From Ophiosphaerella korrae (taxonomy: Eukaryota > Ascomycota > Dothideomycetes > Pleosporales > Phaeosphaeriaceae), in NCBI GenBank assembly GCA_028456385.1, contig JALNQF010000096.1:1-64000 (forward strand): a DNA stretch of 64,000 bases. The letters run 5' to 3'. Both the position numbers and the translations under genes were made by a program. The notes under the pieces were generated by a model. The model worked only from the letters and a program-made list of their open reading frames with translations, did no database searches and was not told where the DNA came from. The first letter of the stretch is position 1. Each line of letters starts with the position of its first letter. Shown here piece after piece: positions 1-64,000 of the stretch.

Positions 1-1400
1 TAAGATAAATAGATTATAGATTGTCCTAATCTATAATCTATAGCTACTAAGAGTCTATAGATTATAGATTAGTCTATATGTCCTAGTTGTGTATTATTTC
101 CTAATCGAGATTATTACCCCGCTCGTCCTATGCTTCGTTAGCAACTAAGTTAGGACTAATTAGTTCTATCTCGATTTCTTCTATTACACCTATAATACTA
201 AAAGTAAAATAACTAGTAATAAAAGTACTATAAGACTATATAGAATATTATAGAAATAAATATAGTAGATATATACTATATAGAATATTATACTAGTTAA
301 AGTACTAGAATAACTCTAAAGAGTTATTATAATAGCCTTTATTATAAAGTTACCTAAATTAAAAAACCTAATATTAGGAATTAAATACAATAGAATTCTA
401 ATAATAGTATATAAGCTTATAAAGTACTTATACTTTAGACTATATAAAGAAAAAAGTAGGATAGAAGTTACTATATACTAGGTCCTCGGAATAGTAGTTA
501 GCTAGTATAGTATTCTAGATAAGATTATTATAGATAAAGATATTAGATTTATATTAAAACTATAAGAAATAATAATAGTATTATTAGGAGTTAATTATAT
601 AATATTAATAGTATATTATTTATAGATAGATAAATAATTAGAATATATAAACTAAATAGTAGAATAATACTTAAGATACTACTTTAACTATAATTAGAAT
701 AATTAAGTATAATTACTACTTATAGTATAGTTAGTATATAATAGTATAAAGAATATAGTAATAAAAGTATTACTTTTCTTTATAAACTATAGATTTAACT
801 TTAATATATACTAAATACTAAGATTTAAAGTATTTTAGTTTTTAAAAAGAGAAAACTTTATAAATAAACTTAAAGAAATATATAATTAACTATAATAGGA
901 CGTAGAATTCCTATAAGATTAGATAATAAAGTACTATAACAAGAAATACTAAGAGAGACCCTAATTTAAAAAGAGAGAAAAAGTATTATTAGTATATAAA
1001 AATATTAAAAGTAAATAATTAAGTTTAAAACTAGATTACGTTAAGATTAGACTATATAAGATAAAGAAGAAAGTTATATTAGTTATATTTAAATTAAGAC
1101 TACTAGATAAAATAAAGATATACCTAATATTCTATATAGTACTACTAAAGAAAGTACTATAAGAAGTAGAACTACTATTATATAAAGTAGATATATATAG
1201 AGAATAAGAAAAATAAAAAGTAAAAAAAATCTTATAATACTAATTCTATAATAAAAGAAATTACTACCTAGTAAAGTAGATAAGTATAGATAAGAAAAGA
1301 TAACTATAAAAAAATATATAAGAACTAAAGAATAACCTTAATTACTTTAAAAAACTAAAGGAGTTCTAAAGTTAAAATCTTTTAGACTACTTAGTAGTAA
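1..1400 (+). mobile_element. Ty3/gypsy retrotransposon remnant, heavily C-to-T mutated
   Basis: Extremely AT-rich, almost without CpG. Reading through many stop codons on the plus strand still shows a gypsy-type integrase: a core fragment at about 590-830 resembling the region that normally reads TDGQTER then EQYLR and NY, a C-terminal part at about 960-1150 (GPKFK-like, then a KLD/GP-like and FHVSLL-like pattern), and a chromodomain-like stretch at about 1220-1370 (LVKW.GY, EE.TW pattern). No open frame survives. The base changes look like repeat-induced point mutation (CpA to TpA). The left end lies outside the window. The family assignment rests on pattern matching by eye through stops. 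Confidence 0.65.
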
Positions 1401-2940
1401 GTAAAGAAGACCTATATTACTAATAATAGATAGAGAGGAGATAAGAGTACCTAATATAGTAAGAGCTAGAGTAGCTTCTATAATAGTCTTAAAATTAAGC
1501 TTAGACTCTAAACAAGTAGTTTACTTAATAGACTTTATATTATTTAAGGCCTTTATCTTATAAAGATAAACTAAGTAAGTATAATTTTCTACTTATATAC
1601 TTAGAATCTAATTACGTTCTTTTTTAGCTTCTATAATCTATTTAGATAGTTTATCTTAAGTATAGTTAATAGCTCTCTCTATTATAAATAAGTATAGACG
1701 TAAGAATAAGTATTATTAACTTATACTCTACTAGAGATATACTAGAAAGATTATAAGATAACTAAGTATTAGCTTAAATATATACTTTATAAGCCTTACT
1801 ATACTTTAAAAAAAAGAAATCTAATAAAAGATTTAAAGACTTATAACGTAAATAAAAAGATACTACAATACTATAATATAATATACAATCTACTAATTAA
1901 AGATAATAAAGAGTAGATTTACTAAGTATAAAAAAAGAGGATAAAGAACTTTATATTAATAAAGAAACTAGATTAATAACTTTAGCTCTAAAATAAGAAA
2001 ATAAAGACCTACTTAAAAGAAGAAATAGTATTATAGGTATAATAAGAGAAATTAAAATAGAACTAATTAGTCTTAACTTAAGTACTAACAAAGTATAAGA
2101 TAAGTAAAGTAATAACCTAAATTAAGAAATAACCTATAACCTAAATATATAAGATATAGAGTAATCTATAAATATATATAATAGATTAAAGTAATCTATA
2201 AAGTTATATAAATAGATTAGTAAAAGTATATAGATAGTAGTAATATATATTATTAGAATAGTATTAGTAATCTAATCTTTAACTAAAAGTAATAATACTT
2301 AATATTATAAGAATCTTTTATTATTTATAGCCTATTACTTAATTACTATATAAACTTTAGTTATTAACTCTTAATCTACTAATACTCTCCCTAGTAGTTT
2401 CTATAGTTAATAATAAGTAACCTTATTATATAACTACTATAAAATATTTAAATAACTTTACTATATAGGTTACTTAAAAAGTATATAATAAGTTAAATAT
2501 TTACTTTATATAATTTAAGTAAGCTTATAGTAGTAAGTAAGCTATATAAGCTATTTAAGCTACTTTACTATATATTAGTAGCTTAGCTTAAATAGCTTTT
2601 TAATTAATAATTATCTTTTACTTATTTTTAAGCTTATATTTTATAATACTTTATTATATATTATTAGATTTAAAAGTAAATTTTAATAGTAACTTAAATC
2701 TATTTAAGTATAAAATAAATATCTATAATAAAAAGATTAAAAAGAAACTATTATATTATAATATAATAAGTTATAGAAATTTGTTTATATATATACTTAA
2801 AACTCTATTATATACTAACTTTACTATTATTAGTATTTTATTATAGAAGTATACTTATAACTTTTTAAATTATACTAATTTTACGTAGTTAGATATATAT
2901 AGAGATAAGTAATAGATTCTAGGTATACCTAGAATCTACT
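1401..2940. repeat. AT-rich island, no gene
   Basis: A continuation of the AT-rich block with no open frame and no domain I can read. It probably holds the mutated rest (LTR or another element) of the gypsy copy to its left. The composition changes abruptly to balanced GC near 2940, which marks the edge of the island. Confidence 0.6.
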
Positions 2941-3859
2941 AATTAGCTCGCTTTAGTTAGCGCGGTGCTCTAATTGGCTTAGCGTACTAGCGCGACGATC
3001 GCCAAGCCGCTAACCCCACTATATCTGAAAGATCGCAACCTCGATCCTCACGAACGAGATCGAGCAAAGGATCTCGTATGCCAGGATTCTAATAATATAG
3101 GCCTAATATCTGACAGCTATAGAGGGTTGCGTATTGACAATGGTGCACGATGTAGCTACGTCTACTCGTATCCCTGCCGTTTGAGAAGGGCTTTAATTGA
3201 CTACCAGTGACTTTGATAATATTTGTAAGCTTTAAGGTGGTAATTATTTACTAGATTTTACGTTATACGGGAGTAAGCCGATATGCCTAGCCCGTATATA
3301 CTAGTATAGTGACGAGTTGGAAATAAAGTTGGGAGTTATCGAACTTGTAGCTAATAATAAGATTGGTTTTCTACTGTCAATATAATACCGGTCGAGAGAT
3401 AGACAATTCGATTTGTGCCGATAAAATTGTTGTCTCCAGGAGTCTTTTTTCGCTTTTATGCCGCAGTTGGTTACCGGTCGAGGCCCCAGTTGAGTTAAGT
3501 TGCTGCGCTTTCCAAGAGTTTGGCATGACTCGACAGTGTATCATCATTGGGCAACTTCTAAACGCGTTGAGAGAATTCTGATAGATAAGTTCTCTAGTAT
3601 TGGTCGGGCTATAGTCGACGATGAAGAGTAAAGTTGCATAGACACCATGAGAGATAGTTGCGAGTACAACTCGGTTGCTACCACGGATGAAGATGGGATC
3701 GGGGATGTAAGGGTGCAATCAGGCTGCACAAGAAAAATTTTATGCATGAAAGCCACCACTTTAGTCGGATAGACAATTACAATTCTTCTCCTAATCACAA
3801 TCATCTAGATACTCTCACACAAACAGATCAGCGATCAATTATCACCGTCCTAGTTCAAA

Positions 3860-4275
3860 TCGCCCTATGGTTAAACCTGGACCAATTGTGGTTCTTCACC
3901 AGACGAAGCTAGGTCGCGTGGCTGCAAGTTCGATATCCTTAGTTTCGCATGGCAGTTGCCGGAGTGTTATGACGAAAAGATTATGGAGGAATTTTTGGCC
4001 AAGGATGACTGGAAATTCTAACAAGACTCGAACAAAACTTTGCCGGTCACCAGAGAGGTCGCTTTAAAAGGAAACCTAACTCTACTTTTGGAGGACAAGT
4101 TCCACCGTACCTACTGCATGTATGTGTAGTGGCAGATGCATCGGGCATTTACGGTGCAAAAAGCTATTGATAGCCATCTCAACAACTACCAACACACTAT
4201 GCATTGCTATCATGTTACGCTGGCTGAGCCATACCCAGCCGACTTCGTCACTACTATTAGGGAACTTAAATACCT
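3860..4275 (+). pseudogene. Decayed gene of a fungal single-TM protein family of unknown function
   Basis: Two plus-strand frames, joined through in-frame stops, give the signature of a common ascomycete family of unknown function: an EARxRGCKFD-type block followed by SFAW and ECYD, a DW block, then a tryptophan/HRAFT block and a conserved His/Cys-rich end with a NNYQHTMHC pattern. The frames break near 4030 (stop) and near 4116 (stop). The expected N-terminal membrane helix is not readable upstream. I therefore call it a pseudogene. The family likeness is from memory of its motif order, so confidence is moderate. Confidence 0.45.
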
Positions 4276-4838
4276 TGAATGCTACGTCTTTGGGTAATTC
4301 CGTGGGTAGAATTAAGGGGATTGTTATAGTTGAATTGCTTTACCGTATCAAAGATGGAAGGTGCTCTATCCTTCGATCGTAGTTCTTGAATAGCGTCCCT
4401 GAAGATTGTGTATATAGCATATTGGATATTGACTACTGTACATGATTTCTATATTTACAAGTCTAGCGCTGGTGAATTGCGCCTTTTGTTATTTTGCATT
4501 TTATTTACTCATTACATGTTTGCCAAAGAAGAGCTATGGGGTGAAATGTAAAAGTAAATATACCGAAAGTCCAGAGCTTAGCAATACAACGACAAGATTC
4601 CTGGATTAATTGACAGCACGTTTCACTCATGGTCTCCTTTAATACGCCTTTTATAGGTGCTAAAGGTTATGTAAGTTGCTTCGCTCGTATATTTTATGTA
4701 TAGTCTCGTAACTTATTGTAGAGTTTTGTCTCGTATCCGAAGATTGGGAAAAGAAAGCTTATCGCAGTACTTTGGGAATTCAAATCGGATCCTTACTCCC
4801 TCCTTGATAGATGGAATAAGGTAGATTCACATATGCGG

Positions 4839-5331
4839 CTACGCTAACGTCCAAATGTTCAGTCCGGCCTTTGTACCATTAAGGGATAGCAGTCCAGCAT
4901 GTAGAGTCCTGGGATCGCCCTTACTGGCATTGTCGAAATTCTTCCAAAAAGGTGCATTGCCGGTAATAGGATTTACCGCTATCGCAGTTGTATCATTACA
5001 ATTCATGAAATTGCACAATCGTTGATCCTCTTGTGACCAGTCCGCTGAAATATCCGGAAAACTGGTCCCGCAGTCATCGCAAGTTGACTTAAGAATAGCA
5101 AAGATTGTAGTCAGTCTCTGTGTTTGATTGGCTGGCACAACATCCAACTGAACATGGCCCCAGTGTAGTTTGTACTGCTGAAACTTCAGGTACCGAGTTA
5201 ATTACAACGTCTCTTGTGTCTTTCTAGTAGCGTAGCCTTGGAGAGTGGAAGCTCTGTCAAGGATGCGTTGAAACACATGGCCATCCTCCGGAAGAAACGC
5301 AATAGAATTTGTGCGGTAATCTGAGACTCTT
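4839..5331 (-). pseudogene. Prolyl 4-hydroxylase-like 2OG-Fe(II) oxygenase, broken
   Basis: The reading frame matches the C-terminal catalytic half of prolyl 4-hydroxylase-type 2-oxoglutarate/Fe(II) oxygenases: YRTNS.AFLP near the start, RYLKFQQY in the middle, a GTSFP block, GNAPFWKNF, and the terminal RTLHAGL...GTK.GLNIWT, which holds the distal iron-binding His and the 2OG-binding Lys. Two defects show. A TAA stop lies in frame at about 5178, just before the RYLKFQQY block, and the first iron-binding His-x-Asp is HWG, so the Asp is missing. No N-terminal part is recognisable. Together these say the gene is dead. Confidence 0.65.
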
Positions 5332-6941
5332 TCTGAAATGTTTAAAAGTTCAACTTATGGTCTTTTTAAACCGTCTTTGCTAGAGATAGATTAGAATGTG
5401 GTCTAAGAAAATGTTTTCAAATCTTACCCCAGTCGTAACAGGTACGTGCGCTAAAGGATAAGCATGCAGATGGAGAAGGGGGTTTGGAAGGGGTGCATAA
5501 ATTGTCGTTATGGAAATAGCGTAGGTTAGGATGAAATACTGAAACTAGTGTGGATTTGAACTGATTGTATCTCCGTAACTAGCTCCCTGGTCCGCCAGGC
5601 TCGATTACGCTACCTTTGGCTCACGTCATGCTAATTCCGGTACAGTTTTTTGTCACGTCGGCTTCGATACCTCTGGTGCGAAGGATAAAGTGGCTGCATC
5701 AGCTTTCAATCATCTCCAATGCTGTGAGACAGAAACCTAACTAACGCCACAAGGTTCTGAATTGACGGGCCAACACCCTGTAGGAGCTTATTCATCACTG
5801 ATAGCATTAAAAGATTAAAAAATATCCAAACCTAAAATCTGACCAATATCTGAGTAATACGATTTTGATAGTTACATCTGTGGAGTCAAGAAAGGACCGC
5901 CGCGGATCGAGGAAAGGCCATGAATTGAGACTGACCGCGAAGCAGAACCACGGCTAGCTGCATGGGGCACATTTCTCAAACGGCTATGCAACTAGTATAG
6001 ATAAAGTAGCCAGAAAAAAGATTCAAAACTCAGTTGTGAATTTTCAGTCTGAGGCCTGCTTGAAATATCCATGTGAATTGGTATTGTCACTTCCAGTCAT
6101 GTTTATTATATACGCCTAGCGTCAAATATGTTCAAAGCAGTATCTTGCCAAACACTTGCAATTCAAATGATGAATTGTACTGGTTCCCGAAGTCACCATA
6201 CCTGTTGTGCCTCACTGTTCGGATGATAGGAGATATTCGAGGCCGCAATATATCTCACGCCCCACATGTCTGTCTTTAACAAAGGGGGGCTAAACGTGAA
6301 CCCACAACCTCAGCATGTAAAAATAAAACGATCCCGCCTTGTTTTTCTCCCTCGCATCCAGCGCGCCCAGCCCTGGCGAGATATTGCGTACACCAGCCTC
6401 ACTATCACCCCCAAAAAGAGAATGGGAACGGGGAGGGGGGAGTCCCGCAAATGCGCAAAAGGTAGCCGAAGGCGCCGCCAACGCTTCGAATACCAGATTG
6501 TGTACCTGGCCGGTTGTTCTCGAGGTTAGATAAATTGCCTTTATATGCGTTCTCTTGTGTTGTCGAAAGCTTTGAAAAGGACAGCGCGGCACGGGCGTGT
6601 GGGGTTTTGAAGACTTTAGGAGATGCACGAGCTAACGAACTACTGATTATATAATTCATTCAATTGGATCTTTCATAAGCTGACTTGGGAGTGGGTTTAA
6701 CGTGTCATCGCTATTTACCAAAACAAATCGTATCACAAGACAAACGATGCATTCTACCTGAGGTTGGTTCACATGCATTCTGAGTAATACAAGTTGTTCG
6801 ACTGCATACAAAGAATAACAGGAGACAACTTGACTTTAACAAAAGAAAAGCCCAAGCAACAATCAAATCATATTACACAACTTTTATACAAACACTAGGC
6901 CATCCCCTACACCAAGCCATCCCCTACACAAACCCACCCAC
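5332..6941. other. Intergenic, no convincing gene
   Basis: 1.6 kb in which I find no supported gene. The short open frames near 6.3-6.6 kb overlap one another on both strands and show no domain or codon pattern. A tRNA-like B box near 5550 does not fold (see rejected items). Confidence 0.5.
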
Positions 6942-9900
6942 CTACGACGCAGTTACAAGCACATAACTTGTAATTGCATCCATGCGTTCCTTAGTCAACT
7001 TCAACCCCACCTTAAGCAACTCCATCGCAACCCCCGGCTCCTTCGCCTCCAACTCATTAAACCGCTCTCTCGTAAGCAGCCACGCAACACTATCATTTTC
7101 CACCGCCACCGTTCCCGTACGGTCTGTTTCGCTGAAGAATGGAAGCTCGCCGCACGTCGTGCCAGCGAGAATGACCTCGAAAAGGCAGCCTTGGGGAAGG
7201 TCGTATTCCGCCCTAAATCGCCCCTTTTCAAGGATGTAAAAGCCGTCGGGATCGTCGCCGCGCGAGTAGAGCACCGTGCCAGCAGGATATTCTTTGTGGG
7301 AAAAGTAGGGTGCCACGACCTGCCAAAAGTCCTCATTCTTGGTTGAAACATCTTCAAAGGTTTGGAGGATGATTTTCAGTGGCTGAGAGAAGTTTTTCCA
7401 ACGTGACGGTACCGATTGAGATGATGGTGCGGTATCTTGCGATGATGTCTCGTAGTTGAAGGTGAAGAAGGTGTCGTTTGTTTCGCGCATGATGGACCGG
7501 GCGGCGACCAGGCGGGCGCCACGACGAGGAGATGCAAAAACAGGGTTAAGAGAGCTGGCGCCAAGCGAGGTAGGGGAGCCACCCGCCGCAATCTGCTCTG
7601 AGTCGAGGCCGTTGGAATCGTTGATGATCATGGGTGGGGTTGTCTGCTGGCGCTTCCAGCTTTGTGTGTTGCAGTGTTTGTGGAAGATCTCCAGTAGTTC
7701 GTTTTCGCACGACTCGAGTGCCGTATTAAGATCCTCGAAGACTTGGGGTGGAGGATAGTCCTCGCTTTCACTGTCCTCATCTAATAGGCCGACATTTTGC
7801 AATGCTTGACCAACGGGGTTGGCGAAGGAAACGCCAGAGAGGATCATCCTGACGCCCTTGCGGTTGAGGATGCGGTTGATTCTTTGGAACCCTTCTGAGC
7901 TAGAGAAGTCAACGTCAGTGACGTGGGTGAAATCCACAATAATAAAGCTAACAGGTTGTTTCTCAAAGTTATCCTCCTTAATAAGTGATCGCATGTACTC
8001 TTCAACGGATACAATGGTACCAAAGAACAGGAAACCACCAAGTTTGATTGTTTTGATCTGTCCCCGTACTTTGTTCAAATAACGATCATCGGCTCGCGGA
8101 CGTCTTACCGTTGACTCAGCGACGATGCCACTGTAGGACGCCCGAATGGCTGGATGGCGAGAGCTCTGAACAACATAGCTAACACAAGCCAGCACAATGC
8201 CAACAAAAATACCAACGACGAAATCATGAATGCCCATAATGAGGACGATGGCAAGGATGGTGAGATACTCGAGCTTGTGGCACTTGCCAAAGGTATCCCA
8301 CAAGGCCTCCTTCATGAGGTCAATGCCTAGCAAGAAGATAAGGGCACCGACTAAACAGATGGGTATGTATCCGATCATGGCAGGACCGGCAATCCACACT
8401 GCAGTAGTCGCAGCAGCAAGGAGTACGCCGGCAGTACGGCTGTCGCCACCGTTATCGATGAACATAACGCTGTTTGCATAAACTAGATAATTCTAGCAAT
8501 ATATTAGCATTTATACAATGCTGAAAAAAAATGGGCCGATACTAACCTGGATACTCCCGACGAACCCGGAGAGGGTATTCGATACGCCATGCGCTATCAG
8601 CTCCCGGTTGACGTCAAGATTGTCTTCTTTCACTGCGGCGCCCAGAGCTGGAACATTGATAGGGACATGGATGATTCCGAAGAATGAAAGGGCGAACATG
8701 GTTGGGATGGTACTAGCTAGGGCTGATACGTCGATGCTGCCAAACTCTGGTCGTGTTGTTAGTATTAATAGGCCAAAAAAAAATCATCAGAAGCACTTAC
8801 TAAAGTACGAGTAGAACCTGTAGAATTGAACTCCTGCCTCGGGCTGCTCGAAAACCCACCCAGCATCACGAACGACATTGAGATCCATGTGGAAAATACC
8901 CTTGACAATGGTGTAGAAGGTGGCAAAGATCAAGACGAAGAAGGCTGGCAAAACAAAAGGGCTTTTCACCATGCGTTGGAGTATCATGATGGAGATGGCC
9001 AGGAAGAGGGGGATAATCCATAAGTACCATGTGTCGGCGGATAATAGCTTATGCAATGTTTCCAGATCGTAGTTGAGATTTCCCTCGAGGCGTGCTGAGA
9101 CCTCGATGCCAGTGACGAGCAGGAAAAACCCAACACCGCCAATACAGCCAATGAGAATGTGGCGGGGAAAGAAGCTGACAAGGTTGCCCAGCTTAAAGGC
9201 TCCAAGGGCAAGGAAGATGAAGCCAGTGAGGATAGAGCTGAGGCAGTAGGAGACTATTGTGGTAGCAATGATGGATTCGGGCGGCTTGCCCTCCATCTGC
9301 TCCAAGATGGAGTAAGCCATTTTGTGGAAGAAAGGCACGACCTCGATCATCTCGGAGCCCACGCCGCCGCGGAACATGGAAAGGCCCAGCGAATAGCATA
9401 GCTGAGAGACGATACAGCTGACGAAGAAGATGGAAATGCCGTCTGGGCCGGTCTGGCTGAAGATGGGGGCGCCGAGGGGAAACAAGATGTAGCCGTAGGA
9501 GAGGGCGTCGAGGATGTTAAGCAAGAGGCCCAAGAAGACGGCCGACAGCGTCTGGAGACTGGTAAGAGCGCCCGAGACAAGGGCATGGGCTGTATAGTTG
9601 CTGGGGTTGGTCACGGAGCGACATATGCGGCCCACGTGATGGCCTGCGGCCGCAGCTGTGTTCTTGGCTCGGCTGATCTGGTGGTGGGCAAGGCGTGTAG
9701 GCTGGGAGGACAGAGACGGCTGCGATGGCTGTGGCTGTGTGCATGATTGTGCCTGCGCGTCCGTCTGCTTGGGGTGCGGGTGCGGGTGCGAGGCCAGGCG
9801 CGAGAGGCGGGGCACGGGAATCAGCAATGGCGTGCGCTCGTCGTGGTCCAGCCTGTGCGGCGACAGACTGAAGAAGGCGCGTGGGCTGTGGTCAGGGCCA

Positions 9901-10262
9901 ATGACCGTCTCAGGCGTCTCAGGCTCGCTGTCCTCGTCGATGACGTCGGTCCACGCGGAATCAGGTGACTGGTCCCGGTATCGCTCCACGTCGAGCGCAT
10001 ACGATGCCAATTGCGAGCTCCTCTCACGCACGCCCTGCGACGAGTAGTGCGGCGTGTCGCCAAAGCCGTGCGACGTCTGATGGGCAAACGACCGGATTGG
10101 ATTGCGCGTGTACGAGCCGGAGGGCGTCTGCGAGGCCGCCGAGTGCGATCTTATGGCGCGCGGTGTCTGCTGAGTGCCATTCTCGGCCTGCAGCAGGTCG
10201 TGCGCAAAGCCGGTGTCGTGCACGTCGTTGCCAGTGAAGGGCAGCACATGGTCGCCAGGCAT
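6942..10262 (-). CDS. SulP-family anion transporter with STAS and cyclic-nucleotide-binding domains
   Basis: Three exons (8801-10262, 8547-8746, 6942-8492; introns 8747-8800 and 8493-8546), all in phase, give about 1070 residues starting at the ATG at 10262. A long Ser/Pro/His-rich cytosolic N-terminus of about 230 residues precedes a SulP membrane domain with repeated hydrophobic helices; the block [11 protein letters not shown] followed by a GGDSR motif is typical. Next come a STAS domain ([20 protein letters not shown]) and, at the C-terminus, a cyclic-nucleotide-binding-like fold ([20 protein letters not shown]). This is the architecture of the yeast YGR125W-type proteins, vacuolar SLC26 relatives, rather than of the plasma-membrane sulfate permeases. 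The transported substrate cannot be read from the sequence. It has no evident link to its neighbours. Confidence 0.9.
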
Positions 10263-10864
10263 GGCGGCGGCGGCGGCGGATGGAAGAAGCACAAAACACA
10301 GTGGCTTCTCAACAAATAATCAACGGCTAAGGCACGAATTGATAGCTTGGAAGTTAGTTTCGCGGAACTGCGGATGCGAGCCGGGGCAGAACCGTCGCTT
10401 TGGCACCTCAGGCCCCACGCGACGGGCTGCGGCAGTGGCAAGTGGGCCAGTATGGTCCAAGCATCATGTAGGCCGAAGAGAGAAAGAAACAGCATAGAAG
10501 CCTAGCCAGGAGGAAGAATGAGAGAAAAAAATTGCTGCAAGCGGCCCTCGACACGAAGGGAGCTTCGCCAGGGGTGGTCAGTGGATCCAATAACGTCATC
10601 CGCCCGCTCTGTGCCACCACTCCCACCCCCCTGTCTCCCCACCATCCTCTCTCTCACTTCAGCCCCGACTCGCCCCCACCGTTGCACCAAAGGCGGGTGG
10701 TGTCCCCAGCCTGTTCCGCCTGATCCTGGTTCCCGAAGGAAACATGCCCTGTACCGACGGCAGTCCCACGCACGGCTCCTCCCGCTCACCATAGCCGTCT
10801 GCAATATGCTCAGGATCTATGTCAAACCATATCCACGTCGCAATACTGTCTGGCAACAGCATCT
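10263..10864. promoter_or_regulatory. Upstream region of the SulP gene
   Basis: 600 bp with pyrimidine-rich stretches around 10620-10680. The open frames here overlap on both strands and have no recognisable product. It presumably holds the SulP promoter; no specific site is identified. Confidence 0.35.
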
Positions 10865-11700
10865 TCACCCCATGCCTGCCACCAAAATTCTAGTTTTTGA
10901 CTGCCTTTTCGAGCGAAGACCGCGCCGACATCCCGAACCATTTTCCAGTGCCCCGGTCGAACACTGGTTTATCTGGGGCATGTGCAACACCGTGAATGCA
11001 CCCGTGCTCAATCGATCCGTGAGCTTGACTGTTGGCACAAAATAGAATATCGTTGCGAGCGCAGGACATTGGGCCTCTCTCGCCATGTAGAGCAAATGCC
11101 AAAATGTGCTCTGACTGCTATCGTCGTCAAAAAGAGACGTGGTGGTTGGCGACCTAGTTTTCTTGATCCACCATTCATGCCACAACGTCCACAGCCGAAC
11201 AGCAGATACCTTTTGTTCGCCTGAGATGCATAATTTCTGGCCAAATGTTTTCCAGTCGATCTTCATATCTGGAAGCATCACAGTCAAGCATCTTGCTAGT
11301 AATATCTCTTGCATTATCCACGCGCGATGCCAGTATGGATTCAATTTGATAAGATTCCATTGATTTTCATGTCTAGTCGGATATTCATCCAGCCGCTCGC
11401 CATGCAGCCAAACTTTTAGGTCATCAGGGACAATGCATGTACCAAGCCGGGTATAGACTTCCTCTGCATTAGTGTATGTTTCCCATGAGCTGGACTTGGT
11501 GACCTCGCTCTTGAACACACTCTTGATTGACACAAATCGAGTCGATCCAAAGCGCATCGTGGTATTCATCAGATGTTGTCCACCTATGCACTTCTTCCAA
11601 GAAATGGTGTAGGTTTTCACCAACACGGAACAGTCTCTCTGTCAATCAGGACAATCTAGGATTTCAATTGCTTACCCCATCAGTAAGACAGACATCGATA
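10865..11700 (-). pseudogene. HET-domain gene, frameshifted
   Basis: HET domains belong to fungal heterokaryon-incompatibility and cell-death proteins. The first half of the domain is readable in one frame at about 11650-11480 (HHFLEEV, ALWIDSICVNQE, then ERGHQV). The second half continues in another frame from about 11490 (NAEEVYTRLG, then NPYWHRAWIMQEILLAR). A one-base shift therefore lies near 11480-11495. Downstream of about 11100 the sequence no longer resembles the family. The 5' end upstream of 11650 also contains stops. The gene is a decayed copy. Confidence 0.65.
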
Positions 11701-12127
11701 CGATGCAGATGACACGAAGTCATTACACGTGGTCAATTGAAGGATTCCATCCCGAGATCGCAAAGGAAGCACCTTTTAGTAAGCAGAAAGAGTTTATTTT
11801 GCTATCCAAGCATTTATACTGAAATTGGGCCATGACTTCACGAAGCACGCTGAGAAAGCTAGAGGCTCACCTAAGAGTCCAGTGACATTACCTAGTGACG
11901 TCAAACTAATCCTGCAAATCATTGCTCCTATGTTGCGACTCCCGAGAGTGGTACATATGGTATTCTCTCCAACATAACCTTGGAACAGGATATTCCAACC
12001 CCAAGCCTGCTACTATAGCGTGCTCGGCAGCTTCCAACCAGACCCATGCGCAAGGCGCCCTAGTTTAAAGCGAGGCGTTTTAGTTTAATGTGACTCTAGC
12101 CTCATTAGATGTCCTGAATCTTGAACA
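11701..12127. other. Intergenic, nothing recognised
   Basis: About 430 bp between the HET remnant and the transposon, with no open frame or repeat of note. Confidence 0.4.
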
Positions 12128-12137
12128 TCGTCTTCCC
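12128..12137 (+). repeat. Left target-site duplication of the MULE
   Basis: TCGTCTTCCC here equals 17960-17969. Whether it is 9 or 10 bp depends on which terminal base is given to the element. Confidence 0.75.
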
Positions 12138-12142
12138 AGGCT

Positions 12143-12181
12143 GCATGTCATCTAACCATGGGTTTGCCAAGGATGCCATGG
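12143..12181 (+). repeat. Left terminal inverted repeat of the MULE
   Basis: 39 bp matching the reverse complement of 17915-17953 except at two positions. It contains two CCATGG palindromes, a motif that recurs in the subterminal region. Confidence 0.9.
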
Positions 12182-12220
12182 GCCTAACCAAGAAGAGGCA
12201 CCGAAATACAGCCGACGTTC

Positions 12221-12300
12221 AGCCCATGGTTAGGCCGAATTTTCCCATGGTTAGGCCGAGTTTTCCCATGGTTGAGCAGAGTTTTCTTATGGTTATTTCT
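12221..12300 (+). repeat. Subterminal 21-bp tandem repeats of the MULE
   Basis: About three and a half copies of a 21-bp unit with core CCCATGGTTAGGCCGA then TTTT, decaying rightward. Arrays like this near transposon ends commonly serve as transposase-binding sites; that role is inference here. Confidence 0.7.
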
Positions 12301-12323
12301 CGTAAAATCACGTTCTAAACACA

Positions 12324-15300
12324 ATGGCCAGCTTAGATACTGCATTTGGCCTGTTCAACCCTTTCGCTATCTGGAGGGAAGATTCTATTGATGAAGATCG
12401 CACGCTTGAGCTTGGGGACCTATTTGCCGCCCCCGTTGATGGCAGTAGGGACGAAACAACTGACCCTACCCAGGTAAAGTAGTTTAGAACACGTTCTAAA
12501 TGCGTTCTAACTGACGTGTAGGAAACTCTTACTATATTCACGGTTGGTAACAGTAGAGGCCCTCCCCTCTCTGCCGCAAAGGTACTATGGGTACCGGCTG
12601 TGCCTATGTATCCTTCAAGTGTTGATGGAGGGTGCGCCTACGTTGTTCCTATTACAAGAACTGATTTTGGTGAACTACCAACGAAGAAGCAGATTTTGAG
12701 GAAGGCTACACAGGTAAACGCACGTTAGAACACGTTGTAAACACAATCTAAATATATTCTAGTTCCAATATTCGAAGGCTACTAAAACGAACGATCGTCC
12801 AACAATATCACCTTTTTTCAATAACCTACCTGCAACAAGATGGAGGTATAACTGTACAGGTATAAAGAGGTGCCCTTATCTCTCAGACGCTTTACGAATA
12901 CATCCGCATCGTAGTGTTGACGATGAGCTTTGGGAGAAGATTAGGAAACTTCGACACGCTCCTGGGAAACTTCTTACTACTGCAAAGCAGAAGGCTACAA
13001 GGTAGGTTTGAACGCGTTTTAGATTAGTTCTAAACGTGTTTTAGTACATCTGCTAATATAGTAGTGTCTACATTGGAGTACAGAAGCGATTTGAGTTGGG
13101 TGCATGCCTTCAACCTAACGATAACTGTGGGCCTGTTATTCTAGAACAGACACGCATAGTACGTAGTAAGCTAGATTATATTAAGAACACGTTGCTAACG
13201 TGTTTAGCCAATAGCTGGAAAGTGTCAGCCCTTTATTGGATGTAGAAGCTGGTCCCGGCAGACACAAGATGTAGAGAGGCACTTTACCCGGAGTATTAAT
13301 CCAGACGTAGATCTTGAATACCTTAAGCATTTGTTTGAGCATGGATTACCAACTGAGGAGCAGGAAGTAGAGCGCTGTTACGTTGTTGAGCCTACGTCAG
13401 CTAGGGTAGACAAGTGCAGTAAGTTTTGACGATTCGAATTCGAATCCGTTGCGAATATGTTTCTAACGTGTTTAAAGATATTGACCATGCCCAAGGTCCA
13501 GGAATTCTCGTACACGACAACTGTGAGGCCTATTACCATATTATCATTCCAAATGACATCCAGACGTCTCCCTATTTTGTTCTAATTGTATTTGGAGAAC
13601 ATACCCATATCCCACCACCTCCTTCAATAGCAGAGGATGAAGATATAAGGGGCTTAGAGGAGGTTTTGCGACCTATGTTAACCCCAGGCCTAACAAGATG
13701 TAGGTCTATACAGAAACGGGATTGGAGAGTGTTTCTAACGTGTTTAGCCCAGTTTCTTAATTCGCCCCAGCTTAAGGCATATCTTTCTAGCCGTGGTATT
13801 CGTTCTGTTGAGGAGCTACATGCTGCATTTGCAAATAAGGATCGTATTACAACTATTATTAAAAGGGAGAAGCTAAGTCGATTCCCCTATCGTCACGGAG
13901 TTGAAAGTGTTGTATATGAGTGGAGGACTCGGCATCAGATCCCGGAAACGGTATGAAGATGTTTGAAACACGCTCTAAACGCAATCTCATGATAAGTAGG
14001 CATATATCCGGCAGGTCCTGTCTGGCGTGTCAGGCGATATTATTGTCTGTTTCTTCGATGAACAGGCAAAGATCCTACTTGACCTCGACACGTTCCAGAT
14101 AGATATGTCGTATAAGCGTCTCCGTGGAAGTTGGGCAGAGATCCTGATAGCTGCCTTTCATTCAAGACAGAACAAACGTAGGGGTTGAGTACAAATACGA
14201 TTAGAACGCGTTCCTAACTAGTTTCAGTCATCACGCTTGGCCGGATTATTACTGATACATCCTATCGCGATATGTACGAGTTGAGCTTTGCAAGCTTCTT
14301 CAAGCTTGCGGGCGAGCGTGCAGGAAGGCCTGTACAATGGCGTCACCTTCATGGAACTGGGTTCTATGGAACTACCATTGACATGTGCAGTAAGCAGATG
14401 GGAGGTAAGATATTTTACCTAAACGTATTCAGAACACTATTGAAACGCGTTCTAGGCCTTGGGCGATATCTGAAGAGTATTGATCCACAAGGTAGAAACT
14501 GGAGATGGCAACTAGCTTCGTGTGCTCGGTTCTGTCTAGTTCACTTTACACGAACGATTAATACTGCATGTGGACCTGGTTCATTACATACTGAAGACTC
14601 TCCTTGGGGCCGTATGATGCAGGTCCAAAAAGCTGAAAGAGCTGAGGAGTACTTTGAACTATTAGATCTCTTAGCTTGTAAGTCTCTCCAACGTGTTTGT
14701 AACGTGTTCTAATTGTGTTTTAGTGCATGAAGATTCTCAATTTGTTCGAAACTGGGCTATTAACAAGAAAAACCCAGTTATTGCAGCTGGGATAGTGAGG
14801 TGTTGTAGTAATATGAATAAAGATGTATGGAATAGGTTAGAGTCGCATACAAACGCGGCTGAGCAAGCTGGGCAGAAGAGCTATAAAACAGGGATACAAA
14901 CTCCACTCCTAGAGGCCATACTAAAGTAAGTACTGTAGATTGTATTGAGAACGTACTCCTAACGTGTTTAAAGCGGCCTACAAATGGATCTCCAAGATGT
15001 ACTTGAGTTTGATGGTATGGATAAATACGGTACCCGTAGATCCTACCGCGGGCTAGCATCTATGTCGCAGCGATACTCGTTAAATAGAGGGAGAGAGAAG
15101 AGTAAGTACTCTCTAATGACGTTGTTGATATTCCTACTAAAATATGTTTAGAACGTACTCGAAAGCAGTTTGAAGCTGAGACCAATATCTCTGACAGCGA
15201 TGAGGATCTACTAAGTATTGAAATGCCAGTAAGGGGTCGAAGGGCTACTCCAAGAGGAGCACTGCGTAGAGGAGGAACCCCACGTAATCAAACTCGGTCG

Positions 15301-15606
15301 CCCTCAGTTACAGTGGCGAGGTCTTCACCAGCAAGATCATCACCAGCAAGATCGTCACCAATCCCAGGGTACGATATAGAACTTGTTTCAAACGCCTTCC
15401 TAACGTGTTCTAGGCCTATAAGCTCGCAGGTAGGCGTCCAGAGCCTTGCCCGGCAGGCTATAACATCAAATCAAGCAATTCAAGACCAACAGAGGTTGCT
15501 CGAGATCCAACAGGCGGCCTTTGAGCTTAAGAGGAAGGAATTTGAGCTCCAGAAGGAGATAGAAGAATACAAAGAGAGGAAACAGCGGGAGGCAGTAGCC
15601 AAATAG
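12324..15606 (+). CDS. MULE transposase, 876 aa, 14 exons
   Basis: Exons: 12324-12473, 12522-12713, 12763-13001, 13062-13158, 13208-13418, 13478-13699, 13748-13950, 14000-14177, 14228-14404, 14456-14677, 14724-14925, 14974-15101, 15152-15368, 15414-15606. All 13 joins are GT-AG and in phase. An N-terminal Cys/His region (CTGIKRCPYL, then an EHTHIPPPP block) resembles the WRKY-GCM1/FLYWCH-type finger of Mutator-like transposases. The catalytic part follows: a first Asp in FQIDMSYKR, a second in TTIDMCSKQ, and a Glu in ESHTNAAEQ, giving a D-D-E order. The C-terminus is Ser/Pro/Arg-rich and ends in a Glu/Lys coiled coil. Functional residues are assigned by pattern and spacing, not alignment. The introns consist largely of 11-bp units (see findings). 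A further intron-like segment follows the stop at 15607-15654. Confidence 0.8.
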
Positions 15607-15747
15607 GTTTGAGCAGTATAAACAGGCTTAGAACGCGATCTAAAGATGTTCTAGCGTGGAAAAATTTTCTTCGCTTAAAATCTCCATTTTTCCTCACCCC
15701 GCTTCTCTATATCATTCTCTTCTATCTCCTCTATCTCTATCTACAAT

Positions 15748-16594
15748 ATGGGGAACAAGACTCTACTTCTTATGGTATGCAACTAGATCATGTTTTAAAC
15801 GCGTTCTAATCTCATTTCAGCCAATTTATCAGAGATATGCTGAACCAGCTTCTCTGCCGCCGGGTACACCTGAATTCATTGAGAATGTCGATGGCTTCTG
15901 TACTGTATATCCTGGCGAGTTATTCTGCAGAGCAAAGTGGACCCCATACGATGAGCAAGTATGCGGAGTACGTACTTAAACATGATCTAAATGTGTTTGC
16001 AACGCGTTCTAATTTTACACTAGAAGAAATTCAGCGATCGAGGTGCTTTGATCCATCACATCCGGCGAGCCCATCTAGTGTACAAGATTGATTCTGTTAA
16101 GACTGGGCGGCGTTCAATTTCTGAAGAGGCTAATGCTCTCTACTTCTACTACGCAGTAGTTATGCCTGGAGATCCACGGTCAAAAGAGTTCTGGGACGCA
16201 TGCAAATCACGTTCCTTAACAATTCCTCCTACAGTAACTCAACAAACTGCTGGAGAACCTGAGGAGGAACTTAGAGGCCAATCGGAAGATCTGGAACGCG
16301 TTGTAAACGCGTCTGAAACACGTTCTCCCTCACTAGATCCAGCTTCTCCCCCCCCACGTCCTTCAAAACGACAGAAGCAGTCATATATACAGTCTCGTGT
16401 AGAAGAAGAGATTACTCCGTTGCCGGTAGATAAGTCTCTTCCCAAGAATCTTATTCCTGTACCAATATACCGGGTAAATAACTCAAAGCGAGGGCAAGTC
16501 AAGGGAGAGGTAAGTTTCTGTTAAAACGTCTTTGTATTACGTTTATAACACGTTTCAGGTCAACATAAATAAATGCCATCAGCTTCTCGCATAA
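15748..16594 (+). CDS. MULE accessory protein A, zinc-finger-like, 228 aa
   Basis: Four exons: 15748-15774, 15821-15958, 16024-16509, 16559-16594, in phase. Near the N-terminus FCTVYPGELFC and later ALIHHIRRAH give a Cys-x8-Cys ... His-x4-His arrangement, interrupted by an intron, which looks like a single BED/C2H2-type DNA-binding finger. The rest is low-complexity Ser/Pro/Glu-rich with a basic SKRQK stretch that could be a nuclear signal. It lies 142 bp after the transposase stop on the same strand. Exon 3 contains, in frame at 16294-16326, three of the 11-bp units that elsewhere form introns. I know no named homologue. It may help bind transposon ends or regulate the transposase. Confidence 0.6.
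16294..16326 (+). repeat. Three 11-bp units inside a coding exon
   Basis: GAACGCGTTGT, AAACGCGTCTG and AAACACGTTCT stand head to tail within exon 3 of accessory protein A and are translated as 11 residues without disturbing the frame. Confidence 0.75.
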
Positions 16595-16826
16595 AATAAT
16601 CTCCTACCTGTATGTGAGGTTTGCAGCGAGAACAATAATGCAAAGTGTATTTTTATCGGGTCCTGTATAAGTAGAAAGTACTTTAATTTTACATAGAGCA
16701 ACTGCACACAGTAATATAGTAGATCTTTCATTAAAGAAAACTACGAACCGAACCGAAATCTCTTATTATCTATTTACGAACATGTTTCAACCTACATTGA
16801 AACTTGTTCCACCCATCTGCTAGAAA

Positions 16827-17743
16827 TCAACCATAGATTGGCTGAAGGTCGAAATACTTAATATTAGCGCATGAGTCCTCTGCATTGGCGCCAGAGGAGA
16901 AGAAACATACTGGAACATGTTAGAAAGACACTTCAATCACGTTTCAATTTCTTACTCTCAGTATTTTTATCTTCCTCCAGACAGCTGGCACAAGGGACCT
17001 GGCGACGCTGAACACCGAGAATGTAGGACATGCTAACCACATCAAGCTGGAACATGTTAACATCGCATTTACAACACGTTTCAATATACCTACCTCAGGC
17101 TCACCACCCTCTGGAGTAGTGAAGAGTGGCTGCATGCGCGAGTTGAGCTCCTGCATGGCGACGCGGCGAAGTTGCTCGCGCTCTCGCGCGTCGCGGGTCT
17201 CTCGGCGGATGATACGATCATGGCGCTCCATCATATCATCGTAGAACTCTAAAAGCATTATTAGAACATGTTTATAACTTGCACAAAACGTGTTGCAATC
17301 TATAGACACAATGTGCCATATTATAAAACGTGCTGCAGACGTAATTGAAATATGTTTCAACTTACTCTTGACTTTCTGACCGTACGCCGTAGACGGCTTG
17401 CCCTTGTTGTCAGAGTCAACCGAGTCCAGCTTGTGCTGCACCCAGAGATGATTCACAAGCACGCCGCGCGTGCTCACTTTAGCCTGATCACATTAGAATA
17501 TGTTTAGATCGCGTTAGCAACGTGTTTCAATACATACACCGCACAGGGTACCATCATCGTACTGGAAGCGACAACGGATCTCGCCGAAATGGACGATCGG
17601 GTCACCGTTCGCATTTTCTTCGAATGGCTCGAGGCTGCGGGGAGGATTCGCTTTGTAGCGGAGATAGGATGGCTGGAACATGTTTAGAGCGCGATCAAAT
17701 CACGTTTCAGTTGACTTACATGGCTGTCGAGAATTCCTGGCAT
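16827..17743 (-). CDS. MULE accessory protein B, zinc-finger and coiled-coil, 198 aa
   Basis: Six exons on the minus strand: 17720-17743, 17540-17672, 17366-17476, 17094-17248, 16956-17046, 16827-16909, all in phase from ATG to TGA. Residues about 43-70 show Cys-x9-Cys and His-x4-His (IRCRFQYDDGTLC, NHLWVQH), the same finger type as protein A. A strongly charged helix rich in Arg and Glu follows (RHDRIIRRETRD onward), then a CASC pair that could be part of a second metal site. It is convergent with protein A, separated by 232 bp. It may be a DNA-binding partner of the transposase. The 117-bp intron at 17249-17365 is twice the usual size and might hide a small exon. Confidence 0.6.
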
Positions 17744-17797
17744 CGTGTTGAGATCGCGTTGAGATTGTGTTGCAAACTTGTTGTTAACGTGTTCTAG
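17744..17797 (-). repeat. 11-bp tandem array upstream of MULE protein B
   Basis: On the minus strand four to five tandem units of an 11-bp motif (AACACGTTAAC-like to AACGCGATCTC) run up to the start codon. These are the same units that make up the element's introns. This may be a 5' UTR intron or a protein-binding array. Confidence 0.6.
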
Positions 17798-17914
17798 CAA
17801 TATTGTGTTGGGGTTGAACTCGCTTAGAGTTGTGCGCATGCACTAACCCGAGCCCGGCGTAGTCATCACATATATGGCCTAGCGCTGTTTCCATGGCATC
17901 CCCGGCTAATCTTG

Positions 17915-17953
17915 CCATGGCATCCTCGGCTAACCCATGGTTAGATGACATGC
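17915..17953 (-). repeat. Right terminal inverted repeat of the MULE
   Basis: Inverted partner of 12143-12181. A further CCATGGCATCC unit lies just inside it at 17891-17901, a partial repeat of the inverted repeat's inner part. Confidence 0.9.
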
Positions 17954-17959
17954 CAACAC

Positions 17960-17969
17960 TCGTCTTCCC
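17960..17969 (+). repeat. Right target-site duplication of the MULE
   Basis: Direct copy of 12128-12137 immediately outside the right inverted repeat. Confidence 0.75.
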
Positions 17970-18596
17970 CGCATCGTGCTTTTTTCTGACGCGGACCCAG
18001 GGGCCGTGTCTAAAGTAGTTTAGCTCCAACCTCCCAAAGGTTACTATCAGCTCAACTCATTTTGCATTGCGCTCTGGCCCGTTCAACTTTAATTCCAGTC
18101 CTACTTCATAATGGTTGGAAAAGTAGCAGTAATATAGAATGTAAATCCCATGATGTTGGTGTTACCACCAGTTGTTGAGAGAACCACAGCATAATGAAAA
18201 GCACTCGTGACACTTGTGAACTGGCACCAACCGAATACAAGTCTACCTTACTCTATAAAAGCTGTGATGCACTTCCAGTCTTTTTACTCGGTTCATCTTC
18301 TTCATTCGTGGATTTTGTTATTGCGACGTTACAAACCCCTCAAGGCCAAGACCCAACGGCGCAGAAACGAGCCGCTTCATGGTGTTTACCTTGCTGTTTC
18401 ATCCACTGTTTGATATATTGTACAATGAGCATTCTCGTTTAAATAGGTACTTATAGTAAGCTCTTGAACTATGATTTCGTCCGGCCTAGATATCGAGTGC
18501 CTTCGTTAAACTTTGCAAGTGGCCTTCACCGCTCCCCAGCAAGCCCACCCCCAACGAAATTTCTTGTCCAGCAAGTTCAAGAGTTGCAGTTTCACA
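17970..18596. promoter_or_regulatory. Upstream region of the MFS gene
   Basis: About 600 bp without a convincing gene. It separates the transposon from the sugar-porter start codon and presumably carries its promoter. No specific site is recognised. Confidence 0.35.
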
Positions 18597-20457
18597 ATGG
18601 CTCCGCCGCTCGCTGATGAAGGAGAAGGAATTGTTGAGCGGATCGTCGCGAACGATCATGTGCGCTGGTGGAACAAGCCCAACTTGCGCAGCCTCTACCT
18701 CCTCCTTGTGCCCTTCTGCCTCTTCATCGAAAGTACGTCGGGCTTTGACAGTTCGATGATGAATGGGATGCAGGCCTTGAAGTACTGGAAGCGTTATTTC
18801 AATAATCCAAAGGGGGCTCAGCTTGGGTTGCTCGTGGCTTGCTACAATCTTGGTGCGATCACCAGCATTCCCTTTGTTGCGGTTGTTTCCGACCACCTCG
18901 GGAGACGCAAGAGCATCGTATTTGGATCCGTAATTATGATTATTGGAGCCATTATGCAGGGCCTTTCACAGAATTGTAAGTAATAGGCGTCACCTTGTCT
19001 ACCAAACACGTTCTCTGTCAAACGCATTTTGGGAAAAGCGGGACATTTGCTCCCTCAAAAAAAACCTCCTCTCAACGTATATATATATATATATTGCTTT
19101 TTATATGATGCAAATTTCCATACAAAGGCTTAACATTACTTCTGCCTTGTTTTCATTATGCAGGAAAGCGATTTCACGGTATTTGGACAACGTTTAACTC
19201 CTTTTTCCCAGGAAGACATTTTCTATGTTTTGAGCTACTAAGAGTTACAGGCTTATGTCAACTGTTAATAACCTCGCAGTGGCTATGTTCATCTTTGCCC
19301 GAATATTTCTTGGTCACGGTATTGTTTACGCTATTATTGCTGGCGCCGCTCTCCTGGGCGAATTAGGCCATCCAAAAGAACGCGCTTTTCTGGGCTCAAT
19401 GTTCAACGCCTTCTTTGGTGTGGGTTCTGTCCTTGGAGCTGGTATCGTTGTGCGCACGCTTTTAATCCCAAATGACTGGAGCTGGCGCCTCCCTTCTATG
19501 ATGCAAGCTTTACCATCCATCATCCAGATTGGGTTTGCTTTCTTTGTTCCCGAAAGCCCGCGTTGGCTAGTATCGAAGGACCGCAGCGAGGAAGCACTGG
19601 AAATTTTGATCAAGTACCATGCCGAAGGCGACGCATCTCAAGAACTGCCACATATCGAACTCGCCGAGATTCGCAAGGCCTTGGAAATCGAAAACGATTC
19701 TCGTGCACGCGGTTTCGGCGAACTATTCCAAACCAAGGGAATGCGACACCGATCCCTCGTAGCCGCAGCCCTTGGCCTCTTCGTCCAATACAGCGGCAAC
19801 AATCTCATCTCACAATACCTAGTACCTATACTGGTGAAAATCGGCATCACAGACCCTCATATGCAGGTACGATACAATGTCGGCACTGAAGCATGGGGCT
19901 TTCTAGTTGCATTGGTCATGGCCTCCATCACGCCCCGATTTCCGCGACGAAAAATGTATCTTCTCTGCGCATCTAGCTTGGTGTGCGTTTATACGGCCTG
20001 GACAATAGCGCAAGCCCGTAATCGAATCACAGGCACCAAGGAAACTGGATATGCGGTACTTGTCATGATCTTCTTGTATAAACCGGCGTACTGTATCGGC
20101 TACAACGCCCTGACATACGTATACATGGTGGAAATGTTTCCATACTATGTCCGCACCAAAGGCCTCTCTTGGTTCCAATTCTGGGGCCGCTCTGCAGTCA
20201 TGCTGGGATCTTTTGTCAATCCTATCGGTCTCGAGGACTTGGACTGGAAATATCTTATCATCTATTGTGTTTGGCTATGCTTCGAGGTTGTATTCATTTA
20301 CTTCCTGTTTCCAGAAACGTATGGAAAGACACTGGAAGAACTTACGTTCTTGTTCGAATCAGAGAAGCAGGATCGCGAGATTCTAGCTGCTACGACGGCG
20401 AAAATTTTGCAGGAGCCAAACGTCACAGAGATACACGTCGGTGAAAAGAGGGCTTAG
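18597..20457 (+). CDS. Sugar-porter MFS transporter (hexose/lactose permease-like)
   Basis: Two exons, 18597-18975 and 19280-20457, join in phase to give 518 residues. The frame crosses QNL-AMFIFARIFLGHG, which is the usual helix-4 motif of sugar porters. Other family marks are DHLGRRKS after helix 2, PESPRWLVSKDR before the central loop, YSGNNLISQYLVP in helix 7, and PETYGKTLEE at the C-terminus. Twelve membrane helices fit. The PETYGKTLEE and YNALTYVYMVEMFPY blocks resemble lactose/hexose permeases of ascomycetes. The single intron is long for this genome (304 bp, with a TA microsatellite) and might contain a small skipped exon. The substrate is unknown. Confidence 0.88.
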
Positions 20458-21121
20458 TACGATGAGAAACATGGTAATTTTGGCAGCGAGTAATTGAAGA
20501 GCTTGATTTGGGAGTTGAAATCAATTGAGTGTGCAAGGAACAACTGTGCCAGTGATTTAATACACGCCCACTGTTTTGCAGGCACATGCGATACGTACGA
20601 TACTTGTTCTTTCACCAACAATCGCCCATTCTCTTTATTTAAAATCACCTAATTGATTCTATCAGGAATTTCATAATGCGAATTTCTTGGCATTAAGAGA
20701 CACAGAGTCGAGCAGCTTACGCTGTCCAGGCGTGTACCCTGGTACCACACTTAGGCGCCATATACGCACTCACCACACTTTGCTTTTCCTACCATTTTAA
20801 CTACTTTCAACATCTAAATCAGGTACCTTCGCTCGCTGTTTACTTTTATCATCATCGACTTGGGCACTACGCCTACGATTATACGCAAACCTCACTCACA
20901 CTAGAAACCTATGTAATGTGCTCTCTCACCCGACAGGTCATTTAAAGCATAGCCTAGCCAACATCATGTAGAAACGCATTCTAAGGTAGTGAGTAACTAT
21001 TCTAACCCCTCGGCTTTGCGCGTTACTTATACCCCAAGGGAGGCCCCAATTTGTGAATACATTTCAGACTACCCGACGGTAATCAAATACACACAAACAC
21101 AATGCGAATTGCTATAACGTG
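20458..21121. other. Intergenic, nothing recognised
   Basis: 660 bp between the MFS gene and the transposon relics. I see no gene or repeat. Confidence 0.4.
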
Positions 21122-22661
21122 CTTTACAAACGAGCAGGCCACCTCGCCAGCTCTGCGCACCTGTTCAAGCATATAACTCAATGACGCAGCAGAGTAGTGT
21201 AGATATATTGATATATTGTGACGGATAACACGGGCTTAGGAATGAGTGGGTGATAGATCGTTGGTTCTACTAGCTATTGATTGGTAGAGCTCTTATACTC
21301 AGAGCTCCGCTGAGCGAGTTCTCGGTGATCAGAGCTTCGCTAACTATCCGAGCTCTCGGTGCTTGAAGTTCTTAGTGCCCGAGGCTTGAGATGGAGCTGA
21401 GAGCCTCCGAGTTGAGGCTGATATGCTCGAGCGAGCAGCTCCGAATATAGGAGTCTCTGTAACGTATATTAAATTAAGCAGCATTTACTGCATCACTTTT
21501 ACACGTACGTGAGTTGTGCGCAGTCTCTCTGCACCTCTTGCGGCGCGCGCGAGCCTGGCGACTGAAGCCTGATCGCTCTCCATCTTGACGCTGTTCGCTG
21601 ACTTGACGCTGCACAGCCTCTCTCTGAGCGAGTATATCCTTTCCTTGTCCCTTTGTTGAGATTCCTTGCCTCTGAATCTACTTCTTGTTCCGTAATCTAC
21701 GCTCACTGGCTGCCTCATTGGCTCTCTCAAGACTGGAGATCTGGAGATCTGATCGCGCATTAACTTAGCTGACAGCATTATTTTATAAGCTCCCTTTTTG
21801 AGTTTATTGATTGCGTCAATAATCGATGCTGGCGACGAGCTCTTATTCCGGTGTACGCGCTCACGTATGTTGCTCGGCGTATAAACTACCTATAGAGCCT
21901 CTGGAAGAGCTGGAGTAGCTAGAGTAGGAGCACGGAGCTCTTGTATGCTGTACCCAGCTCGAACCAGCTACTTATAGCGCCTAGGTCCTTGCCTAAGGTT
22001 CGCTGCCTATTGTATAGGCAATTAAAACGCGTCGTAAGGTTGTTTGCACGCTTGGCAAAGTTGTGCGTCCAGTGGATGCCGATAGGGCTGCCTCTACGCC
22101 AGGGTTGCCAATTACTATTTTTAAAAGTGTTAGTATAACTCTAGTAATATTAAAGCGAAAGTAATAGTTTCTTCTTACATCTTAAGATATATATTAGATC
22201 TTTAATAATAGTAAAGAAAATTGTGGTTTTTCTTTACTTTTTAATTATATTAGAAAATAGTAACTACTATTACTATTTTATATCAACCCTGCTCTACGCT
22301 GAGTAGCTTATTAGCCATCTCACGCGCAGCAGCTAGAGTTGAGGCAAAACCACGAGAATCCAGATTGAGAATATAATTGAATATTACCTCCTCCTCTAGC
22401 TGACTGAGCTTCCTTGAGTTGGGCTGGCGATCGCGTCGGGCAGAGATACCGGCGCGTCGTCTCTGGAGGCTAGCTCAGGACACATTATATGTTTTTTTGC
22501 AGCAAATCTCTCGCTTAAAATTTGGTTTAAATTAATAGTTAAGATAGCAAGCTGAATATCTGCTTCATCTGAAGTCAACTAAGTAGCGTAGCGTTGAGTC
22601 ATTGTGAGTTGAGGTAAGATGAGTGCGCAGAGCTGGTGAGGTGGCCCGCTCGCTTGCAAAG
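21122..22661 (-). mobile_element. Degraded pogo/Fot-like transposon relic A
   Basis: Inverted repeats of about 39 bp at 21122-21160 and 22623-22661 differ almost only by G/A transitions. On the minus strand the N-terminal end of a transposase is readable just inside the right repeat (about 22600-22396, with the TSDEADIQLAI pattern) and a basic Arg/Lys-rich C-terminal fragment at 21485-21778. The catalytic middle is missing or scrambled. A 192-bp MITE has inserted at 22100. The 8-bp repeats flanking that MITE show that the relic was already in place when it arrived. Assignment to the pogo/Fot group is by resemblance of the N-terminus and is tentative. Confidence 0.55.
22100..22291. mobile_element. 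hAT-type MITE, 192 bp, with 8-bp target duplication
   Basis: The AT-rich segment starts CAGGGTTG and ends CAACCCTG, a perfect 8-bp terminal inverted repeat. It is flanked by identical 8-bp CTCTACGC at 22092-22099 and 22292-22299. The 8-bp duplication and the CAGGG-type ends are those of hAT superfamily elements. It has no coding capacity, so it is a non-autonomous MITE nested in relic A. Confidence 0.9.
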
Positions 22662-22768
22662 TTTGTTATATCTCTCGCTTTTTATATATTTTTTTATCGC
22701 CAAATTTAGACGTAGTTCAATGGAGCGGATTCGAGCATCTCATCACCTTTCGCGTCGTAACCGAGTTC

Positions 22769-24701
22769 CGTGATGCACGCTGAACAACAAAGTCGCGATC
22801 TCAAAAATGTGGCTGCAGAGCCACATATAATAGCTATTATTACGAGATTTTGTAGTGGTGTAGTAACTAGAGGCTTGCGAGTAATTTAGACTATCTGAAT
22901 TTTGCTGGGAGGCTGACGTTGCGGCCAGAGCGAGTAGTTTTGAGTGGAGCTGCTGATGCAGCTGCTGGAGACTCCTCACTACCTATGGCATCAACTACCT
23001 GTTTGCTGCGCTTGTTCTTCTGAGTAGATAAACTTGAAGCTTTTCTCTTCTGCCTCTGCTCAGGTTGTGTAGAGTTTTTAGTGTTGATGGCTGCGCGCTG
23101 AGCCGCCTTATCTGCCCTCTTCTTCTCTCTCACCAACTTAGCTGCCCCTCGCGCCACACGCTTCTCCTCAGCTAGTTTCTTGTTGTGTCGGCGAGCAGCC
23201 TGTTGTAGCTCTCTCATATCAGCCTTTGGAACAGCTCCACCATGGTACTCTTGGCGCTGCTGGAGGTTGAGAGCTTCTTGGAGTCTCTTTTTCTCATGCT
23301 GTAGAAGCTTATTTTGAGCTTGAAGGCTGTGGAGCGAAGCCCTCAGCATCTTAGCCTCAGCCTGGGCAGTATCCTTTACGGTACCCCGGATAAGGCGGTC
23401 CATCTACCTCCAGTCGCTGTCAGAGAGGTGTGACGGCGGTGCAGAGCTCTGGCTCTCGTCAGCCGGCGAGTGAGTAAACCGTTTGAGGATCCTATCAGCG
23501 TCTCTTGGCCAGATGCCTGTAGCTTCAAACGACTTGAGTATTGTTGGAGCTTTAAAAGACGTTATCCAGGCTTGCCAGAAGAGTGGAAAGAAGTCGCCTT
23601 TGCTGACCGCGATGAGGCCTTGGGCCTGCTGAAGGTAGCGAGTGAGTTCAGCTGAGTAGGCAGAGGCGAGAGGCCCAAACATTACCACATCGAGTGGCTG
23701 GAGGGAGTGAGTTGAATAAGGAGGAAGGAGAGCAAGTAGGATCCTATTTTCATCACAAAAGTTAATGAAATCTGGAGTAATATGTGAGTTATGCCCATCC
23801 AAGATGAGTAGCCGATATGAGCGTCTGGCTTTGCCTGCAGTGTAGCGGTTAAACACCTGCTCAAGCCAGGCTAGACCAATGTCATTATTCGTCCACCCAG
23901 ATGGAGATGAGCTGACAAAGACTTGATGCTCTCCAGGCTCAATTGCGTCTACCCATGCCGATCTTATGACTCCTTGGGGAGCTTCGTAGATGAGCCCAGG
24001 TGGCAGAGATGTCCCATCTGCACAGATACACGCTAGGGTAGTCATCCACTTGCGAGAGTCATCCTGGAGAGCTGCCCGAGACCCTTTCCTCTTCCATATT
24101 GCTCGGCTGAAGACACGTTTAGACCTCCCAGTGGTGCCAATCATAAAGCCTTTCTCATCCATATTGTATGTATGCTGTGGCTCTATCTGATATTCCTCCA
24201 TCTTCTGATATAATAAGTCAAAGTATAGCTTATACTTTGTATAAGAATCAGCTTTGTGGCGTGTGCGGTCAATGCCAGTGGTCCATTTGGATATAAGTGA
24301 GCTCTGGTTTCGATGGAGGAGGTGAGTTACCCAGCTCTGGCTGACCGTCTCGTGAGCTATCTGTGACGCTGAGCTTCTTATCATCTCTCTTGTAGGTGGA
24401 AGGCCTCTCTCTGTGAGTATTTTGATATATTGTACGAGCTTATGCTCTTGGTGTAGGCTGAGCTTTCTCTGGTTGAGTTTTTTGGTCTGATCTGAGCTTG
24501 TTAGGCCCCTGTGTCTTCGGCTTAGCGTAGTTCGGTCAACACCAAATTTGGCAGCAACTTCTGCGTATAAAAAATCTTCTCCTGGCGCTCGCGATTCGAT
24601 TTCTTCAATCGCGGCTTGAATTGGGTCCATATTGGTAGAGTTATCGCGTATTGTAGAGAGAGGTGGGTCAGAATCGAGTTTGGTGTTCAGCGTGCATCAC
24701 G
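22769..24701 (-). mobile_element. pogo/Fot1-like DNA transposon, about 1.93 kb
   Basis: Terminal inverted repeats: CGTGATGCACGCTGAACA at 22769 onward matches the reverse complement of the end at 24701, and continues imperfectly for about 10 more bases. Length fits Fot1-type elements. The transposase gene fills the interior. A TA target duplication, expected for this superfamily, is not visible directly next to these ends, so the true termini may be a few bases off or changed by mutation. Confidence 0.75.
22891..24630 (-). pseudogene. pogo/Fot1-like transposase with one in-frame stop
   Basis: Starting at 24630 the frame has an N-terminal Psq-type helix-turn-helix (AAKFGVDRTTLSRRHRG), a CENP-B-type DNA-binding segment, and a DDE_1 catalytic domain: YNMDEKGFMIG carries the first Asp, ILDGHNSHIT the second, and LPPYSTHSLQPLDVV then the third acidic residue. 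A TAG at 23404-23406 stops it after 408 codons. The frame then continues without shift for 170 more codons (23403-22891) with a Lys/Arg-rich coiled coil typical of the C-terminus of such proteins. One C-to-T change would explain the stop. The catalytic domain itself is uninterrupted, so a truncated protein could still be made. Confidence 0.8.
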
Positions 24702-25312
24702 CGCACAGACACGGTGGTGCTCCTGGGTGCTAATCACCTATCGGCCACCCCCGCTCCTTGGCAACACCTTGGAGCTGGAGCGAAAGACGGTATATATGTG
24801 GCGAGGCATCTTTATGTTTTATTGCTTCCCCAATGAAGATATTGTTTCTTTACGCCAAGCAGCAGCTTGTTCCTGTAACTACCCAGTACGAAATAGGGGG
24901 CGGAATACGGTCCGTGCATTTGCGGGCGTTTGTGGGCGGTCGGGGGTCTTTGCTGTCCGCCGTTCTCTATCCTGCAAAGTACATCAATTGTACTACGTCA
25001 GAGTCCCTAGAATACTGGTCTATGACGTGGAGTGATAATACTTGACAAATCGAAGAACTTATTTTCGCTCCACTCGGCTTGACTCAATTTGCCCCCCCCC
25101 CCCCAACCAGAAGGACCTGATCAAAAGCCGTCAGCCGCCACACCAAAGGCCACGATGCAAGTTGGCAGTGCAGCTCCCGGGAAAAAAGTCAGCTTGAGCG
25201 GTGGTCCCCGTTATTTCCTGCCTGCTTTGTAAGAATGGAAAGGTCGTGTTGGGAAGTCTGTGGAGGTAAAACAATAGTGGGGTCCGTGGAATCCGTGTGT
25301 TAGGGAGTCAAC
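24702..25312. other. Intergenic between transposon relics
   Basis: 610 bp with no supported gene. A run of 13 C lies at 25092-25104. Confidence 0.4.
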
Positions 25313-25490
25313 ATAAAGTGACGCACCCCACCAGCTTTGCGCACCCGTCTTGTCTCAACTCACAATGGCTTAACGCCACGCTACTCAGTTAACTTCAAAT
25401 GAAGTACATATCCAGCTTGCTATCTCATCGATTGAATCAAACCAAATTCAAAGCAATTGGCGCGTCTATTCGCCACGATCCCCACATCCA
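25313..25490 (+). mobile_element. Fragment of a second copy of relic A (N-terminal end)
   Basis: 25325-25425 is a diverged inverted copy of about 22545-22645: the terminal repeat, the start-codon region and the first codons (pattern ATQLTS.E..IQLAI). It carries an in-frame stop right after the start. Similarity fades after about 25490. Confidence 0.65.
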
Positions 25491-25953
25491 CCGTACATCT
25501 GGCCACAATACCGCTGATTGCTCACTCGGCCATCAAGGACAATCCACCACCAATGCATCAATTGCAGCCCAGATCGCCGCACTATATCTTACCGTCACCG
25601 AGCAACTGCAAGTCTTCCAAGAGAAGTTAAATACTGTCGAGGATGGGCTCATCAGCAGCATGGTCAAGAACAAGGACGGTCTTCACAAAGATTACGAGAA
25701 ATTCAGTATGTTTTATTACATTCTCACTTCCTGTTTTTATATTCCTTGTATACTAACAAATTTTGCCTACAGTGGAGAGCAGAAGCTAAACGCCACGAAC
25801 ATTTGAATAATCAAGAACGAGCTCAAAGACCTCAAGATCCAGATGGAGACAAGTGTTGATACAACACTCAAGGATCTTACCCTTGGGCCAGACAAAGACA
25901 GCAGTAATGGGAATGAGGCAGATATGACAATGACGGGTGGTAGTGGCCTGTAG
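25491..25953 (+). pseudogene. Possible remnant of an unidentified coiled-coil protein gene
   Basis: A frame at about 25540-25710 reads as an amphipathic helix (AAQIAALYLTVTEQLQVF) and ends at a plausible GT-AG intron (25711-25770). After it one frame is open to a TGA at 25804-25806 and another, to the TAG at 25951-25953, carries Lys/Glu-rich sequence, but a stop separates them. No family recognised. It may be part of an accessory segment or random open sequence. Confidence 0.25.
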
Positions 25954-25989
25954 ATTACACAATGAGTAATTGATCTTCGCATATGCCTC

Positions 25990-26139
25990 CTGTGTGCAAT
26001 TTTGTGCTGGCGCGTGATTGTACATCCCTAAGGTCATGCAACATCACCACGCCGTCGGCTCTCAAATACTTACAGGATGGGACCCCAAAACGTTTGGGAT
26101 CCCAGATGATATCATTAATCAGGTGGACCCGGTGACATT
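25990..26139 (+). pseudogene. Fragment of a FAS alpha (ketosynthase region) gene
   Basis: About 150 bp match the coding strand of the intact FAS alpha gene at roughly 43086-43235 (minus strand): the stretch coding for an FCAGARLYIPKAMR-type block through GWDPKRFGIPDDIINQVDPVT. Most of the visible differences are transitions (for example CGCGCGATT against CGCGTGATT, CCCCAAGGCC against CCCTAAGGTC). The frame contains a stop. This is a relic of another copy of the cluster's FAS alpha gene about 17 kb away and in the opposite orientation. Confidence 0.85.
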
Positions 26140-26462
26140 AGTCGAAAGTTTTCAGCTGTTCAACGTAGTGCTCAGCTAGGATTTCCTTGTCGCTATCCTG
26201 GTTACCGCTGTTCCGACACCTGTCAGATCTGTATCTGACTCTGTCGTCTGCATCAGCTCTGGAATACTCGCTCTCGTCGGAGGAACCGTCGACTGGTGAA
26301 CGTCGTCGCATGTCGCGTCGGTGCTAACGGAGGTCGATAAAGGGAGGGAGGGGTTACTGGAGGAGACTTGAAAGATGAGGTAGGCGGCATGTAGGTAGCG
26401 AAAGAGTAGAAAAGAGGAATTAAGTATACCGCTGCCATGGCAGCCTCAGTTCGGGTCGACAT
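26138..26462 (-). CDS. Hypothetical small basic protein, possibly truncated
   Basis: ATG at 26462; exon 26430-26462, intron 26324-26429 (GTATAC...GTTAG), exon 26138-26323, in phase, 72 residues. The product is Arg/Asp/Ser-rich (HRRDMRRRSPVDGSSDES and similar). No family recognised. The stop codon falls exactly where similarity to the FAS alpha fragment ends, so the original gene may have been longer and cut by the rearrangement. Reality of the gene is uncertain. Confidence 0.35.
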
Positions 26463-27129
26463 GACGCTGGCGTTAAGGTTAGAAAGGTAGGTCGCACGAG
26501 TCTGTTCATGCCACTTTTGCCAATCGCCAGCTATCTGATGAAATCCAAGGAGTAACTCCGTATAAAGGTAGGTAGCGAAACGCGATGCATGAATCCAATG
26601 TGTAAAGACAACAAGCTTCTGTGTCAGAGTTGCTCCTGGGAGGAATTCAAAGGATGGTGATCAAAATAAAGTGAAGGGAAATGAAATGATAAGAAAGTAC
26701 GATGAGGAATAAAAAGAGGGTGCGACTGATTTGGAGAAGAAAGGTAACTTCAATGCTAATGTTCTTCAATCGAGCGGCTGTGAAGTTAGGTTATACCCAG
26801 CCTGCTTATTCACCCTTGTATATTGTAAAAGGTAGGCTAGCTTAATTTGAGAGTGGATGTAAATTAAGTCCAAAATAAGCAATAATTATACTGCCAATTC
26901 AAAGTGCGGTATATCCCAACTCTTCCAAAATACATTAGTTATGGTAATTATGTAAAAAATACACGATTCTATCACTTTTACTACTAGTTAAACAATACTG
27001 TCAAGTCCATTATAAGAATTATCGTACAATAAGCGCGAACTACTAGCTGGGACCCCAGTTCCAGCTTTATCACCTCATTCCTATATCTAGTGAAACGGAG
27101 GGTACGCTCGAAGATAAACCTAGTCGATA
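26463..27129. other. Intergenic, nothing recognised
   Basis: 670 bp, AT-rich toward 26.8-27.05 kb. No gene or repeat identified. Confidence 0.4.
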
Positions 27130-28145
27130 CTAAGGATTATTTGGAAATCTTGGGTTATCACTCGGAAGTTCAGTTGGCGGGTGCTGAATCTCGATGATCG
27201 TCTGCCTCGGACTTTCTGCATATTTTTCGCTGATCTGGTTTGAATCGAATTCGTTTGCGTAGTTTTGAACCGGTATTTCTCCCATTATTGGTTGAGATGT
27301 TGTGGCTTGCTTTTTGTACTTGTTTGCACGCATGGCGAAAAAGATAACCGTGGCCACGAGAACAATTCCAACGATGACACCAATGGTAATGCCAGCTATT
27401 GCGCCGCCCGTGAGATTATTTATATTCGAGGAATTAGGGATGGCGGTGGTTGAGGCGGAGGATGATGGAACGTTTGAGGGGTAAGGCTTGATGAAGACAT
27501 CGTACTTTGGGTCGCACTTGTTGTCCCTGAAGATGAGCTAGTTGGTCCGCTCAAACTTGCTATGCTCGAAACTGAGATGGCACGGCCGAAAATTTGAGGT
27601 ATCCGTACCACGCCAACACCACTTGAGCAGCATGCCTGATTGTCGGCGCCGCAGCACCATCGTTCACTGTCTGCACGTTCAGTACATGATGTTATAGGGC
27701 TGTTACCAGCCCCATTACGCGTTTGTTCGCATACGTTGAGGCAGTTTCCACTTGTATAGTTTGCATCTGTACAGAAATTGACCCAGTATCTAAGGCGAAA
27801 AATGCGAATTAGAATTTGCAAAAGGGCGGGCTTCACCTTGCATGCAACATACGATATAGATTCCAAGCCACTCTTTGTTACGCGATTCTGACAAAGCCCA
27901 TTGGGCAGACACTCATCTTTGGTCTCTCCATTCGCTGCGTCGCCACCTGCCGGATTACTGCGATTGAGAGCGCAACGTATTGTTGAGGGACCACCGGACG
28001 TGCAAGGCTTGAACGCATCGGAAAATCCACTGCCATTAATTAGTTGATTGCCATTTACATAATAACAGGTTCCTGAAGATTGTGCATATACGCAATGAGA
28101 AACGCAGATGAGGGCCAAATTAAGGCTAAGAAGCATTTCTCGCAT
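27130..28145 (-). CDS. Cys-rich extracellular protein with one TM helix and cytoplasmic tail; apparent frameshift
   Basis: The first ~20 residues from the ATG at 28145 form a signal peptide (LLSLNLALICVSHCVYAQ). An ectodomain with many Cys follows, including paired CC motifs (ERWCCG, QACCSS), interrupted by an intron at 27790-27836. A Ser/Thr-rich stalk leads to GGAIAGITIGVIVGIVLVAT, a single membrane helix, and an 85-residue tail. The layout resembles fungal WSC/mid2-like surface proteins, though no WSC domain is evident. The stalk and the helix lie in different frames; the shift is near 27465-27500. A short unseen intron could explain it, otherwise the gene is broken by a small indel. Confidence 0.6.
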
Positions 28146-28499
28146 AGCTAATTGAAGTAAAGGTACTAAACCGTAAAATGATACCGAATCAAAGGCGAAA
28201 AAAGTAATTGCTGGAAAAGGTGAGTTCAGACAGCTTAGATTCGTTCTTGGCGAGGAGATGAAAGTTGAAGTGCGCGAGCTAAGTATTCATCAAAGATTTG
28301 GGGGTCAGGGGACAAGTATCTACCGGGCGCGTGCTGCGATGAGCTTGTCAGCTTACCTCTATTAGATAGGCTCACGACTGAATTGATTGCAATCCGTTGC
28401 AATAAAATTGAGTATCGTCTAAGCTCCGCCAGGGCGTAAGTTTGTACAGGATACCTTGCGACACGTTTGGTCTGGGGTTCTATGAAATTTGTCTTATCC
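28146..28499. other. Upstream region of the Cys-rich membrane protein and start of a duplicated segment
   Basis: Holds the presumed promoter of the gene to the left. From about 28380 it enters a segment that is repeated in diverged form near 31440. Confidence 0.35.
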
Positions 28500-28690
28500 C
28501 ATCATCTGGCGCGAAAAGGCGTTGTATAAACTGGCCAATCGGTGGCATCGCCGTAACACGAAGAGGCGATTTTATTGGCCGGTTTATACGGCGCCTTTTC
28601 GCGCCAGACGATGCCATGCTGAAGCATCAGACTAATAAATAGTACATGCATTCTTACCAGCTCTTATCTAAATGACCTACTAAAAGATTA
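28380..28690 (+). repeat. Segmental duplication, copy 1
   Basis: Similar to 31440-31650 in several blocks, for example ATGAAATTTGTCT and TCTTACCAGCT. It differs by a 114-bp hairpin element inserted at 28500-28613. Divergence is substantial and mostly transitional by eye. Confidence 0.5.
28500..28613. mobile_element. Hairpin-forming 114-bp element (foldback MITE)
   Basis: Arms of about 40 nt at 28500-28539 and 28574-28613 are inverted copies that differ by A/G or C/T transitions only within the well-matched part (CTGGCGCGAAAAGGCG is perfect), around a 34-nt centre. It is absent from the related segment near 31560, which marks it as an insertion. No clear target duplication. Confidence 0.7.
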
Positions 28691-29264
28691 AGGGAAGCAT
28701 ATAAACGGTGCTCTGGTTTAGTAGCACCAACATTCCGCTAGCTTCAATACGCTCAACTCCACCGTCCACGAAGCACAAGACTTTGATATGGAGTGAGCCA
28801 ATAGAAAAGTACGGCAGAGGACCCCCGCAGAGGCTGATCGGCCCGGATCAGGGGAGACTTTTCCACACCTTCTTATCGGCGTAGCATCCGAGACTAAAGC
28901 TTAGTAGACGACGAGTCAGATGACCAACCCTCTCTATCTTGAGATATCTGAAGGAGCCGTCCTCGTTGACTCGTTGGCTCAGCTTGTTGGCCTGACGGTA
29001 GGCCCATTATCTTGAGGGTGATCTTTTCACAGTGATTCGCGCTTATTTTCCTGCCAGTCGTTATCTTTCAGCTTGATGACCTTTCCTCCCTCCCTTGTCT
29101 TCTGTTGCCGTATATTCGAAGTCACCTTCAGCCCAGGTGACTTCTTCTTGGCCGGGTCAGCTGTAATGGTGTCAGCAACGGTCAAATGCGCCCTACGTCC
29201 TCGATTACGATTACTATGTAACCGTGAGCGAATGGATCGGTCTAGTGAGTATATATAACTGATT
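28691..29264. other. Intergenic, nothing recognised
   Basis: 570 bp. Two antisense open frames at 29.03-29.29 kb lack any domain and are not called. Confidence 0.4.
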
Positions 29265-29400
29265 GTTGATTGTTGGCGCCGCAGTACCAATGATTACTAC
29301 GTGCGCATCTAGGAGAGGATGTCATAGTAGTATTACTAGGCGCCCTACGTATTGGCTCATATATACAGAGAGTTTCCGCTTATAGAAAGTAGAATCGTGG
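29265..29400 (-). pseudogene. Diverged fragment of the Cys-rich membrane protein gene
   Basis: Resembles 27645-27770, including TTGGCGCCGCAG at 29273 against TCGGCGCCGCAG and a shared CAGTTTCC/GAGTTTCC block. It is a mutated partial copy of the ectodomain-coding region of the gene at 27130-28145. Confidence 0.5.
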
Positions 29401-29522
29401 TATATTGCTTGTCTCTTACCTTATCCAAAATAACACTATGTCAAATCCTTTCCCACTCCCGTTCGTAGTCGGGTTGTTTCCTCCACTTTACCAAATGCTG
29501 CAAACTTTTCTCCACTAGAATT

Positions 29523-31153
29523 CTAGAATTCGCTATATCGGACTTTAAGATCCAAAAGCTCTTTGGGTGGCCTAGCTACTCCTCTCAAACAGTATTTTAT
29601 TATCAATTTGTTCATTGTCAACTCGCTAGCCGGCGTAGTGTACAGGATTTGCAGAAACCCACCAGTAGATACTGAAGCACGACTATGCAGCAGCGCCGCG
29701 AGTCCGAAACCGATGGACACGAGGTAGGCAACTAGAGCTGTTACATAAGATTCAATAAGTCTCCATAGGCTTTTGAAAACGTAGCTGGTGTGATATGCTG
29801 TAGATGTGACATTAGCATCTGTGAGTGTTGTTGCCTCGTTCAAGAAAGAGATGCTGCCGTTTTTAGTCAATTCCTCGAGAATGGGAGCCGAGAGATTGAA
29901 ATATATGCCGCTGCAGCGATAAGACCTAGCATTGTAAAAGAAAATGCGAATCTGTTTTCGCCAACAATAGTATATTGCTGTTGTCTGGATTCCTTGCCTA
30001 GGATAATAAGCGTACGCTTGTAACAGGTCTAAAGGCAAAGAAATTCTGGAGGCAGTGCTTCCATGGGAAAGAAAGGTATTGAGATTAAGGGATGGAACAA
30101 ATATAAAACTCACCATATTCTGCCATCGCACAGGCGAGAAGTTCCTGGAGTACTCCTGACATCGCTCGGAGTGAGCCTCATGGTAAAGAGTCATCAACTG
30201 TTCCCTCGAACGATTGAAATAAGGTAAAGGATACTTGATTTCCTCGCCTTGGGGTCGGTGATTGCCATTTTGAAGTACCAGATCATAAAAGAGATAACGT
30301 TGACAGAGGGCGGAAGCGTTCAATCGTGCCTTTTCGGTCACATCGACGCTGATAGTTCGGATATCACTTAGTCAAGTAACACAAGCCGCATAATTTGCGT
30401 TTCTCGTTACGCGGCTAATATTGTGGAAGCTCCTTCTGTCATAGTACCTAAACAAGACACTATCGTTACGGAGGCTTCTTCTAGCATAGTTCTGGAGTAC
30501 GAGATCAAAAGCGAAGTACATGTCTTGAGACTTGCCGATAATGGTATCGTTTTGCTGTAAAAAGGCGGCGTAATAATTGAATTTTTTTTAATCTTACTGA
30601 GATTATGGTAAATGAATTGTCTAGGAAGTGCCTCAGTTGAGAATTTTCTGCGTTTGCCACTTTCGAGGTGCAGAGTTGAAGGTATCCTTTTACAACGGAG
30701 GGAAGGGCCAGAGAAGTCTATTTAATAGGTGCAATTCTCTCCGCATGGCGAAGCTCGAATGAAATACCTTCCCTCTAACATTGTCTGCGTGCCAATGCTT
30801 GAATATTGAATTTTTGTCCGTTTAGTCATAGCCAGACTCTATTGAGATCAAAACAAGTTAAAAACATATTTATAGTCCTCATCGTTGAAAGTATTGAACA
30901 TAGCGTTCTTAAAATATCAGACGAATAATTGTTTTCCTATGGAGAAACATCTAGAGTCGGAATTTAAGCAATATTGGTAGACATTCTTGGGAGCTACTGC
31001 ACTATGAGTGAACCAAGCGGGAATGCCGTCGCAACTGTAATCAAAGGAAACAACAGCCCAAAAAACCACAGTATAGGGACAACACGGAGAAGATCCACTC
31101 TGTAAAGGTAAAAGGGACTCAAATTCAGAGAAAACAGAGCGTCGGCTTTTCAT
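29523..31153 (-). pseudogene. Degenerate multi-exon fungal membrane protein gene
   Basis: The C-terminal part (29523 to about 30110) has a run TALVAYLVSIGFGLAALL that is a clear membrane helix, followed by a conserved-looking end rich in L/K. An upstream exon (about 30120-30341) carries the YLFYDLVLQN pattern; a diverged duplicate of that block (MYFAFDLVLQN) lies at 30360-30530 with stops. Near 31080 a hydrophobic stretch (VVPILWFFGLLFPL) is in another frame. It looks like one large membrane protein of a Dothideomycete family of unknown function, broken by stops and internal duplication. Alternatively only the C-terminal part is a live gene. Confidence 0.4.
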
Positions 31154-31706
31154 AAGGCCAGTGGGCTACGCCGGAGGTACTACCAAAGAAGTTATGTGAA
31201 GGGACGAATACATTGCCAAGGTACGCAAAGAACCAGGCATAGAGGGATGCAAAGTTTAAGTGAGCCACAGATCTGGACTCTCACAGGAGTCGTATTTGTT
31301 TCAGGAGATCGACCTGGGTATTCGCTAGTGTACATATAAATACATTATTTTTAATCTAAATTTCGTCCAAGACTTGGCGAATATGCCTTATGCCAAGCTC
31401 CCCGATTTTACGCCCTGCCTTGCATAAATAGCTTTGACTGCATTCGTTCCGGGGTTGAACTGATTGCAGTCCACCCCTACAGAATGCGGTACCAAGAAGC
31501 GAGGGGGTTGAGGTCGTATCCGATGCCTTGTACCCTACTCGGTTCGAGGCCCCATGAAATTTGTCTCACACTACAGCATTCGACCATTGTAGACAAGTAG
31601 TGTACGTACTCTTACCAGCTTTCTTATCCAAATAATCTGCCAAAGCTGCTAAGAGCTGGACATACACGATGCGCCCTGATTTAACTTTCAGTGTGAGTCG
31701 ATAAGA
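31154..31706 (+). repeat. Intergenic, including segmental duplication copy 2 (31440-31650)
   Basis: The right part pairs with 28380-28690 without the hairpin element. Nothing else recognised. Confidence 0.45.
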
Positions 31707-32513
31707 TTAACGGTGTAAGACGCGAAAATCAGAGTAGGTGGCACACATGTATCGGCTGACCACTGTCCCATGTTCACCGATCACCGCTTGTACACGTTGG
31801 CTACATTCCGTGGCTGTGGCACAACAGTGACATGCATCCTGTACCAACGAATTAGATGATGTTCGACTTTCCGGCGAGTGTTGCTTGATGCGGCCGCAAC
31901 CCGTCGGCATACTGCTTTGGGAGGTAAGTAGCAAACCCGCAGATTTCATTTTTGAGGATATGCAGGCCAAATGGATTTTGACTGGTGCGCATCGTAACTG
32001 CGCACCATACGGGGTAGAGTTGACAGTGGTGGAGTGGACTAGTGAACGCTAGTGAATTGACTTTGAGGATGCGATGAATCAAAACGCTGGCGTAGATCTG
32101 GATTAGGCACCTGTGTATCATTGACGTGGCAGCAGCACTCAACCTGCAAGTTTGTTTCGCCGATCTCATCGTTAATTTTCCGTATTTGTTCCGATGGAAC
32201 GGTTCGCATGCTAGTATTCGTCGCCTTTCTAGTTGTCCATTTTGATGATCTGCGTTCGCTTCCGTCTACCTAAAACGTCATTAGAAAAGGCAAGGCGTCA
32301 TGCAGCTGGGATTTTTGTCACTGTTTGCATTTATTTGAGTAGGCTTTAGATAGCTGAAAATAGGCTCCGTCTCGAGCTCAAGCTAGCCTATTGTAAGGGT
32401 ATTGTGATATGCGCCAAGACAGGAATACACCAACGCCCGCGATGCTAAATGCTCCAAAGCTAGCAACCAATGACCAACACCCAATCAGAAATAATCAACT
32501 GAAAAAAGCAGCC
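31707..32513. other. No supported gene
   Basis: Two overlapping minus-strand frames (31707-31970 and 31852-32169) contain several Cys and His but match nothing I know and have no start or splice signals that join them well. The rest is empty. Confidence 0.35.
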
Positions 32514-33267
32514 TCATTGTCCGGGTTTTCTCGCAAAGACTTGGTCAACTGCAGCGCTTGCAAGTCTTTGAACATCTTGAATGGAGCCCTTTACATCAAC
32601 AATTTCAACATCCTTGAGTTGCTTGCATTCGGCTTCGTCTGGCTCCTCAAGCGCAGCGAACTGGCTGTCGACCATGGCATCCTTCATATAGTGGCCTTGC
32701 CTTGCGCGTACACGAGCGAGGAGGGTGGCTTTATCGGCCCGTAGGTAGACGAAGTGGACGTTTGCATTGGGATCCTCGTCGTAGAGCCTCGCGATTCGAA
32801 TGACGTCCCGATACTTCTTTTTCAAGGCGCTGCAGGTGACCACAACGCCCTTGGATCCATTTTTCAATGCGATTAATGCTTGGTCTCGGAGAAGAATAAG
32901 CCAGTCCCATCGATCTTCGTCATTCAAGGGGATGCCAGCAGCCATTTTGTCGATGTTTGCTTTTGGGTGAAACTATTTGAGTCAGAAAAGTGCGAGATGA
33001 GACACAATCACTACGAACCTCATCACCCTCAATATAATCGAAGCCATAGCGATCAGACAAGTACTTAGCAACAGTGCTTTTGCCGCAGCCTGCTGGGCCA
33101 GTGACAATAAGAATGTGGTGATTGCTGGGAATGGACATGTTGTATGACTTAGTGGCATTCAGCGTGGTGGACGAAACTGCGGGCGAAGCAGTCTTGGAGG
33201 GCGGAGGCGTGGGCAGCGCTGTATAATGTACTGGCGGTGGCTGCGGCTGCTCAACTGTGTGCGACAT
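32514..33267 (-). CDS. Gluconokinase
   Basis: Exons 33019-33267 and 32514-32972 (46-bp intron) join in phase to 235 residues. The enzyme phosphorylates D-gluconate to 6-phosphogluconate, feeding the pentose phosphate pathway in the cytosol. A Pro/Ser-rich N-terminal extension of about 45 residues precedes the P-loop GPAGCGKSTVAKYL, then DYIEGDE, the family's FHPKANIDKMAAGIPLNDEDR substrate-binding stretch spanning the exon join, SALKKKYRD, and the lid region RARQGHYMKDAMVDSQF. All the usual blocks of the GntK family are there. A second ATG at about residue 44, just before the conserved core, may be the real start. It is divergent from VPS26. Confidence 0.92.
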
Positions 33268-34329
33268 GTTTGCAGTTTGGCAGAGCCCAGGGGGCGAAGA
33301 TGACGGGTCTAAGGCGAGGGTCTGTGAGGTCTAGGGAAGGGGATCGTGTGCTGGCTGGAACTATATAGTGTTGGGAGACGGATGTAACCAAGGACATGCA
33401 GACTAATAAGGGTAAGCAATAAAGGGAGGTGAGCTGGGGCAAAGTGCATTTTAAGGGCGGGTGCCTCGCGTGAAAGATGCCGCGGACATGACGGCAAGGG
33501 TGGGATCAGAGTTTGGTACGCAAGCAGTTGTTGCGGCCAAGGCGTTGATGTCACGACGATGGGACTGAATCAGCGCCAGCCACGCACACAAAGCCCTGAG
33601 TGGGCCGCGAGCACCGGATTACAGGCTTACAGCAGGTGGCTAGGCGGTGCTGGCAGGCCCGTCCAGCCGAAAGGAGGACAAGCGGGCGGAGGACATGTCA
33701 GGTTGATGTCGGCGTTTGAAGATTGATTCGTCTGGTGCGTGGGGGAGAAGCGAGTGGCGGATCGGGCAAGGTGACGCTCCCCGCATTTGCGACCCCGGTC
33801 AGTCAGGTACTTGTGCAGATGGCACATGTACAGCAGAGGGCGCTGGCAGGCATTGACTCGGCACCGCGGCCGCGTGATCCGTACGGTGCATGCACAAGCA
33901 TGCAGGTGTTGAAGAGGCTCTGCCGACCATCTATCTGGGTCTGACTTTGCTGAGAGTTGCGACGGAGGATTGCAGGAAGCTGTTGGATAATGGCGCGTGG
34001 GGGGTTGGATGGAATTTCTCGGCCCGGTGGCGGTCGAGCACGGCCAAGTCGGGGCGGGCGGATGTCAAGTAAGACGAAATCAAGAGCTGTCGGTAGGGCA
34101 CGGCAGAATAGCAGCATTGCATTAGCGGTGCATGTTCGCCTGCATGTCTTGCTTTGGGCAAGGCACGTGGAAGTGGCACGTGAGGGAAGAACGGAGGTCA
34201 CGTGATGTACAGGGAAAAGGTACATGTCACGTGCAATACTGCAACCGCCGACCACCGACGTAAGCTTGGAGCTCAAGCTCATGCTAAACACCAACCACCA
34301 ACCACCAACCACCAACTCCCAAATCCGTA
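33268..34329. promoter_or_regulatory. Divergent promoter region, gluconokinase/VPS26
   Basis: 1.06 kb of relatively GC-rich sequence. Open frames on both strands overlap each other and show no domain. The right end holds four CACGTG boxes (listed separately). Confidence 0.45.
34164..34233. promoter_or_regulatory. Cluster of four CACGTG E-boxes upstream of VPS26
   Basis: CACGTG occurs at 34164-34169, 34177-34182, 34199-34204 and 34228-34233; the last two extend to TCACGTG. This is the core bound by Cbf1/Pho4-type bHLH factors. Four in 70 bp, 97-166 bp before the start codon, is far more than chance. Confidence 0.65.
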
Positions 34330-35436
34330 ATGTCATACTTCTTCTCCACCCCCGTCGACATAGACATTGTCCTCGAAGACCTCGACGATCGCTCCGCCGT
34401 AGACGTCAAGCTCGAGAAGAACCGCAAGGAAAAAGTGCCGCTCTATCTCGATGGCGAGTCGGTCAAGGGCCAGGTCACCGTCAGGCCCAAAGACGGAAAG
34501 CGCCTGGAGCACACGGGCATCAAGGTGCAATTCATCGGCACCATTGGTGTGTTGCCTTGACCTCGCCTCTGGCACTCCACTCGCGCAGTAGCTGACGACT
34601 GCCCTGCCAGAAATGTTCTTTGATCGCGGCAATCACCACGAATTCCTCTCTCTAGGCCAGGAGCTTGCCGCACCGGGCGAGCTGCAGCACCCCCAGACAT
34701 TCGATTTCAACTTCAAAAATGTCGAAAAGCAGTACGAGTCCTACAACGGCATCAACGTGAAGCTACGCTACTTTGTTCGCGTCACCGTGTCTCGGAGGAT
34801 GGCTGATGTTGTGCGCGAAAAGGATCTCTGGGTCTACTCGTACCGAATTCCCCCAGAAACCAACAGCAGTATCAAGATGGATGTCGGCATCGAGGACTGC
34901 TTACATATCGAGTTTGAGTACTCCAAGTCCAAATATCACCTCAAAGACGTCATTGTCGGCAGGATATACTTTCTCTTGGTCCGCTTGAAGATCAAGCACA
35001 TGGAGCTCTCAATCATCCGGAGAGAAACAACAGGTGCCGCGCCCAACCAGTACAACGAAAGCGAGACGCTGGTTCGCTTTGAGATCATGGATGGCTCCCC
35101 TTCGCGAGGTGTGCAGTCCAGACCTTCGAAAAAAATAAAAAAACGCTATCGCTAATCAGATTTCAGGAGAGACTATACCAATTAGACTGTTCCTTGGTGG
35201 CTTCGACCTCACGCCTACCTTCCGAGAGGTCAACAAGAAGTATTCGACGAGATACTACTTGAGTCTTGTCCTCATTGATGAGGGTATGTCACTCAACACC
35301 ACAGTCGCATTTTGCTAGCTGACACCTTCTAGATGCGCGACGGTATTTTAAGCAGTCCGAAATTGTATTATTCAGGCAAGCACCAGAAGGCTTGACATTG
35401 GCCCAGGAGCAGAATAAGCTCATGGCAGTATCATGA
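34330..35436 (+). CDS. VPS26: Retromer subunit Vps26
   Basis: Exons 34330-34546, 34611-35108, 35167-35283 and 35333-35436 join in phase to 311 residues. Vps26 is an arrestin-fold subunit of the retromer, which returns cargo receptors from endosomes to the Golgi. Characteristic blocks are present: DIDIVLEDLDDR, GQVTVRPKDGKRLEHTGIKVQFIG, EYELQ-like GELQHPQTFDFNF, YFVRVTV, the C-terminal KHMELSIIRRE, and IPIRLFLGGFDLTPTFREVNKK followed by YYLSLVLIDE. Length is normal for fungi. The residues ending the third exon and the short last exon (RRYFKQSEIVLFR) match the family C-terminus. It starts 1.06 kb from the divergent gluconokinase. Confidence 0.95.
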
Positions 35437-36421
35437 CCTCTGTTTAACTATCAAATATAATAACCACACAACTTTATAATAAGTAGTTGGGGAACCTGGT
35501 GAATAATCATTCCAAACCTAGTAATTCCACCCGGGTCTTGCCGAGTCCAATAGGGCAATCTTCTCCTATTGCACCCACGCTTCCACGAGTTGTGGGGCTA
35601 TGGAGTTGCAGTTTTCGTGACATCGTACTTGCATCGGCTCTCTCGGGCCGGGACGCTAGCAAATCTAGCTGGAGCTCTCGGCTTCATTTTCGAGTCATGA
35701 TCGATGCTTAGTAGGCGCCTATTGGTCATGAGGTTTCTTTCGGGCAATACCAAAGTAGCCAATCAGTCGAAAGCAAAAGAACCTGGGATTCTCCAACGTG
35801 ATTTAGCAAGAATATAACAATTTACCAGACCGGACTTGCTATGTGAAAGTTCGGGGCCTCGCTCAATGCAATTTTCACGCCGAATAGGTAGAGTGGCATG
35901 ACTCTGCCTAGGCCACTGGGATTTGCCGACAAGTCTTGGTAGGTGGAAGCAGCCCGAACTCTTCTAGAATAATAGGACAACTCGTAGAATGACTGTGCCA
36001 TCCAAGAATATAGATTTAGGAATGAAAATTAAATTGCCGGGTAATAAGATATACATGACGAGGCATCGACAGGTCACAGGGGTATAATCTGTGACGTATA
36101 AATTTTGACACACTCAAGCATGAACTAATGTCTATCTGGCAATCATCATTGGCTGCGAACATGACGATTCGCCATAATGAAGCTCGTTTGTAGGGTACCT
36201 CCTGCTGAATCTTTCAAACGTGTGGGCTGATAGACGAACTAGGCAAACTTTCCCGGACCATGACATCACGCATGCAATTCTTTTACTTTCCCATGCCGAT
36301 CCAAGCTTTCCCATCTTGGCCCATCGTGACCATTTCGAGACTTCTTATATTCTTAACCAACCCATTCAATTATAATCTAACTCTAACTCACTGATATCCT
36401 GCCGAACGCCGTTGCGAAGCA
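35437..36421. other. Intergenic, nothing recognised
   Basis: Nearly 1 kb between VPS26 and the aquaporin gene. No gene supported; presumably the aquaporin promoter is at the right end. Confidence 0.45.
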
Positions 36422-38370
36422 ATGAGCCAAGAACAATTAAATGGTAAGAACGGAGGTTTCTCAAATTGCCAGAGGCTAAGATTTTCGTTCAGCACCGCAA
36501 AGTGGTGCCCAGCTACAACCTCCGAGTCGCCCTATACTCGGACAGCGGCAATACACCGCGTCAGATTTTCGACCAACACGATTACAGCATCAGGACTCCA
36601 CTACAGCGTCAAGCATCGGCAGATACGCTAACACCGGTAACGAGAATACGAATCAATTTCGGCCCAGGAATCTTCGTAACAACACTACCTCTTTGGGCTT
36701 GTATCGGACAAATACCGGTCAAACAGGTTACACTAATATCACGCATGGTCTTCATGATGGAAGTGAACGTGCGGAAAAGAAGCAAGAACAAACTGTTGAT
36801 GTCGACAACGATTACTTTGCGTTGAATCCTTGGTACAACCAACAAAAGGAACAACCAGTGTTTGGTTTGGCATCCCCGCTTCCGCGCACAGTTCGCCGTG
36901 GAATGCGGTGGGGAAGAGGCGACGTCCGGAAGTCACTGGACAAGGTCAATGAAGAACAAGATCATCATCGTGTTGATGGACAAGATGGATCGAGAGTCCA
37001 TAATGAAACAGGTTGATGTTGCTTATGCTGCTCACAAAGATATCGATGTGCTAATTATCCTACTTAGCAAATATTGAGGACGCACTGAACAAAGCCCAAA
37101 CACAACCTAACGAGGGCAACCAGTCACACGAGAGGCTTGGCTTGCAACACAAACCCATTGAAGCAGAAGCCCAAATGCCAGACTTACGGCGACTGTCTAC
37201 TACATGGACACACCAAAAGCACAATACACACGGCCTGAGTCACGAAAGTCGACAGCGTGCTCCTGTTAACGAACATGGACTCGCATATAATACTGAGAGT
37301 GAAGGCGACGCACCGAAGCAAAATCAATTTGGCATGGCAGACGGCCTTCCCCCACTTAAAGAGCTTGATTCTCACAACACTACCCAATCAGAGAAAGATG
37401 AAAATGAAAGGCGACAACGAGAGCACCAAGCGCAACAGGAATATTACAACCAATACCGCAATCCCATCGCCAAATTACGTGCGCAATATCCCCAAGCGCC
37501 AGCCGAATTTCTCGCAACCTTCGTCTACCTATTCCTTGGCATCTGCGTGAATCTTTCCGTAGCAACATCCCAGGAAAAGACCGGAAGCTTTGAGACACAA
37601 GCCTGGGGCTGGGGCTTCGCAGTCATGGCCGGCATTTACCTCGCAGGTGGTGTCAGCGGCGCGCACCTCAGCCCGACGATATCGATTTCGCTGACCATAT
37701 ACCGCGGGTTTCCGTGGAGGATGGCGGTTGTATACATCTGCGTGCAGATGCTGGCGGGTTTATGTGCGGGGGCACTTGCTTTTGCGTAAGTCACTCTCCG
37801 CTTTCGTGTATGCAATTCTGACCCCAACTAAAACGCCCAACAAGCATCTATCGCGACGCAATCTATTCCGTGGATCCCGATCTGACGGTTAAAATAACGG
37901 GCGGTTATCTGTTTCCCAAGGGGCCTGCTTTTTCTACGGCGGGCGGCTTCTTGAATGACTTTGTTTACATGGCTGTTTGGGTTTGCATTGCGTTTGCTTT
38001 GGGGGACGACCAGAATTCGCCGCCTGGGCAGGGGATGACGGCGCTCATATTTGGGTTTACAAGCTTCGTTACCATGGTTGCTCTAGGTTATAATACCGGC
38101 TTGGGGATTTCGCCAGCTCGAGATCTTGGCCCGAGACTTGTGGGTTTGTGGGTCGGATACCAGGATGCGTTCAAGACTGGGTACTGGGCGTATGGGCCGT
38201 GGGGAGCGTCGATTAGTGGCGCATTATTTGGCGGGTTTGTTTATGACACGTTCGTCTTTGTTGGAGGGGAGTCGCCGGTGAATTATAGGTGGCCAAAACC
38301 AGGAGACATGAAGTGGAAAGCACGGGAGACGAAAACTCAGATAAAGGCCAAATTTCGGCATATCGTTTAG
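36422..38370 (+). CDS. Aquaporin/aquaglyceroporin (MIP family) with long N-terminus and altered NPA motifs
   Basis: Exons 36422-36443, 36481-37011, 37068-37785 and 37845-38370 join in phase, about 598 residues. A cytosolic N-terminus of about 290 residues includes NPWYNQQKEQPVFGLASPLPRTVR-type sequence found in fungal aquaglyceroporins. Six helices follow. The two half-helix motifs that are normally Asn-Pro-Ala read SPT (GAHLSPTIS) and SPA (GLGISPARD). The Asp after the second motif, GISPARDLGPRL, is the mark of glycerol-type channels. Loss of both Asn is unusual and could change selectivity. The N-terminal model rests on splice phase only. Confidence 0.82.
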
Positions 38371-38920
38371 AGAGTTACTTGAAAGCTTCCACAATATATT
38401 GAATTTTCTTCCTGTGTAAAAATTAAGCGTTAAAACAAAATGAGTTCCATTTCGTTATGCTGTTACACAGGGCTCTAGATTATCCCGAGCTCAAAGAGCG
38501 CTTTCTCGAGATTCTGATATGATAATTATACATGGGTAGAGATCCTAGATATGGTTATCGACTATCTTAAATTCTCTGAGCTATTTTCCATCAAGTAGAG
38601 AGGTCAGTTATGTACAATACAATTTTGCTAGTAGCCTAAACATAGATAGCCAAAGCGTTGTAGAACGGCGTTACTGCCAATCCAAGTTCTTGAAGGCGAG
38701 GTAAGATACTTCTTTGGGGCTAGCATTTGGAGTATACCGCTTACGTGACAGAAAAATCTATCATGGAACTAGTGGAGATGACGATAGGCGTCTAGTTAGC
38801 GGAGGATTAATTATGTTGCCGTAATAATCTTACTTTTCAACCGTAGCTTGCTCGTTCCTCGCTTGTCGGATCAACGCAGCTCCAAACTGAAAGTAACCTC
38901 AGCTAAACCACATAGTGAAA
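38371..38920. other. Intergenic, left border of the metabolite cluster
   Basis: 550 bp with no gene seen. Confidence 0.4.
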
Positions 38921-39954
38921 ATGGATGTCTTAGCGCCTCTAAATCCAGGCGATTTGTTCTCGGCGAAAGGGTTAGTCATTGTGATAACTGGTGGTGGGAG
39001 CGGTACGTAGTAGCTTCTTACCCCGCTACCCCTCCTGAGGCCTGCAGGTTGCTCATAACAGCAGGCATCGGCCTTGCAATCACCTCCACATTATATCAAA
39101 ATGGCGCTGCAAAGATTTACGTCCTTGGTCGCCGCCTCAATGTCCTTGAGGAGGCCATCAAAAGTCTCGAATCATCACCTTTAGCGTCAGAGTTATCAGC
39201 TTCCGTCCTCGCTGCTATAGCATGCGATGTGACCAACCTCGATTCTGTGAAGTCGGCTGTTTCCCGCATTGAAAAAGAAGTAGGATATACTGATGTCTTG
39301 ATCAATAATGCCGGCATCATTGGGCCGCAGAATGGGCACGAGTTATACAATGTTGACTCGATCCACCAACTTCGTGATGCTATGACTATTGGATGGGATG
39401 GCTGGGCCGACACTTTCGCAATCAACACGCAAGCTGTTGTTGGTGTGTCTGCTATCTTCTTGCCCTTACTGGAAGCCGCAAACACGCGCCGAGGTTTTGC
39501 GCCGGGTCGCGTCACCGGCGCTGGTATTCCTCGCAAGCACGATAAATCACAGCTCGCCCAAGCAGGTACCACCGAGGATGACGACCGCATGGCACACATT
39601 GTTACTGTTGCAAGTGTAGCTTCATATATGCGATGGGTTTCCGCTGGTCTAGCGTACAATGCATCGAAAGCTGCCGCTGCCCACATGGGCAAGATACTGA
39701 GTTCGCTTCTGTCTGAGTGGGGTATACGAAGTGATGTCGTGTGCCCTGGTCCCTACCCAAGTCAAATGACAGCGTCCAACCCCTTGGTTCCATCCAGCTA
39801 CGGGACCAACCAAGTTCCCCAGGGTCGCATGGGTAGCGCAAATGATATCGCAGCTCTCATACTCTTCTTAGTAGGAAAAGGTGGAGCCTATATAAATGGG
39901 ACGATCCAGTTAACAGATGGCGGAAGGATGTCTGTATTTCCTGGTACTTACTAG
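38921..39954 (+). CDS. Short-chain dehydrogenase/reductase
   Basis: Exons 38921-39002 and 39065-39954 (62-bp intron) give 323 residues. The intron lies inside the cofactor motif and splicing restores TGGGSGIGLAI, the classical SDR Rossmann glycine motif; this decides the start at 38921 over the longer unspliced frame. LINNAGIIGP, the catalytic YNASK, and the PG motif after it (CPGPYPSQM) are all present. It is an NAD(P)-dependent oxidoreductase of unknown substrate. Its position next to the FAS-based cluster suggests a reduction in that pathway, but SDRs are common and it may only be a neighbour. Confidence 0.85.
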
Positions 39955-40373
39955 GGCCACGGAACTGGAGGTATAAACTTGGTATTCGGAGAGGTTCCTT
40001 GTTTTGCTGAAAGCTTTGATAGGAGAAACAATAGAAGCAATATAGCAGTTTAAGAAATTCCTCATATACTAGACACTTCTGCTGGAGGATTCTCGTATAT
40101 TTTAGGTTGAATATATGAACAGTTGGTAATTGAAAAGATAGCTTTACTTTTTCTGCGCTTGCGAACAACGAAAAAGCTTGGCACTATCTAAAAGACTGCT
40201 CTCCAACCTTATACTAACGTAGCCTCCTCCAGCTCCTTCCAATCCTTCATTTGTGTAACAAACTAGGGCCTACCAGCCATTCCTACGCCTACAGCCAGGG
40301 TCTTTTGAGTGCATTTGTTCGATATAGTGCATCTTGAAACGCGTCCTTCCATTACAGCTTCGTTACAACCTTC
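39955..40373. other. Short intergenic region
   Basis: 420 bp between convergent SDR and NmrA-like genes; nothing recognised. Confidence 0.4.
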
Positions 40374-41347
40374 TTACACCGCTCTCCATGCGTCAACTAC
40401 ATCTTGTACCTTTAGGCATTCCTTGTCAATAAGCAAGCTATTTCTGTATTTTTCCAACGGAAGGTCAAGGCCTCCCTTGAGATATGAAACGGCAAGTTCC
40501 TTCATAAAAAGCCTACAGTATTCGATAGGCATCAACTGCGCTACACTAGGTGGAATTGTAACTTCACTAGCTTTGATCTTCTCAATATTTTCATAGCGAA
40601 CCTCAAATTTGATGCCTTTAGCCTTCTCTGCCCGTGACAGGAACTCGGCCAGAGTAAGGCGATCGCCCGCAAAGAAGCACTCTCTTGGCCACGATGGAAG
40701 GTCGAGCACCGCTAGAACGAATTGTGCCGCATCCTTGCTATGAGTGAAGACCATTGGTATGTTGCCCTTGCCAGGAATAGCAGCGAAATTGTGCGCTAGA
40801 TCGATGAAGATCCCTGCTCCTTTTCTAGGATCCAACACCGAAGGAATGTGACGGTGGCTCCAGTAGTCGAGGTACATTTCAATGGACACGATGCTACACT
40901 CCAAGTTTGATTGTGCAAGCAATTCTGGTGCCTTGAATTTATACGTGTAGCTTGGCACATGACGGATAGTCCTGATACTGGAGTTGAAACTCATTACGAG
41001 AAATGCGAGTTCTAGAGGCTTACTCTTCTTTGTAGTCAGCCCCAAATTCGCTTGGCAGGAAGCGCTTCACAGATGTGGTTTGGCTGGAAGCTTCGATGAG
41101 GTTTAATTGTGCTACACCGCTTGCTTCGTCGGCAATAGGAAGACATGAAATGACTGTATGTACCGAATGAGCGCGTAGAGTCTCCTCCAGCGCTTTTGTT
41201 GAGGTATAATCCACCATTACCGCTTTTGTATCATCTTCCTTGAGCTGTCGAACCAATATAATGTACTCGTGTGTGTTGCGTGTCTAGCTGTTATCAGATT
41301 CCAAGTCCAATGCCCGATGTAGCACCAGCGAGCGCGATTTTCACCAT
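40374..41347 (-). pseudogene. NmrA-like/isoflavone-reductase-type NAD(P)-binding protein, broken N-terminus
   Basis: From an ATG at 41347 the frame gives the dinucleotide-binding motif GATSGIGLG and then two stops. The next part of the family, NTHEYIILVRQLKEDD, follows in another frame from about 41285 and continues well: TVISCLPIAD, RFLPSEFGADY (the intron at 40978-41023 is in phase), and a C-terminal NmrA domain of about 220 residues. A small deletion or insertion near 41285-41300 therefore breaks the gene. A functional start at 41256 would lack the cofactor-binding motif. Such reductases act on diverse small molecules. Confidence 0.7.
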
Positions 41348-41431
41348 CTTCAGTATTAGTGCTCGAATTGGTGCTCGAGTGCGTAGGACGGAATCATGGC
41401 TCCCCCTGCAGACTTCCGGAATCTGGATAAT

Positions 41432-41480
41432 ACTCGCCGCACTGGCTAAGATGCTCCGCATCTTAGCCAGTGTGGCGAGT
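41432..41480. repeat. Near-perfect hairpin, 23-bp arms
   Basis: Arms 41432-41454 and 41458-41480 with a 3-nt loop, one mismatch (ACTCGCCGCACTGGC against ACTCGCCACACTGGC). It lies between the NmrA-like gene and the 3' end of FAS alpha. A short direct repeat (GTAGGACGGAA ... CTGCAGACTTCC) brackets it at about 41382 and 41524. It may be a fold-back relic or act on transcript ends. Confidence 0.75.
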
Positions 41481-41568
41481 AAAAGTCTCGAATATATTTT
41501 AGTCTTGGACTAGGCAAGGGTGAGTAGGACGGAACCGCGGAACTGCAGACTTCCCGATGGTAGATTAT

Positions 41569-44500
41569 CTAAAATATCCGTTGTAACAGTGCCTCCTCCA
41601 TGCTCGAAGTCCGATACACGTTCTTCTCTTTCACTTGCACTAATGTTCCACTATATATAGCCTTTTGAAGCGCCTGGTCTGCCTTTGCTAGCCTCAAAGC
41701 AACTCTCTTCCGATAATCATCATACTGCTCTTCAGGCACATTCGCGAACAAATATCGTGGATGCACCCCAATAACCTGCGCGCCCTTCTGTCCGAACCCA
41801 AAAGAGGTTACACTGAATGCCTTGATTGAATCATTGACTTTGTACGTTTTCGATGGAAAGAAAAGCAAGTCTCGTGTCCTTAATTCTGCATCGATGTTGT
41901 CGGCATTGCGGTTTCCGGGGACGATGCCCGTGTGCATCATCTGGATACAGCCATTTAGCGCGAATCCACCAGCGGCACCCAATCCGTGGCCCAACAGACT
42001 CTTTTGCACCACACACGGCAAGACATTTCCCTTGGCTCTTCCAAGGGCTTGCATTTGCAGCTGGATCACGGCTGTCTCATTGATGTCATTTTTCTTCGTA
42101 CTTGTTCCGTGCAGGCTGGCAACGTTGATGTCGTCTACTGTCAATCCCCATACTGCCAAGGCGCCACGAAGGGGTGAGATAGAGGCATCATTGCGCCAGA
42201 AGTCGTTGCCCAGGGCAAATTGTGCGTCCTTGATTGCACGGTCTGTTGCCTGTGTTGCCCGAGTCCTCCATTCGCACACGACGTCTGAGTCGTGTGGTCT
42301 TGCAGAAGCCTGGTCCTCGATCCACGCTAGCTCTACCTCAGCTGTTTCATTGACTTGACGAATGCGATGTTCAAGCTGACGGCGTCTGTAGGACATATCC
42401 AGCAACGGGGAAGAGAACATGGCTGGCTTTTCGGCGGCGATACTAAGGAGACCTTTGCCGGGCGCAGGAACTGAGCGACCAATCTGATCCGAAGCAGTAT
42501 GTGCCAAAGCAATGACTGATCTGATGGGCAGTCCCATCTTGAGCGCCAGGCTTGCTGTGGTGAGAATCTGCACTCCACACCCCTCGCCTTGCACGAATCC
42601 TGCTCGTGTGCTGGACATTGGGCGCGAGGCCTCCTTTGGCATCCTGCCAGCGGCAGCATCCTCGTCGATGTTGATGGTCGCCTGCATGTTTGCAAACTCC
42701 TGTGCGGTGCGACGCTCTAGCGAGTCCGCACCACCCACAAGTACAACTTTCGCTTTACCGCTACGAATAAGATCAGCGCCGGTGTCAACTGATTCTAGCG
42801 CTGTAGCGCATGCGCCAACTGGAGTTCGTATAGGCCCCGACGAGCCTAATAGAAGCATATTGAGCCATGCAGCTGTGGTATTGATGAACGTTTCCGCCAG
42901 GATGTCCTTCTGCACATTCTTGTCCACGTATCGTTGCCGGTACATGGCATGCAATGACCTCTGACCGCCGGCTCCTGACCCAACCGCGTTCCCAACGTCT
43001 GCGATGTTGATGTGGTCATACAGTTCATACGGGTCCTCGAGGCCGGCAGATAAGAGAGCTTCGGAAGTTGCTACGATTGCGAACAATGTCACCGGGTCCA
43101 CCTGATTAATGATATCATCTGGGATCCCAAACCTTTTGGGATCCCATCCTGTAGGCATTTGAGAGCCGACGGCATGATGATGTCGCATGGCCTTGGGGAT
43201 GTACAATCGCGCGCCAGCACAAAACTGCACGCAGACCTGGCCATCGGAGTCTTCCCCAATAACGACCTGATCTCCATGCTCTCGTTTCAAATCCGCAGCG
43301 GTCTCCAAAGATACCTCAAATGCCTCCAGGTCTTCTGTGATAACCACTTCATGCAATGCTTCTTCTTCATTGGACGCGGCGAAATCATGAGCATGGCGCT
43401 CGATCAATCTGATACCCGTGTGTTCGACGATATATGTCTCATATTTGGCCTTGATCTCAGCGTCTGCGATGGGTTCGTTGGTGTTCTTATCAACCCATCC
43501 ACAATAGGTCTCGCCATTTATCATGCCATTGAAGTACTTTATCAATCCCATGATCCATGCAAGCTCGAGGCACCCTTCTACTGAGAAGGTTCCTTGGCAT
43601 TCAGCTTCCCATCTGGTTCGCGCACTTCCACATGGCCCTGCGAAAGAATGGTCAGTATTGTCGTCTAGTGGTAAAATATGCGAGACAACTTACCTGCTTC
43701 ACCAATGCCCACGACCACTGGAACGCGGTCTAAATCTACCATAGGTAGGAGTTGTCGCATATCTTTAACCGCGTCACTTTCCGGAAGTTGCACTCCACCA
43801 ACTTGTATCGTGGCCTTTCGTGTGGCAACCGACGGCTTTCGATCAGGTTCTTCTCCACCCATATCGTGAATTCGTTCCTTAAACAACGCCTTTTGAATCT
43901 CGCTTTTTGTGCTTATCTCTTTCTGTATGTTGTCTAAGATTGGCTTAAGGTTGCTTAATGGAGAAAGACCACCACTCAAGTCAACTCTTAGTGGCTCCAA
44001 GTCCGCGAATGAAGCAATCTCAGAGTCCATGAGGCCTATTATGTACCATGCCATCTCTTTTGCTGAAAAAGTACGTACTCCCATATCCTCTTCCAACCCA
44101 GTCGCTAGAATATCGTTGCTACTCATCAGGCCCGTTCCTCGTGTCCAGCCGATAACCACACCGCAAATGCAGATATATTCTCGCCAGTCTTCAGACCACC
44201 ATTTGTTCATCAGCATCTCAAGGCCGACCTTCGATTCGGCGTAAAGCCCATCTCGTCCAAAGGTGCCATGATTAGGTGACAAGGGTAGCATGACGTAAGT
44301 TGGTCGTGTATCTAAACGCCGTTTTGCCTTGTGCTCCTTCACAGCCCCAAGCATTCGAAGGAGATTAGTGAGCATCACGCGATGGGCGACCTCAGACTTG
44401 CCATCAATGCTTTCAACTGTTCTTCCAGCCTCTCCAACCGCAGCGAATGGCACAATGTAATCCAATGTCAGGCCGAGCCCTCCGACCGCTGCGTCAGAGT

Positions 44501-46717
44501 AGATGTAATCAACCAAAGCCTGCACGTCTTGCTTGCTGCCACCGTTAAACGGCACTACTGTAAGACTGGAGAAGCGGGCGCCGTGCTTTTTATAAATATC
44601 TTGTACCCAGTCAACTTTGTCCTTAGAAAATGTGCTTGTAGTCACGATGACTCTCGCGCTGGCAGCTATCATGCTAGTCACAATTTCAGAACCAATTGAG
44701 TCTTTACCAGCCCCAGTGATCAAGACTACCTTGTTAGCGAATGTTACACCATCCAGTGCCGATTTCTTAAACCAATTGAGATAGGTAGCTGTGATCTCAT
44801 CATTCCTATACCAGCCGCGATGACTCTTCGTCTGTATCTCTGGAGCCCAGTTCAAATGGTCGTGGTATGGACTTGGTGTACGAGGCGTAGAGCCAGCTAT
44901 AGACGGGTTCGACATGTTGGTCTCCGAATCAGGAGGAGTCATAATGCTGAACTCGAATGGGTTGCTCTCTCGAAGTCTCTCATCGAATTTCGAGAGTATT
45001 GTTGGCGGCGACAGCGGCGATCGGGTTGGTCGTGAAACCTCTCGAATGCTTGTCACACCTTTATCATTAATTTCAAGCATTGGCATCATTGATGCGACAA
45101 AGCGCTTTAAATGCGGCGCTGTCTCGTCTAATATCGCCGATGCGCAGGCGTCTCTGATGGCTACTAGTTGTTGGAATGCCTCTTGCTCCGTTGGTGTGGA
45201 ATTCTTGCTTTCTGTCGCCTTCAATTGGAATTGCACAATATCCAGAAGCTGTGGAGTGGCGCAAACCCTGAATCGTGTGCACAAATCGTCATGTGTATAT
45301 TCTCTCTCTTTTGAGGGTGGCTGCAGCCGTAGAAAGAGGTCTTGTACAGCCCAGTTCCAGTAAGAATCATATGTCCGGGCTTTTCTGGGGTCGAAAGCTG
45401 GTATAATTCCCTGCTCATATCGATCGTCATGCTCGGCAGCCCATGCATCAAGCTTGCCTTGTAAGTCTCGAGTATGCTCCTTGGCCTGCTTCCCCTCGTC
45501 AACCAGGCCGCACGTGTCCTTTCCTAATCGCGTTGCATAGATTTTGTATAATGCCTCGCTCTCTGCCCGCCGCTCATTTTCAAAAGCCTGCATTACCTCC
45601 GCCGGGATAGCAGCAGAGCTAAGAGTGCCATTAGTTTGGGACGAGGTTTGAAGCTGTGCAGGATTGAATCCGATATCCTTCATCACTTGTTTGGCGATCA
45701 AGTCTATGAACAAACCAGCTTCTTTGTCATTCGACAGTCGGTTTTCTGGAGGGCACGAGATTATCGTGATTAACGCTCGATCTTGTAGCCCTAGCTGAAA
45801 TTTCCACGTGTTTTCTAAGTACTTTCGAATCCGAGCAATACTGAAACCTGTTGGCATCTTGGCAGATGCCACCTTTCCTGCCAGCGCATATATACAAGGA
45901 CCAAGTGTTGAGCCCTTCCCTGACTCTGTCAGGGCTGTGGCCAAAGCAGAAATTTCTAGGTCCTCTGGCTGATCAGGAAGCGAGCCAAACTCCTTGGCCA
46001 GGTCGCCAATAATTTCATTCTGAACTGTAGAGCGACCTTTGGTATGTTAGCGATGAGCAACAAAACCATGACAATTGCAAATTCCCAGCATACCTCCACA
46101 TAATTTTTTGATTGACTGGGACTGTGATATTTCAGAGGCGGGTTTTCTCAGTGCCATTGCCACTAGGCAGTTGACTATACTTATGGATGCCGGCGGTTGA
46201 TCTGGTATCGGTACATCTGGTGGATCTTCGACTCTCGCTGCTTTCGCTATGACCGGCTTGGGCATTTCTATCACCTTATCCTTGTTAGGGCATTTTGCTT
46301 CTATCATCATTTCTGCATCTACTGGGGTAGTGTAATAGATCTCATCATGATCTTTTCTATAACTGAGCAGCGTTCTTTCAATTCCGCAAGCTTTATCTTG
46401 CGTTTTATATGAATCGGAAGCTAGTGTTGTTTTGGCCATATTAGTAAGGGTTTCTGCAGGCCCAACTTCGATGAGCTTCTCAGATTGAAAATCTTGAAAG
46501 ATAGAATCCTGCGTTTTGATCCTATAGGCTATCAGCATGTTTTCTATTTGGGCAAGTAGATCACTCACCATTGCACCGGAAAGCAAAATTGATGTCTACC
46601 CATAATATTAAAAAACTCCCTATTTTGGCACTGCCCAGTGCTGATAACTTACGCCAAAAGTTCAACGACAAGCAGCTTCGTCAGCTCCGCTTCTGTTGCG
46701 GTGTACTGATTCCCCAT
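41569..46717 (-). CDS. Cluster-specific fatty acid synthase alpha subunit
   Basis: Exons 46653-46717, 46094-46521, 43694-46036 and 41569-43637 join in phase to 1634 residues. The alpha subunit of fungal type I FAS carries ACP, ketoreductase (KR) and ketosynthase (KS). Here: N-terminal MPT-linker (VEVGP-like IEVGPAETL), ACP with GGRSTVQNEI where the Ser takes phosphopantetheine (restored by the 46037-46093 intron), KR with VVLITGAGKDSIG and YAESK, and KS with GACATALES (active Cys) and SLHGTSTKKND plus HGLGAAGG (active His). The C-terminus ends at EEALLQRIF, with no sign of the phosphopantetheinyl-transferase domain found in primary-metabolism FAS2. This is the form seen in metabolite-dedicated FAS such as those of sterigmatocystin. 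It is divergent from the P450 gene with a 510-bp promoter. Confidence 0.92.
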
Positions 46718-47227
46718 GATGTCTTACTTCGAGCTCCCCGGGGAGGATTTTTACGTCAGGTAGGCTTCAAATTGGAAATAAACTATCTGAAAAGTAGATA
46801 TATATTTTTAATACGCATAGATTATGCAAATGGTTCACTAACGTCGAGTTTGCGGCATCCCAGATTTCCGGGCGCGCTTCGCCATACTATGGCTATCTCC
46901 CAACCCACGCCAAATTAGTCGCTATGGTGAACATAGTAAGCAAATCTTCATTTTTTATTTTCATCATGTTGTTGGATACGAGAAAGTCAGCAGGTGTCAA
47001 GCTTACGCCCGTAGGTGAGGACGCTTACTATGCTCACGAATCTATCGCATCATAGTGAAACCAAGCCCACAATATAGGGTAAAAAATCATGGGACGTATA
47101 GAAAACAAGGAGAATATAATAGGAGAACTCATGTGATATTCCCAATACCCCACGCTCACCAACTGTCGGATTTTCAACCTCTGCTGGAAATAATTCGAGA
47201 GAGTAATATCAAAGCTAACCTGCAATA
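46718..47227. promoter_or_regulatory. Divergent promoter, FAS alpha/P450
   Basis: 510 bp. It contains CATAGTAAGC at 46933-46942 and its inverse GCTTACTATG at 47023-47032, each extended to a 15-bp near-match (GTGAACATAGTAAGC against GTGAGCATAGTAAGC), and TCATAGTGAA at 47050-47059. The same words occur in the other divergent promoter of the cluster at 51.2 kb. Confidence 0.65.
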
Positions 47228-48824
47228 ATGAATTCGTTCAATTCGAATATCTGCGTTATTGTCGCACTGATAGCTATTATATTAATCATAGTAAGTCCAA
47301 CAGTCTCCCAGACTTCGAATAGCAATTTCCTTAACGTATGCAAATATATAGGCAATTATCGCTAAAGTTATCCATCTTGCTTTCATACATCCTTTGTCCA
47401 AGTATCCAGGTCCTTTCTTGGCGAAGTTTACAGACTTATATGCCGCTTATCATGGCTGGAAAGGGGATATTCACCTTGATATATACCACTGCCACCAGAG
47501 ATTCGGCAAGACAGTCCGCTATGGCCCAAACAAACTCCTAATAAACACATCTCAAGCCCTCCAAGACATTCATGGTGCAGCACCATCCGTAAATCCTAAG
47601 TTTCAAAAGGCTAGCGCATATATTCCGTTGATTCATCGCTCGCCAAACACGCTGACCATCTTGGGCGGGAAAGACCATGGTCGTAGAAGGCGTCTTATGG
47701 CCCAAGGCGTCTCGGAAAAGGCTCAAAAAGGCTATGAAGACCGTGTGCTTACCCATATTCAGAGGCTCTGTCACTCGCTATACAACGTTGAAGACGGTTA
47801 CGAGAAAGATATGTCGCAGTGGTGCTACTACCTTTCTTTTGACATCATGTCCGACATTGTTTTTAGCGCGCGCTACAGTCTGCTCGAGAATGAAAATTAC
47901 CGATATGTGACAAGGGCTATTGACGCAAGCAATCGGCGCATGTCAACCTTCATACAATTCCCAGCACTAGCTCGATGGAAGACGATGGACAAATATATAT
48001 TTAAAGACGCCCTGATCGCCCGGAACAGTTTCATTAAATTCGTGATGCAAGTCGTCCGAGAGCGGCTTCAGCGCAAGAGAGAGGGGTCAGATATCTTTGC
48101 CCACCTTGCAGCAGCCAAGGATCCTGAGACGGGCGAAGGATTTTCTCCAAATGAGATCCACGCTGAGAGCACGACACTTATCGTTGCCGGCAGCGATACC
48201 TCTTCCACGGCTCTTGCTGGGTTATTCTTCTATCTGGCCACGAATGAGGTCGCATATCAGAAAGCCGTCGAGGAAGTTCGATCTACATTCTGCTCTCAAG
48301 ATGAGATCACAATAGGTGCTAAGCTGGCGGCTTGTTCATATCTCCGAGCATGTATTGACGAATCACTTCGCATGTCGCCGCCCGTAGGTGGTGCTCTATG
48401 GCGGGAAACATTGTGCCCTGTTACCGTTGATTCAGAGAATCTTCCTGCCGGGTGTGATGTTGGCGTAGGGATCTACAGTATTCATCACAACGAAGATTAT
48501 TTCAAAGATGGATACAATTACCGTCCGGAAAGGTGGCTAGTCAAGAATGGATGCGAAGAGGCGAGAAAGGCGTTCAATCCGTTCTCGATTGGGATGAGAG
48601 GGTGCCTGGGGAAAGGTTTGGCAATGAAGGAATTGATGCTGACCATGGCCGTAGTCTTATTTATCGGTGACTTTAGGGTTGCTGGTGGTGAGAGTGGGTC
48701 TATAGGAAAGGGGAAACTGGGTGATGGCGTTGGAAGAGAGCGACAGGGGGAATACCAACTTTGGGATTATGTTACAGCACAAAAGAAAGGCCCAGTACTG
48801 GTTTTTGAGAAAAGGCAGTGGTAA
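47228..48824 (+). CDS. Cytochrome P450 monooxygenase
   Basis: Exons 47228-47290 and 47352-48824 join in phase to 511 residues. The first exon codes for an N-terminal membrane anchor (VIVALIAIILII). The protein then shows YPGPFLAKFTD, the I-helix oxygen-binding motif AGSDTSS, the K-helix DESLR, the PERW block (YRPERWL), and the haem loop FNPFSIGMRGCLGKGLA with the Cys ligand. It is a complete microsomal class II P450 resembling benzoate-4-hydroxylase-like fungal families. It shares a promoter with FAS alpha, so an oxidation of the FAS-derived chain is a reasonable role, for example introducing the oxygen at C-8 or similar; the exact reaction is inference. Confidence 0.92.
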
Positions 48825-49190
48825 ATTGTCGTATTAAACGGAAGTTGAACTAAATTTAGTACACAAATGTCCTAAGATCATCCACTTTCCGTAGTACGGT
48901 ACTGGTTGCTCAGCTCTTACTAAATTCCAAGTACTGCTGTCTAGTAAGATCATTTTATCATGCCTATGAAACCATATTGAGTTAATAATGATGATTTTAA
49001 AACTGATGTATCTATTGGATTTGAGTTTTCCATACCTTTATTATCAGTATTTTTGCTGGATTGATGGTTAGACGGGGCTTTAAAATTTCGCAACCTACTG
49101 AACGTATATGGAAGTTATATAAACGTGACGTTAGACCGCTACACAAATGCCTCGTGTAGAAACTAAGATAATCCTATACCTTAATTTCCC

Positions 49191-49233
<43 letters not shown>

Positions 49234-49940
49234 ATGCTAAAACTATAAATTTAGAAGTGATGATAGGCTTGATCCTCGCAGCTGGAAGATCTTCCACCTT
49301 CCAGACCATTTGCATTTCGAACTTAACCATTATTCATCGTTTAGGGCGACGAGTTAATAGAAAATGATAGCCTCCTAAACACCATTAAGATGATGGCAAA
49401 ATTCCTTAGACGATTGCGCCACTTTCTAAAATCTATAATTACTTCAAGGTTCCACGTAACTTTGAATACTAATGTTAACTAATAGATATAGACGGATGAA
49501 AAAAACACCTTAAGCAAAAACACCATTTTCAGTGTCCATGAATATTGCTCAAGAAGTATTATTATTGTATTTATTTTGGTTTTCGATGACGACGAGCATT
49601 AAAAAAAGTTAACGTCCGTTTTATCTAGCTTCGTTTTCTATACTTTGATTGCCGAATACAAAACAATTATCATGTGTGCCACGATAATATTTGGGCTATC
49701 ATGTGCGAGGCAACTCTTATCAAACTCCAAACAGCTATTGCAGGAAAATTTACGTACAGTAATAGAGAAACTCGTTCATCTATCGGTGTAGAGCAAGGTC
49801 AATAACAGTAGCACACGGACCAGGAAGGGTTTAATTGAGGGAGCGACTCCGACGAGAGACCATAACAACTCGGCATACATTGTATGTATTCGCAACCAGG
49901 GTTGAGCTAGCACATACTAATAGAATCGGATAGTCTAAAA
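48825..49940. other. Intergenic with GTA microsatellite
   Basis: 1.1 kb between the convergent P450 and aminotransferase genes. Apart from the trinucleotide repeat at 49191-49233 I see no gene or element. Confidence 0.5.
49191..49233 (+). repeat. (GTA)n microsatellite, about 14 units
   Basis: 43 bp of uninterrupted GTA repeats; likely length-variable among isolates. Confidence 0.95.
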
Positions 49941-51137
49941 TTACGGCGCATCTACTACTTCTCGCAGTATTTGCATCTCACTCAGAGGTTTGACAACCAC
50001 TGGCTGCTCAGGTCCAGCTATGTCATAGCACCAGCCTTCAGTGTCGACGGCACGCCCGCGCTGAATATCCGCAACTTGCGCCGCCAAACTAAGTAGCCGC
50101 ATTTTATCGCCTCTGAACTCAAATGTCTCGTTGGTAGATTGTCGAGTAACGCTCTCGACAGGAACAGCTGCCGCTGCCGTGCCCACAGCTACTACCTCAT
50201 CCAACAACGCGATAGTCGAAAACAGAACAGGTTTCCTCTCTACTTCCCAACCAGCAGTTAGAGCCAGGTTTACCAGACTATCGCACGTAGCGCTCGCGAT
50301 CGCATTCTCGGTTTCCGGCACGACCATTACATCCTGCCCATCGAGCCCAATTCTGTGCCCCACGAACCCACTCGTTGAAAATTCCTCTACATACGTCTGC
50401 GTCGCACTATCTAAATGGAGCGTAAGTCCATATCCTTGAGCTTTCGCTTTTGTGGCGTGCCTCCATACAGGTGCGTAGTTGCCTCCAACCTTATACGCAC
50501 CCATGCCTTTTGGCGCCGCACGATCAAAGTCCTCGAGCACAACGGATTTAGTTGCTGCAGCGCCGTGGTACGGAGCGATGGGGAAAACATAAATTGCAAA
50601 TATGGTTTCCTCTGGAGGACCGAGTGCTAGGTTGGAAGATGCACCAAAGAGGACAGGGCGAATGTAGAGGAAGGAATCGCCATGCGCTGGTGGTACATAC
50701 TCTGCGTTGGCTATGATGACTTTTCTTAGGCATTCAATAAATAGTTCCTGAGATGGAGCGGGTAGGCAGACGGCTTCAGCTGAGCGGGCCATTCGAGCGG
50801 CGTGAAAATCGGGACGAAAGACAGTGATCTTCTCATCTTGTTGTCGCTGGGTGCGAAAGGCTTTCAAGCCCTCATAGCATTGCTGACCATAGTTGAGACC
50901 CGGAGAGAGACCGCTGACCGCTATCTTTTCATCTGCAACAATGATTGGGGTAGACCACTTGTTGGTAGAAAGCGAGTGTCGGACTTCCACATGACCGTTT
51001 AGCGATGGGTTGGAATTGAGGGCCAAAGACAAGTTCTTCCAGTCTGTAATTTGTTAGTTGTAGGCATCAAACGTAACATGGGATGATTGACCAATATCCT
51101 TCTTGGGAGGTTTGGGGAAGATCTCGCGGGATAACAT
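49941..51137 (-). CDS. Branched-chain amino acid aminotransferase (class IV PLP), TOXF-like
   Basis: Exons 51092-51137 and 49941-51043 (48-bp intron) join in phase to 382 residues. These PLP enzymes exchange an amino group between glutamate and 2-oxo acids. The family blocks are GLNYGQQCYEGLKAFR, FRPDFHAARMARSA, YIRPVLFG, the PLP-binding Lys in GAYKVGGNYAP, EEFSTSGF, and GTAAAAVPV. The N-terminus is short (MLSREIFPKPPKKD) without a mitochondrial leader, so it is probably cytosolic, unlike the enzymes of leucine synthesis. Next to two FAS subunits it parallels TOXF of the HC-toxin cluster and the aminotransferase of the apicidin cluster, where it turns a long 2-oxo acid into an amino acid. Divergent from FAS beta by 342 bp. 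Confidence 0.92.
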
Positions 51138-51479
51138 CTTGGCAGCTACTGATCACATTGCAAAGACCTTCAAGGCACTGAATATGCGTATTCTACATTT
51201 CTGCTACTTTTAATACTGCTTACTATGTTTCATAGTGAAGGGAAGGGAAGGGCTGCTTACTATATGGCCGCAATGCATAGTAAGCAGGTTCCAGTAAGCT
51301 TGACCTCGCCATCGACCTAACATCAATACACAGAATGACGAGCAGAGTAATACACTACAACTCGGCTTTCAAAATGGAGTATTGCATGGTGAGATACTGC
51401 GACTGTGCACATGTGTGGATGACACGCTGCATCGCTCGACTTTCACAGAATCGAACTGGACGACATACGGGCTAACACC
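51138..51479. promoter_or_regulatory. Divergent promoter, BCAT/FAS beta
   Basis: 342 bp. GCTTACTATG at 51218-51227, GCTTACTATA at 51254-51263 and CATAGTAAGC at 51276-51285, plus TCATAGTGAA at 51230-51239: the same words as in the FAS alpha/P450 promoter. Probable binding sites of a pathway regulator. Confidence 0.65.
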
Positions 51480-54400
51480 ATGACTGATACGTTGGTGCTA
51501 AGCGTTGGCCCGCCAGGGGTTTCGAAAATCAAGGCGAAAATTCACATTCCAAATACTCTTTTAGCACAAGCCGAACAGACAAGAGATAGCTTTTATCATG
51601 AGTTAAACGCTACCAAAGAGAACCCGGAAACAGTGGTTGAGCTATGTTGCCTCTTCTTAATGCACAGTTTGCGAAACGATAGGGATACGACACAAAGATT
51701 AGTGACCGATCACATCTGGCAGTACATCCAAAATGAGTCTCTTTCGGGGATCGACATACATGATTACGCTATCCAACAGGACGAAGATCCAACACGACGC
51801 CAAAAGCTGATCAGGATCTATTCTCAGGCGAAACTCGAAATCATCGACAAGCAATGGCAATCATCCTCAGCCTTGCTTCGGGCGCAGGGAAACGGCGATG
51901 CTAGGATACATTGCGTATTTGGTGGGCAAGGGAACACGAGACATTATCTTGAAGAGTTGCGAGATTGTTTCTTAAGCTACCAGCCCATGATCGAAGATAT
52001 ATTTGGGCCTATTGGGAGCTTGTTGAAACACATGGCGGTAGATGAGCGTATTTCTGAGCAATATCCGTATGGGCTTGATGTTGCAACATGGATTCGTTCA
52101 GCGGACCTACAGCCACCCAACGAATATCTTATTTCGGCTCCTGTCAGCTTCCCACTTATCGGGCTTCTCCAATTAGTCAGATTCAAAGCGATTTGTATGT
52201 CCCTTGGAATAACTCCAGAGGAGTTCCCTAGCCGGTTTCAAGGAATATCCGGGCATTCTCAAGGGGTCATTGTGGCTACCGTAATTTCCACTGCTAGTAC
52301 CTGGAGCGAATATCTTAGCGCTGCTGTGAAAGCTGTGCGAATTCTTTTCTGGATCGGCGCCCGTTCGTTCCAAGAGTTCGCGAAAAGGCAATCTCAATCA
52401 GTCCAGACTAGAAGCAATATCCAGGGAACACCCTCACCCATGTTAAGCGTATCAAACATCACTCGGGAAGAATTGGAGGCTGCCATTTCTAAATTTAACC
52501 ACGGCCTTCCGTCCCATTGTCACGCACACCTCGCGCTGGCTAATTCCAGTCAAGACTTTGTCGTTAGCGGCTTAGAGCGTACATTAAATGCTTTGAATGG
52601 GGCTATTGTCGCGCCCAAGAAGACTGGTTCAGTTTTTAGTCGATTCTTGCCGATTTCCATACCTTGTCATTCTCCATTACTTGATAACGCTGTATGCCTC
52701 ATAGAGGCCGACCTTCAAGATGTGAAAATCTTGGCGGGGTCCCTCCGACATGCTATTAACTCAACGTCGCCAGGCAGTTCAGTGGGAAGCAACCTCGCCC
52801 CACAGGATGATCTAGTGCCTATTTTGATTCGATCGGTTACGTCTGACATCGTAGATTGGCCTAGCATTGTATATTCCGATGCTACACACATCATTGACTT
52901 TGGGCCAGGCTCCACAAGCGGTGTCGGAACACTCACACATGGCAACATCGTTGGCAAGGGAACTAAAGTAATCACGGCTGGCAGGCTAGTGAAATCGATC
53001 GATTCCGAGATCGGTTCACTTATTGATATTTTTTCGAGTAATAAACTCCGGTGGGGATCGGATTGGCGAAGAGAACTATCTCCATCTGTCGTGAAGGCAC
53101 CATCAGGTTTGGCTATCAAGACTAAACTCAGCCGTCTCCTCAAGCTTCCCCCAATTTTCATTGCTGGTATGACACCTACTACAACGCATCCAGATTTTGT
53201 CGCAGCGATTAGTAAGTTATGTACCTTCCATGAATCAAACGTTATTCTAACAATACCTCCAGTGCATGCCGGCTATCATGTTGAATTCGCGGCAGGAGGC
53301 TATCACAATGCCGAGTCCCTTCACTCTGCACTTATTCAGCTCCGAGATCTGATACCATTAGGTCGAAAGATCACCATGAATGTCATTTACGCCAACCCAA
53401 AAGCAATTTCGTGGCAAATCCCTTTCATTCGACAACTTCGTGCAGAAGGGTTCCCTTTGGCAGGCTTGACCATTGGCGGAGGCGTTCCGTCATTGGAGGT
53501 CGCGACTGAGTTGATTACTTCTTTGGGACTTGAACATATATCATTCAAGCCGAGCTCTGCTGAATCGATCAGGAGGGTAGTGGACATTGCGAAGAAGAAC
53601 GCCCCGTTTCCAATGATCCTACAATGGACAAGTGGCCGAGGTGGTGGGCATCACTCCGGAGAGGATTTCCATTCCCCGATCCTCGAAACGTACGCGGCTA
53701 TCAGGGAATGTCCCAACATCCACCTCGTTGCTGGTTCCGGTTTTGGATGTGCGGAGGACGTTATTCCATACTTCACCGGGGTATGGAGTCTGCAGTACAA
53801 CAAGAACTCAGTGATGCCATTTGACGGTGTACTTTTCGGTAGCCGAGTTATGATTTCAGCTGAGGCCCATACTTCCCACGGAGCTAAGGTGGCCATCGTG
53901 GACGCTGAGGGAGTCGATGATAAGCAATGGTCGAATACTTACCACTCTACAACTGGTGGAGTGATATCTGTTGTATCGGAAATGGGTGAGCCCATACATG
54001 TCATCGCTACCCGGGGTGCGCAACTCTGGGCGGAGTTAGACAAGAGTGTTTTCGCACTTGAGAAAAAGAAACGGCCTACTGTCCTCGCCGCAAAGAAGCA
54101 ATATATCATCTCACGCCTCAACAACGACTTTCAGCGGCCATGGTTTGGAAGGAAAAAGGATGGAACATCCTGTGACTTTTTGGATATGACATACCTGGAG
54201 GTCGTCAGACGCCTGCTCGATCTCATGTTCGTGGGAAAGTGGATCGATTCCAGTTATGAGACACTTGTGCAAAAGTTCGTGCAAAGAATGGAAGATCGAT
54301 TGGCCAGTCCGGATATCCATAATATTCAGCTTTGCTTGAATGAATTTTTGGTCAATTTCGAGCACGTCGAGCTCCTACTTCCGGAGGCATCTAAATCGCT

Positions 54401-57400
54401 GGTCTGCCCTGAAGATATGCATTATTTTATGCAGCTGTGCAGGTCTCCGGGACTGAAGCCGGTACCTTTCATCCCTGCGTTGGATGAACATTTTGAATCT
54501 TGGTTTAAAAAGGATTCTTTGTGGCAGTCTGAAGCATTGGAAACCGTTGTCAACCAAGATGCGGGCAGAACATTTATTCTACACGGGCCGGTAGCCGCAC
54601 GCTACACAAATAAGATTAATGAACCTGTGGGCGACATTTTGAACAGCATCAACCTCGGTGTCCTGGACCACTTGACGAGGTTGGAGCAGACTGTATCGCT
54701 TCCTGGTGAGAATAAAGAACCAGAAATTCCGACTTTAAAACACCTTACAGATCCGACACTAATAAAAGAACTCAAGTATCCAGCGTTTTCATGGGCGGCT
54801 GCTTTATTGGGCACTCCTTCGATCATACAACTCGGCCGCTTGATACAAAATCCCATTCGTAAATTGATCAGTGCTTTGAGCTTCAAGAGCATTAATATTA
54901 GCCTTAACATGATATTGTTCTTCGTTAGCGATGCGGGTCCCATAATAAGTGTGTCATTCGACGAGGTCCGAGAAATCAACATCATCATCACGACCAGCGT
55001 TACTTTATCTACAACCCCAATTCCACTGGTGCTAAGATACGTCTACGATCCACTCAAGAGCCACGCTTCGATCGAGCAAATAGTTGATAACCAAAACGAG
55101 AGAATCCGCAGTTTCTATCGCCAGCTATGGTGTCCTGAGTGCAACATTACACAGCCTCTCAACCGACATTCTGTGGTAGAGCGTGACTTTGCGATCGAAA
55201 GTCATGGATTAGTTGAATTCGCAAAGGTTATCGAATACCATCAGGGCTATAGTGTACCGGTTGATTACGCTATTGTTATCTCGTGGAATGCCATTTCCGA
55301 GCTTCTTGTCCATCATCCCATGGATTTGCTGAGCCTTGTCCACATATCCAATAAATACGAGGTGCATGGGCAACTCCAAATTGGCGACAAGGTTCACTCT
55401 AAAGCAAAAATAAGCGCTGTAATCATTCGAGATGCTGGAATAGAGCTCAAGGTCATTTGTAACCTTTCCCGGGGAGGTAGGCCTTTAGTCAACATTCATT
55501 CTCGTTTCTTGGTCCGGGGTAATGTCGACCAAGGCCTGGAACCGTTCCGAAATGACGTCCAAGGCCCATACGAGGTGAAGCTATCTTCAAAAGTTGATAT
55601 CGCCGTACTAGCCAGTAAAGAATGGTTTGTTCTGGCTGGCAGAAACACACTTGATGACCTGGATTTGACTAATGTCACATTACGCTTTGAACCCGATGTC
55701 TTGACCAATAATAAAGGACAGGAGACAACAGGCAATGTTTCGATTGTCACCGAGACAGGAGAGCTCTCTTGTATTGGGACCATCAGTCACTTCAGTACAC
55801 AGAAACGAGGCAACATCGTCATCTCTTACTTATTACGGCATGGCAAAGATCTTTCTTCTTTCACGCAGCAGCAAGAGAGCATCATTCATACTTCTACTTT
55901 CCAAGCACCAAAATGCAATGAAGCATATTCTCGTGCGTCGGGCGACTTCAATCCCATACACACATCAGAAGCATTCGCACAACTCGCAGGCCTCCCTGGC
56001 ACAATTACCCACGGCATGTACTGTTCAGCCATAGTACGACGAAAATTCGAAACCTACATCTGCAAGGACGTTCCTTCCCGTCTTCATTCGTTTCAGATTG
56101 AATTTACAGGCATGGTCCTCCCAAATGACATGCTCCATCTTGTCATTTCTCAGGTGGGCATGAAGGCCGGTATCGAACAATTTCAATTCGACGTGCAGTG
56201 CGAAAGAACGGGCGAAAAGGTTTTGAAAGGATCGGCATCCGTCTCTCAACCCTCAACGACTATTTGCTTTACCGGACAAGGCTCTGCCGCCAAAGGCATG
56301 GGAATGGATCTCTATGATACTTCAGCTCCTGCTCGTGCTGTATGGGACAGAGCAGAGGCATACTTTTTATCTCAATTCGGGCTGAGTATCCTCGACATTG
56401 TCAAAAATAATCCTAAAGAAGCAGTCGTTTACTTTGGTGGAGTGCGAGGCCGGCAACTCAGACGGAACTATCAAGCGATGCATTTCGAGATACCATCCAA
56501 TGGGTTGGGTGGGAAGCGAGAGTTTGTGCCAATGTTCCCAGAGATCCACTCACAGTCTACCTCATTCACGCATCGATCGCCGACTGGGTTGCTTCTGGCT
56601 ACACAGTTTGCCCAGCCGGCCCTGGCGTTGATGGAAATGGCTGCCTACGCAGATATGAAATCGGCGGGAGTAGTTGCTCCCGGTCATCATTTTGCTGGCC
56701 ATTCTTTAGGAGAATACATCGCTCTGGCCTGTAGTACCAACTTCATGCCGTTTGAGAATATGTTGTATTTGTTCCTCTGTCGTGGCATGACGATGCAGAG
56801 TGCTGTAGCGCGAGATGCTGCTGGAAGGAGTGACTTTTCTATGGTCGCTGTGGATCCGAGCCGGGTGGGTAGCTGTGAGTACTCTAGTCACTGGTGAAAC
56901 AATACGTCGCGCTGACACATTCTCAATTAGTCTTCGTCCAGAACGAATCGGCCTTGTCACAACTGGTGATGATGCTACGAGAAAAGACAGGCCTCTTTAT
57001 AGAGATTGTGAATCTCAATGTCCGCAGCAAACAGTACGTTTGCGCAGGCGACCTTCGCGCCCTTGACATCCTGCAGCGAATTTGTGACGATATCAAGAGA
57101 AGCAATCATCAAAATCCTGAAGAAAGATTTGCAGATCTTGTCACTCGACACGCTGGTATCACCAAAAATGTTCCGGCCGCCGAGATTCAACTGTCCCGCG
57201 GATTGGCAACGATCCCTCTCACTGGCATCGACGTGCCATTTCACAGTTCCTACCTAAGGCCTCGTATGGAAGCATTCCGGAGTTTATTGGAAGAATGTTT
57301 AGATTGCAATAGTCTGACGCCGGAGAGCCTGATCGGAAGATACATTCCAAATGTGACAGGGACGCCGTTTAAGATCGATCGGGCTTACTTTGAGGAAGTG

Positions 57401-57505
57401 CTGAGTATTACGAAGTCTGAAAGAATTCAACAAGTCGTGCAGGACTGGAACTCGTGGGAAACGAAAATTGAAAAGGAACGATCGTTAATGGTTGTCGGGG
57501 CGTAG
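51480..57505 (+). CDS. Cluster-specific fatty acid synthase beta subunit, TOXC-like
   Basis: Exons 51480-56868 and 56931-57505 (62-bp intron) join in phase to 1987 residues, close to the normal 2050-2100. Domains in order: acetyltransferase with FGGQGNTRHYLEEL and GISGHSQG (active Ser); enoyl reductase with PIFIAGMTPTTTHPDFVAAI, AGLTIGGGVPS and WTSGRGGGHH; a dehydratase with the hot-dog motif ASGDFNPIHTSEAFAQLAGLPGTITHGMY; and malonyl/palmitoyl transferase with CFTGQGSAAKGMGMD and FAGHSLGEYIALA (active Ser). All catalytic motifs look intact. With the alpha subunit it would form a dedicated FAS. HC-toxin needs such a subunit (TOXC) for its decanoic-acid-derived amino acid. Divergent from BCAT. 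Confidence 0.94.
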
Positions 57506-57700
57506 AATTTGTAGGTAAGAGGTCGCAATTGACCTCGTCCGTTCATAAAGTTGTGTTCGTATTCAATTGATCTTCCGTGTAGCCACCTGGTTTTCCTTTA
57601 TCCAAACTATTAGGCCTATTTTGAGAATATCCCGGTTCTCAAAAGCTGTGACGATTTTCCAGGCCGAAAATTTAAAAATTCTAACGTTTAGGTCAGCCTT

Positions 57701-58640
57701 ATGTCGACTTCCGAGACAACTTCTCTTCTTGCACAAATTGCGTCCAGTAAAATGTTTGATCTTAAAAGGTGTAAGATCAGAGGGATCGACGCAGGCGTCG
57801 GACCCGAGGCAGTAAGCGCACTGCAATTACATGCGTACCAGTATGGGTTGCATCAAATCTACATTTTACAATTTGACCCACAATTGACATCCCTTTTGAT
57901 GGCATCGATGCGCAATTCCAAGTTGTTCCATTGCTTCGGATATTTAGACCGGCTCGATACCCGCGATGCTAATGTTATTGACTCACAAGGGTTGGATTAC
58001 TAGGACCAATCTGAAAATCGCATCATTTTTGATTCTTGAGCGGACGGTTCGCCGAATACGCCATGTCAAAGGTCAGCATCCATCGGGCAGATGAGCGGAG
58101 GTTCCCACTCGAAGCCGCTAGAAAAGGGCTCAGGGATATCCACGTCTACCTCAACCAAGTTATCGCATTTTGCCCGTCAAAGTAAGCAAAGTCTGGCGGC
58201 GCATCAGCTGGGAGCAGACTGAACAGTCGGCTGTTGACCCTGATCTGGTCAATGCTACTAATGGATGCTTAACCGTTTTACAGAGCCTGCATTCTAACGG
58301 AGATTCGTCGCATTTTCCCGCAGAATCCTACGGGGAGGCCATCTCGAGCTCAAGCCGTTGCTGACCGCAGCAAATACATAGACTGGTCTAGCCTGGCCAC
58401 GCCGACCTCGAATTCATCGCGTGTAAATATCCGATTCGACAAGCAATTCATCGTGGCGAAAAATTGTGCGGTGCATTCGATTACAATTTCTGGTGGGAAA
58501 TATCTCTTGAAGGGGACCTCGGGATGGCGACATTTGGCGCAGGTATTTGTTATGAGGGTGCTGTTAGCGGGTAGGGCTAAATGCGACCGGGAACATAGAA
58601 CTCAAACGTGGCCTCAAAGGTTCGACCCATACTATAATTA
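57701..58640 (+). pseudogene. Unidentified, possibly coding remnant
   Basis: An ATG at 57701 opens 100 codons (…GVGPEAVSALQLHAYQYGL…) ending at 58003. Further on, one plus frame at about 58400-58565 reads like protein (CKYPIRQAIHRGEKLCGAFD, then FGAGICYEGAV) but is bounded by stops. No introns join them convincingly. I recognise no family. It may be a broken cluster gene. Between 57506 and 57700 nothing is seen. Confidence 0.3.
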
Positions 58641-60773
58641 GGTATGCGGAGGGTCACGAGGAAGAAAGGCACTACATGCGGCTGAGGCTTGTAAGCCGAT
58701 AAACGAGGCTCAGATAATTGTCCACAAGGTGGCGGCAAACGGGAGGAGGCGGACGGCTCCGGTGCAACGTTGGGTGGGCCTCACGAATCGCCTTGCAGGA
58801 AAATGCAGGAAAAACCGGCGAGGAACTGAGTACATAAATGTTTGAGACAAAAATTCCACTTCTCTGACAATTCAAGATTGTTGGTGCGTCTGCAACAATG
58901 AAAGGGTGTCCATCGTGTGTAGAAACGTGCCAAGGTTGTGTAGGTACGAGAACAGACTGCACACGCAAAGGCCTGGGTTACAGTATGAGCTCAGCTACTT
59001 ATTACAGTTACATTAGGTCAGCCTATGGGGTCTATGAGACCGAGGGCCTTAGAGCACACAACTTTCGGGCAACGCCGATTTTTTGCCATTCGTGCCAGCG
59101 ACTAGCCGAATACCGGTACAAGCAAAGGCTAAGCGTAGCTAAGCTCAGCTCTAGTATACTAATACCTAGGTAGTATCGTGCTGCTTGTGCATGTACGGTG
59201 TTCGCCATCTCTACAGCTGAGATCGTGTTATTTTGGTAAATTACCTACCCAGGCATGTCAATCGGTCCGGGACCGCACTGTTCTGGCTGTATGTCCAAGC
59301 GCGTCGTATCTATGTCGGAGCTACAGTTAATCATCAGGGTATACTTGAGGAAAGGATCTAGAATTTTTAGTATCAATAGAAAGCAGCAGCACAGAATGGA
59401 GATACAACCCTGTTGACTGGCCTGATTCAAGATGCGCATGTGTTGTTGTTCAGTTCGTCAAGAAGCTTAGTGATCGAAGTTAAGCCAGATATGGACGAAC
59501 GGTGGTATGCATGCCTGTAGGCGCTCCGGGGCGGTACCCGTTTCCTTTACCAGTGGGCCGCCTGAACGAGCTGACTCGAGCGTAGCAGAACTCGGGAGAT
59601 TGGGCGGATGCCCGTGCATTCAAGATCGGATAGATGCGTTTTATTTGGTCAGCAGAGATACGATACAGATTGGGTGTTTCGTCCAATATTATCTTACACT
59701 ACCAAGCATACCAAGACCTACGTTGGGTAGTTGAGTCAATACCGAACGAGGTGATTTACCACACTGGAAAAATAACAAGGCGTTTACCAACGCTACTGCA
59801 TCCACTATTCGGGTCAACCCGCACAAGTCTTTTCCTGCCAGATCCCCCACCTTCGCGTTTGACTCAGTCCTACCAGTGAATACCAGCCTCCATACCAAGA
59901 TTAGCTTGATCTCGCGTACCAGAAAATAAGCACACTTGGGCAGGCTCAGCATTTTAGTAGGTGCTAGCGAACTGCACCAGACCGACATTGTAAGACATGC
60001 CGAGTTCCGCAAAGTCAACTTCTATAACTGGTTAGCAAGCCCCACAACACAAGGAAATCTTGTATGAGGATGGGACGGCGCATGGCACGCCTGACAATTC
60101 ATTCATTAAGCTCACTCGCAAGCTGTAAGCACTACCCGTGTAGTAATTCGCTAGACCCTTTCACAGTTCCTCACAACGGCAGGAGCTAGGACTAGCAGTG
60201 TAGTAAGGAGAGGTACGAAGGATGGCTCGCGACACAGGGCGCATCAGCAAAACTGTCAAGGTAACTCTCAGTTCTAAGAATATATGCTATGTAGAATTGC
60301 CTACAGCACACACCAACGACAAAAATTTATATTTGATAATGTTGTAGATGAAGGGTCCAAAGCGTTGCTATTTGAAATGGCCCGCGGCTTTGTTTGACAC
60401 AGATTTTCGTGTCGAGGAATGTTGCTAATCTTTGTCTACGTACAGCAGGAACGGCCTTACGCATCGACCTCGTGTTATGCAGGGTGTACATAGCAGGCGC
60501 GTCGCTTCATATCCCGGTAATGCTTACTTCCCTTGTAATGTCCAATGGAGATCAACATCACTGTTCTAGGCCAATAAGCCTGTTACAGAAATGCCTTACT
60601 GGGAAAAACGTGGGAATGATGTTCTGGGATATGAACCATCGTGGCTGCACCCTGTATGGACCCTGCATGCCTCGTGTTTCCCATGTTCATTATTTTGTCC
60701 AACACCCAGAAAACCATTTTTCTCTCCCATCGTGTCCTCTCTCTATCTTAACTTGGAAGGGATTTACAGCCAT
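58641..60773. other. Intergenic, upstream of the bANK regulator
   Basis: 2.1 kb. Short open frames at 58.9-59.2 and 59.5-59.9 kb have no domain. An ATG at 60222 opens a 13-codon exon ending at a GT donor, with a possible AG at 60349 and 26 more codons; too weak to call a gene. The right end is presumed promoter of the regulator. Confidence 0.35.
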
Positions 60774-60782
60774 ATGGGCGAA

Positions 60783-61887
60783 ATGTCCACAACAAATCAA
60801 ACCCAGCCGGTGGCCTATGAGGACTTAATGAAGCCAGATGAGGATTGGAGAAACCTACCTGATAGTGCGCACCGTCGAAGACTCCAAAATCGGCTGGCTC
60901 AACGTGCGTATCGTGGGTCTCGCAGCGTAACTTTGATGGCGATTGAGAATTTACTAACAAGCATGGCAGGTAGAAACCTTCGTGAACGCAACCAAGAAGT
61001 GGAACAATTGAAGTTGCAGATTCGAGGGTTGCAAGATGCTGCTCGAGGCACACCACCTGCCAACGAGTTGGCCGCTATGGGATTAAATTCACCATGGGAC
61101 GCACCGCCAGGCCCCGCACAGGAAATGGATTTCACTGGAGCACAAATCAAACCTGATATTTCTGTATGTCATCAGAACGTGAATCTGTCCGACTTGGTCT
61201 TACAAAACCCAGCTTTTGCACCAAAATTCGATATCGGAGCAGCTAAGTGCGGTGCCGGGCAGCGCAAACATGGAAGACTTTGACTTTTTTGCGTCGTTCG
61301 AAGACCACACGCGTTCTGCACTGGAAACCACGTCAGATGGCTCTAATCCGCTTTCTCCCACTCGGAAGCATTCTCCCGGCCCGCAACAAAACCAACCCCA
61401 TCAGACCCACCACCTGGCGCGTTCGAGAACCGGTTGCACACCCAGCAGCGGCGCTGACCCAGCGGAGACAAGTGCCAGCCTCTCTACTACCCCATCCTCG
61501 TCCTCCTCATCCTCTTCACGACGCCACAGCCGACCATCTCTGATGACCCGCAACTCTGCCCCAACCCCTTTGCACCTTGGCCTCGACCCCAGCGTGACCC
61601 CTGGCGGCGCCTGGAACCAAATCGACCCCATCATCAACGTCCCTCGCCCCTCACTGAGCCTTATCCATCTTGCCGTGGCAGCCGGCAACGCCGATACACT
61701 ACGCCTCTTGCTGCAGGATCTCTCACTGCCAGTGAACAAGCGGGATCATGCCGGCTATACGCCACTACAGCGGGCTGTTATGTCGGGGCGAACGGATCTG
61801 GTGACTGTGTTGCTGGAAAGTGGGGCGGGTGCTGCGACGGATGATGAGAGCGACTGGTCGTTAGATGCTGATTTGGTGGCAGTGTAA
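60783..61887 (+). CDS. bZIP-basic-region/ankyrin (bANK) transcription factor, TOXE-like
   Basis: Exons 60783-60912, 60970-61163 and 61243-61887 join in phase to 322 residues. The first splice restores a bZIP-type basic region (RRRLQNRLAQRAYRRNLRER) without a full leucine zipper after it; the second (GTATGT donor) is needed to reach the C-terminal frame. A Ser/Pro/Gln-rich middle is followed by ankyrin repeats at about residues 245-315 (LIHLAVAAGNADTLRLLL, GYTPLQRAVMSGRTDLVTVL). Basic region plus ankyrins without zipper is the bANK class, known from TOXE (HC-toxin) and the apicidin regulator. It is shorter than TOXE and has only about two repeats. An upstream ATG at 60774 adds three residues. 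Probable pathway activator; candidate to bind the shared promoter motif. Confidence 0.85.
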
Positions 61888-62171
61888 AAGCAGACTTGGG
61901 AGGCGAAAGGTAGCCTGTCTGATGCGGCTAAGACCTCGGGAGGCTTTGTACCTCCGATTGGTTGGTTGCACAACCTTGGAAGCCACACCTGCCCACAATT
62001 GGGTTGGATGAAACTTACAACTCACGAAAACTTGTCTTTTGCTGTATTTTAGCGAACGGAGTCTTAGGAGCAGAATATTCAAAGGAAAAATGAAGAATTA
62101 TATGCCAAGAGAACGTGTGCTGGGACGCGCAATCTGTCACAATTCACTGCCGTGGTTTACAAGCAAGCTGG
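61888..62171. other. 3' flank of the regulator
   Basis: No gene seen. Confidence 0.4.
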
Positions 62172-62507
62172 CCACCCCAAAACACACCAAAAAAGTTGAA
62201 AAACAGCCTCTTGAATCTCAGCAACAGCCCTATAAAATACACTAAAAATATGCGTATAACCTCTTACATATATATTTAGTTTATCCTATACTTCTTAGCT
62301 CTATAGGCTCTATTTTAGCCCCCAATTTTCAACTTTTATTAATTATCTTAATTTATCTTAAGAACTACCTAATATATCCTTTTAAAGCTGAATTATTAGT
62401 CTTAAGATAGGTAGGTAAAGTTTACATAAAAATTTTGGTTTATTTTATAAAGCTGTTGCTGAGATTCAAGAGTCTGTTTTCCAACTTTTTGGTGTATCTT
62501 GGGGTGT
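62172..62507. mobile_element. AT-rich MITE with long inverted repeats
   Basis: Left arm from about 62174 and right arm ending about 62506 are inverted copies over about 65 bp, for example ACACCAAAAAAGTTG against its complement and CTTGAATCTCAGCAACAG present in both arms perfectly. The centre is AT-rich and noncoding. Target duplication not clear; superfamily unknown. Confidence 0.75.
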
Positions 62508-63352
62508 GTTAAGAGGTAGCTGGAAGACAATAGTACTTGCCGTAGGCCACAGGAGATAGTGAAGGGATGACAGATAGTATTCGATAGTACCACTAGTATC
62601 TAAGGGAGAATAATACTTGCTTTACTCTCTTCGCAAGTATCGAGCCTTTTATGCGCCTGTGTAGCGCATCGGCCCCGCTTTGGATTACAACTATACAATG
62701 TCATGATCTTTGGTGTATCGGCCCCGCCCCCTCAACTCGTACCAGAGTTCACGAGAGTCTCGAGTGTTCGGAGAACCTTCGTTACAGGGTGGCCAACTTA
62801 CTTGTAAACTACGTTACCTAGATGTAGATATCTCCCTATTGTTGAGACAGTTACATACATGGCTTCCAAATATAGTAAACCTCTAGTATACAACAAATTT
62901 GAGTACGGGTAATATGTAGAAAAAGAAAGATTACTATGACATGCTACTTATTTCACTTTTATTCTGATTCTTGAGATTTTGGTGTTAGTAACAAGAAAGA
63001 CCAAGACGGTGATAAATTTAAAGCCTACAACAAACCAGTAAGGATTCTTACGACCTTTTAATACAAGCAATGTACTATCAAATAACAAGCGAATATATTT
63101 CAATATTGCCACGATTTGAAGTCAAAACCCGACATGTGCAAATTTGGTTATCAAGATTTCGTAACCCCTAGTTCCATTGAATAGATACATAGATAAATAA
63201 GTTTCTAAATCCCTGAATACATGATTTTTGTTACTTAGGGTACTAGCTTTGATAGTTTGATTGTCTCGCGCCTATAAGTTCAGTTTTATCTACTTGACGA
63301 CGAGCTTGTTCATAGTATAAGCTCTAGAGAATGGTATAGCACTATGCCTCCC
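62508..63352. other. Intergenic, AT-rich
   Basis: 845 bp with no gene seen, at the 3' side of the ABC transporter. Confidence 0.4.
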
Positions 63353-64000
63353 CTAACTTTTGTTGGATTGTAGTGCCAAAAATGCGCTATCAACACGCTG
63401 CGACAGCTCCTCCGGAGCGCCCATCTCTAATAGTTGCCCATCTCCCAGCACAAGAACCATATTGACATCCTTCATCCAGTCCATTCTATGCGAGACTACC
63501 AATACCGTTCTATCATGGAATTCCGTGTAGATCAGTTTGCGAATCAACTCATCCGTTTCACTGTCCACAGCACTCGATGGTTCATCCATGATCACTACTC
63601 GACTCGGGTTGAGGAGTGCTCGCGCGAGGCACAACAATTGCAGCTGCCCCTTTGAAAAATGCACATCGGCAACGTCTGTGTCCAAACCCCCACTCACACG
63701 GATTACGTCTGCAAGCTGAACTTTCTGCAATACACTCCATAGCATATTTTCATCTTTGCAAACAATTGAGCCCGAAGTCAAGTTAAATCTGATGCTTCCT
63801 TTGAGCATGTATGGAGATTGAGGTATACAGACCAGTCTTTCTCGCAGAATCTGGCGTGGAATGGAAGCGATGTTTATTTCATCAATCGTAATTTTTCCAT
63901 CACTGAGCTCGACAAGACCAAAGATCGCAGCAATGAGCGTGGATTTACCGCTTCCGCTGCGGCCGCAAATTCCGATTTTTTGGCCGGGCTTGACGCTGAA
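63353..64000 (-). CDS. ABCC (MRP)-type ABC transporter, C-terminal nucleotide-binding domain; partial
   Basis: The minus-strand frame enters from the right window edge and ends with the stop at 63353, giving the last ~215 residues. Walker A GRSGSGKST, Q-loop CIPQSP, a signature FSKGQLQLLCLARALL (LSGGQ replaced by FSKGQ), Walker B RVVIMDEPSSAVD and the H-loop VVSHR are present. Spacing and the IPQSPYMLKGSIRFNL block are typical of the second domain of MRP-like full transporters. It could export the cluster product; TOX2 uses an MFS pump (TOXA) instead. The degenerate signature is often seen in such fungal proteins. The rest lies outside the window. Confidence 0.88.
   Translation of the reverse strand, partial: FSVKPGQKIGICGRSGSGKSTLIAAIFGLVELSDGKITIDEINIASIPRQILRERLVCIPQSPYMLKGSIRFNLTSGSIVCKDENMLWSVLQKVQLADVIRVSGGLDTDVADVHFSKGQLQLLCLARALLNPSRVVIMDEPSSAVDSETDELIRKLIYTEFHDRTVLVVSHRMDWMKDVNMVLVLGDGQLLEMGAPEELSQRVDSAFLALQSNKS

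What the first reader, a model, noticed from the sequence alone, without database searches (positions are those of the whole stretch)
12324..17743. Introns of one transposon built of tandem 11-bp units
All three genes of the MULE have introns (21 in my models) and most consist of a GT donor followed by three or four head-to-tail, degenerate 11-bp units ending in the AG acceptor. Consensus is close to AACRCGTTCTA; examples are AACACGTTGTA/AACACAATCTA/AATATATTCTA in the intron at 12714-12762 and AAACGTGATTT/GATCGCGCTCT/AAACATGTTCC in a minus-strand intron at 17673-17719. The last units supply the branch-site-like CTAAC and the acceptor. Plus-strand and minus-strand genes use the same unit relative to their own direction. 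One unit is about one helical turn, so the introns could double as ordered arrays of binding sites for the transposase or its zinc-finger partners, or could have arisen by spread of one satellite as introners do. I know no description of such introns.
Basis: partly seen in the sequence, partly recalled or inferred. Interest (0 to 1): 0.92.

Follow-up and report, generated by a model that had tools for sequence, protein, structure and literature searches.

The report
Transposon introns built as binding-site arrays
A fungal jumping gene carries nearly all its introns, and some of its other DNA, as head-to-tail 11-letter units that look like docking sites for a protein, an arrangement resembling one that an Arabidopsis transposon uses to escape silencing; what the units do here is not yet shown.

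Summary
The element (12138-17960; 9-10 bp target duplication, inverted repeats) has three genes and 21 introns. Intron interiors match themselves at lag 11 at 0.470 against 0.270 in shuffles (z 12.3); gene 1 exons and intron-like strings outside the element do not. The unit is a palindromic 8-bp core AACRYGTT plus a 3-bp spacer. 19 of 21 introns hold a strong tandem pair wholly inside. Arrays also lie upstream of genes 1 and 3, behind gene 1, inside a gene 2 exon, and in small derivatives. The same RIP-affected genome holds a second family (gene 1 38-52% identical) with introns at 12 of the 13 gene 1 positions in the same phase and the same unit, and a third whose unit has another centre (RY in 7 of 30 units against 27 of 33). 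Best reading: docking arrays for an element-encoded DNA-binding protein, working like VANDAL21/VANC arrays, with introns as main carriers. Introner-like spread and a purely splicing role are disfavoured. Not shown: splicing by RNA, the binding protein, the function. Apparent shielding of arrays from RIP is largely a sequence-context effect.

The parts
12138..17960 (.). whole element, about 5.82 kb; ends uncertain by 1 base because the target duplication can be read as 9 or 10 bp (12128/12129-12137 and 17960/17961-17969)
   Evidence: inverted repeats; target duplications; a 99.98% identical copy at another site
12143..12181 (+). left terminal inverted repeat, 39 nt, 95% complementary to the right one
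17915..17953 (-). right terminal inverted repeat
12324..15606 (+). gene 1, transposase-like, 876 aa, 14 exons, 13 introns: 12474-12521, 12714-12762, 13002-13061, 13159-13207, 13419-13477, 13700-13747, 13951-13999, 14178-14227, 14405-14455, 14678-14723, 14926-14973, 15102-15151, 15369-15413
15748..16594 (+). gene 2, C2H2-like zinc-finger protein, 231 aa, introns 15775-15820, 15968-16023, 16510-16558
   Evidence: (PF00096 E 4e-4, 21.2 bits, below the cut-off of 25.2)
16827..17743 (-). gene 3, paralogue of gene 2 (35% over 93 residues, E 9e-12), 201 aa, introns 17673-17719, 17484-17537, 17249-17365, 17047-17093, 16910-16955
   Evidence: no database homologue
12307..12325 (+). two-unit array directly upstream of gene 1, running into its start codon
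15621..15650 (+). array directly behind the gene 1 stop codon
16295..16324 (+). three-unit array inside the gene 2 coding exon
   Evidence: a strict pattern finds it in 7 of 14 related loci searched
17742..17793 (-). five-unit array directly upstream of gene 3, overlapping its start codon
12223..12295 (+). 21-bp tandem repeat CCCATGGTTAGGCCGAGTTTT, 3.5 copies, next to the left end; different from the 11-bp unit

Best explanation
The 11-bp units are binding sites for a DNA-binding protein encoded by the element itself, most likely one of the two C2H2-like zinc-finger proteins (genes 2 and 3) or the transposase. The palindromic core AACRYGTT suggests a dimer per unit, and the 11-bp step, about one helical turn, would put successive dimers on one face so that they bind cooperatively. 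The arrays are spread over the whole element at about 240-bp steps; because most of the element is coding, the places that can hold them are mainly introns and gene flanks. Occupancy would mark the element against host silencing, as VANC arrays do, or act in transposition or expression. Shown: the arrays, their period, spread, persistence between families and a family-specific centre. Inferred: that a protein binds them, which one, and anti-silencing as the purpose.
For: Arrays outside introns: upstream of genes 1 and 3, behind gene 1, in a gene 2 exon, and in derivatives: L041 (inverted repeats, 10-bp duplication, five arrays), L040 (668 bp, inverted repeats, 9-bp duplication, three arrays, no tblastn match to the three proteins, though one end is 66% identical to the gene 3 upstream end), L047 (inverted repeats, no duplication found, three arrays). 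24 arrays along the element, mean gap 237, CV 0.32, against 0.94 for random placement (0 of 10000). A full family B element has 22 arrays. Lag 11 in 12 family B introns z 8.3, in 5 family D introns z 7.1; orthologous A and B intron interiors are only slightly more alike than non-orthologous ones (0.593 against 0.538; 1 of 5000 permutations reaches it), so the unit stayed while much of the rest turned over. Centre RY in 27 of 33 (A), 20 of 24 (B), 7 of 30 (D); A against D p 3.7e-6. Genome-wide three cores at period 11 occur 68 times, reversed control 0; period 12 none, its reversed control 1. Precedent: VANC21 on VANDAL21.
Against: No binding data. The zinc-finger match is below Pfam's cut-off and both structure models are too poor to use (mean pLDDT 41.6 and 34.9). 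Array spacing is partly just exon spacing and uniform placement is a weak null. A and B do not differ in the centre (p 1.0). The RIP test gave no clear sign of occupancy: C-to-T at CpG is 0.110 in cores against 0.540 outside introns and cores; with one, then two-plus-one, then two-plus-two flanking bases matched the expected value is 0.175, 0.172, 0.150 (0, 7 and 302 of 5000 permutations); for CpA the observed 0.470, 0.470, 0.464 stand against 0.591, 0.577, 0.548 (8, 82, 634 of 5000); copies are related, so these are not independent. Two of 21 introns lack a strong pair, and family B's intron at residue 741 shows no array by eye.
Confidence: 0.6

Rival explanations
1. Introner-like origin: a satellite or intron unit spread and created these introns, and the repeat is only a trace of that birth.
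For: Most introns share one unit; introner-like elements are known in Dothideomycetes as near-identical intron copies in unrelated genes (PMC4457414, passages).
Against: 12 of 13 gene 1 intron positions are shared in the same phase with family B (each in 1 to 6 of 6 copies) and two with the gene 2, gene 3 and family D relatives, so the introns are old; units are kept although sequence turned over; arrays lie outside introns. Of 11 array loci that I chose from the listed places without a listed gene 1 hit, 10 carry genes, ends or relatives of this transposon clan and one (L044) is unassigned.
Confidence: 0.1
2. Splicing role only: the units are repeated branch-site and acceptor signals (CTAAC, YAG) that strengthen or regulate splicing.
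For: The last units supply CTAAC and the acceptor in many introns (sequences).
Against: The signal persists without the last 20 nt (z 6.7); the palindromic core is no known splice signal (recalled); arrays occur upstream of genes, in an exon and in a derivative without a recognisable gene.
Confidence: 0.12
3. Transposition sites: the arrays are bound by the transposase itself, as subterminal repeats are in other DNA transposons (recalled), with no role in silencing.
For: Deletion derivatives keep several arrays (five in L041, three in L047).
Against: Arrays run through the whole element instead of clustering at the ends; the left end has its own different 21-bp repeat.
Confidence: 0.15

Closest known systems
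VANDAL21/VANC21 of Arabidopsis (Hosaka 2017, PMC5735166, passages; Sasaki 2023, PMC10398659, passages)
   Same: Short motifs in dense tandem arrays in introns, intergenic and terminal non-coding DNA; motifs differ between related families; several genes in the element; turnover with the motif kept.
   Different: Here the motif is palindromic with a strict 11-bp step, most introns are largely array, one array is coding, the host is an ascomycete, and no VANC relationship, binding or anti-silencing was shown or tested.
Fungal Mutator-like element Mutyl (passages of PMC6446971 and PMC5014426)
   Same: Ascomycete host, 9-10 bp target duplication, inverted repeats, C2H2 finger, additional protein gene.
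   Different: Three genes with 21 introns; no Pfam MULE domain found. The passages I saw do not mention such arrays; the original Mutyl paper was not held.
Introner-like elements of Dothideomycetes (PMC4457414, passages)
   Same: Short introns sharing sequence, in the same fungal class.
   Different: In what I examined confined to one transposon clan, positions old, arrays also outside introns.
RIP homology recognition by triplets at 11 or 12 bp period (PMC4858203, passages)
   Same: 11-bp periodic triplets (AAC, GTT), in an element with RIP-damaged copies.
   Different: Arrays here are about 20-50 bp, whereas that paper says homology is integrated over hundreds of base pairs; not tested.

Membership tests
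VANDAL/VANC-type system | tandem motif arrays in introns and other non-coding DNA of the element | tested here: met
VANDAL/VANC-type system | motif differs between related families | tested here: met
   A against D differ (p 3.7e-6); A against B do not (p 1.0)
VANDAL/VANC-type system | element-encoded VANC protein that binds the motif and removes methylation | not tested
   no comparison with VANC was run and binding cannot be tested here; Pfam gave only a weak C2H2 match for gene 2 and none for gene 3
Mutator-like element | target duplication of about 8-11 bp (range recalled) and terminal inverted repeats | tested here: met
   9-10 bp in 8 of 9 copies and derivatives tested, none in L047; inverted repeats
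Mutator-like element | MULE transposase domain | tested here: not met
   Pfam gives only unrelated sub-threshold matches for gene 1 and for P0001-P0005; an invariant D, D and E could be a DDE triad, which is inferred
Introner-like element | near-identical copies as introns of unrelated host genes | tested here: inconclusive
   none shown among the 11 loci chosen; only about the first 100 places were listed

The most novel reading that the evidence does not exclude
A fungal transposon clan has independently evolved a VANC-like system in which introns are kept chiefly as evenly spaced docking arrays for its own zinc-finger protein, binding site and protein changing together between families, to hold off methylation or other genome defence in a RIP-active host.
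Probability: 0.35. Interest if true: 0.87.

Novelty: new variant of a known kind. Interest (0 to 1): 0.74.

Why it matters
It would give introns of a selfish element a function other than splicing, would be a second and independent case of arrayed self-recognition in a eukaryotic transposon, in a kingdom with a different defence (RIP), and offers families in which site and protein specificity can be compared. It also gives a testable reason why a transposon should keep 21 introns, many at fixed positions.

Tried and rejected
Scans of viral contigs and genome contigs (prokaryotic) with the gene 1 alignment found no relative. Gene 3 has no database homologue. Structure predictions of a gene 1 and a gene 2 homologue were of too low confidence for a fold search, so none was run. 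The PDB profile search gave two chance-level matches, E 0.31 and 0.54; Rfam none. A first sign that arrays are shielded from RIP shrank when flanking context was matched; it stays significant with little context and is lost with two bases on each side. The Lentithecium protein P0004 seems to read through an intron end that resembles one unit; a single unit is no evidence of an array, so it is not used. Paper searches bearing on a prior description; in the listed titles and starts of abstracts I saw no such fungal arrays. The library is open-licence only and long result lists were capped.

Limits: family B models come from RIP-damaged copies; several placed an intron at a neighbouring residue or in another phase (54, 195, 234, 371 in phase 2, 443, 494, 497) and these rows were left out of the orthology count, as was the heavily damaged L028. 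Position 813 was not recovered in family B. My family D gene 3-like model meets a stop at residue 169, before its fifth intron, so its introns 4 and 5 are uncertain, yet all five were used for the family D lag test. Eight 3-kb loci cut out (L029-L036) were not analysed apart from their overlap with others. One search took gene 1, 2 and 3 to end at 15608, 16588 and 16800, slightly off the final limits. Searches used a gene 1 protein that still contained the in-frame intron.

Full report
What it is. The window lies in a 63.0 Mb genome of 974 contigs. Its element's proteins have their closest database relatives in Melanomma, Lentithecium, Zopfia and Lindgomyces; Lentithecium is a Pleosporales, Zopfia a Dothideomycetes of uncertain order. 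The element spans 12138-17960 with 39-nt inverted repeats and a 9-10 bp target duplication; 8 of 9 copies and derivatives tested show one, L047 does not. A copy 99.98% identical over the full length sits on another contig between a different duplication, so it moved recently.

Genes and introns. Gene 1 (876 aa) has 13 introns, gene 2 three, gene 3 five. Homologous proteins span 11 of the 13 gene 1 junctions by my reading, including the in-frame intron at 13700-13747 that all four homologues lack; single homologues have extra residues at 438, 498 and 741. All three gene 2 junctions are spanned. Genes 2 and 3 are paralogues (35% over 93 residues) and share the position and phase of their first two introns, as does a family D gene. 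Splicing itself was not observed.

The repeat. Lag-11 identity inside introns is 0.470 against 0.270 in dinucleotide shuffles, lag 22 0.434 against 0.271; lags 10 and 12 are near the shuffles. With the last 20 nt removed lag 11 stays at z 6.7, and lag 12 shows a lesser rise, z 2.8; gene 1 exons and 42 unverified intron-like strings outside the element show no lag-11 signal. The motif fitted from 61 units is AACRYGTT plus a spacer near YTA; the core matches its own reverse complement. Tandem pairs are roughly a thousand times denser in introns than in the rest of the window (36 in 1114 against 2 in 58159), with a matrix fitted on those introns; a matrix-free count gives 15 pairs at distance 11 in introns, 6 elsewhere in the element and 1 in the rest of the window, and none in the element at 8-10 or 12-15. 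19 of 21 introns hold a strong pair wholly inside.

Not only introns. Arrays lie immediately upstream of the gene 1 and gene 3 start codons, behind the gene 1 stop, and in the gene 2 coding exon, where a strict pattern finds the same sequence in 7 of 14 related loci. Homologues from Zopfia and Lindgomyces have E-R-V-x-N-x-L at that place, which two units in this frame would encode; this is suggestive only. L040, 668 bp with inverted repeats and a 9-bp duplication, has three arrays and no tblastn match to the three proteins, although one end is 66% identical to the gene 3 upstream end. L041, 1.03 kb, has five.

Other families. Family B (six loci, RIP-damaged, gene 1 38-52% identical) has introns at 12 of the 13 gene 1 positions in the same phase, each in 1 to 6 copies, several copies being partial. 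Lag 11 there gives z 8.3. Orthologous A and B introns are 0.593 alike against 0.538 for non-orthologous ones (1 of 5000 permutations): common origin, but large turnover outside the unit. A full family B element, L024, has 22 arrays. Family D (L037; its gene 2 match holds few stops) keeps AAC--GTT and period 11 (z 7.1 in five introns, two of them uncertain), but its centre is RY in 7 of 30 units against 27 of 33 in A and 20 of 24 in B.

Genome-wide. Three cores at period 11 with at most one mismatch occur 68 times (the pattern is palindromic), 0 in the reversed control; at period 12 none, reversed control 1. The near-palindromic two-unit pattern gives 108 forward and 113 reverse matches, many of them the same sites, control 0. 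I fetched 11 array loci without a gene 1 hit listed, chosen by me from the listed places: 10 carry genes, ends or relatives of this clan, one (L044) is unassigned. The listings stop at about 100 places, so host introns with arrays are not excluded.

Function. Even spacing (24 arrays, mean gap 237, CV 0.32), a palindromic unit, a one-turn step, presence outside introns and in derivatives, and a family-specific centre fit docking sites for an element-encoded protein. VANDAL21 is the working analogue: VANC21 binds a 9-bp motif arrayed in tandem in introns, intergenic and terminal regions, and related families have other motifs. Membership is not claimed. RIP-like change is evident (in L011 406 C-to-T type changes, 310 in CpA context, 5 transversions), so a defence to evade exists. 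The low mutation of array CpGs (0.110 against 0.540) falls to 0.110 against 0.175 with one flanking base matched (0 of 5000 permutations) and to 0.106 against 0.150 with two on each side (302 of 5000). That is inconclusive. It does show that the unit's CpG contexts (ACGT, GCGT, ACGC) are rarely mutated also outside the cores.

Noticed in passing
12223-12295: A different tandem repeat, 21 bp, CCCATGGTTAGGCCGAGTTTT, next to the left end.
   Followed up: no
L009 (G000:C335:133500-141500): A copy 99.98% identical to the window element at another site with its own target duplication: recent movement.
   Followed up: partly
L011-L021: Copies carry RIP-like damage, and CpG sites in ACGT, GCGT and ACGC contexts are rarely mutated inside or outside the arrays.
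   Followed up: partly
L037 (G000:C778:374500-384400): A third family with a gene 3-like and a gene 2-like gene, no significant gene 1 match (best E 0.43), and a variant unit.
   Followed up: partly
L044:1919-2037: Two four-unit arrays with no similarity to the known families and no inverted repeat pair within the fetched 4 kb.
   Followed up: partly
P0005: A Mycena protein (1491 aa) is a distant gene 1 relative (24% over 71%, E 2e-13), so the gene family may reach basidiomycetes.
   Followed up: no
L022-L027 against the window element: The gene 2 region is 75-84% identical in DNA between families A and B while gene 1 pieces are 64-67%, which suggests exchange between families.
   Followed up: no
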